Source: Peribacillus sp. FSL P2-0133
GTDB lineage: Bacteria; Bacillota; Bacilli; Bacillales; DSM-1321
Assembly: GCF_037975445.1 (NCBI RefSeq)
Contig: NZ_CP150254.1
Location: 1,734,001-1,798,000 of the forward strand
Reading direction: 5' to 3'
DNA length: 64,000 bases
The position numbers and the translations under genes are program-made. A model generated the notes under the pieces. That model had not been told where the DNA came from. It saw only the letters and a program-made list of their open reading frames with translations, and ran no database searches. The first letter of the stretch is position 1. The number at the start of each line of letters is the position of its first letter. This document shows, one piece after another, positions 1 to 64,000 of this stretch.

Positions 1-138
1 TCATTGGAAATGTCCAACGTGGATTTATCCGAAGAGTTTACTGAAATGATCGTTGCACAACGTGGTTTCCAGTCGAACTCCAGGATCATCACGACGTCGG
101 ATGAAATTTTACAGGAATTGGTTAACTTAAAACGATAG
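1..138 (+). CDS. flgG: Flagellar hook/rod protein, C-terminal end (partial)
   Basis: The open frame runs in from the left edge and ends at TAG 136-138, leaving 45 residues. The visible end contains the run [15 protein letters not shown] followed by [10 protein letters not shown] and a final [14 protein letters not shown], the conserved C-terminal helix shared by FlgE, FlgG and FlgF, which packs into the inner core of the hook or distal rod. In B. subtilis the gene directly before swrD and fliL is the one called flgG (historically flgE, the hook protein), so synteny gives the symbol. The fragment alone cannot separate hook from distal rod protein. The 21-bp gap to the next gene carries a strong purine-rich Shine-Dalgarno tract and the start of a hairpin. 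Confidence 0.85.
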
Positions 139-150
139 GTTAAGGGAGGG

Positions 151-179
151 AGGAGCCAGGTGCTTTTGCTCTGGCTCCT
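151..179 (+). other. Perfect hairpin overlapping the swrD ribosome binding site
   Basis: AGGAGCCAG (151-159) is exactly complementary to CTGGCTCCT (171-179) around an 11-nt loop. No U-tract follows, so it is not an intrinsic terminator. The GGGAGG purine tract (145-150) lies immediately 5' of the stem, and a GTG (160-162) opens the loop. Folding would hide the GTG and place the purine tract 7 nt from ATT 187, where the conserved SwrD sequence begins. Confidence 0.75.
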
Positions 180-402
180 AAATATCATTATCAAAGTCAC
201 AAGGCTCAATGGAAAATGCTTTCATATCAATGCATTGTACATAGACACAGTCGAGTCATTGCCAGATACGACCATTACTTTTACAAATGGTAAGAAAATC
301 GTTGTGCTAGAGAAGGAAGAGGAACTGGTTGGAGCTATTATACAATTTTACCGTACCGTTAATATTCTCGGTCTTCGTAAGGATGTGGAGGAAAGTTCAT
401 GA
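160..402 (+). CDS. swrD: FlbD-family swarming motility protein SwrD
   Basis: This small protein carries the FlbD/SwrD core: IKVTRLNGK, then the sequence around NALYIDTVESLPDTTI, then TNGKKIVV. The family is about 70 residues and cytoplasmic. In B. subtilis SwrD supports flagellar motor power needed for swarming, and the gene lies between flgG and fliL as here. The start is unclear. GTG 160 has a good ribosome binding site but adds nine hydrophobic residues (MLLLWLLNI) before the family start. ATT 187 would give a normal 71-residue protein and is reached if the preceding hairpin is bridged. The 3' end overlaps fliL by 4 bp (ATGA), indicating translational coupling. Identity is secure; the N-terminus is not. 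Confidence 0.85.
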   Translation: MLLLWLLNIIIKVTRLNGKCFHINALYIDTVESLPDTTITFTNGKKIVVLEKEEELVGAIIQFYRTVNILGLRKDVEESS

Positions 403-827
403 AAAAAAACCTAATGACTATTATGTTGATTATACTCGTGGCTATAACGCTTGTAGGTGTCATAGCGGTCGTGGTTGTGACAAAGTTATCTGATCCCACA
501 TCTGCCGAAGATAAACCTAGCATTGACGAAATTGTCAAATCATCCGTTGAGATTCCTGAAATTACTACGAATCTTGCCGGCAATGATTATATCAAAATCT
601 CATTTATGTTCCAAACTGAAAGCAAAAAAGCGAAAGAAGAGTTGGAAAAAAGAAATTTTCAAGTGAAAAATATAATTATTACCGAACTATCCGAAATGAA
701 AGCGGAAGAGTTAACCGGTAAAAAAGGCAAGGAAAAGCTTCAAGAAGCTTTAAAAACTAGAATGAATGAATTAATGGAAGAAGGAAAAGTTGAAAAGGTT
801 TATATTACTTCCTCGATTCTGCAATAA
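399..827 (+). CDS. fliL: Flagellar basal body-associated protein FliL
   Basis: FliL is a single-pass inner-membrane protein that surrounds the stator units of the flagellar motor and supports torque. The 142-residue product has the expected layout: a short cytoplasmic N-terminus (MKKN), one hydrophobic segment at about residues 5-28, then an extracytoplasmic domain rich in Lys and Glu. The end, VEKVYITSSILQ, resembles the conserved FliL C-terminal strand. The ATG overlaps the swrD stop. A 52-bp gap with a GGAGG site follows before fliM. Length matches the Bacillus family (about 140 residues). Confidence 0.95.
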   Translation: MKKNLMTIMLIILVAITLVGVIAVVVVTKLSDPTSAEDKPSIDEIVKSSVEIPEITTNLAGNDYIKISFMFQTESKKAKEELEKRNFQVKNIIITELSEMKAEELTGKKGKEKLQEALKTRMNELMEEGKVEKVYITSSILQ

Positions 828-879
828 GAACATCCTTGCTTCATTAAATAAGAAGGGGAAGCTTTGGAGGTGAGTGTTA

Positions 880-1878
880 ATGTCCGGGGAAATATTATCG
901 CAAAATGAAATAGATGCACTGTTATCGGCCATTTCCACAGGTGAAATGGATGCAGATGATTTAAAAAAAGAAGAAGTAGAAAAAAGAGTGAAAGTTTACG
1001 ACTTTAAAAGGGCGCTTCGGTTTTCAAAGGACCAAATCCGCAGTTTGACTAGAATACACGAGAACTTTGCGAGGCTGCTGACCACATACTTTTCTGCTCA
1101 ACTTAGAACCTATGTCCAAATATCCGTTGCTTCGGCAGATCAAATACCATACGAAGAGTTTATCCGATCAATTCCAAAAATGACCATCATGAATGTTTTT
1201 GAGGTACCGCCCTTGGATGGCCGAATCATTCTTGAGGTCAACCCGAATATCGCCTATTCCATGATGGATCGTGTTTTGGGCGGGCGGGGCATAAGCGTGA
1301 ATAAGGTAGATAGTTTAACCGAAATAGAAACGAAAATCATGTCGAATTTATTCGAGAAGGCTTTTGAAAATTTACAGGAGGCTTGGGGAACGATTGTTGA
1401 AATCGAACCGGTAATGACAGAGTTCGAGGTGAATCCACAATTTCTGCAACTGGTTTCACCCAACGATACTGTTGTGGTCATTTCCTTGAATACACAAATC
1501 GGAGAAACGAGCGGAATGATTAATGTTTGCATTCCTCACGTCGTATTGGAACCAATCATACCAAAGTTATCCGCTCATTATTGGATGGAAAATTCCCAAA
1601 AGGAAAAAATTCCAGAGGAAATCATGATTTTGGAAAAGCGTATCCGAAACGCAGATCTTCCCATTATTTCCGAACTTGGTTCTACGGATATCACCATCCA
1701 CGACTTTTTGCTGCTTGATGTTGGCGATGTCATCGATTTGAATAAGGCAATCGATGAACCTTTGACGATTACAATTGGGGGGATCCCAAAATACAGTGGG
1801 CAGCCAGGAAAAGTAGGAAAAAAACATGCTATCCAGATTCTTGATATTTTGAAAGGGGGAGACGAAGATGGTAAGTGA
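880..1878 (+). CDS. fliM: Flagellar motor switch protein FliM
   Basis: FliM is the C-ring switch protein that binds phosphorylated CheY and controls rotation direction. The 332-residue product begins with the CheY-P binding peptide ILSQNEIDALLSAI, followed by the CheC-like middle domain (about residues 45-230) and a C-terminal FliN-like SpoA domain (about 250-325). ATG 880 was chosen over GTG 874 because the GGAGG at 866-870 is 9 nt from the ATG and too close to the GTG, and because MSGEILSQ is the family start. The 3' end overlaps fliY by 11 bp, suggesting coupled translation of the two C-ring proteins. Length equals that of B. subtilis FliM. Confidence 0.98.
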   Translation: MSGEILSQNEIDALLSAISTGEMDADDLKKEEVEKRVKVYDFKRALRFSKDQIRSLTRIHENFARLLTTYFSAQLRTYVQISVASADQIPYEEFIRSIPKMTIMNVFEVPPLDGRIILEVNPNIAYSMMDRVLGGRGISVNKVDSLTEIETKIMSNLFEKAFENLQEAWGTIVEIEPVMTEFEVNPQFLQLVSPNDTVVVISLNTQIGETSGMINVCIPHVVLEPIIPKLSAHYWMENSQKEKIPEEIMILEKRIRNADLPIISELGSTDITIHDFLLLDVGDVIDLNKAIDEPLTITIGGIPKYSGQPGKVGKKHAIQILDILKGGDEDGK

Positions 1879-3085
1879 TGGAATGCTTTCACAAGACGAG
1901 ATAGATGCCCTTTTAAAAGGTACAAGTGATATAGAGGATGAGGTGTTCCCTCTCTCGATTGACGATTATTTATCAATGATGGAACTCGACGCTCTCGGTG
2001 AAATTGGTAATATCTCCTTCGGAAGCTCGGCCACTGCCCTATCCACTTTGTTGAATCAGAAAGTGGATATCACCACCCCGACGGTTACTTTAATTGAAAG
2101 GGGACATATCGCGGAAGAATTCCCGCATCCGTATGTAGCGATTCAAGTGCAATATACAGAAGGTTTTTCAGGTATAAATATGCTGGTCATCAAGCAGAGC
2201 GATGCTGCTATCATTGCAGATTTGATGCTTGGCGGAGATGGGGAGAATCCTTCTGACCTGCTTGGGGAAATTCAATTGAGTGCTGTTCAGGAAGCAATGA
2301 ACCAAATGATGGGTTCTGCTGCGACATCCATGTCGACCATTTTCAGTAAAAAAGTGGATATTTCTCCACCTAGCATAGACTTACTTAATTTTTTAAACGG
2401 TGTAGGTGAAAATGCGATACCTGACGAGGATTTATTTGCAAAAATCTCGTTCCGCCTCCGTGTCGGCAACTTAATTGATTCCAGTATTATGCAATTGTTA
2501 CCATTAGAGTTTGCTAAAGGCTTAGTTTCTGAATTATTAAATGGGACGAGCGAAAGCGAACCTACCGATATTAAAACGCAAAAAGTACTAAGTGATCCAG
2601 TAACAAACATTCCAAATCAGGAGCCTGCATCATTCCAGGACACCAGGTCAGATCGATCGGCAAACGAAATTTATGGACAAAGCGGTCACCAAACCCAACC
2701 TGCGAACCAAATGCAGAATGTTCCACAACATTTTGGAGTTTCATCCGTACCAACAGGACAGCCGGTAAATGTTCAGCCTGCCAGTTTCACTAGTTTTCAG
2801 CCTTACCAGCTTCAGGAGTCTGAAACGAAAAATCTCAGCATGCTGATGGATATCCCTTTGCAAGTAACTGTGGAGCTTGGAAGAACGAAACGCTCCGTCA
2901 AGGATATTTTGGAGCTGTCCTCTGGATCGATCATTGAATTGGATAAATTAGCAGGAGAGCCAGTGGATATCCTGGTAAACAGCCGCTTGATAGCAAAAGG
3001 TGAGGTAGTGGTAATTGATGAAAACTTTGGGGTACGTGTTACGGATATCATGAGTCAAAGTGAACGATTAAATAAAATAAGATAA
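1868..3085 (+). CDS. fliY: Flagellar switch protein / CheY-P phosphatase FliY
   Basis: FliY replaces FliN in Bacillus and also dephosphorylates CheY-P. The 405-residue product shows an N-terminal CheY-P binding peptide (MLSQDEIDALLKG, like FliM), a CheC-type phosphatase domain with two D/E-x3-E-x2-N motifs (around ELDALGEIGNISFG and VQEAMNQMMGSA), and a C-terminal SpoA/FliN domain starting near residue 320 (MLMDIPLQVTVELGRTKRSV). A Gln/Pro/Ser-rich linker of about 80 residues (roughly 235-315) joins the two parts. It follows fliM with an 11-bp overlap and precedes cheY by 17 bp, so the motor target, phosphatase and response regulator are made together. Confidence 0.97.
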   Translation: MVSDGMLSQDEIDALLKGTSDIEDEVFPLSIDDYLSMMELDALGEIGNISFGSSATALSTLLNQKVDITTPTVTLIERGHIAEEFPHPYVAIQVQYTEGFSGINMLVIKQSDAAIIADLMLGGDGENPSDLLGEIQLSAVQEAMNQMMGSAATSMSTIFSKKVDISPPSIDLLNFLNGVGENAIPDEDLFAKISFRLRVGNLIDSSIMQLLPLEFAKGLVSELLNGTSESEPTDIKTQKVLSDPVTNIPNQEPASFQDTRSDRSANEIYGQSGHQTQPANQMQNVPQHFGVSSVPTGQPVNVQPASFTSFQPYQLQESETKNLSMLMDIPLQVTVELGRTKRSVKDILELSSGSIIELDKLAGEPVDILVNSRLIAKGEVVVIDENFGVRVTDIMSQSERLNKIR

Positions 3086-3102
3086 TTTGGGGGACGAGAA
3101 TA

Positions 3103-3465
3103 ATGGCTAATAGAATTTTAATTGTGGACGATGCAGCATTTATGAGAATGATGATAAAGGATATCCTTTCTAAAAATGGTTTTGAAATAGTCGGGGAAGC
3201 AGCAGATGGCGCCCAAGCAGTGGAAAAATATAAAGAAACCCATCCGGATCTTGTAACGATGGATATTACAATGCCTGAAATGGATGGGATTACAGCGTTA
3301 AAGGAAATTAAAAAGGTAAATCCTCAAGCTAAGGTCATTATGTGTTCTGCGATGGGGCAGCAAGCCATGGTCATTGATGCGATCCAGGCGGGTGCAAAAG
3401 ACTTTATCGTGAAGCCATTCCAGGCAGACCGGGTATTGGAAGCCATAAATAAAGCATTAAGTTAA
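3103..3465 (+). CDS. cheY: Chemotaxis response regulator CheY
   Basis: This is a stand-alone 120-residue receiver domain with every expected residue: acidic pair D9-D10 in LIVDD, phospho-acceptor D54 in VTMDITMPEMDG, switch Ser82 in MCSAM, and Lys104 in VKPF. CheA phosphorylates it, and CheY-P binds FliM/FliY at the motor. In B. subtilis CheY-P promotes counterclockwise rotation (smooth swimming), the reverse of E. coli. The GGGG-containing site at 3089-3093 precedes ATG 3103. It sits between fliY, whose product is its phosphatase, and the export genes. Confidence 0.98.
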   Translation: MANRILIVDDAAFMRMMIKDILSKNGFEIVGEAADGAQAVEKYKETHPDLVTMDITMPEMDGITALKEIKKVNPQAKVIMCSAMGQQAMVIDAIQAGAKDFIVKPFQADRVLEAINKALS

Positions 3466-3480
3466 GAGGGTGTCTTCATA

Positions 3481-4140
3481 TTGTTTTTAATTAAAAAATG
3501 GCTTCAGGTCTCACTGTTGATAGCAGTATTCTTCTCTGGGGCCATACAGGCCCATGCGGAAGACCATGATAAAACAGTGAAGGATGTTTATGAGCAGCCA
3601 GATGATTTAAAGGTGGATAAAGATGAATCAATAGACTCGAAAACTACCGAACAGGCTTCTAATCCTGACAAAGTGGGGATAACCGTTTGGGAGTTTCTGA
3701 GGATGATATTTGCTACTATTTTTGTTGTGGCCCTTCTATATATCCTATTGAAATTCATCAATAAAAAAAATAAATCGTATCAAAAGGCAAATTCAGTGGA
3801 GAATTTAGGCGGTACGGGCCTTGGGGCAAATCGTTCAGTCCAGCTTGTTAAAGTAGGCGGGCGAATATTGGTGATCGGGGTTGGCGAAAATATTCAGCTC
3901 TTGAAAGAAATAGATGATCCCGAGGAATATGAACAGCTTTTGAAAGATCACAACGATAAGATCGATCAAATGATCCAGCCTGGGGAATTTGCCATGAAGT
4001 TGAAAAATAAGTGGTTGAAGAAAAGCGAATCCGAAACTGCCAGTTTCTCTGCAGAGTTCAAAAATCAACTTGATCAAATGTCCGATAGCAGGAAAAGGCT
4101 GTTAAATGAGCTTGGTAGGAAAGGAAGAGACAATGAATGA
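3481..4140 (+). CDS. fliZ: Flagellar export apparatus protein FliO (FliZ in Bacillus)
   Basis: The 219-residue product has a cleavable-looking signal sequence (about residues 1-25, ending AHAED), a charged extracytoplasmic stretch, one membrane segment at about residues 66-88 (FLRMIFATIFVVALLYILL), and a cytoplasmic domain with the FliO-like run RSVQLVKVGGRILVIGVGEN. FliO assists assembly of the FliP-FliQ-FliR export gate. The start is TTG 3481, served by GAGGGTG at about 3466-3472. The end overlaps fliP by 4 bp. In Bacillus this gene is called fliZ and is unrelated to enterobacterial FliZ. Confidence 0.92.
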   Translation: MFLIKKWLQVSLLIAVFFSGAIQAHAEDHDKTVKDVYEQPDDLKVDKDESIDSKTTEQASNPDKVGITVWEFLRMIFATIFVVALLYILLKFINKKNKSYQKANSVENLGGTGLGANRSVQLVKVGGRILVIGVGENIQLLKEIDDPEEYEQLLKDHNDKIDQMIQPGEFAMKLKNKWLKKSESETASFSAEFKNQLDQMSDSRKRLLNELGRKGRDNE

Positions 4141-4802
4141 ATGAGTTCATGGAGTTTTTTAATAACAGTGATCCCACTAATGTCTCTACTTCCGTAAAAC
4201 TTGTTCTTCTAATGACTGTCTTATCGCTGGCTCCAAGCATATTGATCTTGATGACCTGTTTTACAAGAATCATCATTGTCCTGAGCTTTGTGAGAACATC
4301 GCTAGCCACCCAGCAGATGCCGCCGAACCAGGTGCTGGTCGGCCTGACACTTTTCATGACTTTCTTCATAATGGCACCGACTTTTCAGGAAGTGAATGAA
4401 AAGGCATTAACCCCGTTATTTAATGAAGAGATAGATTTAGAAGAGGCATATGTACAGGCCTCGATACCATTTAAGGAATTCATGAGTGCCCATACAAGGC
4501 AAAAGGATCTGGCGTTATTCTTGGAGTATGCCAAGGTGGATAAGCCGGAAACGATACAGGACATACCCTTGACTGCCTTTGTACCAGCTTTTGCTATCAG
4601 TGAAATCAAAACGGCTTTTCAAATAGGTTTTATGATTTTCATTCCATTTTTGGTTATCGATATGGTCGTTGCAAGTGTCCTGATGTCGATGGGGATGATG
4701 ATGTTGCCCCCAGTCATGATTTCCCTGCCATTTAAAATCCTCCTTTTCATTCTTGTTGACGGATGGTATTTAGTAGTGAAGTCTTTATTACAGAGTTTTT
4801 AA
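4137..4802 (+). CDS. fliP: Flagellar export gate protein FliP
   Basis: FliP forms the pentameric core of the type III export gate with FliQ and FliR. The 221-residue product shows the typical signatures LSLAPSILILMTCFTRI and FVRTSLATQQMPPNQVLVGL, with further membrane segments near residues 60-80, 160-185 and 190-215 and the conserved C-terminal MMLPPVMISLPFKILLFILVDGW. There is no clear cleavable signal peptide. ATG 4137 overlaps the fliZ stop; AAGGAAG lies 9 nt upstream. Length and motifs are normal for Bacillus. Confidence 0.98.
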   Translation: MNEFMEFFNNSDPTNVSTSVKLVLLMTVLSLAPSILILMTCFTRIIIVLSFVRTSLATQQMPPNQVLVGLTLFMTFFIMAPTFQEVNEKALTPLFNEEIDLEEAYVQASIPFKEFMSAHTRQKDLALFLEYAKVDKPETIQDIPLTAFVPAFAISEIKTAFQIGFMIFIPFLVIDMVVASVLMSMGMMMLPPVMISLPFKILLFILVDGWYLVVKSLLQSF

Positions 4803-4816
4803 GCAGGTGAGAGAAT

Positions 4817-5086
4817 ATGAGTGCAGAGCTTGTTATTGATATAGCAGAAAAAGGAATTTATATGGTATTGATCATCGCTGGTCCATTGATGGTAATCGCT
4901 CTTATTGTAGGACTGCTAGTAAGCATCTTTCAGGCGACTACACAGATTCAGGAACAAACCTTGGCATTTGTTCCAAAAATCGTCGCAGTCTTATTGGGAC
5001 TCATTTTGTTGGCTCCATGGATGCTGAGCCACCTATTATCATATGTAAATGAAATATTCGGTAATCTGAATCGATTTGTAGGGTAG
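4817..5086 (+). CDS. fliQ: Flagellar export gate protein FliQ
   Basis: This 89-residue protein has two long hydrophobic helices (about residues 14-38 and 51-75) joined by the conserved polar segment FQATTQIQEQTLAFVPKIVA. Four FliQ copies wrap the FliP-FliR core of the export gate. An AGGTGAGAG site precedes ATG 4817. fliR begins 3 bp after the stop. Size and sequence are typical. Confidence 0.98.
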   Translation: MSAELVIDIAEKGIYMVLIIAGPLMVIALIVGLLVSIFQATTQIQEQTLAFVPKIVAVLLGLILLAPWMLSHLLSYVNEIFGNLNRFVG

Positions 5087-5089
5087 GGC

Positions 5090-5866
5090 ATGGAGGAACT
5101 TTTTCCGCACTTTCCCGCCTTTTTATTAATTGTGGTACGGGTCACTACGTTTTTCGTGGCCATGCCGATTTTTTCGTACCGTTCAATACCGGTACAACAT
5201 CGGGTAGGGCTTGGGATTTTCCTTGCCTGGATCATGTACTACACCATCGATGCTCCGGTTCTGGAATTGGATGTCACATTTTATTTATTGATCATGAAGG
5301 AAGCGCTGGTTGGGCTTTTCATCGGGTTTGCAGCTTATATGATTTTTTCAGCCGTTCAAATCGCTGGTGGATTGATTGATTTTCAAATGGGTTTTTCAAT
5401 TGCGAATGTCATCGATCCCCAAACGGGGGCACAAAGCCCATTGATGGGACAATACCTTTATACAATCGCTTTATTATTCCTATTGAGTACCAACGGCCAC
5501 CATTTGCTTTTGGATGGAATTTTTTATAGTTATCAGTTCATTCCGATTGACCAATTATTTGTACCATTCGGAGATCATACACTGATAGAATATTTGGCCA
5601 AAACTTTCAGCAAAGCTTTCATGATTGCTTTTCAAATGTCCATACCTGTAGTGGGAAGCATTTTTTTAGTGGATGTCACGTTAGGGATCCTTGCCAGGAC
5701 GGTCCCTCAATTAAATGTGTTCGTTGTCGGGATTCCAGTGAAAATCATTGCCGGCTTAGCGGTTATCATACTGGTAATGGGGATGATGATGACAGTTGTC
5801 ACACAACTCTTCAATTTCTTACTTTTGACAATGCGTCAACTAATGCAGTTGATTGGAGGCGTTTGA
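5090..5866 (+). CDS. fliR: Flagellar export gate protein FliR
   Basis: FliR is the single-copy component that closes the FliP5FliQ4FliR1 export gate. The 258-residue product is very hydrophobic, with about six membrane segments, and contains the family signature GGLIDFQMGFSIANVIDPQ near the centre and a C-terminal hydrophobic end (MGMMMTVVTQLFNFLLLTM). ATG 5090 is 3 bp after fliQ with a weak purine-rich site within the fliQ end, so translation is probably coupled. A GGAGG near its 3' end (5855-5859) serves flhB. Confidence 0.97.
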   Translation: MEELFPHFPAFLLIVVRVTTFFVAMPIFSYRSIPVQHRVGLGIFLAWIMYYTIDAPVLELDVTFYLLIMKEALVGLFIGFAAYMIFSAVQIAGGLIDFQMGFSIANVIDPQTGAQSPLMGQYLYTIALLFLLSTNGHHLLLDGIFYSYQFIPIDQLFVPFGDHTLIEYLAKTFSKAFMIAFQMSIPVVGSIFLVDVTLGILARTVPQLNVFVVGIPVKIIAGLAVIILVMGMMMTVVTQLFNFLLLTMRQLMQLIGGV

Positions 5867-5867
5867 T

Positions 5868-6950
5868 ATGGAGAGTTTTCAGCTGGATTTACAGTTTTTC
5901 GCTGGAGAGAAGACCGAAAAGGCGACTCCAAAAAAACGTCAGGATTCGAAGAAAAAAGGTCAGGTGGCAAAAAGTCAGGATGTAAATACCTCTGTGAATT
6001 TAATTGCGGTGTTTTCTGTGCTATTGCTTATGGGACCATACATGTATAATCATCTGCGCGGTCTCATGAAAGAATACCTGCAACATTTTACCTTGTCTGG
6101 ATTCAGCGAGGAGAATATGCAAATTATCATGATTGAGGTTTTAAAGGAGATGGGCCTTATCCTAGGACCAGTTTTCGCAGCAGCGATAGTGGCTGGGATA
6201 TTGGCTAATGTCATGCAAATCGGGTTTTTGTTTTCGACTGAATCCATTCAGTTCAAACTTGATAAATTGGATCCCATTAAAGGATTCAAACGTATTTTTT
6301 CAATGAGGGCCATTGTTGAATTATTGAAATCCATTCTTAAAATATCATTTGTTGGTTTTGTTGCCTTTTATGTACTATGGCAGCGCATGGACGAGATTAT
6401 GATTTTATCACAGATTTCTGTGGAAGAAGCGATGGCAACATTGGCGGATATTACGATTAAAGTGGGATTTTATGCTGCCGTGGCTTTATTGTTCATTGCT
6501 CTATTAGACTATTTGTACCAAAAATATGACTTTGAAAAAAACATCCGGATGTCCAAACAGGATATTAAGGATGAGTATAAAAATTCCGAAGGGGACCCGC
6601 TCATCAAATCCAAGATAAAGCAAAAGCAAAGGCAGATGGCCGCTCAAAGAATGATGCAGGAAATTCCCAATGCGGATGTCGTCATCACTAACCCGACGCA
6701 TTTTGCTATTGCTTTAAAATATGATGAAGAAAAAGCTGAAGCTCCGTACGTAGTGGCGAAGGGCGTTGATTTTGTTGCTCAGAAAATTAAATTCATTGCT
6801 AAAGAAAACGATGTGGTCATGGTGGAAAATCGGCCTTTGGCCAGGTCTTTATATGATCAAGCTGAATTAGGCCAGGCGATACCTGAAGAGTTCTTTAAGG
6901 CGGTCGCTGAAATACTGGCCTTTGTATATAAAACCAAAGGTAAACTGTAA
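5868..6950 (+). CDS. flhB: Flagellar export switch protein FlhB
   Basis: FlhB switches the export apparatus from rod/hook to filament substrates. The product from ATG 5868 has 360 residues, equal to B. subtilis FlhB. It has a basic N-terminus (EKTEKATPKKRQDSKKKGQV), four membrane segments between about residues 30 and 210, and the autocleavage motif NPTH in VVITNPTHFAIALKY near residue 275. ATG 5868 is preferred over an in-frame upstream start because GGAGG at 5855-5859 is 8 nt before it. The start is one base after the fliR stop. A 40-bp gap separates it from flhA. Confidence 0.98.
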   Translation: MESFQLDLQFFAGEKTEKATPKKRQDSKKKGQVAKSQDVNTSVNLIAVFSVLLLMGPYMYNHLRGLMKEYLQHFTLSGFSEENMQIIMIEVLKEMGLILGPVFAAAIVAGILANVMQIGFLFSTESIQFKLDKLDPIKGFKRIFSMRAIVELLKSILKISFVGFVAFYVLWQRMDEIMILSQISVEEAMATLADITIKVGFYAAVALLFIALLDYLYQKYDFEKNIRMSKQDIKDEYKNSEGDPLIKSKIKQKQRQMAAQRMMQEIPNADVVITNPTHFAIALKYDEEKAEAPYVVAKGVDFVAQKIKFIAKENDVVMVENRPLARSLYDQAELGQAIPEEFFKAVAEILAFVYKTKGKL

Positions 6951-6990
6951 AGAAGTAATAGGGTAACCCGCTAGTTAGGAGAGAAAAAAC

Positions 6991-9027
6991 ATGCGAGCAA
7001 GGGATTTAGTTGTTATATCAAGCGTCATCATGATCGTTGCCATGTTGGTCATTCCATTGCCAACATGGTTGTTAAGTGTTTTACTCCTTTTAAATATCTC
7101 TCTTGCGTTGCTGGTTCTATTGACTACGATGAATATGAAAGAACCCCTCGAATTTTCAATCTTTCCTTCCTTGCTCCTTTTACTGACATTATTCAGGCTG
7201 GGGTTGAATGTTTCGACGACTCGTGCCATTTTGACCTATGGTGATGCTGGAGGAGTTGTAGAAACCTTTGGGTCGTTTGTAGTCGGCGGTAACGTGCTTG
7301 TAGGATTAGTTGTATTCATCATTTTGGTCATTATCAATTTCATCGTCATCACGAAAGGCTCCGAACGGGTCTCGGAGGTAGCGGCAAGGTTTACGCTGGA
7401 TGCGATGCCAGGTAAACAGATGGCCATAGATGCAGATTTAAATGCTGGGATGATCTCCGAAAACGAAGCACGTGCCAGAAGGGAAAAAATCAGTAACGAA
7501 GCAGACTTTTATGGATCCATGGATGGAGCGAGTAAGTTTGTTAAAGGGGACGCCATAGCTGGCATCATCATTGTCATCATTAACTTGATTTTCGGTATGA
7601 TTATTGGCGTCATGCAATTGGATATGAGCTTTGGAGAAGCAGCCGTCCATTTTTCCATGTTATCGGTTGGAGACGGTATCGTGAGTCAGGTACCTGCTTT
7701 ATTGATTTCTACAGCTACGGGTATTGTCGTAACCCGGGCAGCCTCGAACGGAAACCTCGGAGCGGATATTGTTGAACAGTTATTCCAATTTCCCAAAATG
7801 CTTTACCTGACAGCAGCAACCATTTTCCTTTTAGGGTTATTCACTCCCATTTCCGACTTATTCACGATTCCGATCGCTGCTTTATTAGTCGTTGGAGGGT
7901 ATACAATTTCAAGGATACCAAAGCAGGACGAAAGTGAATTACAAGAAATGGAAGAAGCGCTGGAAACCGATGAAATGAAAAGTCCAGAAAGTGTCGTTAA
8001 CCTTTTAAGTATCGACCCGATCGAATTTGAGTTTGGATATGGATTGATTCCGCTTGCGGATGCCAATCAAGGGGGAGACCTGCTGGACCGGGTTGTCATG
8101 ATCCGCAGGCAGCTTGCAATTGAATTGGGGCTCGTGATCCCTGTCGTCAGAATACGTGACAACATTCAGTTGAATCCCAATGAGTATCGGCTGAAGATTA
8201 AAGGAAGTGTCATGGCCAAGGGGGAATTGCTCCTTAATCATTTCTTGGCAATGAGTCCAGGGATGGAGGATGATTCAATAGAGGGAATCGATACGATAGA
8301 ACCGTCTTTCGGTTTACCGGCCAAGTGGATCACGGATGATATGAAAGAACATGCCGAGATGTTGGGTTATACAGTTGTGGACCCGCCAAGTGTTGTATCC
8401 ACTCACTTGACGGAAGTCATAAAGGCCAATGCGCATGAATTATTGGGCAGGCAGGAAACGAAACAATTGATCGATCATCTCCACGAATCGGCACCTATAC
8501 TAGTAGAGGAAGTCACTCCGAATCCCTTGTCCATAGGAGATGTACAAAAGGTATTGGCAAAATTATTGAAGGAAAAAGTTTCAATAAGGAACTTACCGAT
8601 CATTTTCGAAACACTTGCTGATTATGGCAAGCTATCGACTGACACAGATTTGCTTACTGAATATGTAAGGCAGAATTTAGCCAGACAAATAACGAATTCT
8701 TTTATTTCGGATGAAAATAGAATTAAAGTCATAACATTATCGGGGAAAGTGGAAAAGACCATCGCAGATGGTGTACAGCAAACCGAACATGGTAATTTTT
8801 TATCATTGGATCCAACTATATCGCAATCCATATTGGAGGCAATTGCAGCCAAATTGGAAGAGCTGACCCTAATGGATCATCAACCGATCTTACTCTGCTC
8901 TCCAGCAGTAAGGATGTATGCCCGGCAATTAACCGAACGTTATTTTCCTCATGTACCGATTCTTTCATACAATGAACTCGAATCCAATGTAGAAGTACAA
9001 AGTGTAGGGGTGGTGAATTTCGATTGA
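6991..9027 (+). CDS. flhA: Flagellar export apparatus protein FlhA
   Basis: FlhA is the largest export component; its cytoplasmic domain forms a nonameric ring that docks chaperone-substrate complexes and helps convert proton-motive force into export. The 678-residue product has eight predicted membrane segments in roughly the first 310 residues, with the conserved cytoplasmic loop including TLDAMPGKQMAIDADLNAG, and a C-terminal domain from about residue 330. AGGAGAG precedes ATG 6991. The end overlaps flhF by 4 bp. Length is almost identical to B. subtilis FlhA. Confidence 0.99.
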   Translation: MRARDLVVISSVIMIVAMLVIPLPTWLLSVLLLLNISLALLVLLTTMNMKEPLEFSIFPSLLLLLTLFRLGLNVSTTRAILTYGDAGGVVETFGSFVVGGNVLVGLVVFIILVIINFIVITKGSERVSEVAARFTLDAMPGKQMAIDADLNAGMISENEARARREKISNEADFYGSMDGASKFVKGDAIAGIIIVIINLIFGMIIGVMQLDMSFGEAAVHFSMLSVGDGIVSQVPALLISTATGIVVTRAASNGNLGADIVEQLFQFPKMLYLTAATIFLLGLFTPISDLFTIPIAALLVVGGYTISRIPKQDESELQEMEEALETDEMKSPESVVNLLSIDPIEFEFGYGLIPLADANQGGDLLDRVVMIRRQLAIELGLVIPVVRIRDNIQLNPNEYRLKIKGSVMAKGELLLNHFLAMSPGMEDDSIEGIDTIEPSFGLPAKWITDDMKEHAEMLGYTVVDPPSVVSTHLTEVIKANAHELLGRQETKQLIDHLHESAPILVEEVTPNPLSIGDVQKVLAKLLKEKVSIRNLPIIFETLADYGKLSTDTDLLTEYVRQNLARQITNSFISDENRIKVITLSGKVEKTIADGVQQTEHGNFLSLDPTISQSILEAIAAKLEELTLMDHQPILLCSPAVRMYARQLTERYFPHVPILSYNELESNVEVQSVGVVNFD

Positions 9028-10181
9028 AGGTAAAGAAATATTTGGCACAATCAATGAACGAGGCAATAAAGCGAATAAGGGAGGAACTAGGCAGTGATGC
9101 GGTAATCTTAAGTTCAAAGGCTGTATATACTGGTGGTTTCTTAGGATTATTCAAAAAGAGGAATATTGAGGTCATTGCAGCCATAGACCCCGTGTCCCAG
9201 CCTGTCCAAACCGTAACCAAACAAAAATCGAAGAAGTTGCCATCAAAGCTGGAAGTGGCAAGTGATGCCTCTGAACCTAATGAAGGCAATAGGGAAAGTG
9301 CTGACTTAGTAAAAGAAATCGAAGGTTTGAAAGATATGATAAAGAGTTTGCAAATCTATTCACCTGATAGAAAATATCCGGGGAAACTGCAGAAAATCCA
9401 CGAATACCTAACCGAGCAGGAAGTGGATATATCACTTCGGTGCCAAATCATGGATGAACTACTTGAAAAATGGTTCGTTTTTAAACAGCAATCCACTGAT
9501 GAAGAGGTTCAAGTTTGGTTGGAAGAAGCCATGTTCGCGATTTTGGAAAAGGTCGAAAATGGAAAAAACGGGCTGCAAAAAAAGTATATTAATATTGTTG
9601 GCCCAACAGGTGTGGGAAAGACAACGACTCTGGCAAAAGTAGCTGCGGAAACCATGTTGAAGCATGATAAAAAGGTGGCTTTCATTACGACGGATACGTA
9701 CAGGATCGCCGCAATAGATCAACTTAAGACATATGCCAAGATTCTAAACGTTCCCATTGAAGTTGCTTATAATCTGGAAGACTTCAAAAGGGCGGCTGAA
9801 CGTTTCTCCCATTATGATTTTGTTTTTATTGATACGGCAGGAAGGAATTTCCGTAACCCGCAATATGTTAAGGATCTTAATGAAATCATCCATTTTACAG
9901 ATGAGATGGAAACCTATTTAGTGTTGTCATTGACTTCTAAACAAAAGGATATGGAAGATATTTATCGACAGTTTGCTACCATACCGATTAAACAGGTCAT
10001 TTTTACAAAAGCGGACGAAACCTCCACTTTCGGGCCGATATTCAATTTTATACACACTCATAAATTGGGAGCGGCCTATATAACAGATGGACAGAATGTG
10101 CCAGACGATATTGAAATAGCTACATCATCACAGCTATTGAAAATGGCTTTCGGGGCTAAAAAATATGAAAGATCAAGCTGA
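9024..10181 (+). CDS. flhF: Flagellar SRP-type GTPase FlhF
   Basis: FlhF is the third SRP GTPase, alongside Ffh and FtsY, and helps set flagellar position. The 385-residue product has an N-terminal basic segment (KVKKYLAQSMNEAIKRI), a variable B domain and the NG domain. Visible G motifs are GPTGVGKTTTLAKVA (P-loop, about residue 193), DTYRIAAIDQLKTYA, DTAGRN and the TKADE guanine motif. The start is TTG 9024 inside the flhA end, with GGGGTGG at 9007-9013. It overlaps flhG by 17 bp; FlhG activates FlhF's GTPase. Confidence 0.97.
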   Translation: MKVKKYLAQSMNEAIKRIREELGSDAVILSSKAVYTGGFLGLFKKRNIEVIAAIDPVSQPVQTVTKQKSKKLPSKLEVASDASEPNEGNRESADLVKEIEGLKDMIKSLQIYSPDRKYPGKLQKIHEYLTEQEVDISLRCQIMDELLEKWFVFKQQSTDEEVQVWLEEAMFAILEKVENGKNGLQKKYINIVGPTGVGKTTTLAKVAAETMLKHDKKVAFITTDTYRIAAIDQLKTYAKILNVPIEVAYNLEDFKRAAERFSHYDFVFIDTAGRNFRNPQYVKDLNEIIHFTDEMETYLVLSLTSKQKDMEDIYRQFATIPIKQVIFTKADETSTFGPIFNFIHTHKLGAAYITDGQNVPDDIEIATSSQLLKMAFGAKKYERSS

Positions 10182-11031
10182 GAATTTACGAAAAAGATTG
10201 GAAGCCCGCCAAAATAAATCAATCGCCAAAACGATTTCCGTTTTAAGCGGTAAAGGTGGAGTGGGAAAATCAAACTTTACTTTGAATTTTTCCATTGCCT
10301 TATCCCAAAGAGCCAAAAAGGTACTGTTGTTCGACATGGATATCGGTATGGGGAATATTGATATTTTGATAGGTGAACACTCTCCCTGCAGTATTATTGA
10401 TTTTTTTGAAAAAGATTGTAGTTTGAAGGATATCATCATGCCAGGACCGGGAAATATTTCAATCATTACAGGTGGAACAGGGTTGACGGATCTCTTTTCA
10501 CTTGATGAAGATAAGTATACCCGTTTTAATGAAGAATTCAGTTTATTGTTGGCGAATTACGATTATATCTTATTTGATATGGGGGCAGGCATCACTAAGG
10601 ATTCCATGAAATTCCTGTTATGTGTGGATGAATTAGTCGTTATCACGACGCCTGAACCTACTTCTATCATGGATGCATATTCCGCAATGAAATATATCCA
10701 TTCAGTAAATAAAGAGATTCCATTGTTCCTAGTTTGCAATCGGGTTTTCACGAGTAAGGACGGCAAAGAAACGATTAAGCGGCTCCAAAATGCACTAGTG
10801 AAATTTTTGGGACTGGAAACTGTAGCTCTAGGGTACTTGCCAGATGATAGAACCGTTCCCAAATCTGTTACCAAACAAATGCCCTTTCTCCTTTTCGATT
10901 CTGAAGCCGATGTATCCAAAGCCATTGTGGACATTGCTTCGAGATATGCAAATCATTCATTTGGGGAAGAATTGACTTTGCAAAAAAGCCATTTCCTCCA
11001 AAATATGAAGAGATATTTTTTTGGAAAGTAG
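10165..11031 (+). CDS. flhG: MinD-like ATPase FlhG (YlxH)
   Basis: FlhG (YlxH) is a MinD/ParA-type ATPase that regulates flagellar number and pattern with FlhF. The 288-residue product has the deviant Walker A motif LSGKGGVGKSNFTLNF, the switch motifs DMDIGMGN and FDMGAG, and a Lys/Arg-rich C-terminal helix (KSHFLQNMKRYFFGK) typical of a membrane-targeting tail. The N-terminus MKDQAENLRKRLEARQNK matches the DQAxxLR motif that stimulates FlhF. ATG 10165 lies inside flhF, so the two interacting proteins are translationally coupled. Confidence 0.96.
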   Translation: MKDQAENLRKRLEARQNKSIAKTISVLSGKGGVGKSNFTLNFSIALSQRAKKVLLFDMDIGMGNIDILIGEHSPCSIIDFFEKDCSLKDIIMPGPGNISIITGGTGLTDLFSLDEDKYTRFNEEFSLLLANYDYILFDMGAGITKDSMKFLLCVDELVVITTPEPTSIMDAYSAMKYIHSVNKEIPLFLVCNRVFTSKDGKETIKRLQNALVKFLGLETVALGYLPDDRTVPKSVTKQMPFLLFDSEADVSKAIVDIASRYANHSFGEELTLQKSHFLQNMKRYFFGK

Positions 11032-11041
11032 GTCTCCTTAT

Positions 11042-12139
11042 ATGGGTAAAGTAAAAGTGCTGATAGTGGACGATTCTACGTTTATGAGAAAGTTAATTTC
11101 AGAGTTTTTAGCAGAAGATAGCAGGGTGGAAGTCATCGGGACTGCCAGGAATGGAAGAGATGCCATTGACAAAATAAAGGCTTTAAAACCCGATGTCGTG
11201 ACTTTGGATGTGGAAATGCCGATTATGGACGGATTGGAAGCATTAAACCGGATAATGAATGAATGTCCAACCGCTGTAGTCATGTTATCAAGCACCACGA
11301 AAAAAGGAACGGAAAATACATTTGCCGCCATGAACAGTGGAGCCTTTGACTTTGTGGCTAAACCTTCGGGAGCCATTTCATTGGATTTACAAAAAATCAA
11401 GAAAGAACTCCATGAAAAAGTTATGGCTGCCAGCAGGGCAAATGTTCACAAACTAGAAAAAAATGCGAAAAATATTGAAAGAAGCCCATCCGTTTGGGGA
11501 AAATATAGTAAAATAGATTCAACTGAATTGTCAAAAAACGAAAAAAACCAAAAAAAATGGTCCTATGGATACAAGAAGATGATAGTCATCGGTACATCAA
11601 CGGGAGGCCCGAGAGCTCTGCAGACTGTCTTGACAGAACTCCCAGAAGAAATTGATGCTCCCATACTCATTGTCCAGCATATGCCCCCCGGTTTCACAAA
11701 ATCCTTGGCAACACGCCTGAATTCATTATGCAAGATTAAAGTGAAGGAAGCTGAAGAGGGAGAACTGATTCAAAAAGGTGTCGCTTACATCGCACCTGGA
11801 GGTTTTCACTTGAAAGTGAGGAAGGTAGGGATGAGCTGGGCAATCCTTTTGGATCAATCCGAAGTGCGTCATGGACATCGCCCGTCGGTCGATGTGCTAT
11901 TTGAATCGGTAAGTGAAATGAATGATTCTGCGAAAATAGCCGTTATCATGACCGGGATGGGGATGGACGGGTCGAGGGGGCTTACCAATCTTAAACAAAA
12001 GGGTCCTTTAAAAGCGATAGCCGAATCACAGGAGACATCAATCGTTTTTGGTATGCCTAAGGCGGCAATCAGTACCAAGTTAATAGATAGCATAGAGGAT
12101 GTAGAAAAAATAGCTAAAGCGATAATAAGCTATTGTTAA
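11042..12139 (+). CDS. cheB: Chemotaxis protein-glutamate methylesterase CheB
   Basis: CheB demethylates and deamidates chemoreceptors during adaptation. The 365-residue product has an N-terminal receiver (VLIVDDSTFMRKLI, phospho-acceptor D56 in TLDVEMPIMDG), a poorly conserved linker of about 55 residues, and the C-terminal methylesterase domain with catalytic Ser in GTSTGGPRALQ, His in QHMPPGFT and Asp in MTGMGMDGSRG. ATG 11042 gives the usual family start; no strong Shine-Dalgarno is visible. An in-frame TTG at 11021 would add seven residues and overlap flhG, so coupled initiation there cannot be excluded. Confidence 0.97.
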   Translation: MGKVKVLIVDDSTFMRKLISEFLAEDSRVEVIGTARNGRDAIDKIKALKPDVVTLDVEMPIMDGLEALNRIMNECPTAVVMLSSTTKKGTENTFAAMNSGAFDFVAKPSGAISLDLQKIKKELHEKVMAASRANVHKLEKNAKNIERSPSVWGKYSKIDSTELSKNEKNQKKWSYGYKKMIVIGTSTGGPRALQTVLTELPEEIDAPILIVQHMPPGFTKSLATRLNSLCKIKVKEAEEGELIQKGVAYIAPGGFHLKVRKVGMSWAILLDQSEVRHGHRPSVDVLFESVSEMNDSAKIAVIMTGMGMDGSRGLTNLKQKGPLKAIAESQETSIVFGMPKAAISTKLIDSIEDVEKIAKAIISYC

Positions 12140-12160
12140 CACGTGGAGGTGTGAGATTGT

Positions 12161-14203
12161 ATGGATATGAATCAATATATAGAGGTATTTATAGAAGAAA
12201 GTAAAGAACATCTTCAAACGTGCAGCGAACAGTTGCTGGTACTCGAAAAGAACCCGGAAGACCTCTCGATCGTAAACGAAATCTTTCGTTCCGCCCATAC
12301 CTTAAAAGGGATGTCGGCAACTATGGGATATGAGGATCTAGCCAATTTAACTCATAAAATGGAGAATGTGCTGGATGCGATCCGAAACAGTCAAATCGCC
12401 CTTTCGCCTGAATTGTTTGATGTGATATTTTTAGCGGTTGATGATTTAGAAGCAATGGTCATGTCCATTGCTGAAGGTGGAGATGGAAAAAGAAATGTGA
12501 AGGATGTTGTCCATCAGCTGGAAATGATTGAAAAAGGGGAGTCGCCCTTTTCTTCCACCATTGCAGAGATTGCAGCAGCTTCTGCCATCCTAGAAAAGAA
12601 GGAAATGTTTGCGGGAGAGTACGATGAATTTGAATGGACAGTACTTCAACAGTCCAAAGATCAAGGCTTTAACAGCTTCGAAATTTCGATAGGGTTGCGT
12701 GAGGACTGTCTTTTAAAAGCTGCCAGGGTGTTTATGGTTTTCGATGTGCTTGAAAAGTCAGGTGAAGTAATCAAGTCACACCCACCCGTCGAACTTTTGG
12801 AAGAAGAGCAATTCGATCGGCAATTTATGGTCACGATGGTAACAACAGAATCGGGTGAAGAGATAAAGAAAAAAATCATGAAGGTTACCGAAGTGGTTCA
12901 AGTTGTTGTAAATGCACTTGATCTAGAAAGCATGCTGCATGCAGCCAATTCTAACGAGGATAAAGTTACTGAAATTCTAAAACAAGAGTCAAATAATGCC
13001 TTGCTTCCAACTGATAACGATGATAAGAAAAAACAGGCACCCGTTAAGCCGGCATCAAACAAGACCATTCGGGTGAACATTGAGCGGCTTGATATCTTAA
13101 TGAACTTATTCGAGGAACTAGTAATCGATAGAGGCAGACTTGATCAAATTTCCAGAGATTTGGATAATCAAGAGTTGCATGAAACAGTAGAAAGAATGTC
13201 CCGTATAACAAGTGATTTACAAACAATCGTATTGAATATGCGGATGGTGCCAGTGGAAACTGTATTCAATCGTTTTCCTAAAATGGTTCGTCAATTGGCA
13301 AGGGATTTAAACAAGAAAGTCAATTTGGAAATCAACGGTGCCAAAACGGAACTTGATCGTACAGTCATTGATGAAATCGGTGATCCTCTCGTCCATTTAA
13401 TAAGAAACGCCATGGATCATGGAATTGAAACAACTGAAGAACGTTTGGCGAAAGGAAAGAATGAAGAAGGTAAAATCCTGTTAAAAGCATATCACAGCGG
13501 TAATCATGTTTTCATTGAAATCGAGGATGACGGCGCAGGCATCAATAAAGATAGAGTCTTGAACAAGGCCCTATCCAATGGAATATTAACTAAGGAAACT
13601 GCCGCCACCCTAACGGATAAGCAAATCTATGAATTGATATTCGCTTCTGGTTTTTCGACAGCGGAAACCATTTCAGATGTATCGGGACGGGGTGTGGGGC
13701 TGGATGTGGTTAAAAATACTATTGAGTCCCTCGGTGGATCTGTCACGATTGATTCCAAAGAGAATGAAGGATCCATCTTCCTTATTCAACTTCCGCTTAC
13801 ATTGTCCATTATTTCTGTCATGCTGGTTGCAATCCAAAACGAAAAATATGCCATACCGCTTTCTTCCATTATTGAAACAGCAATCATAAAAAAAGCAGAT
13901 ATCATGAATGCCCATAATCAACAAGTTATTGACTACAGGGGGAAGGTTCTACCGCTTCTGTTCTTGAAAGATATATTCGAAGTGCCTATCAGTCAGGAAG
14001 AAGAAGAGTCCCTCTCTGTGGTCATTGTAAGAAAAGGCGATAAATTAGCTGGATTAGTCGTTGATTCATTTATCGGGCAGCTGGAAATCGTTCTGAAGTC
14101 ACTAGGTAATTATTTAACTAGTGCATTTGCAATATCGGGGGCAACGATACTTGGTGATGGTCAAGTTGCTTTAATCATAGATTGCAACACATTGATTCAT
14201 TGA
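12161..14203 (+). CDS. cheA: Chemotaxis sensor histidine kinase CheA
   Basis: CheA autophosphorylates in response to receptors and passes phosphate to CheY and CheB. The 680-residue product contains the P1 Hpt domain with His46 in FRSAHTLKGMSATMG, the P2 substrate-docking domain (about 160-290), P3 dimerisation, the HATPase domain with N box HLIRNAMDHGIE and G boxes EDDGAGI and GRGVGLDVVK, and a CheW-like P5 domain at the C-terminus. GGAGG 12145-12149 lies 11 nt before ATG 12161. A 107-bp gap follows before cheW. Confidence 0.99.
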   Translation: MDMNQYIEVFIEESKEHLQTCSEQLLVLEKNPEDLSIVNEIFRSAHTLKGMSATMGYEDLANLTHKMENVLDAIRNSQIALSPELFDVIFLAVDDLEAMVMSIAEGGDGKRNVKDVVHQLEMIEKGESPFSSTIAEIAAASAILEKKEMFAGEYDEFEWTVLQQSKDQGFNSFEISIGLREDCLLKAARVFMVFDVLEKSGEVIKSHPPVELLEEEQFDRQFMVTMVTTESGEEIKKKIMKVTEVVQVVVNALDLESMLHAANSNEDKVTEILKQESNNALLPTDNDDKKKQAPVKPASNKTIRVNIERLDILMNLFEELVIDRGRLDQISRDLDNQELHETVERMSRITSDLQTIVLNMRMVPVETVFNRFPKMVRQLARDLNKKVNLEINGAKTELDRTVIDEIGDPLVHLIRNAMDHGIETTEERLAKGKNEEGKILLKAYHSGNHVFIEIEDDGAGINKDRVLNKALSNGILTKETAATLTDKQIYELIFASGFSTAETISDVSGRGVGLDVVKNTIESLGGSVTIDSKENEGSIFLIQLPLTLSIISVMLVAIQNEKYAIPLSSIIETAIIKKADIMNAHNQQVIDYRGKVLPLLFLKDIFEVPISQEEEESLSVVIVRKGDKLAGLVVDSFIGQLEIVLKSLGNYLTSAFAISGATILGDGQVALIIDCNTLIH

Positions 14204-14218
14204 ATGGTAGATAAATGG

Positions 14219-14250
14219 GGCAGGGTCATGGGACGTTGGTCGACCGTGCC
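14219..14250 (+). other. Hairpin in the cheA-cheW gap
   Basis: GGCAGGGTC (14219-14227) pairs with GACCGTGCC (14242-14250) with one mismatch around a 14-nt loop. No U-run follows. This is the only notable content of the 107-bp gap besides the cheW ribosome binding site. It may be an mRNA stability or processing element; function is inferred from position only. Confidence 0.5.
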
Positions 14251-14310
14251 GATTCGTATTTCGTCAAGGCTTCACAATCATCATGAGTTTTTTTAAAAGG
14301 AGGGGAATAG

Positions 14311-14766
14311 ATGTCGGAGGATATGAAAGTAATCGTATTTCAAATTAAGGATAAAGAATATGCAATTCCAGTGGATAAGGTCAGTGGTATTGAAAAGCTT
14401 CTGCATATTACCAGAGTTCCAAAGGCAGTAAAATTTGTTAAGGGAGTCATAAATTTAAGGGGTGTAATCACTCCAATTATTGATTTACGGGTTCGTTTTG
14501 GTTTCGAAGAGGTGGAATACGATGAATCAACAAGGATTATCGTCGTCATTCTGGATGATATGGAAGTGGGGCTAATAGTGGACTCTGCCAATGATGTTTT
14601 GGATATTCCAGTGGAGAGTATCGAACCTCAGCCTGAAGTTGTGGGCCATTTGGCTTCAGAATACATTAGCGGAGTGGCTAAAATTGAGAAGCGGCTGCTA
14701 GTCCTAATTAATTTGGAGAAGGCCTTAATTCTGGAAATGACTGAAAAAATGTTAAGAGAAGGATAA
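14311..14766 (+). CDS. cheW: Chemotaxis coupling protein CheW
   Basis: CheW links receptors to CheA. The 151-residue product is a single CheW/SH3-like domain: it opens with KVIVFQIKDKEYAIPVDKVSGIE and contains VKGVINLRGVITPIIDLRVRFG, the receptor/kinase binding face, followed by IIVVILDDMEVGLIVDSANDV. AAAAGGAGGGG at 14297-14307 gives a strong ribosome binding site for ATG 14311. Only 4 bp separate it from cheC. Confidence 0.98.
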   Translation: MSEDMKVIVFQIKDKEYAIPVDKVSGIEKLLHITRVPKAVKFVKGVINLRGVITPIIDLRVRFGFEEVEYDESTRIIVVILDDMEVGLIVDSANDVLDIPVESIEPQPEVVGHLASEYISGVAKIEKRLLVLINLEKALILEMTEKMLREG

Positions 14767-14770
14767 ACAT

Positions 14771-15409
14771 ATGTCATTCATTGAGAAAATCACCCCTCTT
14801 CACCTCGATATTTTGAAGGAAATCGGTAATATAGGTGCAGGGAATGCAGCAACCGCGCTTTCTGCCATACTTAATAGGAAAATTGATATGTATGTTCCTA
14901 ATGTCCGAGTCGTTGCCTTTGATGAAATGATGGAAATAGCTGGCGGGACCGATCAAGTCGTTGCCAGCGTTTTCCTTAGAATAGAAGGTGATGCTTCAGG
15001 GAGTATGTTTTTTATCCTTTCGCTACCTGTAGCTGAATACTTGATTCGTAAGATGACTGGTGATGTGACCTTTTTGATAGATTCAGCACCCTATACTGAA
15101 TTGGCACTCTCTTGCCTTCAGGAATTAGGGAATATTTTATCGGGATCCTATCTCTCTTCCCTTTCTGATTTCACCAGATTGAATATCTATCCATCCGTTC
15201 CATCCTTGAGCATCGATATGGTAGGGGCAACGATCAGTTATGGATTATTGGAATTATCTCAAGTAAGTGACGCAGCCATCGTCATTGATACAGTACTTGA
15301 AAAAGACCAGCTTTTTGCTGACTCCATTAATGGTCATTTCTTTTTATTACCTAATCCCGAATTTTTTGATATCATTTTTTCCGCTTTAGGAGTGTCACCT
15401 AATGACTGA
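14771..15409 (+). CDS. cheC: CheY-P phosphatase CheC
   Basis: CheC dephosphorylates CheY-P and binds CheD as part of the Bacillus adaptation system. The 212-residue product shows both phosphatase signatures: DILKEIGNIGAGNAATALS near the N-terminus and LSCLQELGNILSGSYLSSL near residue 115-135, each with the catalytic Glu and Asn. There is no SpoA domain, which distinguishes it from FliY. It overlaps cheD by 8 bp, consistent with stoichiometric synthesis of the CheC-CheD complex. Confidence 0.97.
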   Translation: MSFIEKITPLHLDILKEIGNIGAGNAATALSAILNRKIDMYVPNVRVVAFDEMMEIAGGTDQVVASVFLRIEGDASGSMFFILSLPVAEYLIRKMTGDVTFLIDSAPYTELALSCLQELGNILSGSYLSSLSDFTRLNIYPSVPSLSIDMVGATISYGLLELSQVSDAAIVIDTVLEKDQLFADSINGHFFLLPNPEFFDIIFSALGVSPND

Positions 15410-15905
15410 ATTGTTAAAGGTCCAGGTTGTTAAGGTTGGAATAGCGGAAATGAATATAATAAAACCTCCCCATACGATTCGTACTTCCGGATTGGGGTCG
15501 TGTGTTGGTGTTGTGATTTATGATGAAAAAAAAGAAATTGCAGGTTTGGCCCATATCATGCTGCCTGACTCTTCACTCGCTAAATCGGGACAGATTAACA
15601 TTGCCAAATTTGCAGATACGGCGATAAAGGAATTAGTGCAAATCTTAGTAAAAGAAGGCGCAAGAATGCCATTCCTAAAAGCGAAGTTGGCTGGCGGAGC
15701 GCAAATGTTTCAATTTGCCTCCGGAGGAGATTTAATGAGAATAGGACCCCGGAATGTGGAAGCTGTCCGGAAAGAGTTATCTGACTTGCGGATTAGAGTC
15801 GTTGCCGAAGATGTTGGCGGGAATAGCGGAAGAACGATCGAATTCAATTTAAATGATTGTTTGCTAAATATTCGGACCGTTACTAAAGGGACTAAAAACA
15901 TATAG
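15402..15905 (+). CDS. cheD: Chemoreceptor glutamine deamidase CheD
   Basis: CheD deamidates receptor glutamines and stimulates CheC. The 167-residue product has the catalytic Cys in SGLGSCVGVVIYDE and His in GLAHIMLPDS, plus the later conserved KLAGGAQMF and NSGRTIEFNL segments. ATG 15402 lies within the cheC end; the upstream AGGAGTG at about 15388-15394 serves as ribosome binding site. It is the last che gene before sigD, and a hairpin follows the stop codon. Confidence 0.97.
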   Translation: MTELLKVQVVKVGIAEMNIIKPPHTIRTSGLGSCVGVVIYDEKKEIAGLAHIMLPDSSLAKSGQINIAKFADTAIKELVQILVKEGARMPFLKAKLAGGAQMFQFASGGDLMRIGPRNVEAVRKELSDLRIRVVAEDVGGNSGRTIEFNLNDCLLNIRTVTKGTKNI

Positions 15906-15912
15906 GATCGGA

Positions 15913-15933
15913 TTTGGCTTTTGAAAAGCCAAA
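15913..15933 (+). other. Hairpin between cheD and sigD
   Basis: TTTGGCTTTT (15913-15922) and AAAAGCCAAA (15924-15933) are perfect complements separated by one base, so the real fold is about eight base pairs closed by a 5-nt loop. It begins 8 nt after the cheD stop and lacks a U-tract. The remaining 100 bp to sigD hold the AGGAGGATG ribosome binding site (16021-16029) but no clear promoter. Confidence 0.65.
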
Positions 15934-16033
15934 AATATGACAGGTACACTTGCTACTGAATTATTATTGTATTTATGGCTTTAGGGGCCGTTTTGATCAC
16001 AAATCGTATATAACAATGTTAGGAGGATGTCCA

Positions 16034-16798
16034 ATGTCTCATCTGACCATCGAAGAAGAGCAGTTATGTTGGAAAAATTGGGTGGAGTGCAGAGATCCGC
16101 TGGCCGGGGACATTTTGGTAAAGAAATACATACCTCTCGTATCGTATCATGTTCAACGTATTTCAGTAAGTCTTCCTAAAAATGTGAGCCGGGATGATAT
16201 AAGGAGTTTAGGGATGATGGGGTTATTCGATGCCCTGGAACGCTTTGATACGAAGCGTGACCTGAAGTTTGACACATATGCATCTTTTAGAATTCGTGGT
16301 GCTATTTTAGATGGATTAAGGAAAGAGGATTGGCTTCCACGGAGTGCAAGAGATAAAGCCAAGAAAATTGAATCTGCAATAGAACAGCTGGAGCAGCAAT
16401 ACATGAGGAACCTTTCGCCAAATGAGATTGCCGCTGAATTGAATATCCCGGAAGATGAAGTATATGCTGCATTAAATGAGAATTTCTTTGCCAATGTACT
16501 ATCTATTGATGAAAGTCCCCAAGAGGACGATAAAGAAAGCGCGAATTTTCATATTAAAGATGAAAAGGCGGATTTACCTGAGGAACATGTGTTAAGGGAA
16601 GAACTGTATGTGGAATTAGCCAAAGTCATAGAAACGCTGAATGAAAAAGAACAGTTGGTTTTACAGCTTTTTTATAAGGAAGAACTAACATTAACCGAAA
16701 TAGGACAAGTGATGAGCCTATCTACGTCCCGGATATCCCAAATACACTCGAAAGCGATATATAAATTAAGAAACACGATGCAAGATCAAAAGATTTAA
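16034..16798 (+). CDS. sigD: RNA polymerase sigma factor SigD (FliA family)
   Basis: SigD directs transcription of late flagellar, chemotaxis, motility and autolysin genes. The 254-residue product has sigma-70 regions 2 (about 20-95, including DIRSLGMMGLFDALERFD and YASFRIRGAILDGLR), 3 (about 105-150) and 4 (about 200-250, ending with the helix-turn-helix LTEIGQVMSLSTSRISQIHSK). ATG 16034, 5 nt after AGGAGGATG, is the family start (MSHLTIEEEQLCWKNW). As in B. subtilis it is near the end of the fla/che operon, where distance from the operon promoter is known to limit its level. Confidence 0.98.
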   Translation: MSHLTIEEEQLCWKNWVECRDPLAGDILVKKYIPLVSYHVQRISVSLPKNVSRDDIRSLGMMGLFDALERFDTKRDLKFDTYASFRIRGAILDGLRKEDWLPRSARDKAKKIESAIEQLEQQYMRNLSPNEIAAELNIPEDEVYAALNENFFANVLSIDESPQEDDKESANFHIKDEKADLPEEHVLREELYVELAKVIETLNEKEQLVLQLFYKEELTLTEIGQVMSLSTSRISQIHSKAIYKLRNTMQDQKI

Positions 16799-16810
16799 TC
16801 ATGATATTTT

Positions 16811-16853
16811 GACTAAAGGGGGCTTTGGAGAACGAAGAATGCCCCTATAAGTC
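16811..16853 (+). other. Imperfect hairpin after sigD
   Basis: GACTAAAGGGGGC (16811-16823) pairs with GCCCCTATAAGTC (16841-16853) with two mismatches around a 17-nt loop, 13 nt after the sigD stop. No U-run follows, so termination is doubtful. The rest of this 234-bp gap before swrB shows no clear promoter; the strong AGGAGG (17023-17028) serves swrB. Confidence 0.45.
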
Positions 16854-17032
16854 AACTTGAAAGAATTCTTACGGGGATCCGCATCAATAAATGTTTCGAA
16901 ATCACAGAATGTTCGAACTGTACTTTGTCATGAAAGCATAGAGAAAGTAATCAAGAAAAAACAACAGTGAAAAAAGATCCCCATCCGTATTAAGGTAACA
17001 GGATTGACTATTCCGGTTAATTAGGAGGCAAC

Positions 17033-17665
17033 ATGTCAGCGTTTTTTATATTTCTGTTGTTTGTATTAAACATATTCACCATTTTTGCCATCATCGTTTT
17101 ATATCTTCGCCAAAATCGTTTAAGTAAGTTGGAAAAAGACCAAAAAGCCATCATCGGAGAAATGGAACAACTTTTGTCTGGTTATTTAATGGAGATGAAA
17201 GAGGACAACGAGACATTGGTAAAGGCATTCACCAATTCGGTGGCATTGAATCACGATCATGGACAAAAAGGACAAGAACATGGTTCAATCAAGGAAACAA
17301 AGGAAGATAAGGAAGAAAAACAAGAACAAAACATTGAGTATGAAGAGGGAAGTCGTGCCGCAGCTAAAATGCAGGTGATTAACGCTTATAAAATAGTGCC
17401 TGAAGAAAATGAGGCCAATGCTTTACTCGTAAAAGTCGAGGACAAATTGGAGCTTTCATCGGCAGTCACTTCCCTTCAAATCGAGGGGAAGCCGGCTGGT
17501 ATGGAATTTTCGGACATGCTGCAGGCTTCTTTAAATGAACGGTCATTGAATGAAAAAGTGGATATGTTAGCGGATCAAGGGAATTCAGTAGAGGAAATCG
17601 CCAAAAAGTTAGGTCGCGGTCAAACGGAGATAGAGCTATTACTAAAGTTTCGCAAGAATAGATAA
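17033..17665 (+). CDS. swrB: Swarming motility protein SwrB (YlxL)
   Basis: SwrB stimulates flagellar type III export maturation and SigD-dependent gene expression and is needed for swarming in B. subtilis. The 210-residue product has an N-terminal membrane segment (about residues 2-25), a charged, Glu/Lys-rich probable coiled-coil region (about 30-115), and a conserved C-terminal end (VDMLADQGNSVEEIAKKLG, GQTEIELLLKFRK) that resembles a small helix-turn-helix. It is about 40 residues longer than B. subtilis SwrB, mainly in the acidic middle. Position directly after sigD supports the assignment. It ends the fla/che cluster. Confidence 0.88.
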   Translation: MSAFFIFLLFVLNIFTIFAIIVLYLRQNRLSKLEKDQKAIIGEMEQLLSGYLMEMKEDNETLVKAFTNSVALNHDHGQKGQEHGSIKETKEDKEEKQEQNIEYEEGSRAAAKMQVINAYKIVPEENEANALLVKVEDKLELSSAVTSLQIEGKPAGMEFSDMLQASLNERSLNEKVDMLADQGNSVEEIAKKLGRGQTEIELLLKFRKNR

Positions 17666-17674
17666 AGTTATCTC

Positions 17675-17703
17675 TTGATTGTACAGAGCCATTATGATAT
17701 ATT
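17675..17703 (+). promoter_or_regulatory. Probable SigA promoter of rpsB
   Basis: TTGATT (17675-17680) and TATATT (17698-17703) are spaced by 17 bp, ten bases after the swrB stop. This would give a leader of about 110 nt before rpsB. Strength is inferred from match to TTGACA/TATAAT (4/6 and 5/6). Confidence 0.6.
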
Positions 17704-17740
17704 ATGAAATGGTGTTAATACACACGCCCCGTGATTCTTG

Positions 17741-17767
17741 CAGATGGTGCTGTTACGACAGTTTCTG
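17741..17767 (+). other. Structured rpsB leader with TACG-loop hairpin
   Basis: CTGT (17750-17753) and ACAG (17758-17761) close a TACG tetraloop, extended by CAGA (17741-17744) with TCTG (17764-17767). It lies in the rpsB 5' leader between the promoter and AGGAGGA. Ribosomal protein leaders are often autoregulatory; binding by S2 here is a guess. Confidence 0.35.
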
Positions 17768-17819
17768 TATGAAAATGATCGGTGCGGAGGAAAAACAAAA
17801 CCATTTAGGAGGAACTAAA

Positions 17820-18533
17820 ATGTCAGTCATTTCTATGAAACAATTGCTTGAAGCTGGTGTGCATTTCGGACACCAAACACGTCGCTGGAACCCGAAAATG
17901 AAGAAATATATCTTCACTGAGCGTAACGGCATCTACATCATCGACCTTCAAAAAACAGTTAAAAAGGTTGAAGAAGCTTATAACTTCGTGAAAGAACTAG
18001 CTGCTAACGGTGGTACTGTTCTTTTCGTTGGAACTAAAAAACAAGCTCAAGAATCTGTTAAAGAAGAAGCTATCCGTTCTGGTATGTACTATGTAAACCA
18101 ACGTTGGTTAGGTGGAACTTTAACAAACTTTGAAACAATCCAAAAACGTATCACTCGTCTTAAAAATATCGAAAAAATGGAAGAAAACGGAACTTTTGAA
18201 GTCCTTCCTAAAAAAGAAGTTATCCAACTTAAAAAAGAATGGGATCGCTTAGAAAAATTCTTAGGCGGTATTAAAGATATGAAGACTCTTCCAGATGCGA
18301 TCTTCGTTATCGACCCTCGCAAAGAGCGTATTGCTGTTGCGGAAGCACACAAATTACACATTCCACTTGTTGGTATCGTTGATACAAACTGTGATCCGGA
18401 TGAAATCGATGTAGTTATTCCTGCGAATGACGATGCAATCCGTGCTGTTAAATTATTAACAGGTAAAATGGCAGATGCTATCTTAGAAGCTAAACAAGGC
18501 GAAGAAACAGCAACTGAAACAACTACTGCTTAA
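17820..18533 (+). CDS. rpsB: 30S ribosomal protein S2
   Basis: S2 binds between the head and body of the 30S subunit and is needed for binding of S1-like factors and mRNA. The 237-residue product starts [27 protein letters not shown] (only the start quoted: [18 protein letters not shown]) and holds the usual globular domain and coiled-coil insertion (about 100-155). ATG 17820 follows TAGGAGGA with a 6-nt gap; an upstream in-frame extension is not S2-like. Codon use is strongly biased, as expected for a highly expressed gene. tsf follows, separated by terminator structures. Confidence 0.97.
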
Positions 18534-18562
18534 TAAGAAAAAAAGGTTGCTTATTCAGTAAG

Positions 18563-18605
18563 AAAAAAGGTGATAAGAGGATAATGCCTTTTATCCCTTT
18601 TTTTT
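18563..18605 (+). terminator. Intrinsic terminator after rpsB
   Basis: AAAAAAGG-T-GATAAGAGG pairs with CCTTTTATCCC and the following T-run around a 6-nt loop (18581-18586), with one bulged T. The T8 run at 18598-18605 completes a terminator shape, 30 nt after the rpsB stop. Confidence 0.8.
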
Positions 18606-18841
18606 GCACTAAATGAACATACATAAAATCGCTGTACGGAATGTCTTTTTAAAAAGGTATGGGCGATTTTTGAGGGATGAAAATCATCAACTAGTTTAGC
18701 TCCGTCAAATTGACTGAAAAAGTTGATGTTTTTTCGGAAAAATTGTCAAGACTCGTTATTTTCTTTGATGATAACAAGTATTTTTGGCAATAATGGGTAA
18801 AGATTGAATAAACTGCATTTAATTTGAGGAGGATATATATT
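18606..18841 (+). other. rpsB-tsf intergenic region with second hairpin
   Basis: A second terminator-like hairpin has AAAATCGC (18625-18632) pairing with GCGATTTT (18663-18670), with an inner CTTTTT/AAAAAG stem. Downstream lies a weak promoter candidate, TTGGCA (18784-18789) with an AT-rich -10 near 18807-18812, then the GAGGAGG ribosome binding site for tsf. rpsB and tsf may therefore be partly uncoupled. Confidence 0.5.
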
Positions 18842-19726
18842 ATGGCAATCACTGCACAATTAGTTAAAGAATTGCGTGAAAAAACTGGTGCCGGTATGAT
18901 GGACTGTAAAAAGGCGCTTGTACAAACAGAAGGCGATATGGAAAAAGCAATCGATTTCCTACGTGAAAAAGGGATTGCAAAAGCTGCTAATAAAGGCGAC
19001 CGTATTGCTGCTGAAGGTCTAACTTCAATCGTTGTTGAAGGAAACCAAGCGGTTATTCTTGAAGTGAACTCAGAAACTGATTTCGTTGCTAAAAACGAAG
19101 GCTTCCAACTTCTTGTTAAAGAATTGGCTTCATTCCTTCTTGCTAACAAACCTGAAAGCGTTGAAGTAGCTCTTGAGCAAACAATGGAAAATGGAGCAAA
19201 AGTTGCAGATCATATCAATGCTGCTGTTGCAAAAATCGGGGAAAAATTAACTCTTCGCCGTTTCCAAGTCGTTTCTAAAACAGATAACGACGCATTTGGT
19301 GCATACCTTCACATGGGTGGACGTATCAGCGTACTATCAGTTCTTGAAGGTACAACTGACGAAGAGGCAGCTAAAGGCGTTTCAATGCATATCGCTGCAA
19401 TTAACCCTAAATATATCTCTCGTGACCAAGTAGATGCTAGCGAACTAGAACGCGAACGCGAAGTTCTTACTCAGCAAGCACTTAATGAAGGAAAACCTGA
19501 AAAAATCGTTGCGAAAATGGTTGAAGGACGTATCAATAAATTCTACGAAGAAATCTGTGTTAACGAACAAGCTTTCGTTAAGAACCCTGATCAAAAAGTG
19601 GGACAATTCGTTGAATCAAAAGGCGGAAAAATCCAATCATTCGTTCGTTATGAAGTAGGGGAAGGTCTTGAAAAACGTCAAGAAAACTTTGCTGAAGAAG
19701 TAATGAATCAAGTTAAAAAAGACTAA
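18842..19726 (+). CDS. tsf: Translation elongation factor Ts
   Basis: EF-Ts exchanges GDP for GTP on EF-Tu. The 294-residue product has the N-terminal UBA-like domain with the signature [16 protein letters not shown], the core subdomains with the [10 protein letters not shown] motif (about residue 79), and a C-terminal coiled-coil and helix. ATG 18842 is chosen because GAGGAGG lies just upstream and [12 protein letters not shown] is the family start; an upstream in-frame ATG would give six extra residues. Codon bias is strong. A textbook terminator follows. Confidence 0.98.
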
Positions 19727-19742
19727 TTGTCAGATAATTAAT

Positions 19743-19774
19743 AATAGGGAACACTCTTGTGTTCCCTATTTTTT
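19743..19774 (+). terminator. Intrinsic terminator after tsf
   Basis: AATAGGGAACAC (19743-19754) and GTGTTCCCTATT (19759-19770) form a perfect 12-bp stem with a TCTT loop followed by TTTT. It lies 17 nt after the tsf stop. Confidence 0.93.
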
Positions 19775-19851
19775 GAAATGTCATGAATTTTTGGTAGTAT
19801 TGCAAGAAAGCATGATGAACGAATGAAAAGATTACATAGTTGGAGGTTCTC

Positions 19852-20574
19852 ATGAGTAACGCTAAATATAAACGTGTCGTTCTAAAACTAAGTGGCGAAG
19901 CATTAGCCGGTGAAGAAGGATTTGGAATTAACCCTGCAGTAATTAAATCCATTGCTGAACAAGTCAAGGAAGTGGCTGAGCTTGATGTGGAAGTGGCTGT
20001 TGTTGTCGGTGGCGGAAACATTTGGCGCGGAAAAATAGGCAGTGAAATGGGCATGGATCGTGCTAATGCCGATTATATGGGTATGCTGGCTACAGTCATG
20101 AACTCATTGGCATTACAAGACAGTCTTGATCAGCTTGGAATTGAAACGCGCGTGCAAACTTCCATTGAGATGAGACAAGTCGCAGAACCATACATTAGAC
20201 GCCGTGCAATCAGGCACCTTGAGAAAAAGAGAGTGGTGATTTTTGCAGCTGGTACAGGTAATCCATACTTCTCAACGGATACCACTGCCGCCTTGCGTGC
20301 TGCTGAAATTGAAGCTGATGTCATCTTGATGGCGAAGAATAATGTGGATGGCGTATACAATGCAGATCCGGTTAAGGACAAAAATGCAGTTAAGTATGAT
20401 AAACTTTCCTATCTTGATGTGATTAAAGAAGGGTTGGAAGTAATGGATTCAACTGCGTCCTCACTATGCATGGACAATGATATTCCATTGATCGTCTTCT
20501 CAATCATGGAAAAAGGTAATATTAAACGTGCCGTTTTAGGCGAAACGCTTGGAACTATCGTAAGGGGGAAATAA
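19852..20574 (+). CDS. pyrH: UMP kinase
   Basis: PyrH phosphorylates UMP to UDP in pyrimidine nucleotide synthesis. It is a hexameric amino-acid-kinase-fold enzyme unrelated to eukaryotic UMP/CMP kinases. The 240-residue product shows [18 protein letters not shown] at the N-terminus, [10 protein letters not shown], and the later [20 protein letters not shown] and [12 protein letters not shown] motifs. ATG 19852 follows GGAGG (19842-19846); a TTG at 19840 overlaps that site and is not the start. frr begins 3 bp after the stop, so the pair is co-translated. Confidence 0.98.
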
Positions 20575-20577
20575 AAG

Positions 20578-21135
20578 ATGCCGAAACAAGTTATTTCGAA
20601 TGCGAAAACGAAAATGGAAAACGCCATTGGAGCGTACACACGTGAATTAGCAAGCATCCGTGCCGGAAGGGCAAATGCCTCATTGCTTGATAGAATCTCG
20701 ATTGATTATTATGGTTCGCCGACACCAGTTAATCAAGTGGCTGGCATTTCTGTCCCGGAAGCTAGATTATTAGTCATTCAACCATATGATAAAACGGTAT
20801 TGGGTGAAATTGAAAAGGCGATTTTGAAATCAGACTTAGGCTTAAATCCTTCTAATGATGGATCGGTCATCAGGATAGCCATTCCGGCGTTAACTGAAGA
20901 GCGCAGAAAAGAGCTTGTGAAAGTTGTGAAAAAAGAAGCGGAAGAAGCGAAAATAGCTGTCCGTAATGTGCGTCGAGATGCTAATGATGATTTGAAAAAG
21001 CTTGAAAAAAGTGGTGAAATCACTGAAGATGATTTACGTGGCTATGCTGAAGACATCCAAAAGATGACAGATGGCAATATCACGAAAATCGATGAAATTA
21101 CAAAAGATAAAGAAAAAGAAATTTTGGAAGTATAA
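20578..21135 (+). CDS. frr: Ribosome recycling factor
   Basis: RRF splits post-termination ribosomes together with EF-G. The 185-residue product has the three-helix bundle and inserted beta domain of the family: [40 protein letters not shown] (shortened here: [12 protein letters not shown]), and the C-terminal helix [18 protein letters not shown]. The AAGGGGGAAA site overlaps the pyrH end. A long 398-bp gap follows. Confidence 0.98.
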
Positions 21136-21533
21136 TTTCCGCTGAAGAATTGATTAAATAAAGAGGGCCGAATCCATACCGGGTCATGTCTTGGTTCTAA
21201 CATATAGGTGTGCTTAAAGGAGAAAACTGTTATAATAAGGTTTCTCCGATAATGATTACTCCTTGAGTTAGTATGTTGCATGCAAACGTTGGAGGTGGTC
21301 CTTTTTTTGCATTTTTCACGGTAATCATAACCGGTTTTAGAAAAAAAGAAGTAATGATTTCTCCCTTTCTAGCTTCTAATGAAGAAATAATTTTCATAAT
21401 AATAATATGAGAACCAGTTTTTTTTTGATATTATAATATAGATTCTTTTTAAGCGGCAGAAAGCTTATATACATAGTGCACGAAAACTTTGCCTTTGTAG
21501 AGAGATAAGTACAACCTGATGGGGGACTAACAT
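21136..21533 (+). other. Long non-coding frr-uppS gap
   Basis: No credible gene is seen in these 398 bp. Visible structure: GGAGAAA (21219-21225) and TTTCTCC (21241-21247) flank a TATAAT at 21231-21236; a TTGCATGCAA palindrome lies at 21276-21285; a T7 run follows GGTGGTCC at 21301-21308. Another TATAAT at 21432-21437 could be the uppS -10, but no good -35 is seen. GGGGG (21521-21525) is the uppS ribosome binding site. Terminator and promoter roles are plausible but not proven. Confidence 0.5.
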
Positions 21534-22307
21534 ATGTATTCACTTTGGAAGCGTTTCGTTAAAAAAGATGCTTCTTCCGATGTAACAAATAGGATTCAGC
21601 ATATTAAACAGTTTGATGTTCCTCAGCATATCGCCATCATTATGGATGGGAACGGCCGTTGGGCCAAAAAGCGTGCATTGCCACGTGTGGCGGGTCATCA
21701 TGAAGGTATGAAAACCGTTCGTAAAATTACGAAAGTTGCCAATAAATTAGGGGTCAAAACTTTGACAGTCTATGCGTTTTCCACTGAAAATTGGAAACGT
21801 CCGAAAAGTGAAGTCGACTTTTTGATGAAGCTTCCACAGGAATTTCTTGGGACATTTTTACCCGAGCTCATTTCCGAAAATGTAAGAGTTGAAATGATAG
21901 GGGATTTGTCTCTCATTCCGTCACATACTCAAAGTGCCGTTAAACGGGCAATGGAAGACACGAAAGGCAATGATGGGATGATTCTGAATTTTGCCCTGAA
22001 TTATGGAAGCCGCGGGGAAATTGTATCTGCAGTGAATAGCATCATTCAAGATGCTAAGAATGGTATAATAAAGGAAAATGTAACTGAGGAAATGCTATCC
22101 AGTTACCTGATGACCAAACATTTGTCGGATCCTGATTTACTGATCCGTACAAGCGGTGAAATCCGTTTAAGTAATTTCATGCTTTGGCAGGCGGCTTATA
22201 CTGAAATGTGGTTTACTGAGGTGTTATGGCCGGATTTTAGTGAAGAGCATTTATTGCAGGCGGTTGAGGAGTATCAAAAGCGTTCACGAAGATTCGGTGG
22301 CGTTTAA
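21534..22307 (+). CDS. uppS: Undecaprenyl diphosphate synthase
   Basis: UppS (cis-prenyltransferase) adds eight isopentenyl units to farnesyl diphosphate to make the C55 lipid carrier for peptidoglycan and teichoic acid. The 257-residue product shows the catalytic Asp38 in HIAIIMDGNGRWAKKR, the TVYAFSTENWKRP motif, and the C-terminal DLLIRTSGEIRLSNFMLWQ and YTEMWFTEVLWPDF motifs. ATG 21534 follows GGGGG with an 8-nt gap. cdsA and the isoprenoid gene dxr follow, grouping precursor and membrane lipid synthesis. Confidence 0.98.
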   Translation: MYSLWKRFVKKDASSDVTNRIQHIKQFDVPQHIAIIMDGNGRWAKKRALPRVAGHHEGMKTVRKITKVANKLGVKTLTVYAFSTENWKRPKSEVDFLMKLPQEFLGTFLPELISENVRVEMIGDLSLIPSHTQSAVKRAMEDTKGNDGMILNFALNYGSRGEIVSAVNSIIQDAKNGIIKENVTEEMLSSYLMTKHLSDPDLLIRTSGEIRLSNFMLWQAAYTEMWFTEVLWPDFSEEHLLQAVEEYQKRSRRFGGV

Positions 22308-22332
22308 TGTAGAAGGCGAGGAAAATGGAATA

Positions 22333-23130
22333 ATGAAACAACGAATTATTACGGCGGTTGTAGTTGCCGCTATCTTCATTCCACTAGTCATTTTAGGGGG
22401 CACTCCCTTTTTACTGACGGTTTATCTGTTAGGGTCAATTGGTTTGTATGAACTGATGAAAATGAAAAAGTTACGTGTACTGTCTTTTGAAGCATTTCTT
22501 TCACACATATTATTGTGGGTGCTTTTATTGCCTAATGAGCATACTGCTTTTTTAGCAGAAATAAATTACGATAAAGTTCAAGTCTTCTTAATCGGGGTTT
22601 TGCTGCTGTTACTTTATACAGTCGTTTCAAAAAACCGTTTCACTTTTGATGACGCAGGCTTTCTAGTGATTTCAATCCTATACTTGGGGATAGGTTTCTA
22701 CTACCTATTTGAAACACGTGACTCTTTAGGGTTGGGGCTGATCTATATCCTGCTTACCCTATTTACGATCTGGGCAACCGATTCCGGAGCCTACTTCATT
22801 GGTAAATCACTTGGTAAAAGAAAGCTTTGGCCAGAAATAAGTCCAAACAAGACGGTAGAAGGATTTATCGGCGGGTTATTTTCCGCTATGGTAGTGGGTG
22901 TTCTATTTTACGTCTTCTCCAACCTTGACTACACGTTATTACAATTATTATTGATTTCATTAATCATTGGGGTATTCGGGCAATTGGGTGATCTCGTCCA
23001 ATCGGCGTATAAACGTCATTATGGCGTTAAAGATTCAGGGAAGCTTCTCCCGGGACATGGAGGAATTTTGGACAGGCTTGATAGCGTGATATTCATTTTA
23101 CCGATTTTGCATTTATTGCATGTTTTATAA
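22333..23130 (+). CDS. cdsA: Phosphatidate cytidylyltransferase
   Basis: CdsA makes CDP-diacylglycerol from phosphatidate and CTP, the branch point of phospholipid synthesis. The 265-residue product is polytopic, with about seven or eight membrane segments, and carries the family signature near the C-terminus (SAYKRHYGVKDSGKLLPGHGG then LDRLDS; conserved Lys, Asp and His). ATG 22333 gives the normal start MKQRIITAVVV; GAGG at 22317-22320 is a distant ribosome binding site (12 nt). An in-frame upstream ATG at 22240 lies inside uppS and is unlikely. Confidence 0.96.
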   Translation: MKQRIITAVVVAAIFIPLVILGGTPFLLTVYLLGSIGLYELMKMKKLRVLSFEAFLSHILLWVLLLPNEHTAFLAEINYDKVQVFLIGVLLLLLYTVVSKNRFTFDDAGFLVISILYLGIGFYYLFETRDSLGLGLIYILLTLFTIWATDSGAYFIGKSLGKRKLWPEISPNKTVEGFIGGLFSAMVVGVLFYVFSNLDYTLLQLLLISLIIGVFGQLGDLVQSAYKRHYGVKDSGKLLPGHGGILDRLDSVIFILPILHLLHVL

Positions 23131-23172
23131 TATAAATATAGGCAAGCGTTATTGAATTAGGAGATGAACAAT

Positions 23173-24333
23173 TTGAAAAATATCAGCCTTTTGGGCGCGA
23201 CAGGATCGATTGGTCAACAAACAGCGGATGTAGTTAGGTCCCATCCTGATCAATTCAAGATCGTGGCGCTTTCTGCTGGAAAGAATATAGAATTGGTCAG
23301 GACTTATATACAAGAGTTTGAACCGAAACTGGTTTCAGTCCAAACGGAAGAAGATTATCATGTTTTGAAAAGTGAATTCTCCAGCCGCAAAGATATCGAG
23401 TTCATGTATGGAGATGAGGGATTGACTGCTGTTGCCGTTTATGGTCAGGCTTCGATATTGGTCAATGCTGTCATCGGAAGCGTGGGTCTTTATCCGACAC
23501 TTCAAGCAATAAAGGCTAAAAAAGATATTGCTATCGCCAACAAGGAGACTTTGGTGACGGCAGGTCATTTGGTCATAAGTGAAGCAAAAAAAGCGGGGGC
23601 CAGATTGCTGCCGGTTGACAGTGAGCATTCCGCTATTTTTCAGGCATTGCAAGGTGAAAAGGAAAAAAATATAGAACGCCTAGTCATTACCGCTTCGGGA
23701 GGCAGTTTTCGAGATCGGACCAGGGAAGAATTGAAGGATGTAACGGTGGAAGAGGCACTGAACCATCCGAACTGGTCAATGGGAGCTAAAATCACGATCG
23801 ATTCAGCATCAATGATGAATAAGGGATTGGAAGTAATTGAGGCCCACTGGCTATTCGATCTTCCCTACGATAAAATTGATGTATTGCTACATAAGGAGAG
23901 CATCATCCATTCCATGGTTGAGTTTCATGACTCCAGCGTAATAGCACAACTGGGGACACCGGATATGCGGGTGCCGATACAATATGCACTTACTTATCCA
24001 GACCGTATTCCGCTAGCAGGACGCAAACGACTTAATCTTGCTGAAGCAGGCAAACTGCATTTTAGCGATATGGATTTCACCAGATATCCTTGTTTGCAAT
24101 TCGCCTATAAAGCAGGTAAAATGGGCGGAACGATGACTACTGTGTTGAATGCCGCCAATGAAGCTGCAGTCTCTGCATTCTTATCTGGAAAGATAACCTT
24201 CCTTGAAATTGAAACGTTAATTGAAAAAGCGTTGAATCAGCATTCCGTCATAGCCCTTCCAGATTTAGAAACGATTCAGGAAGTCGATAATATGACAAGG
24301 CAGTATATAGAATCTTTAGTGAAAGATAGGTGA
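23173..24333 (+). CDS. dxr: 1-deoxy-D-xylulose 5-phosphate reductoisomerase
   Basis: Dxr catalyses the first committed step of the MEP isoprenoid pathway (DXP to MEP, NADPH-dependent). The 386-residue product has the NADPH-binding GATGSIGQQ motif at its start, the substrate/metal site [21 protein letters not shown], and [21 protein letters not shown] (split: [24 protein letters not shown]). TTG 23173 is preferred because AGGAG (23159-23163) is 9 nt upstream and [12 protein letters not shown] is the family start; ATG 23164 directly abuts that site. rasP starts 7 bp after the stop. Confidence 0.97.
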
Positions 24334-24340
24334 CCGGAAC

Positions 24341-25609
24341 ATGCAGACTTTAGAAACGATTATAGCGTTCATCATCATTTTTGGAGCTCTAGTATTTTTC
24401 CATGAGCTTGGGCACTTAGTGTTTGCAAAGCGAGCAGGAATTTTATGCCGTGAGTTCGCAATCGGTTTCGGGCCAAAAGTATTCACATATAAAAAGAAGG
24501 AAACCGTATATACCATTCGATTGCTCCCTCTTGGCGGGTACGTGCGTATGGCTGGTGAAGACGCAGAAAATATTGAATTGAAGCCCGGCTATCGGGTGGG
24601 ATTAATGTTTGATAATGAAGAGAATGTTACAAAAATCATTTTGAACAATAAAGATAAATATCCTGATATTCGTCTTGTGGAAGTTGAAGTGATCGATCTT
24701 GATCATAAACTGATCCTTACTGGTTATGAGGAGGGCGAGGAAGATACACTAAAAACGTTTGCCATTCATAAAGAAGCGGTGATTGTTGAAAATGGTGTAG
24801 AGAACCAGATTGCTCCTTTTGACCGGCAATTTGCATCAAAGTCGCTTGGACATCGTTTCCTGACGATTGTAGCTGGACCGGCAATGAATTTCGTTTTGGC
24901 TTTTGTCATTTTTGTGTTGATTGGCCTGTTTCAAGGAGTCGTGGTGGATGAAGCGAAACTTGGTGAGTTGACTCCAGATGGTTCGGCAGTAAATGCCGGC
25001 TTAAAATCGGGGGATGTCATTCAATCCATAGAAGGGACGGAAGTCTCCACTTGGGGAGATGTTCAGGAAAGCATTCAAAAGAATCCTGGGCAAGAGATCG
25101 AGTTCGTCGTTGACAGGGACGGGAAAACATTAGAAGTTCCGGTTGTTCCACAAGAAGTGGAGAGGGAAGGGAAGAAAATCGGCATTATCGGTGTTTACCC
25201 TCCGGTTGAAAAAGCACCGATTAAAGCTATACAATATGGTTTTACAGAAACGTATTTTTGGACAAAACAAATCTTCATCATCCTTGGTGACCTCGTAACG
25301 GGTGGATTTACGATCGACAGTTTATCTGGTCCTGTAGGAATATATAAATCAACTGAGGAAGTAGCGAAACAAGGTTTATTCACGTTAATGAAATGGGCAG
25401 GGCTGCTCAGCATTAACCTGGGAATCATGAACCTGCTTCCGCTGCCGGCATTGGATGGGGGAAGGCTGTTATTCTTTGTGGTCGAATTCTTAAGAGGGAA
25501 ACCAATTGACCGTCAAAAAGAAGGAATGGTTCACTTCATCGGCTTTGCGTTGCTGATGTTATTGATGATTGTCGTTACATGGAATGACATCCAGCGGTTC
25601 TTCCTGTAA
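24341..25609 (+). CDS. rasP: Site-2 intramembrane metalloprotease RasP (RseP/YluC)
   Basis: RasP cuts membrane-embedded substrates including RsiW (activating SigW), FtsL and leftover signal peptides. The 422-residue product has the zinc motif HELGH (H21, E22, H25) in its first membrane segment, a PDZ domain at about residues 200-280 (GLKSGDVIQSIEGTEV), and the second zinc ligand in LPLPALDGGRLLFF near residue 370. About four membrane segments are visible. ATG 24341 is 7 bp after dxr. A clear terminator ends the uppS-cdsA-dxr-rasP group. Confidence 0.97.
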   Translation: MQTLETIIAFIIIFGALVFFHELGHLVFAKRAGILCREFAIGFGPKVFTYKKKETVYTIRLLPLGGYVRMAGEDAENIELKPGYRVGLMFDNEENVTKIILNNKDKYPDIRLVEVEVIDLDHKLILTGYEEGEEDTLKTFAIHKEAVIVENGVENQIAPFDRQFASKSLGHRFLTIVAGPAMNFVLAFVIFVLIGLFQGVVVDEAKLGELTPDGSAVNAGLKSGDVIQSIEGTEVSTWGDVQESIQKNPGQEIEFVVDRDGKTLEVPVVPQEVEREGKKIGIIGVYPPVEKAPIKAIQYGFTETYFWTKQIFIILGDLVTGGFTIDSLSGPVGIYKSTEEVAKQGLFTLMKWAGLLSINLGIMNLLPLPALDGGRLLFFVVEFLRGKPIDRQKEGMVHFIGFALLMLLMIVVTWNDIQRFFL

Positions 25610-25630
25610 GACATGTTTGGACAGTGCAAA

Positions 25631-25665
25631 AAAGGCCAGCAGATTTATCTGTTGGCCGTTTTCTT
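25631..25665 (+). terminator. Intrinsic terminator after rasP
   Basis: GGCCAGCAGAT (25634-25644) pairs with ATCTGTTGGCC (25647-25657) with one G-T pair, followed by GTTTTCTT. It ends the transcript 22 nt after the rasP stop. Confidence 0.85.
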
Positions 25666-25710
25666 ATCTGAAGGGATTTCCTAGTTTTTTAACCGTTTTG
25701 GGGAAATTGT

Positions 25711-25739
25711 TTGTTTTCTAGGGAAATCGTAAGTATAAT
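25711..25739 (+). promoter_or_regulatory. Probable SigA promoter of proS
   Basis: TTGTTT (25711-25716) and a perfect TATAAT (25734-25739) are separated by 17 bp. It lies between the rasP terminator and proS and gives a leader of about 130 nt. No T-box motif is seen in that leader. Confidence 0.7.
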
Positions 25740-25864
25740 CGAGAATGAGTATATTAAATTAGCTTTTCTGAATAACGCGGAAAGTCTTTTTTGTATGAAA
25801 TGACCGTATTCAAGTTACGGTATGAATTTTACCGTAGCCGCAATTAATTTAAAGGAAATATTGA

Positions 25865-27577
<1,713 letters not shown>

Positions 27578-27594
27578 TTTAAAATAGCGGAATT

Positions 27595-27630
27595 AGGCAT
27601 CATTCACTTGGATGATGCCTTTCCTTTTCA
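27595..27630 (+). terminator. Intrinsic terminator after proS
   Basis: AGGCATCAT (27595-27603) and ATGATGCCT (27612-27620) form a perfect 9-bp stem with an 8-nt loop, followed by TTCCTTTT. Confidence 0.82.
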
Positions 27631-27735
27631 TGGATTTGGATACTAGTGAAACATTCATGATATGTTATAATAGCCTCTGGTATCAAAAGAAAATGATAGT
27701 GAAAAATAAGAGATATTAGATAGGGGAGAGAGGGA

Positions 27736-30700
27736 ATGGATCAAAATCCAAATAGCGGTAGAGAGAGATTTCAACTCTTGCTCCAGCAAATGGACTTGAC
27801 TGAGGATGCCTTTGTGAATTATTTCATAGGTGCCGAAATTGATAAGCTCTCAATCGAGAGGGAGTCCAAAACATGGCATTTTGCTTTTAATATACCTGCA
27901 TTAATTCCTTGCAGTGTTCATACAAGACTTGCTACTCATCTAGCAAGTACGTTTTCCCATATTGCGAAGGTCACATTCAACTTGAACGTAGCTAATCCGC
28001 AAGTGACGGAACAATTGGTAAAAGAGTATTGGAAAAACTGCATCGGCGAGCTTGAAGGCATGTCTCCGGCACTGTTATCACTTCTAAATGAACAAGTGCC
28101 AACGGTGAATGGATATAAGGTTATCGTTAGCGCCCGAAATGATACGGAGGCTGGTCAGTTGAAACGAAAATACTCCGGCATCATTTCGAATATCTACCAA
28201 ACATTCGGTTTTCCTCCGTTGACACTTGAAGCGGAAGTGAAGGAAACGGTTTCGAATCCTGATTACCAGAAGTTTTTAGAAGAGAAACAAAAGGAAGACG
28301 CAGAAAAGGGACTTGCTGCCCTAGTGGAAATGCAGAAAAAAGAATCGGAAAAAGGCGGCGACGATGCCGTCTACGACGGACCGGTTAAAATTGGCTATAC
28401 GATTAAAGAAGATGCGGATTTCCGCAGAATTGAACAAATTATTGATGAAGAGCGCAGGATTGCTATCGAAGGCTTCGTATTTGATGCAGAAGTGCGTGAG
28501 TTACGCAGCGGACGAAGCCTGTTGACTTTTAAAGTCACTGATTATACGAGCTCGATATTGGTCAAAATGTTTTCGCGTGATAAAGAAGATGCTGCCATAC
28601 TTGCCCGAGTGAAAAAAGGGATGTGGGTACGTGCCCAAGGCAGCATCCAAAATGATACATTCGTACGTGACCTTGTAATGATCGCAAATGATATAAATGA
28701 AATTTCTAAACAAGGACGGCAGGATAAGGCTCCAGAAGGGGAAAAGCGTGTAGAACTGCATATGCATACCCCAATGAGCCAGATGGATGCAGTGACACCT
28801 ACTTCTGCACTTGTTGCCCAGGCTGCAAAGTGGGGGCATAAGGCCGTGGCCATTACAGATCATGCGGGAGCACAATCATTCCCTGAAGCTTATAGTGCCG
28901 GGAAAAAGAATGGTATCAAAATCCTTTATGGTGTCGAAGTGAATCTTGTAGATGATGGTGTACCCATTGTTTATAATGAGGCTCATATCGCTTTGGCAGA
29001 TGCCACCTATGTTGTATTTGACGTAGAGACGACAGGCCTGTCAGCCGTTTATGATACGATCATTGAATTTGCTGCAGTGAAAATTCGTGACGGTGACATC
29101 ATTGATCGATTCGAGTCATTTGCGAATCCGCATCACCCACTATCCAATACGACGATAGAATTGACTGGAATCACTGATGATCTTGTAGAAAATGCTCCGG
29201 AAGTCTCGGAAGTACTAGAAAAGTTCAAGGAATGGGCGGGCGATGCGATTCTGGTTGCCCACAACGCAGCCTTCGATATGGGGTTTTTGAATATAGGCTA
29301 TAAAAACCTTGGTTATCCTAAAGCTTCCAATCCTGTTCTTGATACATTGGAACTTGCCCGTTTCTTATACCCGGAGTTTAAAAATCACCGGTTAAATACA
29401 TTATGTAAAAAGTTCGATATTGATTTGACCCAGCATCATAGGGCCATTTATGACGCCGAAGCTACAGGTTACCTTATGCTGAAGATGCTAAAGGATGCAA
29501 TGGAAAAGGAGATTACCCATCATGATCAACTTAATGACAATATGGGTAAAGGAAATGCTTATCAGCGTTCCCGGCCGTCCCATTGTACGCTGATCGCGCA
29601 AACACAGGCTGGCTTAAAAAACCTTTTCAAATTAGTTTCAATATCACACATCGATTATTTCTATCGTGTGCCCCGACTACCACGCTCACAACTTAAAAAG
29701 TATCGTGAAGGAATCTTGGTCGGATCGGGATGTGATAAAGGGGAAGTTTTTGAAGGGATGATGCAGAAGGGTTTTGAGGAAGTCGTCGATATCGCCGAAT
29801 TCTACGATTATCTTGAAATCCATCCGAAGGAAGTGTATCAGCATTTGATTGAGCTTGAATATGTACGGGATGATAAATCATTAGAAACGATCATCTCCAA
29901 TATCGTCAAGCTTGGTGAAAAATTGGATAAGCCAGTCGTAGCCACGGGAAATGTGCATTATTTGGATCCGAATGATAAAATTTACCGTAAAATCCTTGTG
30001 AATTCACAAGGTGGCGCAAATCCGCTGAATCGTCATAAGCTTCCTGACGTACATTTTCGGACAACAGATGAAATGCTACGGGAATTCTCCTTCCTCGGTA
30101 CTGAGAAAGCCAAAGAGGTCGTGGTAACCAACACGAATAAAATCGCTGATATGATTGAGGAAATCAAGCCAATCAAGGATGAGTTATACACACCTAAAAT
30201 TGAAGGTGCAGAAGAAGAGATGCGTGAAATGAGTTATGGCATGGCAAGGAAGATTTATGGAGAGAACCTGCCGGAAATCGTGGAAGCCCGTCTTGAGAAA
30301 GAATTGAAAAGCATCATTGGCCACGGTTTTGCCGTAATTTATTTAATTTCTCACAAACTTGTTAAAAAATCCTTGAATGATGGTTATCTAGTCGGCTCAA
30401 GGGGATCGGTTGGATCATCTTTCGTAGCCACCATGACTGAAATTACAGAGGTGAATCCGCTTCCGCCGCATTATGTATGTCCGGAGTGCAAGAAATCCGA
30501 ATTCTTCAATGACGGTTCTGTAGGTTCCGGGTTTGACCTGCCAGATAAAGACTGTCCCGATTGTGGCATTGCTTATACAAAAGACGGGCATGATATCCCG
30601 TTTGAAACTTTCCTTGGATTTAAAGGGGATAAGGTTCCGGATATTGACTTGAACTTCTCTGGTGAATATCAGCCGAAGGCCCATAACTATACGAAGGTCT

Positions 30701-32058
30701 TATTCGGTGAAGAATATGTATATCGTGCCGGAACGATTGGTACGGTCGCTGAAAAAACGGCTTATGGATATGTAAAAGGGTATTCCTCTGATAATAACAT
30801 CCATATGCGTGGAGCCGAGACTGATCGCCTTGTTGCCGGTTGTACTGGTGTGAAAAGGACGACTGGACAGCACCCGGGCGGAATTATCGTTGTTCCGGAT
30901 TATATGGATATCTATGATTTCACACCAATTCAGTTCCCTGCGGATGACAGGAATTCTGAGTGGAAAACAACTCACTTTGATTTCCATTCCATTCACGATA
31001 ATATTTTGAAACTTGATATACTTGGTCACGATGATCCGACTGTAATCCGGATGCTTCAAGATTTAAGTGGCATCGATCCAAAGACCGTTCCCACCGATGA
31101 TCCAGAAGTAATGAAAATATTCAGCAGTACTGAATCTTTAGGAGTTACCGAAGAACAGATCATGTGTAAAACGGGTACGCTTGGCATTCCGGAATTTGGT
31201 ACGCGTTTTGTCCGGCAGATGCTTGAAGATACGAAACCAACGACATTTTCCGAGCTTGTTCAGATTTCAGGGCTTTCCCACGGTACGGATGTATGGCTGA
31301 GCAATGCACAGGAACTGATCCACAACCGCATATGTACACTAAGTGAGGTTATAGGGTGCCGGGATGATATTATGGTCTATCTGATATACCAAGGTCTAGA
31401 TCCTTCCCTAGCGTTTAAAATCATGGAATCTGTACGTAAAGGGAAAGGGCTCTCGGAGGAATTCGAAGAGGAAATGAGGAAAAATGAGGTGCCGGAATGG
31501 TATATCGATTCATGTAAGAAGATTAAATACATGTTCCCGAAAGCCCATGCTGCAGCTTATGTCTTAATGGCTGTCCGGATTGCCTATTTTAAAGTGCATC
31601 TGCCTTTATTGTATTATGCAGCCTATTTCACAGTACGTGCAGATGATTTTGAAATCGACGCCATGACACGGGGATCGCAAGCGATCAAATCAAAAATGGA
31701 AGAAATCATGGTAAAGGGATTGGATGCATCCACAAAGGAAAAGAATACATTGACGGTCCTTGAACTTGCTTTGGAAATGTGTGAACGCGGATTTTCATTC
31801 GCTAAAGTGGACTTGTACAAATCCAGTGCAGATCAATTCTTAATTGAAGGAAATACTTTGATACCGCCTTTCAATTCGATACCTGGTCTTGGAACGAATG
31901 CGGCGATCAATATCGTCAACGCGCGGGAAAATGGTGAATTCCTTTCAAAAGAAGACCTTCAACAACGGGGGAAGGTTTCGAAGACCATTCTTGAATACCT
32001 TGATAAACAAGGCTGTCTGGAGTCATTGCCTGAACAAAATCAGTTATCTTTATTTTAA
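27736..32058 (+). CDS. polC: DNA polymerase III alpha subunit PolC (Gram-positive replicase)
   Basis: PolC is the main replicative polymerase of Firmicutes. The 1440-residue product has an N-terminal domain, an OB fold (about 240-315), a PHP domain starting at ELHMHTP (about residue 338) that is split by a DnaQ-type proofreading exonuclease ([11 protein letters not shown], about 428; later HNAAFD and HHRAIYDAE), the C-family palm with metal-binding [10 protein letters not shown] (about 968), a zinc-binding Cys cluster (CPECKK and CPDCG, about 914-940), fingers with [10 protein letters not shown], a helix-hairpin-helix and the C-terminal QLSLF beta-clamp-binding tail. GGGGAGAGAGGG precedes ATG 27736. 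Length is very close to B. subtilis PolC. Confidence 0.99.
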
Positions 32059-32159
32059 AGAGGAAACTGATTCCAAAAAGGAAGAAACAGACATGATATT
32101 TGCATAAATATCTTGATTATGGTATATTTTTATTGGAAATACTAAGAGGAACCAATGGC

Positions 32160-32181
32160 AAGAGTGGGGAAACCCACTCTT
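32160..32181 (+). other. GAAA-tetraloop hairpin in the rimP leader
   Basis: AAGAGTGGG (32160-32168) and CCCACTCTT (32173-32181) form a perfect 9-bp stem with a GAAA tetraloop. Only a short TT follows, so it may be a weak polC terminator or an RNA leader element upstream of the rimP-nusA-infB operon. Confidence 0.7.
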
Positions 32182-32251
32182 TCGTGTTGTATTGACCATT
32201 TAATTTTGAATCCGAAACCAAGCGCATACAACGCACGTATGGAGGAAACAA

Positions 32252-32725
32252 ATGAGTAAAAAGGTAACGGAAGTCGTAGAGGAATTAGCATTACCAATTC
32301 TTGAAGAATTGCAGCTTGAATTAGTCGAAGTGGAGTATGTGAAGGAAGGTAAAAGCTGGTTCCTTCGAGTGTACATTGATAAAGAAACAGGCGTAGATAT
32401 TGATGATTGCGGAAATGTGAGTGAAAAACTCAGTGAAAAGCTTGATGAGGTTGATCCGATTCCACAAAATTATTTTCTCGAAGTTTCATCACCCGGAGCT
32501 GAAAGGCCTCTGAAAAAAGAGAAGGATTTCCTTAATGCTATCGGTAAAAATGTTTACATAAAAACATACGAGCCCATTTTAGATGAAAAAGAATTCGAAG
32601 GAATCTTAACCAGTTTCGATGGTGCAGAAGTGACACTCGAAGTCAGAATCAAGACAAGAAAGAAAACGATCGTCATACCATTCGAAAAGGTAGCCAAAGC
32701 GAGATTGGCGATTACCTTCTCTTAA
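32252..32725 (+). CDS. rimP: Ribosome maturation factor RimP
   Basis: RimP is needed for 30S subunit assembly. The 157-residue product has the N-terminal alpha/beta domain ([21 protein letters not shown], quoted in part: [19 protein letters not shown]) with GVDIDDC and [11 protein letters not shown] signatures, and a C-terminal SH3-like domain. GGAGGAAAC precedes ATG 32252. It is the first gene of the rimP-nusA-ylxR-ylxQ-infB-ylxP-rbfA group, an order widely conserved in bacteria. Confidence 0.97.
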
Positions 32726-32768
32726 GTCAAGCAAATCATTAATTTAAATATCCGTAAGGGGGATCACC

Positions 32769-33899
32769 ATGGGCAATGAGTTATTGGATGCTCTCTATAT
32801 TTTAGAAAACGAAAAAGGAATTTCCAGGGAGGTTTTGATCGACGCGATTGAATCTGCCCTTATATCGGCATATCGCCGTAACTTTAACCAAGCACAAAAT
32901 GTACGTATCGACTTGAATCTTGGTAAAGGAACTATGCGTGTATTTGCCAGAAAAGACGTTGTTGACGAAGTGTTCGATTCACGTCTGGAAATTTCTGTTG
33001 AAGAAGCAAGAGCAATTGATCCCAACTATCAGTTAGAGGATATTGTCGAAATGGAAGTAACACCTAAGGATTTCGGCCGTATTGCTGCACAAACAGCAAA
33101 ACAAGTCGTCACTCAAAGAGTGCGTGAAGCTGAACGGGGCATCATTTATGCCGAATTCATCGATCGTGAAGAGGATATCATGACTGGTATCGTTCAACGC
33201 CAGGATTCCCGATTCATTTATGTGAGCCTGGGTAAAATCGAAGCTTTGCTCCCGGTGAATGAGCAAATGCCGAATGAACAGTATAAACCTCATGACCGCA
33301 TTAAAGTTTTCATCACTAAAGTTGAAAAGACTTCCAAAGGTCCGCAAATTTTTGTATCCCGTTCACACCCTGGCCTTTTAAAACGTTTATTCGAAATCGA
33401 AGTGCCTGAAATTTTTGATGGAACAGTAGAAATTAAGTCAGTTGCCCGCGAAGCAGGCGACCGTTCAAAAATCTCCGTGCACTCCGATAACGAAGAAGTC
33501 GATCCTGTCGGTTCTTGTGTAGGCCAAAAAGGACAGCGTGTTCAGGCCATCGTCAATGAATTGAAAGGTGAAAAAATCGATATCGTTAAATGGTCGGAGA
33601 ATCCGGTCATTTTCGTTGCGAATGCTTTAAGCCCTTCAAAAGTACTTGAAGTTATTGTTAAAGAAGAGGAAAAGGCGACGACTGTAATCGTTCCGGATTA
33701 TCAACTTTCCCTGGCAATTGGTAAGCGTGGACAAAATGCCCGTTTAGCTGCCAAGCTTACAGGCTGGAAAATTGATATCAAGAGTGAAACGGAAGCCCGC
33801 GAAGCTGGTATTTATCCTGTGGAAGAACAGGAATTCCTTTTGAGCAGAGATAGTTATGTTACTGAAGAGGAAACAGATTTCGAAGAGGATAACGAGTAA
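32769..33899 (+). CDS. nusA: Transcription termination/elongation factor NusA
   Basis: NusA binds RNA polymerase and modulates pausing and intrinsic termination. The 376-residue product has the N-terminal polymerase-binding domain (about 1-125), an S1 domain (about 135-200, [19 protein letters not shown]), and two KH domains (about 230-345, with [13 protein letters not shown] and [19 protein letters not shown]). It ends in an acidic tail, without the extra acidic repeats of the E. coli protein, as usual in Firmicutes. AAGGGGG precedes ATG 32769. Confidence 0.98.
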
Positions 33900-33915
33900 T
33901 TCGAGGTGAAAAAAG

Positions 33916-34191
33916 ATGAATAGCCGAAAAAAAATCCCGATGCGTAAATGTGTGGCAACAGGCGAAATGAAGCCGAAGAAAGAACTCATTCGCATCGTAC
34001 GATCTAAAGAAGGGGAAGTCAGCCTTGATCCGACCGGAAAAAAATCGGGAAGGGGAGCTTATTTGACTCTTGATCGGGATGTTATCGAGCTGGCCAAAAA
34101 GAAAAATGTGCTGGCTAATCACCTTAGTACCCAAATCGACTCTTCCCTTTATGAACAATTGCTTGAATTAGTGAATAAGGAGAAAAACTAA
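33916..34191 (+). CDS. rnpM: YlxR-family RNA-binding protein (RnpM)
   Basis: This 91-residue basic protein carries the YlxR signature [23 protein letters not shown] and the later [11 protein letters not shown] motif. In B. subtilis YlxR has been linked to RNase P and named RnpM, a modulator of its activity; earlier work placed it as a nucleoid-associated regulator. GAGGTG at 33902-33907 precedes ATG 33916. Only 4 bp separate it from ylxQ. The operon position between nusA and infB is the conserved one. Confidence 0.93.
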
Positions 34192-34195
34192 CAAC

Positions 34196-34501
34196 ATGAC
34201 CCAACAACAACAATGGATGTCTCTATTAGGTTTGGCCAATCGAGCACGCAAGCTAATTTCGGGTGAAGAATTAGTGGTTAAAGAGATTAGAAGCGGTAAT
34301 GCCAAAGTTGTTATTTTATCCGCGGACGCTTCAAAAAACACTGAAAAAAAAATATCTGATAAGTGCGCATTTTATCAGGTTCCTTTAAAAAGAGTCGAAA
34401 GCAGGTCAATGCTCGGCCATGCGATAGGTAAGGATGCTAGAGTTGCCGTCGCAGTTCTGGATGAAGGTTTTGCACAAAAACTCCGAACGCTGCTCGATTA
34501 A
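34196..34501 (+). CDS. rplGA: L7Ae-family RNA-binding protein YlxQ
   Basis: The 101-residue product is a single L7Ae/L30e domain ([25 protein letters not shown]; core quoted as [15 protein letters not shown]), a family that binds kink-turn RNA. In Bacillus it is ylxQ (rplGA). Its exact RNA target in vivo is not settled. ATG 34196 follows AAGGAG (34179-34184, a somewhat long spacing). It ends 19 bp before infB in a tightly packed operon. Confidence 0.92.
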
Positions 34502-34520
34502 ATTTTACGGGGGTGAACGT

Positions 34521-36680
34521 ATGACAAAATTGCGTGTATATGAATATGCAAAACAAAAGAACGTTTCAAGCAAGGATGTAATAAATAAACTTAAAGAAAT
34601 GAATATAGAGGTAACAAACCATATGACAGCATTAGACGATTCAACTGTAAATAAATTAAACGATTCAATCAAACCTAAAAACGAAGATAAAAGCCAAGCT
34701 GCTGAACCAAAAGCTAACGCTACGGTCGCGAAGTACGAAGCTGAAGCGGATGAAAAGAGCACAGTCAATAAAGAAAAACTGAAGAAGAAACCACCAGTTA
34801 AACCTGTAGGGACGAAAAAACCAACAGGTGGTCAGTTCAACAAGGGTCGAAATAACAAGAATAAAAATAATAAACAAAGACAACAAGCGCCTCAGGCACC
34901 TGTTACTAAACGTAAAGAAAGAGAACTTCCAGAGAAAATTACGTTTTATGAGTCTTTGACGGTTATGGAACTTGGAAAAAAACTTCACCGTGAACCTTCT
35001 GAAATCATTAAAAAGCTCTTTATGCTTGGTGTTATGGCAACAATCAACCAAACTTTGGATAAAGATGCAATTGAATTGATTTGTGCGGAATACGGTGTAG
35101 TGGCAGAAGAAGAGATTCGTGTCGACTTAACAGACCTTGAATCACTTGTCACTGAGGACGCTTCTGAAGATTTGATTGAACGTCCGGCTGTCGTGACGAT
35201 CATGGGACACGTTGACCATGGTAAAACGACATTGCTTGATTCTATACGCCATACAAAAGTTACTGAAGGCGAAGCTGGCGGAATCACTCAGCATATCGGT
35301 GCTTATCAAGTTAAAGTTAACGATAAGAAAATAACTTTCTTAGATACACCAGGTCATGCTGCGTTTACAACAATGCGTGCCCGCGGTGCACAAGTTACCG
35401 ATATCACCATTCTTGTCGTCGCTGCGGATGATGGCGTTATGCCTCAAACGATTGAAGCGATCAACCATGCCAAAGCGGCAGAAGTTCCAATTATCGTCGC
35501 TGTCAATAAGATGGATAAAGAGGCTGCCAATCCGGACCGTGTCATGCAAGAATTGACAGAACATGGTTTAGTTTCTGAAGCATGGGGCGGAGACACAATT
35601 TTCGTACCAATTTCAGCTAAAAACGGTGAGGGTATCGATAGCTTGCTTGAAATGATTCTTCTTGTCAGTGAAGTGGAGGAGTATAAAGCGAATCCATCTC
35701 GTAAAGCAAATGGAACGGTTATCGAAGCACGTTTGGATAAAGGGCGCGGATCGGTTGCCACTTTGCTTGTTCAAAACGGAACTTTGAAAATCGGTGATCC
35801 GATTGTTATCGGTAATACATTCGGACGTGTTCGTGCTATGGTCAACGATCTTGGACGCCGTGTTAAGGATGCAGGTCCTTCAACACCGGTTGAAATCACT
35901 GGATTGAACGAAGTGCCACAGGCCGGCGATCGTTTCATCGTCTTTGAAGATGAGAAAACGGCCCGTCAAGTTGGGGAAGTGCGTGCACAGAGACAACTTG
36001 CTTCACAACGTAATGAGAAATCCCGTGTAACCCTAGATACATTATTCGAGCAAATGAAAGAAGGGGAAATCAAAGAATTGAACATCATTCTAAAAGCTGA
36101 TGTTCAAGGTTCTGCGGAAGCAGTAGCCGCTTCCCTGAATAAAATAGAAGTGGAAGGCGCTAAAGTAAAAATCATACACATTGGCGTCGGTGCTATTACA
36201 GAGTCTGACATCATCCTTGCTACAGCTTCGAATGCAATCGTCATCGGATTCAACGTCCGTCCTGATGTGAATGCGAAGCGTGCAGCTGAATCAGAAAATG
36301 TTGATGTCCGTCTTCACCGCATCATCTATAAAGCGATTGAAGAGATCGAGTCGGCTATGAAAGGGATGCTTGACCCTGAATTCGAAGAAAAAATTATCGG
36401 TCAGGCTGAAGTTCGTACGACTTTCAAAGTATCCAAAGTAGGTACGATTGCCGGTTCTTACGTTACAGAAGGAAAAATTACTCGTGATAGCGGAATTCGC
36501 TTAATTCGTCAAGGTGTGGTCATTTACGAAGGTGAAATTGATGCATTGAAACGTTTTAAAGATGATGTAAAAGAAGTGGCAACGAACTATGAGTGCGGTA
36601 TTACGATTAAAAATTACAACGACCTTAAAGAAGGCGATGTAATTGAAGCGTATGTAATGGAAGAGATCGAACGTAAATGA
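34521..36680 (+). CDS. infB: Translation initiation factor IF-2
   Basis: IF-2 is the GTPase that brings fMet-tRNA to the 30S P site and drives subunit joining. The 719-residue product has an N-terminal IF2N domain ([20 protein letters not shown]), a long Lys/Asn/Gln-rich linker (about 55-135), a second IF2N domain, then the G domain with [14 protein letters not shown] (P-loop), DTPGHAAF and NKMDK, followed by the beta-barrel and fMet-tRNA-binding domains. ATG 34521 follows GGGGGTGA and gives the family start; an upstream in-frame ATG in ylxQ does not. Its end overlaps ylxP by 4 bp. Confidence 0.98.
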
Positions 36681-36958
36681 TCGTTGGCTCTGTCCAATGT
36701 GAATGCATCATCCATGACACCCATTCTTTGAAAGAAAAAAGGGCAGTGCTTCAGCGTGTAATGACACGGCTTAAGCAGAAGTTCAATATTTCTGTAGCAG
36801 AGACCGATTTTCAGGATTTATGGCAGCGGACAAAGATTACTATCGTAACCGTAACATCCTCTAGGAAGGCTACTGAACGGGAACTTCAAAATGCCCTTAA
36901 ATTTCTAGATTCTTTTCCGGAACTAGAGCGAACAATAACAGATATAGACTGGCTTTAG
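36677..36958 (+). CDS. ylxP: DUF503 family protein YlxP
   Basis: This 93-residue protein belongs to the DUF503/YlxP family: it contains the run [20 protein letters not shown] and the segment [16 protein letters not shown], with an alpha/beta layout. Its biochemical function is not established; conserved placement between infB and rbfA suggests a role in ribosome assembly or initiation. ATG 36677 overlaps the infB stop (ATGA), so translation is coupled. rbfA follows after 17 bp. Confidence 0.92.
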
Positions 36959-36975
36959 GCTATCGAGGTGATATT

Positions 36976-37344
36976 ATGAGCCTTCGTTCAAATCGTGTTG
37001 GCGAACAAATGAAAAAAGAGCTGAGTGAAATTATCGGCCGAAAAATTAAAGATCCAAGAATCGGATTTGTAACAGTCACGGATGTCGCGGTTACAGGCGA
37101 TTTACAACAGGCAACAGTTTATATTTCCGTTTTGGGTGACCAGGAACAAAGGGAGAAAACCCTTCAAGGTCTAGCTAAGGCGAAAGGATTCATGCGTTCA
37201 GAAATTGGGCAGAGAATCCGCCTGCGCAAAACCCCTGAGCTGTTTTTTGAATTTGATGAATCGGTCGATTATGGTAATCGTATCGAGTCGTTGATTTCCC
37301 AAATCAATTCAGAGGATAAACCGGCTGAAAAAGACGAGGAATAA
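36976..37344 (+). CDS. rbfA: Ribosome-binding factor A
   Basis: RbfA binds late 30S intermediates near the 16S rRNA 5' helix and is needed for maturation and cold growth. The 122-residue KH-like product starts with [17 protein letters not shown] and contains [19 protein letters not shown] and [23 protein letters not shown] precedes ATG 36976. It is the last gene of the nusA-infB operon and is followed by a strong terminator. Confidence 0.97.
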
Positions 37345-37358
37345 GCAAGCAGTAAAAG

Positions 37359-37409
37359 GAGGCCGACTCAATAAGTGCTTTGCACTTCTTGAAGTCGGTC
37401 TCTTTTTTT
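37359..37409 (+). terminator. Strong intrinsic terminator after rbfA
   Basis: A nearly continuous stem of about 20 bp joins GAGGCCGACTC plus AATAAGTGC with GCACTTCTT plus GAAGTCGGTCTC around a short loop near 37380, followed by T8 (37402-37409 region). It ends the rimP-rbfA operon. Confidence 0.92.
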
Positions 37410-37512
37410 TGAAAACTGAATATGTAAAAAAGGAAAAACACCTTTCGGAATTGGAATTCATTTTGCTTTATGATAGTAGTTTAGGGTGTTTTATAAATGA
37501 TGAGGTGAAAGC

Positions 37513-38433
37513 GTGAACGGTATTCTTCCATTATGGAAACCCAAGGGATTGACATCCCATGATTGTGTTTTTAAATTAAGAAAGATTTTAAAGACAAAAA
37601 AGGTTGGACACACAGGTACTTTAGATCCTGATGTAACAGGGGTTTTGCCTATTTGTATCGGCAGGGCAACTAAGATAGCCGAATATTTGACAGAAGCCGG
37701 TAAAGCGTATGAAGGGGAAGTGACCCTTGGTTTTTCAACGACAACTGAAGACGCAAGCGGTGAAAAAGTGGAAGAGAAAAAGATTGATCAAGTGATTCAG
37801 CGTAAACGGATTCTTGAAGTGCTGGAATCATTGACTGGAAAAATTGAACAGACGCCGCCGATGTTTTCAGCGGTAAAAGTAAACGGGAAGAAGTTATATG
37901 AATATGCCCGTGCAGGGATAGAAGTGGAGAGGCCTACAAGGGAGGTCACCATCTATGAAATAACCCTTCTCGATGATCGTTCTGAATTTAAAGGGGAAAC
38001 CATTTCTTTTCGTTTTCGCGTCAAATGCAGCAAGGGAACGTATATTCGAACGCTTGCAGTCATGATGGGTGAAGAACTGGGTTTTCCTGCCCATATGTCA
38101 GACTTGACGCGTATTGAATCAGCAGGTTTTAAGCAGGAGGACTGTTTCACATTTGCTGAAGTGGAAGAGTTCATGGAAAGTGGACAAACGGATGAATTTC
38201 TGTTGCCTTTGGAGCGGGGATTATTTCATTTGCCCAAATTTCAGATTAGTGATAAAGTAGCAAAGAAAGTACTTAACGGTGCGGTATTGGAACAAACAAA
38301 GGATGTTGATGTTGAAAAAGGGAAGCCTTTTGTGATGGTCGATCCAGCTGATAGGGCCATTGCCATTTATCAAATACATCCGACAAAAGTGGGATTAATT
38401 AAACCTGTAAAAGTATTGGCACAAGAATTATAG
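37513..38433 (+). CDS. truB: tRNA pseudouridine-55 synthase
   Basis: TruB makes pseudouridine 55 in the T-loop of nearly all tRNAs. The 306-residue product shows the catalytic Asp in GHTGTLDPDVTGVLP (about residues 33-47), the GILPLWKPKGLTSHD N-terminus, and RVKCSKGTYIRTLA, plus a C-terminal PUA-like domain. GTG 37513 follows GAGGTG. A strong terminator separates it from rbfA, so it is expressed from its own promoter or read-through; ribC follows after 33 bp. Confidence 0.98.
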   Translation: MNGILPLWKPKGLTSHDCVFKLRKILKTKKVGHTGTLDPDVTGVLPICIGRATKIAEYLTEAGKAYEGEVTLGFSTTTEDASGEKVEEKKIDQVIQRKRILEVLESLTGKIEQTPPMFSAVKVNGKKLYEYARAGIEVERPTREVTIYEITLLDDRSEFKGETISFRFRVKCSKGTYIRTLAVMMGEELGFPAHMSDLTRIESAGFKQEDCFTFAEVEEFMESGQTDEFLLPLERGLFHLPKFQISDKVAKKVLNGAVLEQTKDVDVEKGKPFVMVDPADRAIAIYQIHPTKVGLIKPVKVLAQEL

Positions 38434-38466
38434 ACCGTTTTACCGCCGGAAAGAGGAGATTGAAAG

Positions 38467-39417
38467 GTGAAAGTGATCGCAATAGAGCATCCTCATCAAT
38501 TTAATTCGGATGATTTTCCCGAGCTTGTAATGGCGCTTGGATTTTTTGATGGTATACATAAAGGTCATCAGATTGTTATTCAAACCGCCAAGAAAAAAGC
38601 CGATGAAATGAATCTTAAGTCAGCAGTCATGACATTTGACCCGCATCCTTCTGCAGTACTGGGTAGGAAAACGGAAAATATCCGCTATATCACTCCACTT
38701 GAAGATAAGGTGGATATCATAGAGTCGATGGAGATCGATTATTTATTCATTGTCCATTTCAGCAAGGAATTTGCTTCCGTACTGCCGGAACGGTTCGTTG
38801 ACGAATACATTGCCGGGCTGAATGTCCGTCACGTAGTTGCAGGCTTTGATTATTCATACGGTCGCTATGGTCAAGGATCGATGGAAGATTTGCCTGTTTA
38901 TGCACAGGGAAGGTTTTCGCAGACAGTCGTTGAAAAACAGACACTCGAAGATGAAAAGGTCAGCTCGACGAGAATCAGGGAAACTCTCGGTAATGGCAAC
39001 TTTTCCGACTTTTATCATTTGGCTGGCCGCCGCTATTTAACGAAAGGTCATGTCGTTCATGGTGAAAAGCGGGGCAGGAAGCTGGGTTTCCCCACCGCTA
39101 ATATTGAAGTAAGTGACGATTATATCTTCCCTGCTGCAGGCGTATATGCCGTCAGGATCAAAATAAGCGGTAAATGGTATAATGGAGTTTGCAATGTCGG
39201 CTACAAACCTACGTTCCACGAAGAAAAACCTAAGTATCCCACTGTAGAGGTTCATGCATTGGAGTTCTCGGGAGATATTTATGGCAACCAGGTATCGGTG
39301 GAGTGGCACACAAGACTTCGGAGTGAACAAAAATTTTCCGGACTTGAAGCATTAGTCGCTCAGATCGAAACAGATAAGCAAAATGCAATAGCCTATTTTG
39401 CAAAGCTTGAAGCATAA
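38467..39417 (+). CDS. ribC: Bifunctional riboflavin kinase / FAD synthetase
   Basis: RibC (RibF) converts riboflavin to FMN and then FAD. The 316-residue product has the N-terminal nucleotidyltransferase domain (LGFFDGIHKGHQIVI, FDPHPSAVLG, and SSTRIRETL) and the C-terminal flavokinase domain (GEKRGRKLGFPTANIE, about residue 198). GTG 38467 follows AGAGGAG (38453-38458). FMN made here also controls riboflavin riboswitches elsewhere in the genome. The truB-ribC pairing is conserved in Firmicutes. Confidence 0.97.
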   Translation: MKVIAIEHPHQFNSDDFPELVMALGFFDGIHKGHQIVIQTAKKKADEMNLKSAVMTFDPHPSAVLGRKTENIRYITPLEDKVDIIESMEIDYLFIVHFSKEFASVLPERFVDEYIAGLNVRHVVAGFDYSYGRYGQGSMEDLPVYAQGRFSQTVVEKQTLEDEKVSSTRIRETLGNGNFSDFYHLAGRRYLTKGHVVHGEKRGRKLGFPTANIEVSDDYIFPAAGVYAVRIKISGKWYNGVCNVGYKPTFHEEKPKYPTVEVHALEFSGDIYGNQVSVEWHTRLRSEQKFSGLEALVAQIETDKQNAIAYFAKLEA

Positions 39418-39427
39418 AAGACAAGAC

Positions 39428-39456
39428 TTGCAATTTTAATGAAAAACATGTATTCT
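39428..39456 (+). promoter_or_regulatory. Candidate promoter of rpsO
   Basis: TTGCAA (39428-39433) and TATTCT (39451-39456) are 17 bp apart, each with two mismatches to consensus. It starts 10 bp after the ribC stop and would give a 90-nt leader. Confidence 0.55.
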
Positions 39457-39479
39457 ATTGTATGTATGAAAATAACCAT

Positions 39480-39552
39480 TGCTTGGCTAGTCGAGACTCC
39501 GACGCTGGCTCGGTAATAGGTGATTTTACAGAATTTTAGGAGGAATAATAAC
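39480..39552 (+). other. rpsO leader, possible S15 autoregulatory RNA
   Basis: The leader holds CGAG (39493-39496 region) facing CTCG with GACTCCGACGCTGG between, within the GC-rich stretch 39482-39515, before TTAGGAGGA. Bacillus and Geobacillus rpsO leaders are known to bind S15 through a folded element of this type. The assignment is by position and general resemblance only. Confidence 0.4.
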
Positions 39553-39822
39553 ATGGCAATTACACAAGTACGCAAAAACGAACTTATCGCTGAGTTCAGA
39601 ACTCACGATACTGACACTGGATCTCCAGAAGTTCAAATCGCAGTATTAACAGAAGAAATCAACAACTTGAACGGTCACTTACGCACACACAAAAAAGACC
39701 ACCATTCACGTCGCGGTCTTCTAAAAATGGTAGGTAAACGTCGTAATCTTTTAACTTACCTACGTAACAAAGACGTTACTCGTTACCGTACACTAATTAA
39801 CAAATTAGGTCTACGTAGATAA
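39553..39822 (+). CDS. rpsO: 30S ribosomal protein S15
   Basis: S15 is a primary 16S rRNA binding protein of the platform and forms an intersubunit bridge. The 89-residue product is the normal length and contains [39 protein letters not shown] and the C-terminal [15 protein letters not shown] 39553 after TTAGGAGGA gives the family start [10 protein letters not shown]. Codon use is strongly biased. It sits between ribC and pnp, the conserved bacterial order. Confidence 0.99.
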
Positions 39823-39832
39823 TTTTTTCAGG

Positions 39833-39857
39833 AAGGCGGGAAATTTCCCGCTTTTTT
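39833..39857 (+). terminator. Intrinsic terminator after rpsO
   Basis: GCGGGAAATTTCCCGC (39836-39851) is a perfect palindrome followed by T6. It is 13 nt after the rpsO stop. Confidence 0.9.
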
Positions 39858-40141
39858 GATGTTAATCAAATGATTTGGACGTGTTCTACTTAAGGCTGGG
39901 CCTTCGTCCTTGGGACTCGGCAGGAGCCGGGTCCTTTTCCATTTATAAATGATCAGGATATACATAATCAAATGAATGAAATTTTTATTCATTTTGCTGT
40001 TAATGCTTGTTTTTTTCGTGCATAATAGGAATAGTTTGGTTTTAACTCGAGTTCAGTTACTTTCACATATAAATGATTTAATCCAATACAGGTTTAGGTA
40101 AACTAAGCCTCTAAGTGAAGATTCAGAGAGGGGTTTAATAA
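39858..40141 (+). other. rpsO-pnp gap: second terminator and pnp leader
   Basis: After the rpsO terminator, a second GC-rich hairpin lies at 39913-39934. An AT-rich stretch (39940-40030) may hold the pnp promoter; CATAAT at 40021-40026 is a possible -10 but the -35 is weak. The leader has GGTTTAG (40091-40097) pairing with CTAAGCC (40103-40109), and CCTCT/AGAGG (40108-40112 and 40127-40131), just before the AGAGGGG ribosome binding site. Confidence 0.5.
39913..39938 (+). terminator. Second GC-rich terminator between rpsO and pnp
   Basis: GGACTCGGC (39913-39921) pairs with GCCGGGTCC (39926-39934), one G-T pair, AGGA loop, followed by TTTT. It comes 56 nt after the first terminator. Confidence 0.75.
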
Positions 40142-42259
40142 ATGGGACAGGAAAAACATACGTATTCATTTGACTGGGCCGGCCGTAATGTAACGGTAGA
40201 GATAGGGCAATTAGCCAAACAAGCGAACGGGGCAGTTTTAGTCCGTTATGGAGAAACTGCTGTATTAAGTACTGCGACAGCTTCAAAGGAACCTAGAAAT
40301 GTCGACTTCTTCCCTTTGACAGTGAACTATGAAGAAAGACTTTATGCAGTCGGTAAAATTCCGGGAGGCTTCATCAAACGTGAAGGACGACCAAGTGAAA
40401 GGGCAATTCTTGCAAGCCGTTTAATCGATCGTCCTATCCGTCCGCTTTTCGCAGATGGCTTCAGGAACGATGTTCAGATCATCAGCATGGTCATGAGTGT
40501 CGATCAAGATTGTTCTACGGAAATGGCAGCCATGCTAGGTTCTTCCCTTGCACTTTCAGTTTCCGATATTCCGTTCGAAGGTCCAATTGCTGGAGTTGTA
40601 GTGGGGAGAATCAATAATGAATTCATTATTAATCCTACTGTTGACCAACTAGCCAAAAGTGACATCAATCTGACGGTTGCCGGCACTAAAGATGCTATCA
40701 ACATGGTTGAAGCCGGAGCAAATGAAGTACCAGAGGAAACCATGCTTGAGGCAATCATGTTTGGACATGATGAAATCAAGAAGATCATTGCATTCCAAGA
40801 GAAAATCGTTGCTGAAATCGGCAAGGAAAAAATGCAGATCACTTTATATCAAGTGGATGCTGAACTGGAAGCAGAAGTGAAGGGCCTATGTGAAGCAGAC
40901 TTGAACAAAGCTGTACAAGTTCAGGAAAAACATGCTCGTGAAGACGCCATCAAAGCAGTAAAAGATCGTGTGTTGGTTCATTATGAAGAAGAAACTGATG
41001 AAGAAAAATTAAAGCAAATCAAAGAAATCCTGAATAAATTGGTCAAATCCGAAGTCCGCCGTTTAATCACGGAAGAAAAAGTGCGTCCGGATGGCCGTAA
41101 TCCTGACGAAATCAGACCATTATCATCAGAAGTTACCATTCTGCCCCGTACTCATGGTTCCGGATTGTTCACACGCGGACAAACCCAAGCGCTATCCATC
41201 TGTACATTAGGTGCACTTGGTGATGTGCAGATTCTGGACGGACTTGGTACCGAAGAGTCAAAACGTTTTATGCACCACTATAATTTCCCGCATTTCAGTG
41301 TTGGTGAAACTGGCCCTATCCGTGGGGCAGGACGCCGTGAAATCGGTCATGGTGCACTTGGTGAAAGAGCATTGGATCCTGTCATTCCAAACGATAAAGA
41401 CTTCCCATATACAATCAGACTTGTTTCTGAAGTCCTTGAATCAAACGGTTCAACATCACAAGCAAGTATCTGTGCAAGCACTTTGGCAATGATGGATGCC
41501 GGTGTTCCATTGAAAGCTCCAGTTGCTGGTATTGCTATGGGTCTTGTCAAAACAGGTGAGCACTATACAATCTTAACGGATATTCAAGGTATGGAAGATC
41601 ATCTGGGAGACATGGACTTTAAAGTCGCAGGGACTTCAAAAGGTGTTACTGCCCTACAAATGGATATTAAGATTGAAGGTCTTTCAAGAGAGATTCTTGA
41701 AGAAGCTTTACTACAAGCCAAACATGGCCGGATGCATATTTTGGAATCAATGATGTCAACAATCAATCAACCGCGTGAACAGTTATCCAAATATGCTCCA
41801 AAAATCGTTACAATGTCCATAAATCCGGATAAGATTCGTGATGTAATTGGACCGAGCGGAAAACATATCAACAAAATCATTGAAGAAACTGGCGTGAAAA
41901 TCGACATCGAACAGGATGGAACGGTATTCATTTCTTCTACTGATGAACCAATGATTCAAAAAGCGAAGAAAATCATTGAGGATATCGTACGTGAAGTCGT
42001 AGTGGGCGAACTATACTTAGGTAAAGTTAAACGTATCGAAAAGTTCGGTGCCTTCGTTGAAATCTTCAATGGTAAAGACGGTTTGGTACATATTTCTGAA
42101 CTGGCTGAAGAAAGGGTCGGAAAAGTGGAAGATGTCGTTTCACTTGGCGATGAATTATTGGTCAAAGTTACTGAGATCGATAAGCAAGGAAGGGTAAACC
42201 TTTCCCGTAAAGCGGTCTTGAAAGAGCAAAAAGAGGCAGCCAACCCTTCTCAATCGTAA
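40142..42259 (+). CDS. pnp: Polyribonucleotide nucleotidyltransferase (PNPase)
   Basis: PNPase is a 3'-5' phosphorolytic exoribonuclease, the main 3' exonuclease for mRNA decay in B. subtilis. The 705-residue product has two RNase PH domains (about 5-215 and 310-540), a helical linker, a KH domain (about 555-615, [17 protein letters not shown]) and an S1 domain (about 620-690, [21 protein letters not shown]; core [16 protein letters not shown]). Conserved catalytic-region motifs FTRGQTQAL and [10 protein letters not shown] are present. AGAGGGG precedes ATG 40142. Confidence 0.99.
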
Positions 42260-42275
42260 TTGAAAATGAAAATCC

Positions 42276-42311
42276 GGCATGCGATTCCTTGTGAATCTGC
42301 ATGCTTTTTTT
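42276..42311 (+). terminator. Intrinsic terminator after pnp
   Basis: GCATGCGATTC (42277-42287) pairs with GAATCTGCATGC (42293-42304), with one bulged T, followed by T7. Confidence 0.9.
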
Positions 42312-42382
42312 GTTTGAAAGTATTGGAATAACCATATTGCGAATGGCGTTATAAGCAGGTCTTGTTCTACCTTGTCCGTTTT

Positions 42383-42404
42383 CTTCATACATTTTGGTAT
42401 GAAG
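42383..42404 (+). other. Inverted repeat upstream of the ylxY ribosome binding site
   Basis: CTTCATAC (42383-42390) and GTATGAAG (42397-42404) are perfect complements with a 6-nt loop and abut the GGGGG ribosome binding site. It could fold in mRNA or be a DNA operator. CATACATT inside it resembles a SigE -10 (CATACAAT), but no matching -35 is seen at the right spacing. Confidence 0.5.
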
Positions 42405-42416
42405 GGGGCGTAAAAA

Positions 42417-43376
42417 ATGAATAATAAATGGAAGCAGATAGTTGCGATAAGTGCCATTGCAGGTATATCATGGTTATTAGTGCAAAATCCATATACACAA
42501 GTTTATTTGACCCAATTAACCAATGATTCAGTTGCTTCAATGAAGCAAGAAGACGAGCTTCTTTTACAAATAAAAGAATCAACAAAAAAATATGAGATTG
42601 CACCACAGGATGCACGAATAGATTCTGTTTGGAAAACCGTTCCTGCATATAACGGCCTGAAGGTAAATATTGATGAATCGTATAAAGCCATGAAGAAGGA
42701 GGGCGTGTTCGATAAGGATAAGCTGGTATTTCAGCAGGTCCCTGCAAAGATTCATATGGAGGATCTGGATCCGGCTCCGATTTACCGGGCCCACCCCGAA
42801 AAGCCAGTTGTTTCATTTTTAATCAATGTGGCATGGGGGAATGAGTACTTACAAGATATGTTGGCCGTGTTAAAAAAGAATAATGTCAAGGCCACTTTTT
42901 TCCTTGAAGGGAATTGGACCAAGAAAAATCCTGATTTGGCCAAGATGATTAAGGGTGGCGGGCATGAAATTGGAAATCATTCTTATTCACATCCCGATAT
43001 GAAAAACATATCCGCACAAGCTACACGTGAGGAAATTCGAAAAACGAATGAAGTCATTGAAGCGGTGACAGGTTTGAAAATGAAATGGTTCGCACCACCA
43101 AGTGGAAGCTACCGGGATGAAACGGTGAAAATCGCGGATTCTTTCGGTATGGAGACCGCCATGTGGAGTGTGGATACGATCGACTGGCAAAAGCCAAGCC
43201 CTGAAGTCCTTCAACAAAGAGTGCTTTCTAAGATACACCCTGGAGCATTTATATTGATGCATCCGACGGAATCTACTGCAAAATCATTGGAGACGTTAAT
43301 AATTGAAATAAAAAAGAAAGATTTAGATGTTGTTACCGTTTCGGAAGCAGTAGATGAAGAGCGATCGAATCCATAA
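42417..43376 (+). CDS. ylxY: Polysaccharide deacetylase-like protein YlxY
   Basis: This 319-residue protein has one N-terminal membrane anchor (about residues 7-22) and an extracytoplasmic NodB-type domain (about 128-312). Motif 2 (H188 and H192 in GNHSYSHPD), motif 3 (FAPPSGSYRDE), motif 4 (DTIDW) and a late His (LMHPTES) are present. Motif 1, normally TFDDG, reads SFLINVAWGN (133-142) and lacks the catalytic and metal-binding Asp pair. It is the orthologue of B. subtilis YlxY by position between pnp and mlpA; its activity is unknown and may be lost or altered. Confidence 0.9.
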   Translation: MNNKWKQIVAISAIAGISWLLVQNPYTQVYLTQLTNDSVASMKQEDELLLQIKESTKKYEIAPQDARIDSVWKTVPAYNGLKVNIDESYKAMKKEGVFDKDKLVFQQVPAKIHMEDLDPAPIYRAHPEKPVVSFLINVAWGNEYLQDMLAVLKKNNVKATFFLEGNWTKKNPDLAKMIKGGGHEIGNHSYSHPDMKNISAQATREEIRKTNEVIEAVTGLKMKWFAPPSGSYRDETVKIADSFGMETAMWSVDTIDWQKPSPEVLQQRVLSKIHPGAFILMHPTESTAKSLETLIIEIKKKDLDVVTVSEAVDEERSNP

Positions 43377-43422
43377 AACATTGGTAACGATAGCAGCATA
43401 GAATGATTGGGAGGAATGTTAG

Positions 43423-44649
43423 TTGATTAAGAAATACACGTGTCAAAATGGAGTTAGAATTGTATTGGAAAATATTCCAACTGTACGCTCAGCAGCAATA
43501 GGAGTATGGATCAAAACAGGTTCAAGAAATGAAACACCAGAATTGAATGGGGTTTCACATTTCCTGGAGCATATGTTCTTCAAAGGGACAACCACGAGAA
43601 ATGCGCGTGAAATTGCCGAGTCGTTCGATAGTATTGGCGGACAGGTGAATGCATTCACTTCAAAAGAATATACATGCTACTATGCTAAAGTAATGGATAA
43701 CCATGCAAGCTATGCGCTGGAAATCCTTGCTGATATGTTCTTCAACTCAACATTTGATGGGGAAGAATTGAAAAAAGAAAAAAATGTCGTCTACGAAGAA
43801 ATCAAAATGTACGAAGACACACCCGATGACATTGTCCATGACCTCTTAAGCAAGGCGGTATATGAAAACCACCCCCTTGGCTATCCTATACTTGGGACGG
43901 AAAATACGCTTGAAACCTTCAATAGTGATACATTAAAAAAATACGTCCATGACATGTATACACCCGATAAAGTAGTAGTGTCCATTGCTGGGAATGTGGA
44001 TGAAAAATTGATTCAGGAAGTCGAAAACTATTTTGGCTCGTATCAAGGATCGGAAGACCGTCTTGAATTGGTCAAACCTTCCTTCCATGAAAATAGGATC
44101 ACCCGTAAAAAAGATACGGAACAAGCCCACTTATGCCTTGGTTACAAGGGGTTGGAAATCGGCAATGATAAAACATACAGCCTGATTACCTTAAATAATA
44201 TTCTTGGAGGGAGCATGAGTAGCCGCCTATTCCAGGACGTCAGGGAGCAACGCGGCCTTGCCTATTCCGTTTATTCCTATCATTCCAGCTATCAAGATAG
44301 CGGTATGGTGACAGTATATGGGGGGACAGGCACAAACCAGCTTGACAGCCTGTATGAAACCATTCAGGAAACATTGGATACTTTAAAAAGGGATGGCATT
44401 ACGGAAAAAGAATTACGGAATAGTAAAGAACAACTTAAAGGAAGTTTGATGCTCAGCCTTGAAAGCACGAATAGCCGCATGAGCCGGAACGGAAAAAATG
44501 AGCTAATGTTGGGTGAGCACCGTTCCCTTGATGATATAATCATCAAGATTGACGAAGTGACAGAGGATACCGTCAATGAATTGGCAAATCAGATCTTTAC
44601 GAAACATTCCTTGTCATTAGTGAGCCCGCTGGAAAACTGGGACAAATAA
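43423..44649 (+). CDS. mlpA: M16 family zinc protease MlpA (YmxG)
   Basis: MlpA is an insulinase/pitrilysin-type (M16) processing protease with resemblance to mitochondrial processing peptidase. The 408-residue product has the inverted zinc motif H46-F-L-E49-H50 in GVSHFLEHMFFKG, the distal Glu region (VVYEEIKMYEDTP), and the C-terminal M16 half with LGGSMSSRLFQDVREQRGLAY. TTG 43423 follows GGGAGGAA. In B. subtilis it lies in the same pnp-ylxY-mlpA order and has been linked to control of the protease AprE. A terminator follows. Confidence 0.95.
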   Translation: MIKKYTCQNGVRIVLENIPTVRSAAIGVWIKTGSRNETPELNGVSHFLEHMFFKGTTTRNAREIAESFDSIGGQVNAFTSKEYTCYYAKVMDNHASYALEILADMFFNSTFDGEELKKEKNVVYEEIKMYEDTPDDIVHDLLSKAVYENHPLGYPILGTENTLETFNSDTLKKYVHDMYTPDKVVVSIAGNVDEKLIQEVENYFGSYQGSEDRLELVKPSFHENRITRKKDTEQAHLCLGYKGLEIGNDKTYSLITLNNILGGSMSSRLFQDVREQRGLAYSVYSYHSSYQDSGMVTVYGGTGTNQLDSLYETIQETLDTLKRDGITEKELRNSKEQLKGSLMLSLESTNSRMSRNGKNELMLGEHRSLDDIIIKIDEVTEDTVNELANQIFTKHSLSLVSPLENWDK

Positions 44650-44658
44650 TAACGACTA

Positions 44659-44702
44659 AGTCTGAACCTTCCTTTTATTAAAGGGAGGTCAGGCTTTTTT
44701 TC
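44659..44702 (+). terminator. Intrinsic terminator after mlpA
   Basis: AGTCTGA-A-CCTTCCTTT (44659-44675) pairs with AAAGGGAGGTCAGGCT (44680-44695) with one bulge and two G-T pairs, TATT loop, then a T-run to 44701. Confidence 0.9.
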
Positions 44703-44811
44703 TTTGAATGTGGGAGGGTCCAGTTTTTTGGACAATATTTGGATAAATGCCTTCTAAGTTTACCTTTTTCGGATATAGATTGAATAGAAGGCGAAAAAGG
44801 GGGAACCAAAT

Positions 44812-45081
44812 TTGAGGTTAAGCGAACTGAGCGGTAAGGAAATAGTCGATGTGAATAGGGCGGAAAGATTAGGAATCCTTGGTCAGACGGATTTGGAAAT
44901 AGATGAAACTGGACAAATTACCTCGTTGATCATCCCATCTGTTAAATGGTTCGGCCTTTTAAGGAATGGCAGTGAAATAAGAGTGCCATGGGATCACATA
45001 AAAAAAATCGGTGCGGATATGGTCATCATTGATTTTCAAGAAGGACTTTCACTAAAAGACGGAGAGCAAATGGACGGATAA
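44812..45081 (+). CDS. ymxH: PRC-barrel protein YlmC/YmxH
   Basis: This 89-residue protein is a PRC-barrel domain of the YlmC/YmxH sporulation-associated family: RLSELSGKEIVDVNRAERLG, then DLEIDETGQI, IPSVKWFGL, and IRVPWDHIKKIGADMVIIDF. PRC-barrel domains occur in RNA-processing and photosynthetic proteins; the function of this family is not known. TTG 44812 follows AAGGGGG (44797-44803). The position just before spoVFA matches B. subtilis ymxH. A strong terminator follows. Confidence 0.88.
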   Translation: MRLSELSGKEIVDVNRAERLGILGQTDLEIDETGQITSLIIPSVKWFGLLRNGSEIRVPWDHIKKIGADMVIIDFQEGLSLKDGEQMDG

Positions 45082-45125
45082 TGCGCTCGCGCCTACTCCT
45101 TGGAATTTCTCGAAATGCAATCCCG

Positions 45126-45161
45126 AAAACGCCTTAGCTGGCAATAGCTAAGGCGTTTTTT
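45126..45161 (+). terminator. Intrinsic terminator after ymxH
   Basis: AAAACGCCTTAGCT (45126-45139) and AGCTAAGGCGTTTT (45146-45159) form a perfect 14-bp stem with a 6-nt loop and a T-run. Confidence 0.94.
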
Positions 45162-45172
45162 GATTTCTTATC

Positions 45173-45199
45173 ACCGTTTTTTAACTAAAAACATAAGAT
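45173..45199 (+). promoter_or_regulatory. Candidate SigK promoter of spoVFA
   Basis: AC (45173-45174) and CATAAGAT (45192-45199) are 17 bp apart, resembling the SigK pattern AC-N16/17-CATANNNTA, with the last A absent. The spoVF operon is SigK-dependent in B. subtilis, which supports but does not prove the site. The transcript would have a leader of about 100 nt. Confidence 0.4.
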
Positions 45200-45307
45200 G
45201 GCAGGGTAACTAGAGAATGTAGCAAAAACCGAATTGCTTCCTGAAGGGATTGTATCACGGGGCAAGGAATGTTTAGGATCTTTTATATAAAGAAGGTGAC
45301 GGTTTTA

Positions 45308-46210
45308 ATGCTCACAGGCATGCAAATCGCTGTAATTGGTGGAGATGCGCGTCAGCTTGAAGTTGTCCGTAAACTGACGGAGCTTGATGCAAAGCTATTA
45401 TTGGTAGGTTTTGAACAGCTTGACCATGCTTTTACCGGAGCGGTTAAGGAAAAAATGGAAGATATAAATTTCAAGGAACTAGACTCAGTTATTTTACCTG
45501 TCAGGGGCACGGATTCAGATGGGAAAGTAGAAACGATTTTTTCCAGTGAAGAGGTTGTTTTAACTGAAGAAATGATAAAAAAGACCCCGGCACATTGCAC
45601 TTTTTATGCAGGAATCAGTAACGATTACCTCGATGAGATATTCAAGAGAGTGGATCGCAAACTCGTACTATTGTTCGAACGTGATGATGTGGCTATTTAT
45701 AATTCGATTCCCACTGTTGAGGGTGCAATCATGATGGCCATTCAACATACGGATTTTACGATCCATGGATCGAATGTAGCCGTTCTTGGACTGGGAAGGG
45801 TCGGTATGAGTGTAGCCCGGTCATTCCATGCACTGGGAGCAAAAGTGAAGGTGGGGGCAAGAAAAAGCGAGGATATTGCGAGGATCAGTGAAATGGCATT
45901 AGCCCCTTTTCATTTAAATGATCTTGCTGCTGAAATGAAAAATGTGGATATATGTATCAATACGATTCCTTTTCCGATAATTACCGCACAAGTTATAGCT
46001 AAAATGCCCGTTCATACATTAATCATCGACCTTGCTTCAAAACCGGGAGGAACGGATTTTCGTTACGCTGAAAAAAGGGGAATTAAGGCGCTGTTGGCAC
46101 CAAGCCTGCCGGGTATAGTTGCCCCGAAAACAGCTGGTCAGATATTAGCGAATGCACTGGGACTATTGATACAAGGCGAGTTCACGAAAAGGAAGGGGAA
46201 AATGATATGA
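45308..46210 (+). CDS. spoVFA: Dipicolinate synthase subunit A
   Basis: SpoVFA (DpaA) with SpoVFB oxidises dihydrodipicolinate to dipicolinate in the mother cell for loading into the spore core. The 300-residue product starts MLTGMQIAVIGGDARQLE and has a second Rossmann motif VAVLGLGRVGMSVARSF (about 153-170), typical of this NAD(P)-dependent family, and a C-terminal GIVAPKTAGQILANALG. ATG 45308 follows AAGGTGA (45292-45298); an upstream in-frame ATG adds a non-family extension. It overlaps spoVFB by 4 bp. Substrate comes from the dapA product encoded downstream. Confidence 0.97.
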   Translation: MLTGMQIAVIGGDARQLEVVRKLTELDAKLLLVGFEQLDHAFTGAVKEKMEDINFKELDSVILPVRGTDSDGKVETIFSSEEVVLTEEMIKKTPAHCTFYAGISNDYLDEIFKRVDRKLVLLFERDDVAIYNSIPTVEGAIMMAIQHTDFTIHGSNVAVLGLGRVGMSVARSFHALGAKVKVGARKSEDIARISEMALAPFHLNDLAAEMKNVDICINTIPFPIITAQVIAKMPVHTLIIDLASKPGGTDFRYAEKRGIKALLAPSLPGIVAPKTAGQILANALGLLIQGEFTKRKGKMI

Positions 46211-46809
46211 GTCTCAAAGGTAAACGGATTGGTTTCGGATTAACAGGATCACATTGCACATATGATGAAGTGTTCCCGGAAATAGAAAAACTTGTAGATG
46301 AAGGGGCGGAAGTCATTCCAATCGTAACATCGACAGTTCAAAACACGGAAACCCGTTTTGGAAAGGGTGAGGATTGGGTCGAAAGAATAGAAAAATTGAC
46401 GGGGAATCATGTCGTTGATACAATCGTCAAAGCAGAGCCTTTAGGACCTAAATTGCCACTTGATTGCATGGTGATCGCTCCTTTAACGGGTAACTCAATG
46501 AGTAAGATGGCAAATGCTCTTACCGATTCCCCAGTACTTATGGCTGCAAAAGCGACGATGAGAAATCACCGTCCAGTCGTGGTCGCGATATCAACAAATG
46601 ATGCACTGGGGTTAAATGGTGTCAATCTAATGAGGCTGATGGCTGCAAAAGATATATATTTCGTTCCATATGGCCAGGATAATCCCACAGGCAAACCAAG
46701 TTCCATGGTTGCAAGGATGAGCATGATAAGGGATACGATCATAGCTGCATTGGAAAGGGAACAGATTCAACCTGTCATCGTCGAAAGGTTCAAGGATGAT
46801 TTAGTCTGA
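46207..46809 (+). CDS. spoVFB: Dipicolinate synthase flavoprotein subunit B
   Basis: SpoVFB (DpaB) is the flavoprotein partner of SpoVFA. The 200-residue product has the flavoprotein (HFCD-like) fold: IGFGLTGSHCTYDEVFPEI at the start, VIPIVTSTV, and CMVIAPLTGNSMSKMANALTD (core MVIAPLTGNSMSKMAN). ATG 46207 overlaps the spoVFA stop, so subunits are coupled. A 213-bp gap without clear terminator precedes asd. Confidence 0.96.
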   Translation: MSLKGKRIGFGLTGSHCTYDEVFPEIEKLVDEGAEVIPIVTSTVQNTETRFGKGEDWVERIEKLTGNHVVDTIVKAEPLGPKLPLDCMVIAPLTGNSMSKMANALTDSPVLMAAKATMRNHRPVVVAISTNDALGLNGVNLMRLMAAKDIYFVPYGQDNPTGKPSSMVARMSMIRDTIIAALEREQIQPVIVERFKDDLV

Positions 46810-46939
46810 GCAAGTATTTCTGCCTCCCTTCCGCATTCTAACGACTGACATATATGCATAAATTTGTAGGTTGAAGTTATGAAAAACCACTCCACTACCA
46901 GAATATTTTGTTAAAGTGCGACCCTTTGGAATGTTAATG

Positions 46940-46948
46940 TGATAAAAT
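46940..46948 (+). promoter_or_regulatory. Candidate extended -10 promoter of asd
   Basis: TGATAAAAT (46940-46948) fits the TGnTAnnnT extended -10 form; no good -35 lies at 17 bp. It would let asd-dapG-dapA be expressed in vegetative cells independently of spoVF. Confidence 0.4.
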
Positions 46949-47022
46949 AAATGATATTCTGAACAAGAAGCAGTAAATCCAATAAATAATTAATTTAAGA
47001 GATAGAAAAGGAGTATGGATAA

Positions 47023-48078
47023 ATGACTGAGACACAGGGATTGCGTATTGCAGTTGTGGGAGCAACTGGAGCAGTAGGACAACAAATGATTTCAACACTC
47101 GAACAAAGGGACTTACCGATTAAGAAAATCATCTTTTTATCATCGGCTCGTTCCGCTGGAATCAAACTTACATTTAAGGGCGAAGAAATCGAAGTGCAGG
47201 AAGCAAAACCTGAAAGCTTTGAAGGCATCGATATCGCTTTATTCAGTGCTGGAGGAAGCGTGTCTAAGGAATTGGCTCCAGAAGCAGTGAAACGCGGTGC
47301 GATAGTAGTGGATAATACGAGTGCATTCCGCATGGATGAAAATGTGCCGCTAGTCGTTCCTGAAGTAAATGAAGAAGACTTGAAACAGCATAATGGGATC
47401 ATTGCAAACCCGAATTGTTCAACTATCCAAATGGTTGTGGCATTAGAACCTATCCGCAAGACATACGGCTTATCAAAAATTGTCGTTTCCACCTATCAGG
47501 CAGTCTCGGGTGCAGGTGCAGCAGCGATAAATGAATTAAAGGAACAGGCTCGCGACTTGCTTGATGAAAAAGAAATAGATCCGAAGATTTTACCGGTAAA
47601 AGGGGACGAAAAGCATTATCAAATCGCATTTAACGTCATTCCCCAAATCGATAAATTCCAAGATAACGGGTACACATTCGAAGAGATGAAAATGATTAAT
47701 GAAACAAAGAAAATCATGCATATGCAAGACCTTCCAGTGGCTGCAACTTGCGTGAGGCTTCCTGTTGTAACAGGTCATTCGGAATCTGTATACATTGAAG
47801 TTGAAAAAGAAGGCATAGCGGCTTCTCAAATCAAAGATTTAATGAAAACGGCACCTGGAATAGTGTTAGAAGATGAACCTGAGCAACAAGTTTACCCTAC
47901 GCCTGCTTCATCCGTCGGAAAGAATGATGTATTCGTCGGTCGGATTCGCAAAGATTTGGATGAAGATAAAGGCTTCCATTTATGGGTGGTTTCCGATAAT
48001 CTATTAAAAGGAGCAGCTTGGAATTCCGTTCAAATTGCTGAGAGCCTTTTAAAATTAGGTTTGGTTACCGTTAAGTAA
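47023..48078 (+). CDS. asd: Aspartate-semialdehyde dehydrogenase
   Basis: Asd reduces aspartyl phosphate to aspartate semialdehyde for lysine, DAP, dipicolinate, Thr and Met. The 351-residue product has the NADP motif [12 protein letters not shown], nucleophile Cys132 in [10 protein letters not shown], and the [13 protein letters not shown] segment and [10 protein letters not shown] later. AAAAGGAG precedes ATG 47023. The following dapG and dapA carry out adjacent steps, so the cluster feeds SpoVF. Confidence 0.98.
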
Positions 48079-48138
48079 TAATTTATTTTTAATGAACTAG
48101 ATAAAAAATTAAATTCCAATAGGATAGAGAGTTTTTGT

Positions 48139-48161
48139 CAGCTTCCCGGATTGGGAAGCTG
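48139..48161 (+). other. Hairpin between asd and dapG
   Basis: CAGCTTCCC (48139-48147) and GGGAAGCTG (48153-48161) form a perfect 9-bp stem with a GGATT loop. There is no U-run; it ends 10 nt before the GGGGTG ribosome binding site of dapG. It may protect mRNA or reduce read-through. Confidence 0.7.
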
Positions 48162-48183
48162 GCTTATATTTGGGGTGCATATT

Positions 48184-49410
48184 ATGAAAATTATCGTCCA
48201 GAAGTACGGTGGTACATCCGTTCGCGATGAGGAAAGCCGTTCATTTGCCAAGGGGCATATTGAAAATGCGATTAAAGAAGGCTATAAAGTGGTGGTTGTG
48301 GTTTCAGCAATGGGAAGAAAAGGCGATCCTTATGCAACGGATACCTTACTTTCCCTAGTAAATGGAGCGAAGGCCAGCCTTTCAAAACGGGAACAGGATT
48401 TACTTATGTCAGTTGGAGAAACTATATCATCTGTCGTATTTACGAACATGCTCTTGGAACATGGTATTGATGCGGTCGCTTATACTGGAGCTCAGGCGGG
48501 ATTCTTGACGAATACCGACTATTCAAGTGCGAAAATTACCGAAATGAAATGCGACCGTCTCATGAAAGAACTTGAGGTGAAGGATGTAATCGTTGTAGCA
48601 GGCTTCCAGGGAGCGGCTAAAAACGGGGACATCACGACCATCGGCCGTGGTGGAAGTGATACTTCAGCCGCTGCATTAGGTGCGGCATTGCAAGCTGAGC
48701 GGGTCGATATTTTTACGGATGTGGAAGGAATCATGACGGCAGATCCACGTATTGCCGATCAAGCTCGTCCATTATCAATCGTTTCATACACGGAAGTTTG
48801 CAATATGGCATATCAAGGGGCGAAGGTCATTCATCCGAGAGCTGTTGAAATTGCGATGCAGGCGAAAGTCCCGATTCGGATAAGGTCAACATACAGCGAA
48901 GGATTGGGGACCCTTGTTACAAGCATGAACAAGGGAAGCCAGGGCAGTGACATACGTGAAAGGCTCGTGACCGGGATTGCCCATGTACCAAAGATCACTC
49001 AAATCAAGGTCCGTGCGAAAAAAGATCAATATAATCTTCAGGCAGAAGTTTTCAAAGCAATGGCCAATGCCTCTATTTCAGTGGACTTTATAAATATATA
49101 TCCAAGCGGCGTAGTGTATACCGTTTCGGAAGAGATGACAGAACTTGCCCTCTCGATTTTGGCCGAGCTTGGTCATGAACCGGTCATTGAAAGAAATTGT
49201 GCCAAGGTTTCTGTAGTCGGTGCAGGTATAAATGGAGTGCCAGGCGTTGCAGCGAAGATTGTCACAGCGCTTTCCGAAAAGGAAATTGCCATTCTCCAGT
49301 CAGCGGATAGCCATACGACAATTTGGGTACTCGTAAAAGAGGAAGATTTAATAGAAGCTGTTAATTCCCTGCACTATGCATTTCAATTGCATGAAAGGGA
49401 AGTCCAATGA
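48184..49410 (+). CDS. dapG: Aspartokinase I (DapG type)
   Basis: DapG phosphorylates aspartate, the entry to DAP and dipicolinate synthesis; in B. subtilis this isoform is feedback-inhibited by meso-DAP. The 408-residue single polypeptide has the kinase domain (IVQKYGGTSVRDEE; GRGGSDTSAAALGAAL; FTDVEGIMTADPR) and two C-terminal ACT domains (about 265-400). ATG 48184 follows GGGGTG and starts the family sequence MKIIVQKYGG; an in-frame upstream ATG runs through the hairpin. dapA follows after 47 bp. Confidence 0.97.
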   Translation: MKIIVQKYGGTSVRDEESRSFAKGHIENAIKEGYKVVVVVSAMGRKGDPYATDTLLSLVNGAKASLSKREQDLLMSVGETISSVVFTNMLLEHGIDAVAYTGAQAGFLTNTDYSSAKITEMKCDRLMKELEVKDVIVVAGFQGAAKNGDITTIGRGGSDTSAAALGAALQAERVDIFTDVEGIMTADPRIADQARPLSIVSYTEVCNMAYQGAKVIHPRAVEIAMQAKVPIRIRSTYSEGLGTLVTSMNKGSQGSDIRERLVTGIAHVPKITQIKVRAKKDQYNLQAEVFKAMANASISVDFINIYPSGVVYTVSEEMTELALSILAELGHEPVIERNCAKVSVVGAGINGVPGVAAKIVTALSEKEIAILQSADSHTTIWVLVKEEDLIEAVNSLHYAFQLHEREVQ

Positions 49411-49457
49411 TCTGGTTTTTTAATGAATAAAGGTTTTAAAAATTAAAGAGGTGTTAG

Positions 49458-50327
49458 ATGATGATATTTGGTAGAGTATCAACCGCAATGGTCACCCCTT
49501 TCGATGGCAAGGGAAATGTCGATTTTCAAAAGACGACTTCATTGGTTAATTACTTATTAACGAATGGAACCGATTCGCTTGTGCTTTCGGGAACGACAGG
49601 GGAATCCCCGACTTTATCTTCGGAGGAGAAAATTGCGTTATTGCGTCATGTTTCTAAGGTTGTTGAAAAACGTGTGCCCATCATCATGGGTACAGGAAGC
49701 AACAATACGTATGCTTCCATCGAGTTGACAAAAAAAGCGGAACAAAATGGCGCCGATGCGATAATGCTGGTGGCCCCGTATTATAGTAAAACGAATCAAG
49801 AAGGTCTGTACCAGCATTTTAAGGCTATTGCAGCTAGTACGACTCTCCCTGTTATGGTATATAATATTCCTGGGCGCGCTTCGATTAACATTGAACCGGA
49901 AACGATCATCCGCCTTTCAAAAATTCCTAATATCGTGGCCGTTAAGGAAGCGAGCGGGGATTTAAACGCTATGACCCAAATCATAGCCGGCACGGATGAA
50001 GATTTTGCGTTATATAGTGGGGACGACGCTTTAACACTTCCAGTATTGGCGATTGGTGGTGTGGGTGTAGTTTCGGTTGCTTCACATATTGCTGGTAATG
50101 AGTTGCAGAAAATAGTGGAGGCCTTCATCAGTGGGAATTTGAAAGAGGCAGCCAGGCTGCATCAGGAACTGTTACCGCTTATAAAAGGTTTGTTTGCAGC
50201 GCCAAGCCCTGCACCTGTCAAAACAGCGCTTCAGTTAAATGGAATTGACGTTGGCTCGGTGAGACTTCCAATCGTGCCATTGACTGAACAGGAGCGCCTT
50301 GCATTAACCAAGGTATTAAATAAATAA
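49458..50327 (+). CDS. dapA: 4-hydroxy-tetrahydrodipicolinate synthase
   Basis: DapA condenses pyruvate with aspartate semialdehyde, committing carbon to DAP, lysine and dipicolinate. The 289-residue TIM-barrel product has the Schiff-base Lys163 in VAVKEASGD, Tyr135 in VYNIPGR, and SGTTGESPTL. Two adjacent ATGs (49458 and 49461) follow AGAGGTG; either could be used. A terminator lies just after the stop, ending the asd-dapG-dapA group. Confidence 0.98.
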   Translation: MMIFGRVSTAMVTPFDGKGNVDFQKTTSLVNYLLTNGTDSLVLSGTTGESPTLSSEEKIALLRHVSKVVEKRVPIIMGTGSNNTYASIELTKKAEQNGADAIMLVAPYYSKTNQEGLYQHFKAIAASTTLPVMVYNIPGRASINIEPETIIRLSKIPNIVAVKEASGDLNAMTQIIAGTDEDFALYSGDDALTLPVLAIGGVGVVSVASHIAGNELQKIVEAFISGNLKEAARLHQELLPLIKGLFAAPSPAPVKTALQLNGIDVGSVRLPIVPLTEQERLALTKVLNK

Positions 50328-50337
50328 AAAGACACGG

Positions 50338-50370
50338 AACAAGCTGATCGTTGAAGATTGGCTTGTTTTT
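50338..50370 (+). terminator. Intrinsic terminator after dapA
   Basis: AACAAGCTGATC (50338-50349) pairs with GATTGGCTTGTT (50356-50367), two G-T pairs, 6-nt loop, followed by TTT. Confidence 0.85.
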
Positions 50371-50531
50371 ACATAATGATGTATATGAATGGGATATCCT
50401 TTCCGATTTCGGGATGAAAATATTTGAATGTTTTATTATCAATCGAAACTGGATAAAAGTACAAAGGATCTCTTACATAATAGGTTGTTTTCTTGAATTA
50501 AATGAAAAAGTCCCTCTGAAAATGGTAAGTG

Positions 50532-50561
50532 TTGTCATGTTTTTTAAACATCGGTTATAAT
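50532..50561 (+). promoter_or_regulatory. Probable SigA promoter of rnjB
   Basis: TTGTCA (50532-50537) and a perfect TATAAT (50556-50561) are spaced by 18 bp, 48 bp before rnjB. The spacer contains the inverted repeat ATGTTT-TTT-AAACAT (50537-50551), so a DNA-binding regulator could occlude it. Confidence 0.75.
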
Positions 50562-50609
50562 GAATTCAGTGGGAAATTATGAACGGGAATTTTTAAGGAG
50601 GATATTCGA

Positions 50610-52280
50610 TTGGGTAAAGATAAAAATAATGGAATAAAAGTCATTTCTCTTGGAGGACAAGGGGAACTTGGTAAAAATATGTACGTCGTTGAGGTGAACG
50701 AAGACATCTATCTTCTTGATGCAGGGTTAATGCTGCCAGAAGACGAAATGCTCGGAATCGATGCGGTTATCCCTGATATTTCTTATTTGATGGATAATAA
50801 GGAACGGGTGCAGGGGATATTCATTACCCATGGTCATGAAGACCATATGGGAGCGCTTGCTTATGTCTTGAAATATTTACCGGCACCTGTTTATGGAACA
50901 AAGCTTACACTAGCTTTAATCAAAACGAAATTAAAGGAAGATGGCTTTAACGGCAGGGCAACATTCACTGAAATCGATTCTGATTCTCTTTTAAGTTTCC
51001 CTCAAGCAGCCGTGTCTTTTTTCCGGACAAACCATAGTATTCCCGATTCTGTCGGAGTCGTGATCCACACTCGTGAAGGTGCAATCGTTTATACAGGGGA
51101 TTTCAAATTCGATCAAGCAGCAACAGATCTATATAAACCGGAAATCGGTAAAATGGCTGGTATCGGTGAAGAAGGTGTCCTATGCTTGCTTTCGGATAGT
51201 ACCGGTGCCGAGAGGCCAGGTTATACGACATCAGAAGCAGTTGTGGCCAAAGATATTACAGAGGTTTTTCATGCAGCCTCCGGAAGGATCATCGTAGCGT
51301 GCTTCGCTTCGAACATCAACCGGATTCAACATGTTTTCAATGCAGCGGCAGCTAGTCGCAGAAAAGTGGCAGTTGTAGGAAAAAGCTTGCAACGCGTTTA
51401 TGAAACAGCCTTGAACCTTGGTTACTTAAAGGTCGAAGAAGAGCTGATAATCCCGATTAATGAAATTAGCCAGTATGACGACCGTGAAATCGTCGTGTTA
51501 TCGACAGGTCATCAGGGGGAGCCTATTGCGGCACTTCAAAAAATGGCAAAACAGACCCACAAGCAGGTAACGATCAAAAAGGGAGACACAGTTTTGATCA
51601 GTGCATCACCCCTACAGGGCGGCGAACTTATTTTATCCAAAACCGTCGATTTGCTTTACAGGGTAGGTGCTGAAGTGGTATCTGCAAATAAATATAAAGT
51701 GCACGTAACAGGGCATGGCAGCCAGGAAGAACTTAAAATGATGATCAATTTGATGAATCCTAAATTCTTGATCCCTGTACATGGGGAATACCGCCATTTA
51801 TATGCCCATCAAAAAGTTGGGGTTGCTGCGGGAATTAAACGTGAAAACATCATAATTGCCGAAAAAGGTGATGTCATCGAACTAAAGGGCAATAAAATGG
51901 GTCTTTCCGGCAAAGTCTCTGCAGGAAATATCTTGATAGATGGCAGCGGTGTTGGAGATGTGGGTAATATCGTTCTTCGTGATCGGCGCTTGTTATCCCA
52001 GGATGGCATTTTGATTGTAGTGGTCACGTTGAACCGTCAGGATAAAAGCATTGCAGCAGGACCTGAAATCATTTCAAGGGGCTTCGTATATGTTCGCGAA
52101 TCTGAAAAAATGATTGGGGAAGCAACTGAAATAGTAAGTGAAATCGTAAAGAAAAATGGGTCGCGCCAACCTTTTGATTGGTCCACGCTGAAGCAGGAAA
52201 TGCGTGATGCGTTAAACCAATTCTTCTATGAAAAAACGAAACGCCGCCCAATGATTTTACCAATAATCATGGAATATTAA
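50610..52280 (+). CDS. rnjB: Ribonuclease J2
   Basis: RNase J2 is a metallo-beta-lactamase/beta-CASP ribonuclease that forms a complex with RNase J1 in mRNA decay and rRNA maturation. The 556-residue product keeps a full metal site, H74-G-H76-E-D78-H79 in ITHGHEDHMGA, and NHSIPDSVG, TGDFKFDQ and the C-terminal VHGEYRHL. Assignment to J2 rather than J1 is from gene position (dapA-rnjB-tepA, as in B. subtilis) and sequence likeness. TTG 50610 follows AAGGAGG. Own promoter and terminator suggest a single-gene transcript. Confidence 0.93.
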   Translation: MGKDKNNGIKVISLGGQGELGKNMYVVEVNEDIYLLDAGLMLPEDEMLGIDAVIPDISYLMDNKERVQGIFITHGHEDHMGALAYVLKYLPAPVYGTKLTLALIKTKLKEDGFNGRATFTEIDSDSLLSFPQAAVSFFRTNHSIPDSVGVVIHTREGAIVYTGDFKFDQAATDLYKPEIGKMAGIGEEGVLCLLSDSTGAERPGYTTSEAVVAKDITEVFHAASGRIIVACFASNINRIQHVFNAAAASRRKVAVVGKSLQRVYETALNLGYLKVEEELIIPINEISQYDDREIVVLSTGHQGEPIAALQKMAKQTHKQVTIKKGDTVLISASPLQGGELILSKTVDLLYRVGAEVVSANKYKVHVTGHGSQEELKMMINLMNPKFLIPVHGEYRHLYAHQKVGVAAGIKRENIIIAEKGDVIELKGNKMGLSGKVSAGNILIDGSGVGDVGNIVLRDRRLLSQDGILIVVVTLNRQDKSIAAGPEIISRGFVYVRESEKMIGEATEIVSEIVKKNGSRQPFDWSTLKQEMRDALNQFFYEKTKRRPMILPIIMEY

Positions 52281-52285
52281 GTAAG

Positions 52286-52320
52286 GAACCCCTGGCTTAA
52301 ACAGTCAGGGGTTCTTTTTT
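52286..52320 (+). terminator. Intrinsic terminator after rnjB
   Basis: GAACCCCTG (52286-52294) and CAGGGGTTC (52306-52314) form a perfect 9-bp stem, 11-nt loop, then T6. Confidence 0.92.
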
Positions 52321-52408
52321 CTGTGTCAAACCTCTTATATCTTGAAGAATGAAGTCCGAGACTCGAGACATAATAAAGCTATAGGCTTAAGAGAAAGGGG
52401 TTGGCATA

Positions 52409-53155
52409 GTGGATAATGCACCATTACCAAATGAAAATGAAGGCAAGCAGGAAGGTAAGAATTCAACTTTAATCGAAAAGATTCAGCAGCTGGGGGCTAC
52501 TAATGTTCCGCAACTATCTCAAGACTCAAAAATCCATTGTTTGACGATCATTGGACAAATTGAAGGACATATGCAGCTGCCGCCTCAAAATAAAACGACC
52601 AAATATGAACATGTTATTCCGCAAATTGTGGCAATTGAACAAAATCCCAATATAGAGGGGCTGCTTGTCATTTTAAATACAGTCGGAGGAGATGTCGAAG
52701 CAGGACTAGCCATCGCAGAAATGCTGGCTTCCCTTTCAAAGCCATCCGTCTCGATTGTACTTGGGGGAGGTCACTCGATCGGTGTGCCGATTGCGGTTTC
52801 GTGTGACCATAGCTATATAGCAGAAACAGCAACGATGACGATTCATCCCATTCGTTTGACAGGGCTAGTCATTGGCGTGCCTCAAACCTTTGAATACTTA
52901 GATAAAATGCAGGAAAGAGTCATTAAATTTGTTACGCGGCACTCCAACGTTTCGGAAGAAAGTTTTAAGGATTTAATGTTTGCTAAAGGAAATTTAACCC
53001 GTGATATCGGCACGAATGTAATCGGGGCCGAGGCAGTTGAAATCGGTATGATCGATGATGTAGGAGGAGTAGGCCAGGCCATGAGAAAACTAAATAGCTT
53101 CATGGAAGAAAGAAGGCCAAAAATTGCCGGGGAAGAGGAGGGGCTTCTGCAATGA
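52409..53155 (+). CDS. tepA: ClpP-like translocation-enhancing protein TepA
   Basis: TepA is a ClpP/crotonase-fold serine protease homologue, reported to aid protein translocation and signal-peptide degradation in B. subtilis. The 248-residue product has the ClpP-like core (about 40-230): [20 protein letters not shown], nucleophile Ser in [12 protein letters not shown], and a His in [10 protein letters not shown]. The first 35 residues are polar. GTG 52409 follows AAAGGGG. It overlaps ylzJ by 4 bp. Confidence 0.93.
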
Positions 53156-53379
53156 CGCTTTACACGATCGTTCCTGAAGAAATAATTTTCCCTCATCACC
53201 ATGAGAAGACGGCAAATTTAATAGAAATGATCTATAATGGTGTACATGTAATGGTTGAACATGACGGTGGCCGCACGTTTCGCATTGATCGAATTGTAAG
53301 CACGGATCCTGAAGATTATATGAATGTACACATTCAGCCGGGGGCTGTCATAAATGTGTTCGAACAGATGAATCATTAG
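53152..53379 (+). CDS. ylzJ: YlzJ-like small protein
   Basis: This 75-residue protein matches the position and general form of B. subtilis YlzJ: start [16 protein letters not shown], with a hydrophilic middle and VNVFEQMNH end. Its function is unknown. ATG 53152 overlaps the tepA stop (ATGA), and GAGGAGG (53136-53142 region) lies upstream, so it is co-translated with tepA. It is followed by a weak terminator and the spoIIIE promoter. Confidence 0.85.
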
Positions 53380-53426
53380 TAAAAACGACTAACTGAGGTA
53401 AATTATGATATACTGGAATGAAAATC

Positions 53427-53450
53427 AGCAGCCGCTTGGCTGCTTTATTC
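53427..53450 (+). terminator. Probable terminator after ylzJ
   Basis: AGCAGCC (53427-53433) and GGCTGCT (53438-53444) form a perfect 7-bp stem with a GCTT loop, followed by TTATTC. The U-run is short, so efficiency may be modest. Confidence 0.65.
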
Positions 53451-53498
53451 ATTATATGGGCAAAATGTTCGTCTTAATAATAAATGGTATATATAACA

Positions 53499-53527
53499 AG
53501 GACAGGTACATATATATTTGGTATAAT
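53499..53527 (+). promoter_or_regulatory. Probable promoter of spoIIIE with extended -10
   Basis: AGGACA (53499-53504; four matches to TTGACA) and a perfect TATAAT (53522-53527) are 17 bp apart, with TGG just before the -10 giving the extended TGnTATAAT form. Transcription would begin near 53533-53535, inside the adjacent LexA-like box. Confidence 0.7.
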
Positions 53528-53534
53528 CAGTGAG

Positions 53535-53548
53535 CGAACATTTGTTTC
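53535..53548 (+). promoter_or_regulatory. LexA (DinR) SOS box at the spoIIIE start site
   Basis: CGAACATTTGTTTC matches the Bacillus consensus CGAACRNRYGTTYC at 13 of 14 positions (only the second R is T). It begins 8 bp after the -10, where a bound repressor would block initiation. This is a direct sequence match; regulation by LexA is inferred. Confidence 0.65.
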
Positions 53549-53618
53549 GAGAAGGGAAATCATGTAGTGATGTTGAATAGGAAAGTTAGAATAGTTTCAT
53601 GAAGAATCAGGTGATATT

Positions 53619-55949
53619 ATGGCAAAGAAGAAACGCAGAAAAAAGAATAGTACAGAGAAGTTAAAACTAACGCTTAAATATGAATTGATCGGCCTCACTT
53701 TAATAGGTTTGGCCATCATTGCCATTGCCAAGCTTGGAGCAGTGGGAAACGGGACGGTCTTTTTAATCCGCTTTTTCATGGGGGAATGGTATATCCTCTT
53801 ATTGTTGGGAGCAATTGCAGCTGGCTTCTATTTGATGATAAAGAGGGAGGTCCCTTACCTGTTAAAACGGCAATTCGTCGGGATGTATTTTCTTGTCGCG
53901 AGCATGCTCCTGCTAAGCCATGTGACACTGTTTAACATGCTTGCAGATGGAGGACCGTTTACGAAGCCAAGCGTCATTTCGAATACATGGGAACTATTCT
54001 GGATGGAAGTGACCGGCAAGGCCAGCACAAAGGACCTTGGGGGCGGTATGATTGGAGCGATATTATTTGCAGCCTCATACTTTTTATTCGACGAAGCTGG
54101 ATCGAAAATCGTTTCATTCCTTTTTATCATTGTAGGTGCCGTCCTATTGACCGGGAAAACGTTAGGTGAAACCCTCGGGAAGTTTTTCAAGGGTCTTGGC
54201 GGCTTTTTCAAAAAGCAATGGTCCGCATTCATAGATGATATGAAAACGTGGAATGACGACAAAAAAGAAAAGAAAAAGAATCCCGTGAAAAAGAAGAAAC
54301 GGGAAAAAGATCCGGTGGAGGAAACGGATCAGCCCCTTCATCAAGAAGAGGAAACACAGCAAATGGCGACCGAACGGATCATTTCCAGCTTTGCTGATAA
54401 AGCCTATAGCGACGAAAACGAAATAATTCCCGTAGTTACGGAACCTGCAGCTGAAAGTGCAGAGGAACAGGATGACGCCGTTCCGCCTATGAATTTTACG
54501 GAAGTGGAAAATAAAGAATATCTTTTACCGCCTCTTTCTTTGTTATTGCAGCCCAAAAAAACGGACCAAAGCGGAGAGTACCAATTGATCCATGAAAATG
54601 CGGCAAAACTTGAGCGCACCTTTCATAGCTTTGGAGTGAAAGCGAGAGTCACTCAAGTTCATTTAGGCCCAGCCGTAACCAAATATGAAGTCCATCCGGA
54701 TGTAGGGGTGAAGGTCAGTAAAATTGTCAGCCTATCCGATGACTTGGCCCTTGCACTTGCCGCAAAGGATATTAGGATCGAAGCCCCGATTCCCGGAAAA
54801 TCGGCTATCGGAATAGAAGTGCCTAACTCCGAAGTGGCAATGGTGTCATTAAGGGAAGTTTTAGAGGCCAAAGAAGTTGACAAGCCTGACGCAAAACTGC
54901 AAATAGGCTTAGGGCGGAATATTTCTGGTGAAGCGGTTAAGGCGGAGCTTAATAAAATGCCGCATTTACTAGTGGCTGGTGCTACCGGCAGCGGGAAATC
55001 CGTTTGTATCAACGGGATTATCACGAGTATTCTGATGCGGGCAAAACCGCATGAAGTGAAAATGATGATGATCGATCCAAAAATGGTGGAGTTGAATGTC
55101 TATAATGGAATTCCCCACTTACTCGCACCTGTAGTGACGAATCCAAAGAAAGCTGCACAGGCTTTGCAAAAAGTGGTCAGTGAAATGGAAAGGCGCTACG
55201 AGCTATTTTCTCATTCCGGTACCCGTAATATTGAAGGCTACAATGATTATATTAATCGGTATAACATAGAAGAAGATGCCAAACAACCGCTCTTGCCTTA
55301 TATCGTAGTCATTGTCGATGAGCTGGCAGATTTGATGATGGTCGCCTCAAATGATGTAGAGGATGCCATCACACGGCTTGCACAAATGGCACGTGCCGCG
55401 GGCATCCACTTGATAATTGCCACTCAGCGGCCATCCGTAGATGTAATTACAGGGGTTATTAAAGCGAACATCCCATCTCGGATTGCTTTTAGTGTCTCAT
55501 CAATGACCGATTCAAGAACGATCCTCGACATGGGCGGAGCCGAAAAACTGTTAGGACGGGGTGACATGCTCTTCCTGCCTGCAGGAGCTTCAAAACCGGT
55601 TCGCGTTCAAGGGGCATTTTTATCTGACAATGAAGTCGAGGAAGTTGTCACATATGTCATTTCACAGCAAAAAGCACAATATAACGAAGAGATGATACCG
55701 GATGAAATTGCAGAAACTTCAAATGGTGAAGTCGAAGATAGTTTATACGGGGATGCGGTGTCCTTGATCGTAGAAATGCAGACTGCATCTGTTTCCATGC
55801 TGCAGCGCCGTTTCCGGATTGGCTATACCCGGGCAGCAAGATTGATTGATGAAATGGAAGCGAGGGGAATTGTCGGTCCATATGAAGGCAGTAAACCACG
55901 AAATGTATTGGTTACTAAAGATGAACAGGATGAAGCGCATTCATCATAG
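53619..55949 (+). CDS. spoIIIE: DNA translocase SpoIIIE (FtsK family)
   Basis: SpoIIIE pumps the chromosome into the forespore and clears DNA trapped by septa. The 776-residue product has a basic N-terminus ([12 protein letters not shown]), four membrane segments (about 22-165), a charged linker with Lys-rich and acidic runs (about 195-310), the FtsK motor with Walker [11 protein letters not shown] (about 450) and Walker [14 protein letters not shown], and a C-terminal gamma winged helix ([21 protein letters not shown]) that reads SRS/KOPS-type sequences. AGGTGAT precedes ATG 53619. Position after tepA-ylzJ identifies SpoIIIE rather than the paralogue SftA. The upstream SOS-like box is unusual. 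Confidence 0.97.
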
Positions 55950-55953
55950 TTGA

Positions 55954-55981
55954 AAAAAACCGGGCTGCAGCCCGGTTTTTT
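55954..55981. terminator. Bidirectional terminator between spoIIIE and the minus-strand gene
   Basis: AAAAAACCGGGC (55954-55965) and GCCCGGTTTTTT (55970-55981) form a perfect palindrome around TGCA. With T6 on each strand it can end transcripts of both converging genes. Confidence 0.93.
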
Positions 55982-56279
55982 AATTATTCATCGCCTCTTC
56001 TAAATGTTTAAGGCAGAAGTCGGTAATCATCGCTTCTTCATCTTCTTCTAAATCGAATTCGAGTGCGCCTTCGTTCCCTTTTTCAAAAATATCATATTTA
56101 ATCAATTTGCCTATTTGTTCTTCCAATGCAAAAAGCACCCGGATATATAAACCATTTTCTGAAAAGAGCTCATCCTCTTCAGGCACTTCAATATCCAAGA
56201 ACAACTCGTAACGTTCCCCGGACAAAATACCAAATGGATCATTCAATTTTTCAATCGTGTATTCTGTAATCTTTAACAT
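55980..56279 (-). CDS. Small acidic protein, DUF6509-like
   Basis: This is the only convincing minus-strand gene. The 99-residue product starts MLKITEYTIEKLNDPFGIL, continues with YELFLDIEVPEEDELF, and is strongly acidic (FDLEEDEEAMITDF). No membrane segment, signal or known catalytic motif is visible. From memory it resembles the Bacillaceae DUF6509 family (sometimes mislabelled pullulanase), whose function is not known. AAGGGATGT (complement of about 56287-56295) serves as ribosome binding site. It converges on spoIIIE and shares its terminator; it diverges from the GntR gene. Reality of the gene is supported by codon structure and placement. Confidence 0.75.
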   Translation of the reverse strand: MLKITEYTIEKLNDPFGILSGERYELFLDIEVPEEDELFSENGLYIRVLFALEEQIGKLIKYDIFEKGNEGALEFDLEEDEEAMITDFCLKHLEEAMNN

Positions 56280-56312
56280 CTTGTGTACATCCCTTCAAAG
56301 AAGATAAATCCT

Positions 56313-56318
56313 ATTATA
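56313..56318 (-). promoter_or_regulatory. Possible -10 for the minus-strand gene
   Basis: ATTATA on the + strand is a perfect TATAAT on the - strand, 34 bp before the start codon. No convincing -35 is seen at 16-18 bp. Confidence 0.4.
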
Positions 56319-56583
56319 CAGGAAAACATCATCTTGAACAGAGCTGCAATCATTTTGCATTTTCAAAATAAATTTATCTGATTTAGGAGAATAATCGTAC
56401 AAATTCCTCGGCTGTATCTAGATTGAAAGACACATGGAAGGGTAATTTCTCCTAAATTCTTTTAAAGTAAATAGTAAAACACTATTTATTTATATCAAAA
56501 AAAATGTTATATTATTTTCGATTAGTAGGAATGATTCAACATCAGAGGTCTGATGTCTTAAGAAATTAGCTGGGGGAAACTGT
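56319..56583. other. Regulatory region between the DUF6509-like gene and gntR
   Basis: The whole gap is 304 bp (56280-56583). It holds ATTTAGGAGAA (56381-56391) facing TTCTCCTAAAT (56447-56457), a perfect 11-bp inverted repeat with 55 bp between; AAATAGT/ACTATTT (56469-56475 and 56481-56487); an AT-rich stretch with TATATT (56508-56513) as possible gntR -10; and the palindrome at 56539-56556. No ORF is credible here. Confidence 0.55.
56539..56556. promoter_or_regulatory. Candidate GntR operator
   Basis: ACATCAGA (56539-56546), GG, TCTGATGT (56549-56556) is a perfect 8+8 inverted repeat downstream of the likely -10 and 27 bp before the gntR start. Dyads of this size are typical of GntR-family operators, so autorepression is likely. 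Confidence 0.55.
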
Positions 56584-57309
56584 ATGTCAATAAAATCAGA
56601 TAGTCGACATTTATATTTGCAGGTCATTGATTACCTGAAGCAGGATATTGAAGCAGGAGTCTATCAGGAAAATGAAAAATTCCCTTCAGAATTCGATCTT
56701 GCAAAAAAATTGGGAGTGAGTAGGGCGACACTTCGAGAAGCGCTGCGAATTTTAGAAGAAGAAAACATCATCATTCGCCGCCATGGAGTTGGGACTTTCG
56801 TCAATCCAAAACCTCGGTTCACTTCAGGTATCGAGCAATTAAAAAGTGTCACGAACATGATTGAAGAGGCAGGAATGAAGCCGGGTACGATTTTCTTAAG
56901 CTCGACGGCCCAAGAACCTACAGAAGAGGATATACGCAGGTTTTCTTGTTCAACAGATGAACGCATCGTCATCATCGAGCGAGTAAGGACAGCGAATGGG
57001 GAGCCAGTTGTCTACTGTATTGACAAAATTCCTGAATCTATACTATCAGAAAATTTTGACCGTAATGATGAGTCTCTTTTTGATATTTTGGAAAGAGATG
57101 CGCATCGGAAAATTACGCATGCCGTAGCGGAGATTGAGCCTATTGGATATCATGAGAAAGTTTCTCCTATCCTTAATTGCTCTCCAGAAGCCGCACTACT
57201 CGTTCTAAAGCAGATGCATCTGGATGATTGGGACCAGCCTATTCTGTATTCTGTTAACTACTTTAAAGCCAATATGTTCAGCTTTCATGTTCTTCGTAAA
57301 CGTGTGTAG
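56584..57309 (+). CDS. ymfC: GntR/HutC-family transcriptional regulator (YmfC-like)
   Basis: The 241-residue product has an N-terminal winged helix-turn-helix (about 10-72; [20 protein letters not shown] then RRHGVGTFV) and a C-terminal UTRA effector domain (about 95-238) ending [14 protein letters not shown]. This layout defines the HutC subfamily, whose UTRA domain binds small molecules. GGGGG (56572-56576 region) precedes ATG 56584. It matches B. subtilis ymfC by position after spoIIIE, and here directly precedes a nucleoside importer, so control of that operon is likely. The effector is unknown; a nucleoside or derivative is plausible. Confidence 0.85.
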
Positions 57310-57334
57310 GCTTTGACTCTGCATACGGGTGAAT

Positions 57335-57379
57335 GCAAGCGTTTGTTTTGATTCCGTAAAAGTCAAATCAAACGTATGC
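57335..57379 (+). other. Long imperfect hairpin between gntR and the importer operon
   Basis: The arm 57335-57351 (GCAAGCGTTTGTTTTGA) pairs with 57363-57379 (TCAAATCAAACGTATGC), 15 of 17 positions, around an 11-nt loop. An A-run follows instead of T, so on the + strand it is not a normal terminator; it may be a 3' end stabiliser of gntR or a DNA dyad. Confidence 0.55.
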
Positions 57380-57387
57380 AAAAAAAA

Positions 57388-57416
57388 TTAACGAGAAGTG
57401 AAAACGCAAACATAAA
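57388..57416 (+). promoter_or_regulatory. Candidate promoter of the nucleoside importer operon
   Basis: TTAACG (57388-57393) and CATAAA (57411-57416) are 17 bp apart, each four of six to consensus. Its expected start near 57423 falls inside the CodY-like site. Confidence 0.45.
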
Positions 57417-57418
57417 TG

Positions 57419-57433
57419 ACTTTTCAGAACATT
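57419..57433 (+). promoter_or_regulatory. CodY-binding motif
   Basis: ACTTTTCAGAACATT matches AATTTTCWGAAAATT at 13 of 15 positions. CodY represses the orthologous guanosine transporter operon nupNOPQ in B. subtilis, which supports the call. CodY responds to GTP and branched-chain amino acids. Confidence 0.55.
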
Positions 57434-57470
57434 CCTGCTCAAAAAACTATGTAAATTAGGGGGATAAAAA

Positions 57471-58559
57471 TTGAAAAAGCGCAAATTAGGTCTAGCTCTT
57501 TCACTTGTTCTTGCAGCCGGTACGCTACTAGGGGCATGTGGTAATTCAGAGAATGATGATAAAGAATCTTCAAATGGGAAAAACAAAGATAATTTCACGG
57601 TTGCGATGGTAACTGATACTGGCGGCGTGGATGACGAGTCGTTCAACCAATCCGCTTGGAAAGGCATTCAGGAATTCGGTAAGGATAATGGTCTGGAAAA
57701 AGGTAAAGATGGCTATAACTACCTGCAATCTAAATCTGATGCCGATTACGCTAAAAACCTGAATACGCTTGTACGTGAAGATTACCAACTAATCTATGGT
57801 ATCGGTTTTCTTTTAGCCGAAGCTGTTGGTGAAGTGGCTGACCAACGTCCGGATTCAAACTTTGCTATCGTGGATACTGTTGTTGATAAAAAGAACGTAG
57901 CCAGCATTAATTTTAAAGAGCAGCAAGGTTCATTCCTTGTAGGTGTAATTGCCGGATTGCAAACGAAAACAAACAAGGTCGGTTTTATCGGCGGAGTTGA
58001 ATCTGAATTAATCAAGAAATTCGAAGTTGGCTTTAAGGCTGGGGTTTTATCTGTAAATCCGGATGCAAAAGTTGAAGTTAAATATGCCGGAGATTTCAAT
58101 AAAGCTGATATCGGTAAATCCACTGCAGGCTCCATGTATTCTTCTGGTATCGATATCATTTATCATGCTGCTGGCGGAACTGGAAAAGGTGTATTCACTG
58201 AAGCTGTAGAGCAAAAGCAAAAAGATCCAAAGAGAGAAATCTATGTAATCGGTGTAGATAGCGACCAAGCTAAATTAGGGGCAGTTCCGGGAACTGACGA
58301 CAATATCACACTGACTTCCATGCTTAAACGTGTTGACGTAGCAGTTAAAGACCTTTCCGAGAAAGCGAAAGAAGGAAAATTCCCAGGCGGAAAAGTAATT
58401 GAGTACGGTATCGAAGAAAATGGTGTAGGCATTTCCGATACAAAAGATAACGTAACAGAAGAATCTTTAAAAGCGGTAGATGAGTGGACAGAAAAAATTA
58501 AATCAGGTGAATTCGTAGTTCCGGGTACGGATGAAGAATTCGAAAAACTTGGTTTATAA
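57471..58559 (+). CDS. nupN: BMP-family nucleoside-binding lipoprotein (NupN-like)
   Basis: This 362-residue substrate-binding lipoprotein has a signal peptide with lipobox LLGAC (lipid-anchored Cys23), a Ser/Asn/Lys-rich linker, and a BMP/PnrA domain with the typical start [22 protein letters not shown] (core [13 protein letters not shown]), AWKGIQEF, and [13 protein letters not shown]-family receptors bind purine nucleosides for ABC import. TTG 57471 follows GGGGG. The downstream ATPase and two permeases complete the importer. Guanosine as substrate is taken from the B. subtilis NupN orthologue. Confidence 0.9.
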
Positions 58560-58570
58560 GCTGTAATGCC

Positions 58571-58612
58571 AGAAGGAATAGGGAGCAGAATTGCCCTCTA
58601 TTCTTTCTTTTC
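58571..58612 (+). terminator. Terminator or attenuator after nupN
   Basis: AGAAGGAATAGGGAG (58571-58585) pairs with CCCTCTATTCTTTCT (58594-58608), 14 of 15 with two G-T pairs, followed by a T-rich stretch. Partial read-through would keep the receptor in excess over the membrane parts. Confidence 0.7.
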
Positions 58613-58644
58613 CTAAAAAATGCGCTTGGCACTGTAAAATATCG

Positions 58645-58689
58645 AATGAAAAACTATGATAGATTCGTAGTTTTTCATTTGGTTTTTTT
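58645..58689 (+). terminator. Second terminator before nupO
   Basis: AATGAAAAACTA (58645-58656) and TAGTTTTTCATT (58668-58679) form a perfect 12-bp stem with an 11-nt loop, followed by TGG and T7 (58683-58689). Confidence 0.75.
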
Positions 58690-58763
58690 CAAAAAAATCA
58701 ATAAGGTAAGATATCAATTTATTAATTAAGAATATTTACACTCATTTTAGGAGTTGATAATAC

Positions 58764-60299
58764 GTGGAATATGTAATTGAGATGCTCAATATCCGTAAGG
58801 AATTCCCAGGCATCGTCGCAAATGATAACGTTACCCTTCAGGTTAAAAAAGGGGAGATTCACGCATTATTAGGTGAGAATGGCGCGGGAAAATCCACATT
58901 GATGAATGTTTTATTCGGCTTATACCAGCCAGAGCAGGGAGAAATTCGTGTGAATGGTGAGCCAGTCAAGATTACCAGTCCAAACATTGCCAATGATTTA
59001 GGGATTGGAATGGTCCATCAGCATTTTATGCTCGTTGACCCTTTTACTGTAACAGAAAATATCATATTAGGAAAAGAACCATCAAAGGCTGGTAAGATCG
59101 ATTTAAAAGAAGCGAGTGAGGAAGTTAGGAAACTATCAGAACAATATCAGCTTCGTGTCGACCCCAATGCAAAGATAGCCGATATTTCAATAGGGATGCA
59201 GCAACGTGTTGAAATCCTAAAGACACTCTACCGTGGTGCGGAGATATTAATTTTTGATGAACCAACCGCTGTTCTGACTCCTCAAGAAATCAAGGAACTG
59301 ATTTTTATAATGAAAGCTCTTATCAAAGAGGGGAAATCTATCATTTTAATTACACACAAACTTAAAGAGATCATGGAGGTTTGTGACCGGGTAACGGTTA
59401 TACGCAAAGGGCAAGGAATCGGAACAGTGAATGTCAGCGAAACGAACCCTAACGAATTGGCCAGCTTAATGGTCGGTAGGGAAGTTTTATTTAAGACGGA
59501 AAAAACGGCAGCTGCTCCTTCTGATGTCGTTCTCGAGGTTCGGGAACTGGAAGTCAAGGATCCCCGTGGCGTTTCAGCTGTTCGGAACTTGGATTTAACT
59601 GTCCGTGCAGGAGAAATTGTCGGAATCGCTGGAGTGGATGGAAATGGTCAATCCGAATTAATTGAAGCATTGGCTGGTCTAAGGAAGACAACAGTAGGTT
59701 CCATAAAGTTAAATGGAAAAGAAATCAGTAATCTGAAGCCGCGTAAAATCACGGAAGCGGGCGTTGGTCATATTCCAGAAGACAGGCATAAGCATGGTTT
59801 GGTTCTTGATTACAGCATTGGGGAAAATATTGTCTTGCAAACCTACTATCAACAGCCTTTCTCAAAAGCTGGTATCTTAAACTCAAAGAAAATATTTGAA
59901 AAAGCCCGTTCATTGATCAAAAGTTACGATGTTCGTACTCCGAGTGAATATACCCCGGCAAGGGCGCTTTCTGGCGGCAATCAGCAAAAGGCAATCATCG
60001 GTCGTGAAGTTGATAGGAACCCGGATTTATTGATTGCGGCACAGCCAACACGCGGGCTTGATGTCGGAGCGATCGAGTTTATCCATAAACGTTTAATTGA
60101 ACAGCGTGATGCAGGAAAAGCGGTACTTCTCATTTCATTTGAATTGGAAGAAATCATGAATGTGAGCGATAGAATTGCCGTTATATACGAAGGGGAAATC
60201 GTCGCAATTGTCGATCCGAAAGAAACGACTGAACAGGAGCTTGGCCTTCTTATGGCCGGCAGTAAACGGACGGAAGCAGGTGGAAAACAACATGTCTAA
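58764..60299 (+). CDS. nupO: Nucleoside ABC importer ATPase (NupO-like)
   Basis: The 511-residue product has two fused ABC domains, as in the sugar/nucleoside (CUT2-like) class. The first has Walker A GENGAGKST, signature region ISIGMQQRVEI and Walker B LIFDEPTAVL. The second has a degenerate Walker A (GVDGNGQSE) and signature LSGGNQQKAIIGRE, the usual pattern for this class. GTG 58764 follows TAGGAG (58748-58753). Its end overlaps nupP by 8 bp. It powers import of the nucleoside captured by the NupN-like lipoprotein. Confidence 0.95.
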   Translation: MEYVIEMLNIRKEFPGIVANDNVTLQVKKGEIHALLGENGAGKSTLMNVLFGLYQPEQGEIRVNGEPVKITSPNIANDLGIGMVHQHFMLVDPFTVTENIILGKEPSKAGKIDLKEASEEVRKLSEQYQLRVDPNAKIADISIGMQQRVEILKTLYRGAEILIFDEPTAVLTPQEIKELIFIMKALIKEGKSIILITHKLKEIMEVCDRVTVIRKGQGIGTVNVSETNPNELASLMVGREVLFKTEKTAAAPSDVVLEVRELEVKDPRGVSAVRNLDLTVRAGEIVGIAGVDGNGQSELIEALAGLRKTTVGSIKLNGKEISNLKPRKITEAGVGHIPEDRHKHGLVLDYSIGENIVLQTYYQQPFSKAGILNSKKIFEKARSLIKSYDVRTPSEYTPARALSGGNQQKAIIGREVDRNPDLLIAAQPTRGLDVGAIEFIHKRLIEQRDAGKAVLLISFELEEIMNVSDRIAVIYEGEIVAIVDPKETTEQELGLLMAGSKRTEAGGKQHV

Positions 60300-61335
60300 G
60301 TATTTATCTAAATTAACGAGTCCGTTAATAGCAGTTATCCTCGGCTTGGTCGTTGGGGCCATAATCATGTTGGTAAGCGGCTATGACCCAGTTGCCGGCT
60401 ATGGCTCCATGGTTAATGGAATTATTGGGGATTCTTATTATGTAGGGGAATCCGTCAGGACAATCATCCCTTATATCCTTGCTGGTTTGGCAGTGGCTTT
60501 TGCTTTTCGTACGGGCCTATTCAATATCGGTGTGGAAGGGCAATTAATAGTTGGCTGGCTGGCGGCGGTTTGGGTCGGAATCGCTTTTGAGCTTCCAAGG
60601 ATCATCCATTTGCCGTTGGCGATCTTAGCTGGTGCAGCTGCGGGCGCCTTGTGGGCATTCATCCCTGGATATTTAAAAGCGAAGTTCCGTGTACATGAAG
60701 TAATCGTTTCTATCATGTTGAATTATACAGCTTTATATGTAACGAATTATTTAATTCGGAATGTACTGACTGACAAGCTGGATAAAACAGAAAGAATTGC
60801 AGATACAGCATCACTGCGTTCTCCTTTTTTTGAAAGTATTACGGATTTTTCCCGGATGCATTGGGGAATAGTCGTAGCAATTATATGCGTAATCATCATG
60901 TGGTTCATTCTTGAAAGAACAAAAACGGGCTTTGAACTGAAAGCGGTAGGTTTCAATCAGCACGCGTCCGAATATGCAGGGATGAGTGTAAATAAGAACA
61001 TCATCCTTTCCATGGTTATTTCTGGTGCTTTTGCAGGGCTTGCGGGTGCGATGGAAGGTCTTGGAACTTTCGGTTATGCAGCGGTCAAAGGCGGGTTCAC
61101 AGGTATGGGCTTTGACGGGATTGCAGTAGCCTTACTAGGGGCGAATACAGCTATTGGGGTTGTTCTGGCCGCCTTATTATTTGGGGGACTGAAAGCAGGT
61201 GCCTTAAATATGCCGCTAGAAACCGGCATACCAAGTGAAATTGTAGATATTGTCATAGCATTGATTATTTTCTTTGTCGCATCCAGTTATTTTATTCGTT
61301 GGATTGCCGCTCGATTTAAGAAAGGGGTGAAATAA
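60292..61335 (+). CDS. nupP: Nucleoside ABC importer permease (NupP-like)
   Basis: This 347-residue inner-membrane permease belongs to the BPD_transp_2 family. It has about ten membrane segments, GLFNIGVEGQLIVGW (conserved NIGxEGQ motif), and AFAGLAGAMEGLG. ATG 60292 overlaps the end of nupO and follows CAGGTGG; an in-frame upstream ATG deep inside nupO does not fit the family start. nupQ follows directly after the stop. Confidence 0.94.
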   Translation: MSKYLSKLTSPLIAVILGLVVGAIIMLVSGYDPVAGYGSMVNGIIGDSYYVGESVRTIIPYILAGLAVAFAFRTGLFNIGVEGQLIVGWLAAVWVGIAFELPRIIHLPLAILAGAAAGALWAFIPGYLKAKFRVHEVIVSIMLNYTALYVTNYLIRNVLTDKLDKTERIADTASLRSPFFESITDFSRMHWGIVVAIICVIIMWFILERTKTGFELKAVGFNQHASEYAGMSVNKNIILSMVISGAFAGLAGAMEGLGTFGYAAVKGGFTGMGFDGIAVALLGANTAIGVVLAALLFGGLKAGALNMPLETGIPSEIVDIVIALIIFFVASSYFIRWIAARFKKGVK

Positions 61336-62295
61336 GTGGATTTTTACCAAGTACTGCAAATAATTATTCCATCCATGATTGCTCTAGCTGCTCCACTTAT
61401 TTTTACTTCACTCGGAGGGGTGTTTTCTGAACGGGCAGGTGTCATAAACATCGGTTTAGAAGGATTGATGGTCATTGGTGCCTTTACAGGGATCGTTTTT
61501 AACTTAATGTTTGCTGATGTCTTTGGCGAATGGACTCCGTGGCTTGCCGTCTTAGCAGCAATGATTGCCGGATTACTGTTTTCCATTCTACACGCTGTGG
61601 CATGCATTACGTTCAGGGCAGACCAAACGGTTAGTGGGGTCGCCATCAACTTGTTGGCAGTAGGTCTGACCATGTTTTTGGTGAAGCTGATTTTTGACAA
61701 AGGTCAAACTGATAGGATCACAGAAACATTCCCAAGGATTGATGTTCCGTTACTAAGTGATATTCCATTTATAGGACCTATCTTTTTCGCAAATGGGTAT
61801 TATATCGTCTATATAGCGATCCTAATATCGTTTGTAGTTTGGTATGTACTTTATAAAACGCCATTTGGATTAAGGATCCGTGCAGTGGGGGAGCATCCGA
61901 TGGCTGCTGACACGATGGGTGTCAATGTTACGAAAATCCGTTATGCCGCCGTTTTATTATCAGGTGCTTTTGGCGGTATCGGCGGAGCGATTTATGCTAC
62001 CATCTTTTCGAATGAATTCAATCATGCGACAATCAATGGTCAAGGGTTCATGGCCATTGCCGCTATGATTTTTGGTAAATGGCACCCAATCGGGGCAATG
62101 GGTGCAGCACTATTCTTTGGTTTGGCTCAAAGTTTAAGCATCGTTGGCTCGAGCCTTCCTTTCTTCAAGGATATTCCATCTGTTTACCTCTTGATCGCTC
62201 CTTATGTTCTGACGATCATTGCACTAACTGGTTTCATTGGACGTGCAGATGCTCCGAAAGCATCCGGACAGCCATACATCAAAGGGAAAAGATAA
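61336..62295 (+). CDS. nupQ: Nucleoside ABC importer permease (NupQ-like)
   Basis: The 319-residue product is the second BPD_transp_2 permease and pairs with the NupP-like protein. It contains GVINIGLEGLMVIGAF (NIGLEG motif), FGLRIRAVGEHPMAADTMG, and GAFGGIGGAIYA, with about eight to ten membrane segments. GTG 61336 starts immediately after the nupP stop, served by AAGGGGTG (61321-61328 region). A terminator ends the operon. Confidence 0.94.
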   Translation: MDFYQVLQIIIPSMIALAAPLIFTSLGGVFSERAGVINIGLEGLMVIGAFTGIVFNLMFADVFGEWTPWLAVLAAMIAGLLFSILHAVACITFRADQTVSGVAINLLAVGLTMFLVKLIFDKGQTDRITETFPRIDVPLLSDIPFIGPIFFANGYYIVYIAILISFVVWYVLYKTPFGLRIRAVGEHPMAADTMGVNVTKIRYAAVLLSGAFGGIGGAIYATIFSNEFNHATINGQGFMAIAAMIFGKWHPIGAMGAALFFGLAQSLSIVGSSLPFFKDIPSVYLLIAPYVLTIIALTGFIGRADAPKASGQPYIKGKR

Positions 62296-62301
62296 TTATT
62301 T

Positions 62302-62336
62302 AACCGGTCAGCAAACTTTGCTGGCCGGTTTTTTCT
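62302..62336 (+). terminator. Intrinsic terminator after the importer operon
   Basis: AACCGGTCAGCA (62302-62313) pairs with TGCTGGCCGGTT (62319-62330), one G-T pair, followed by a T-run. Confidence 0.93.
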
Positions 62337-62396
62337 TTTGAGATTGAGCCATAAGTGATGGTGAGCTGGTGAAATACCAAAAAAAGTAGCTGTAAC

Positions 62397-62426
62397 TTGC
62401 ATGATTTTTCCTTTCACATGTATATT
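62397..62426 (+). promoter_or_regulatory. Candidate promoter of ymfF
   Basis: TTGCAT (62397-62402) and TATATT (62421-62426) are 18 bp apart, about 80 bp before ymfF. The -35 matches only three positions well. Confidence 0.45.
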
Positions 62427-62505
62427 TTAAGTAGATGTTTAAAAGGGTTCCAATCTACAAACAATAAGCTAATAAAGGTGATTTATATAATGAGGAGGAT
62501 TATTC

Positions 62506-63786
62506 ATGTCTATTGCTTCCGATACAATTACGGAAAAAAGCGGCTACAAGCTTCATGTGGTCCAGACGGATAAATATAAAACGAATACTCTCGTGCTGAA
62601 GATGAAGGCCCCGTTGACAAAAGAGGACGTTACATATCGTGCATTGCTGCCATATGTGTTACAAAGCAATACAAGTAAATACCCTACAACACCCGAGCTT
62701 CGATCTTATCTTGATGATTTATATGGAGCAGGGTTTTACGTCGATGTAGCTAAAAAAGGAGAATATCAAATCATAAGTTTTACGATCGATATCGTTAATG
62801 AAAAATTCCTTAGTGATTCAACCCCGCTTCTCGAAAAGGCTTTTGGGTTATTATCAGAGGTGATCTTTAATCCGAAGAAGAACGGTGAAGCCTTTGACTC
62901 TAAAACGGTTTCGAATGAAATCCGTTCTTTAAAACAGCGGATTCAATCCATTTCCGATGACAAGATGCGATATTCAGCTACACGCCTTGTAGAGGAAATG
63001 TGCAAAAACGAACCATATTCTCTAGAAGCGAGCGGCAATCTTCAAGACTTGGAAACGATAACTCCAGAATCCCTTTACGCCCATTATAAAAAAGTGCTGA
63101 CGGAGGATGAAATCGATTTATATGTAATCGGTGACATCGATGAATCGGAAGTGGAGGTTCTAGCTGACAAGTATGTGTCGTTGCAAGAACGAGTGCCTGT
63201 GGGACTGCCAAGGAAGCCAGGCAAGGTAGTGGAGAAGGAAAATGAAATCATTGAAAATTCAGATGTGAAACAAGGTAAATTGAATATCGGTTATCGAACC
63301 CAAGTTGCATACGGTGATCCGGATTATTATGCTCTTCAGCTATTCAATGGGATTTTTGGTGGCTTTTCACATTCGAAACTTTTCATTAATGTCAGGGAGA
63401 AAGCCAGCCTTGCTTATTATGCAGCTTCAAGGCTCGAAAGTCATAAAGGACTTTTAATGGTCATGGCGGGCATTGAAAATGCCAACTACAAGCAGGCATT
63501 GGATATCATCCACGCACAAATGAAGGAAATGAAGCAAGGGAACTTTTCCGAAGAAGAACTGGCACAGACAAAGGCAGTCGTTAAGAACCAACTCCTTGAA
63601 ACCATTGACGTTTCGAGAGGACTTGTGGAAATTTTATATCATAATGTGGTTTCCGGGCAGGATATATCACTCGACGATTGGTTTGCAAAAACAGAACGGA
63701 CGACAAAGGAAGAAATCATTGCAGTCGCTCAAAAGATTCAGCTTGATACGATTTATTTCCTAACGGAAGCGGAGGTGCAAGGGTAA
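62506..63786 (+). CDS. ymfF: M16 peptidase-like protein YmfF (zinc motif missing)
   Basis: The 426-residue product has the M16 (insulinase) fold: the N-terminal half around YRALLPYVLQSNTSKYPTTP and LRSYLDDLYGAGFYVDV, and the C-terminal half with FNGIFGGFSHSKLFINVREK. Where active members carry HxxEH, this protein has LLPYVLQ and no zinc ligands, so it is probably the non-catalytic partner of YmfH in a two-subunit protease, as in mitochondrial processing peptidase or the PqqF-like pairs. AGGAGG (62493-62498 region) precedes ATG 62506. The stop overlaps the ymfH start by one base. Confidence 0.88.
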   Translation: MSIASDTITEKSGYKLHVVQTDKYKTNTLVLKMKAPLTKEDVTYRALLPYVLQSNTSKYPTTPELRSYLDDLYGAGFYVDVAKKGEYQIISFTIDIVNEKFLSDSTPLLEKAFGLLSEVIFNPKKNGEAFDSKTVSNEIRSLKQRIQSISDDKMRYSATRLVEEMCKNEPYSLEASGNLQDLETITPESLYAHYKKVLTEDEIDLYVIGDIDESEVEVLADKYVSLQERVPVGLPRKPGKVVEKENEIIENSDVKQGKLNIGYRTQVAYGDPDYYALQLFNGIFGGFSHSKLFINVREKASLAYYAASRLESHKGLLMVMAGIENANYKQALDIIHAQMKEMKQGNFSEEELAQTKAVVKNQLLETIDVSRGLVEILYHNVVSGQDISLDDWFAKTERTTKEEIIAVAQKIQLDTIYFLTEAEVQG

Positions 63787-64000
63787 TGGAAAAAATAGCA
63801 TTCACTCAATTGAAAGAAGAACTTTTCCATGAAAAAATGGATAATGGTCTCGAAGTATATATTCTTCCGAAAAGTGGGTTCAATAAATCATTTGCGACTT
63901 TCACGACGAATTATGGTTCAATCGACAACCATTTCAAACCATTGAATGGAACGGAATTCTCTAAAGTACCTGATGGGATCGCCCATTTTCTTGAACATAA
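63786..64000 (+). CDS. ymfH: M16 zinc peptidase YmfH, N-terminal part (cut by window edge)
   Basis: The frame starts at ATG 63786 and runs off the right edge with 71 residues visible. It contains the M16 start (HEKMDNGLEVYILPK) and the zinc motif HFLEH near residue 67 (GIAHFLEH), so this partner, unlike YmfF, keeps catalytic residues. The ATG shares one base with the ymfF TAA, giving tight coupling of the two subunits. Confidence 0.88.
   Translation, partial: MEKIAFTQLKEELFHEKMDNGLEVYILPKSGFNKSFATFTTNYGSIDNHFKPLNGTEFSKVPDGIAHFLEH

Follow-up and report, generated by a model that had tools for sequence, protein, structure and literature searches.

Organization of the spoIIIE locus

The window, i.e., the whole 64,000-nt stretch of DNA analyzed here, contains spoIIIE on its forward strand. 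The gene encodes an FtsK/SpoIIIE-family DNA translocase of 776 aa, and a ribosome-binding site was recognized by eye upstream of its ATG at 53619. The motor domain scored above the cut-off of PF01580 (261.8 bits), and the match to the NCBIfam FtsK model lay below the cut-off of that model. The window genome has a size of 5.81 Mb, and among the named loci its spoIIIE was most similar to those of Peribacillus simplex RUG2-6 and P. frigoritolerans RU293 (99% identity). It encodes a second FtsK-type protein, which we take to be SftA. The features of the locus are as follows:

52409..53155, + strand, open reading frame upstream of spoIIIE, presumably a tepA-like gene
53152..53379, + strand, small gene ending before P1, which we take to be ylzJ-like (assigned by eye and by the ends of homologous open reading frames)
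53406..53414, + strand, extended -10 element TGATATACT of the older predicted promoter, P1 (by eye)
53427..53444, + strand, terminator-like GCAGCC/GGCTGC hairpin with a T-rich tail, directly 3' of P1 (structure scan)
53499..53504, + strand, -35-like hexamer AGGACA of the predicted promoter P2 (promoter scan; across 21 genomes, 3 of the 6 bases do not vary)
53519..53527, + strand, extended -10 element TGGTATAAT of P2, including TATAAT at 53522-53527 (promoter scan; 8 of 9 positions invariant)
53535..53548, + strand, LexA-type operator CGAACATTTGTTTC, predicted to lie over the P2 start site (clade conservation; matrix score 13.36)
53552..53558, + strand, conserved, ribosome-site-like AAGGGAA (clade conservation)
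53570..53602, + strand, conserved segment of the leader, which may contain an upstream open reading frame of 10 codons (clade alignment)
53619..55949, + strand, spoIIIE

The extended -10 element of P1 was not in the output of the promoter scan. By eye, similar elements (TGnTATAAT or TATACT) were found 5' of the hairpin in many of 80 named spoIIIE loci, and the arrangement of an extended -10 element closely followed by a terminator-like GCAGCC/GGCTGC hairpin recurred 5' of spoIIIE in many Bacillaceae. The hairpin was detected on both strands, with 0.1 such structures expected. Instead of marking the end of the upstream operon, it may serve as an attenuator or as a 5' stabilizer of the P1 transcript.

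A LexA-type box at the predicted start of P2

The promoter scan assigned to P2 a 17-nt spacer and 10 of 12 hexamer matches; it returned 3 promoter-like sites in the scanned region, versus 2.7 expected. Spacers of 7 and 70 nt separate the box CGAACATTTGTTTC from the extended -10 element of P2 on its 5' side and from the spoIIIE ATG on its 3' side, respectively. Its sequence and its coordinates were exactly those given in the original prediction, which had also described it as a match to the Bacillus LexA consensus at 13 of 14 positions, directly 3' of an extended -10 element at 53522-53527. Against CGAACRNRYGTTYC, we obtained the same number of matching positions, and the TATAAT is indeed preceded by TG and separated from the box by 7 nt. 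Two named loci, L004 and L010, carry the box letter for letter (consensus score 13). The box starts 13 nt past the first base of TATAAT, a placement that would allow a bound repressor to block P2, itself a predicted promoter.

Downstream of the box, the possible upstream open reading frame begins 11 nt after AAGGGAA. Its peptide is identical in 18 of 21 related genomes, and the frame is broken in L094.

Conservation of the box in the Peribacillus simplex clade

The spoIIIE upstream region was examined in 31 of the 36 genomes of the genus (all except G005, G015, G025, G027, and G032). The simplex clade comprised the window genome and 20 relatives (L082-L101), all those whose SpoIIIE N terminus was at least 88% identical. 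The form CGAAC[AG]TTTGTTT[CT] was present in all 21 genomes, with 83 or 84 nt from the start of the box to the ATG. Twelve of the 14 box positions were invariant; the remaining two showed A or G (8 and 13 genomes) and C or T (15 and 6 genomes). Of the 7 bases immediately 5' of the box, none was invariant, and between the hairpin and the -35 hexamer this was the case for 5 of 46 bases. The hairpin region (53427-53452) was invariant at 22 of 26 positions. The leader 3' of the box was also well conserved (41 of 47 positions), so conservation in this region is not unique to the box.

Within the first 600 nt of spoIIIE, four-fold degenerate sites had diverged from the window genome by 0.03 to 0.51; this range covers 19 of the 20 relatives, as L094 was read out of frame and gave no usable value. 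Divergence was low in many of them (0.03 to 0.17 for L082-L093). A lack of conservation in close relatives had been named in the original prediction as speaking against it; we found the box retained in all 21 clade genomes.

In the 10 other genomes of the same genus (L102-L110 and L162), no site with a score of 13.3 or more was found upstream of spoIIIE. Therefore, the box looks like a gain within the simplex clade, which the sequence comparison makes likely, and it appears to have been acquired on P2, below the older P1. Of the two histories originally offered for the lineage, evolved or kept, the absence from these 10 genomes favors the former; the distance from the hairpin to the start codon gave it no clean support. 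This segment comprises 162 to 172 nt in L001-L011, which belong to the clade, and 44 to 89 nt in 7 of the 9 measurable loci among L012-L022 (L012, L013, L015, L016, L017, L019, and L022; L014 and L021 gave no value). Because it measures 185 nt in L018 and 172 nt in L020, the argument from segment length is not clean.

Match strength and other SOS-type boxes

The LexA matrix was built from 11 boxes of the window genome that were classified as SOS type by their genes; recA, uvrB, polY, lexA, and yneA were named via family models, and pcrA and four yolD-like genes were named by eye. With 13.36, the spoIIIE box scored higher than two of the genome's own boxes in leave-one-out scoring (lexA1 and pcrA, 12.96) and at the low end of the SOS-type boxes as a whole. 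Sites this good are expected 0.85 times per 64 kb. The pattern CGAACNNNNGTTYG, with up to 2 mismatches, matched the window 84 times versus 84.8 expected. Likewise, CGAACNNNNGTTYB was not enriched genome-wide (44 matches versus 81 for the reversed control pattern). The clade form CGAACRTTTGTTTY, which was picked post hoc, gave 1 match with up to 1 mismatch in the window versus 0.20 expected, and 17 of 100 shuffles also gave at least one. Since the pattern occurs at the chance rate and 0.85 matrix sites are expected per 64 kb, we rejected match counts alone as a source of significance. The top matrix site of the window (38035-38048; 15.9) lies inside a truB-like coding sequence and was taken as a chance match. 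It is not the single match that raises the spoIIIE box above chance in this sequence comparison, but its conservation across species and its promoter position.

The LexA of the window genome passed the NCBIfam model TIGR00498 (270.6 bits; cut-off, 110.95), and its aligned N-terminal DNA-binding part was nearly unchanged in 8 other genomes. The sites upstream of lexA shared their form in 11 genomes of f1, f14, f26, f27, f31, f33, and f47. The Bacillus-type operators of lexA/yneA and pcrA are the same 14-bp palindrome as the spoIIIE box. In two genomes of the genus g97 (L346 and L349), the identical 14-mer is located upstream of lexA, 102 and 103 nt before the start. In the window genome itself, the lexA/yneA and pcrA boxes are one base off the spoIIIE box: the lexA-yneA interval contains CGAACGTTTGTTTC, which is also the spoIIIE box form of 11 of the 21 clade genomes, together with CGAACTTATGTTTG, and CGAACATTCGTTTC is found at the gene read by eye as pcrA. 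The boxes differ in what they would control, a chromosome pump in the case of spoIIIE versus a regulator, a division inhibitor, and a helicase.

Additional LexA-type sites were observed. Each of the four yolD-like genes of the window genome (by eye; L114, L125, L131, and L147) has a box 29 to 33 nt before its start. Two boxes approximately 40 nt apart (L155:2008-2060) lie just upstream of a second Y-family polymerase gene, and the first Y-family polymerase locus (L154) has no site matching at 12 of 14 positions. A LexA-like CGAACATACGTTTG (L146:801-814) is located 33 nt upstream of an OrfB/TnpB-type transposase gene (by eye). Finally, CGAACTACTGTTTT (L151:801-814), 57 nt upstream of a gene read by eye as that of the RNA polymerase delta subunit, may have arisen by chance.

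LexA-type boxes at spoIIIE in other Bacillales

Among the 80 named spoIIIE loci, 16 have an upstream site scoring at least 13.3: the simplex clade loci L001-L011 and five others, L025 (Mesobacillus zeae), L026 (M. maritimus), L034 (M. persicus), L059 (Bacillus mediterraneensis), and L064 (Bacillus sp. B15-48). In these five Mesobacillus-type loci, the site reads AGAACGAA[TC]GTTTG; it lies at the stop codon of ylzJ and 5' of the -10 element of P1. These sites (12 of 14 matching positions) were initially read as coding sequence. This reading was rejected: around the stop codon, L025 and L059 on the one hand and L026, L034, and L064 on the other are read differently, yet the sites are nearly unchanged, and they were retained as boxes. 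A family search for g97, a Mesobacillus-type genus that overlaps in part with the five named loci, covered 193 genomes, 191 of which gave a match, and 30 loci were scored. All 7 g97 genomes had the box (14.4 to 16.1 bits), and none of the remaining 23 loci scored above 8.7.

For an order-wide view, the region from -300 to +6 was scored in all genomes of a sample of 150 from 83 genera. This limit was set post hoc, after sites of 10 to 13 bits had been seen near -453 to -553; these were set aside, since the stretches were read by eye as tepA coding sequence. Nine genomes reached 13.3 and 12 reached 12, counts that both include the window genome, whose own site set the 13.3 threshold; 141 of the 150 have no spoIIIE site of 13.3 or more. 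The 12 sites come from f31 and f14 (four genomes each), from f33, f26, and f27 (one each; the f27 site, in G061, is weak with 12.4), and from the window genome (f1). In f14, two of the four genomes reached 13.3 and the other two scored 12.2 and 12.8. In f26, one of three genomes has the box on spoIIIE. All four f31 genomes and the single f33 genome covered carry CAAACA[AG]TCGTTCG squeezed between the -10 element of P1 and the hairpin. Other weak sites were found in two f25 genomes (G059 and G103; 11.6) and, as CAAAC-N4-GTTTG palindromes, in L055, L058, and L068. In B. halotolerans (L070) and the similar L079, the best spoIIIE upstream score was only 7.0, and thus there is no box.

With column-permuted matrices, an average of 0.60 genomes reached 13.3, and 2 of 400 permutations attained the observed nine. 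In the control stretch from -560 to -300, 6 of 150 genomes had a site of at least 12, one of at least 13.3, and none of at least 14. Furthermore, all 12 sites of at least 12 lie within -45 to +25 of an extended -10 element, versus the best sites of 23 of 123 genomes in which that site scores below 9 (exact test, P = 1.8e-8, with related genomes treated as independent, 15 genomes whose best site scored 9 to 12 excluded, and a loose -10 pattern that is present in 135 of the 150 genomes). Eight of the 12 (the four f31 sites, the f33 and f26 sites, one f14 site, and that of the window genome) begin 11 to 14 nt past the first -10 base, i.e., over the predicted start site.

When the state of the box was mapped onto a FastTree phylogeny of 153 SpoIIIE proteins (partial sequences; f14 and f26 are absent from the tree), at least four changes were required, a count that does not separate gain from loss. 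On this tree, the carriers fall into the simplex clade (13 rows), a pair of Mesobacillus-type groups (10 and 2) that may have a common origin, and f31 plus f33 (5).

Discussion

The data suggest that spoIIIE of the Peribacillus simplex clade probably belongs to the SOS regulon, with LexA repressing P2 and DNA damage releasing it. A LexA dimer bound at 53535-53548, across the predicted P2 start, would block RNA polymerase. Upon damage, RecA filaments would trigger LexA self-cleavage, P2 would open, and the SpoIIIE level would rise. The added SpoIIIE could then clear closing septa of chromosomes that are damaged or have not segregated, and P1 would provide a damage-independent supply. The two promoters, the transcription start, occupancy by LexA, induction by damage, and the benefit to the cell are inferred from the sequence.

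One point against SOS control is that P1 could supply most of the transcripts. LexA might bind the box while read-through from P1 dominates, so that damage would barely shift the SpoIIIE level and the operator would be a weak modulator; we regard this as possible but rather doubtful. It fits with the P1-like -10 element and the hairpin that are kept in the clade and are visible in many Bacillaceae, and with the low rank of the box among SOS-type boxes. However, the hairpin directly 3' of P1 resembles a terminator, and retention of the operator across a large divergence argues for a selected effect. It is improbable that the stretch is conserved as an initially transcribed sequence or RNA element with no operator in it. 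Conservation of the leader below the box would suit such an element, but the RNA 53535-53640 folded worse than its own shuffles (z, +1.48), pointing to a poorly structured leader, and no Rfam family reached its gathering score in the window. On these two grounds we rejected RNA structure as the cause of the conservation. In addition, the bases between the -10 element and the box vary freely, and the Mesobacillus-type box, being upstream of the -10 element, falls outside the predicted transcript.

Recognition by another regulator with a similar half-site, such as PurR, for which the box was considered by eye, is very improbable. The PurR box contains CGAAC, which is the left half of the spoIIIE box, but both halves of the latter are conserved, and the same 14-mer precedes lexA itself in two genomes. 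We also consider it very improbable that a chance match was simply kept by descent. A site of this score is not rare in 64 kb and many of the relatives are close, but even at a four-fold divergence of up to 0.51 the changes in the box were limited to two transitions. Moreover, boxes recur on spoIIIE in other lineages, in a number of genomes that permuted matrices seldom reached. Thus, SOS control through P2 is the explanation that we prefer.

The boxes found elsewhere in the spoIIIE promoter region of related bacteria suggest that damage control arose more than once. We lean toward the view that LexA control of the SpoIIIE pump was gained several times independently in Bacillales, always on the spoIIIE promoter and at different places, in parallel to E. 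coli ftsK. These places would be the P1 start, the region upstream of the P1 -10 element, perhaps the P1 spacer, and the extra promoter P2. The differing positions relative to the promoter speak for separate origins; they may also have arisen by turnover of one old site.

According to passages of PMC4080785, ftsK of E. coli is served by a dispensable first promoter and by a second one, the SOS promoter dinH; this agrees with the SOS inducibility of ftsK on which the original prediction had drawn. Both systems would thus feature an FtsK/SpoIIIE-family septal translocase with two promoters, the second of which is SOS controlled. They differ in that the second promoter is essential for E. coli ftsK, whereas the predicted P2 is, by eye, clade specific. 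Furthermore, the E. coli LexA box, given in part of PMC4234289 as CTGTN8ACAG, is unrelated to the Bacillus-type box. A role in rescue is consistent with SpoIIIE being a backup for chromosomes unsegregated before septation and with the increase of septal SpoIIIE foci from 10% to 44% of cells upon RecU depletion in S. aureus (both from passages of PMC3584850). The 141 of 150 sampled genomes below 13.3 count against a general rule, as do two other sources: PMC8457756 assigns ftsK/spoIIIE of C. thermocellum to a different predicted regulon, that of Xre_0026, and the main text of the C. difficile LexA study contains no occurrence of spoIIIE or ftsK (PMC4234289).

Among the titles, abstract beginnings, and passages covered, a set outside which the B. 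subtilis regulon paper lies, we recognized no report of LexA control of spoIIIE in Bacillales. The LexA regulon of B. subtilis was reportedly defined by Au and coworkers in 2005, and to our knowledge it does not include spoIIIE. It relies on the same repressor family and the same consensus, so the difference lies in the membership of spoIIIE. This membership would be new, as would the recurrent pattern if it holds; the novelty is not proven.

So far, SpoIIIE has been studied as a sporulation motor and as a vegetative backup. If damage raises SpoIIIE in some Bacillales, then damage, delayed division (via yneA), and septal chromosome rescue would follow a logic shared with E. coli and reached separately, and work on B. 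subtilis only would have missed this link between damage and chromosome rescue. Natural comparisons are available between lineages that have the box and those that lack it. If the multiple gains are real, damage-induced septum clearing would form a recurring arm of the SOS response, one not seen in the B. subtilis model.
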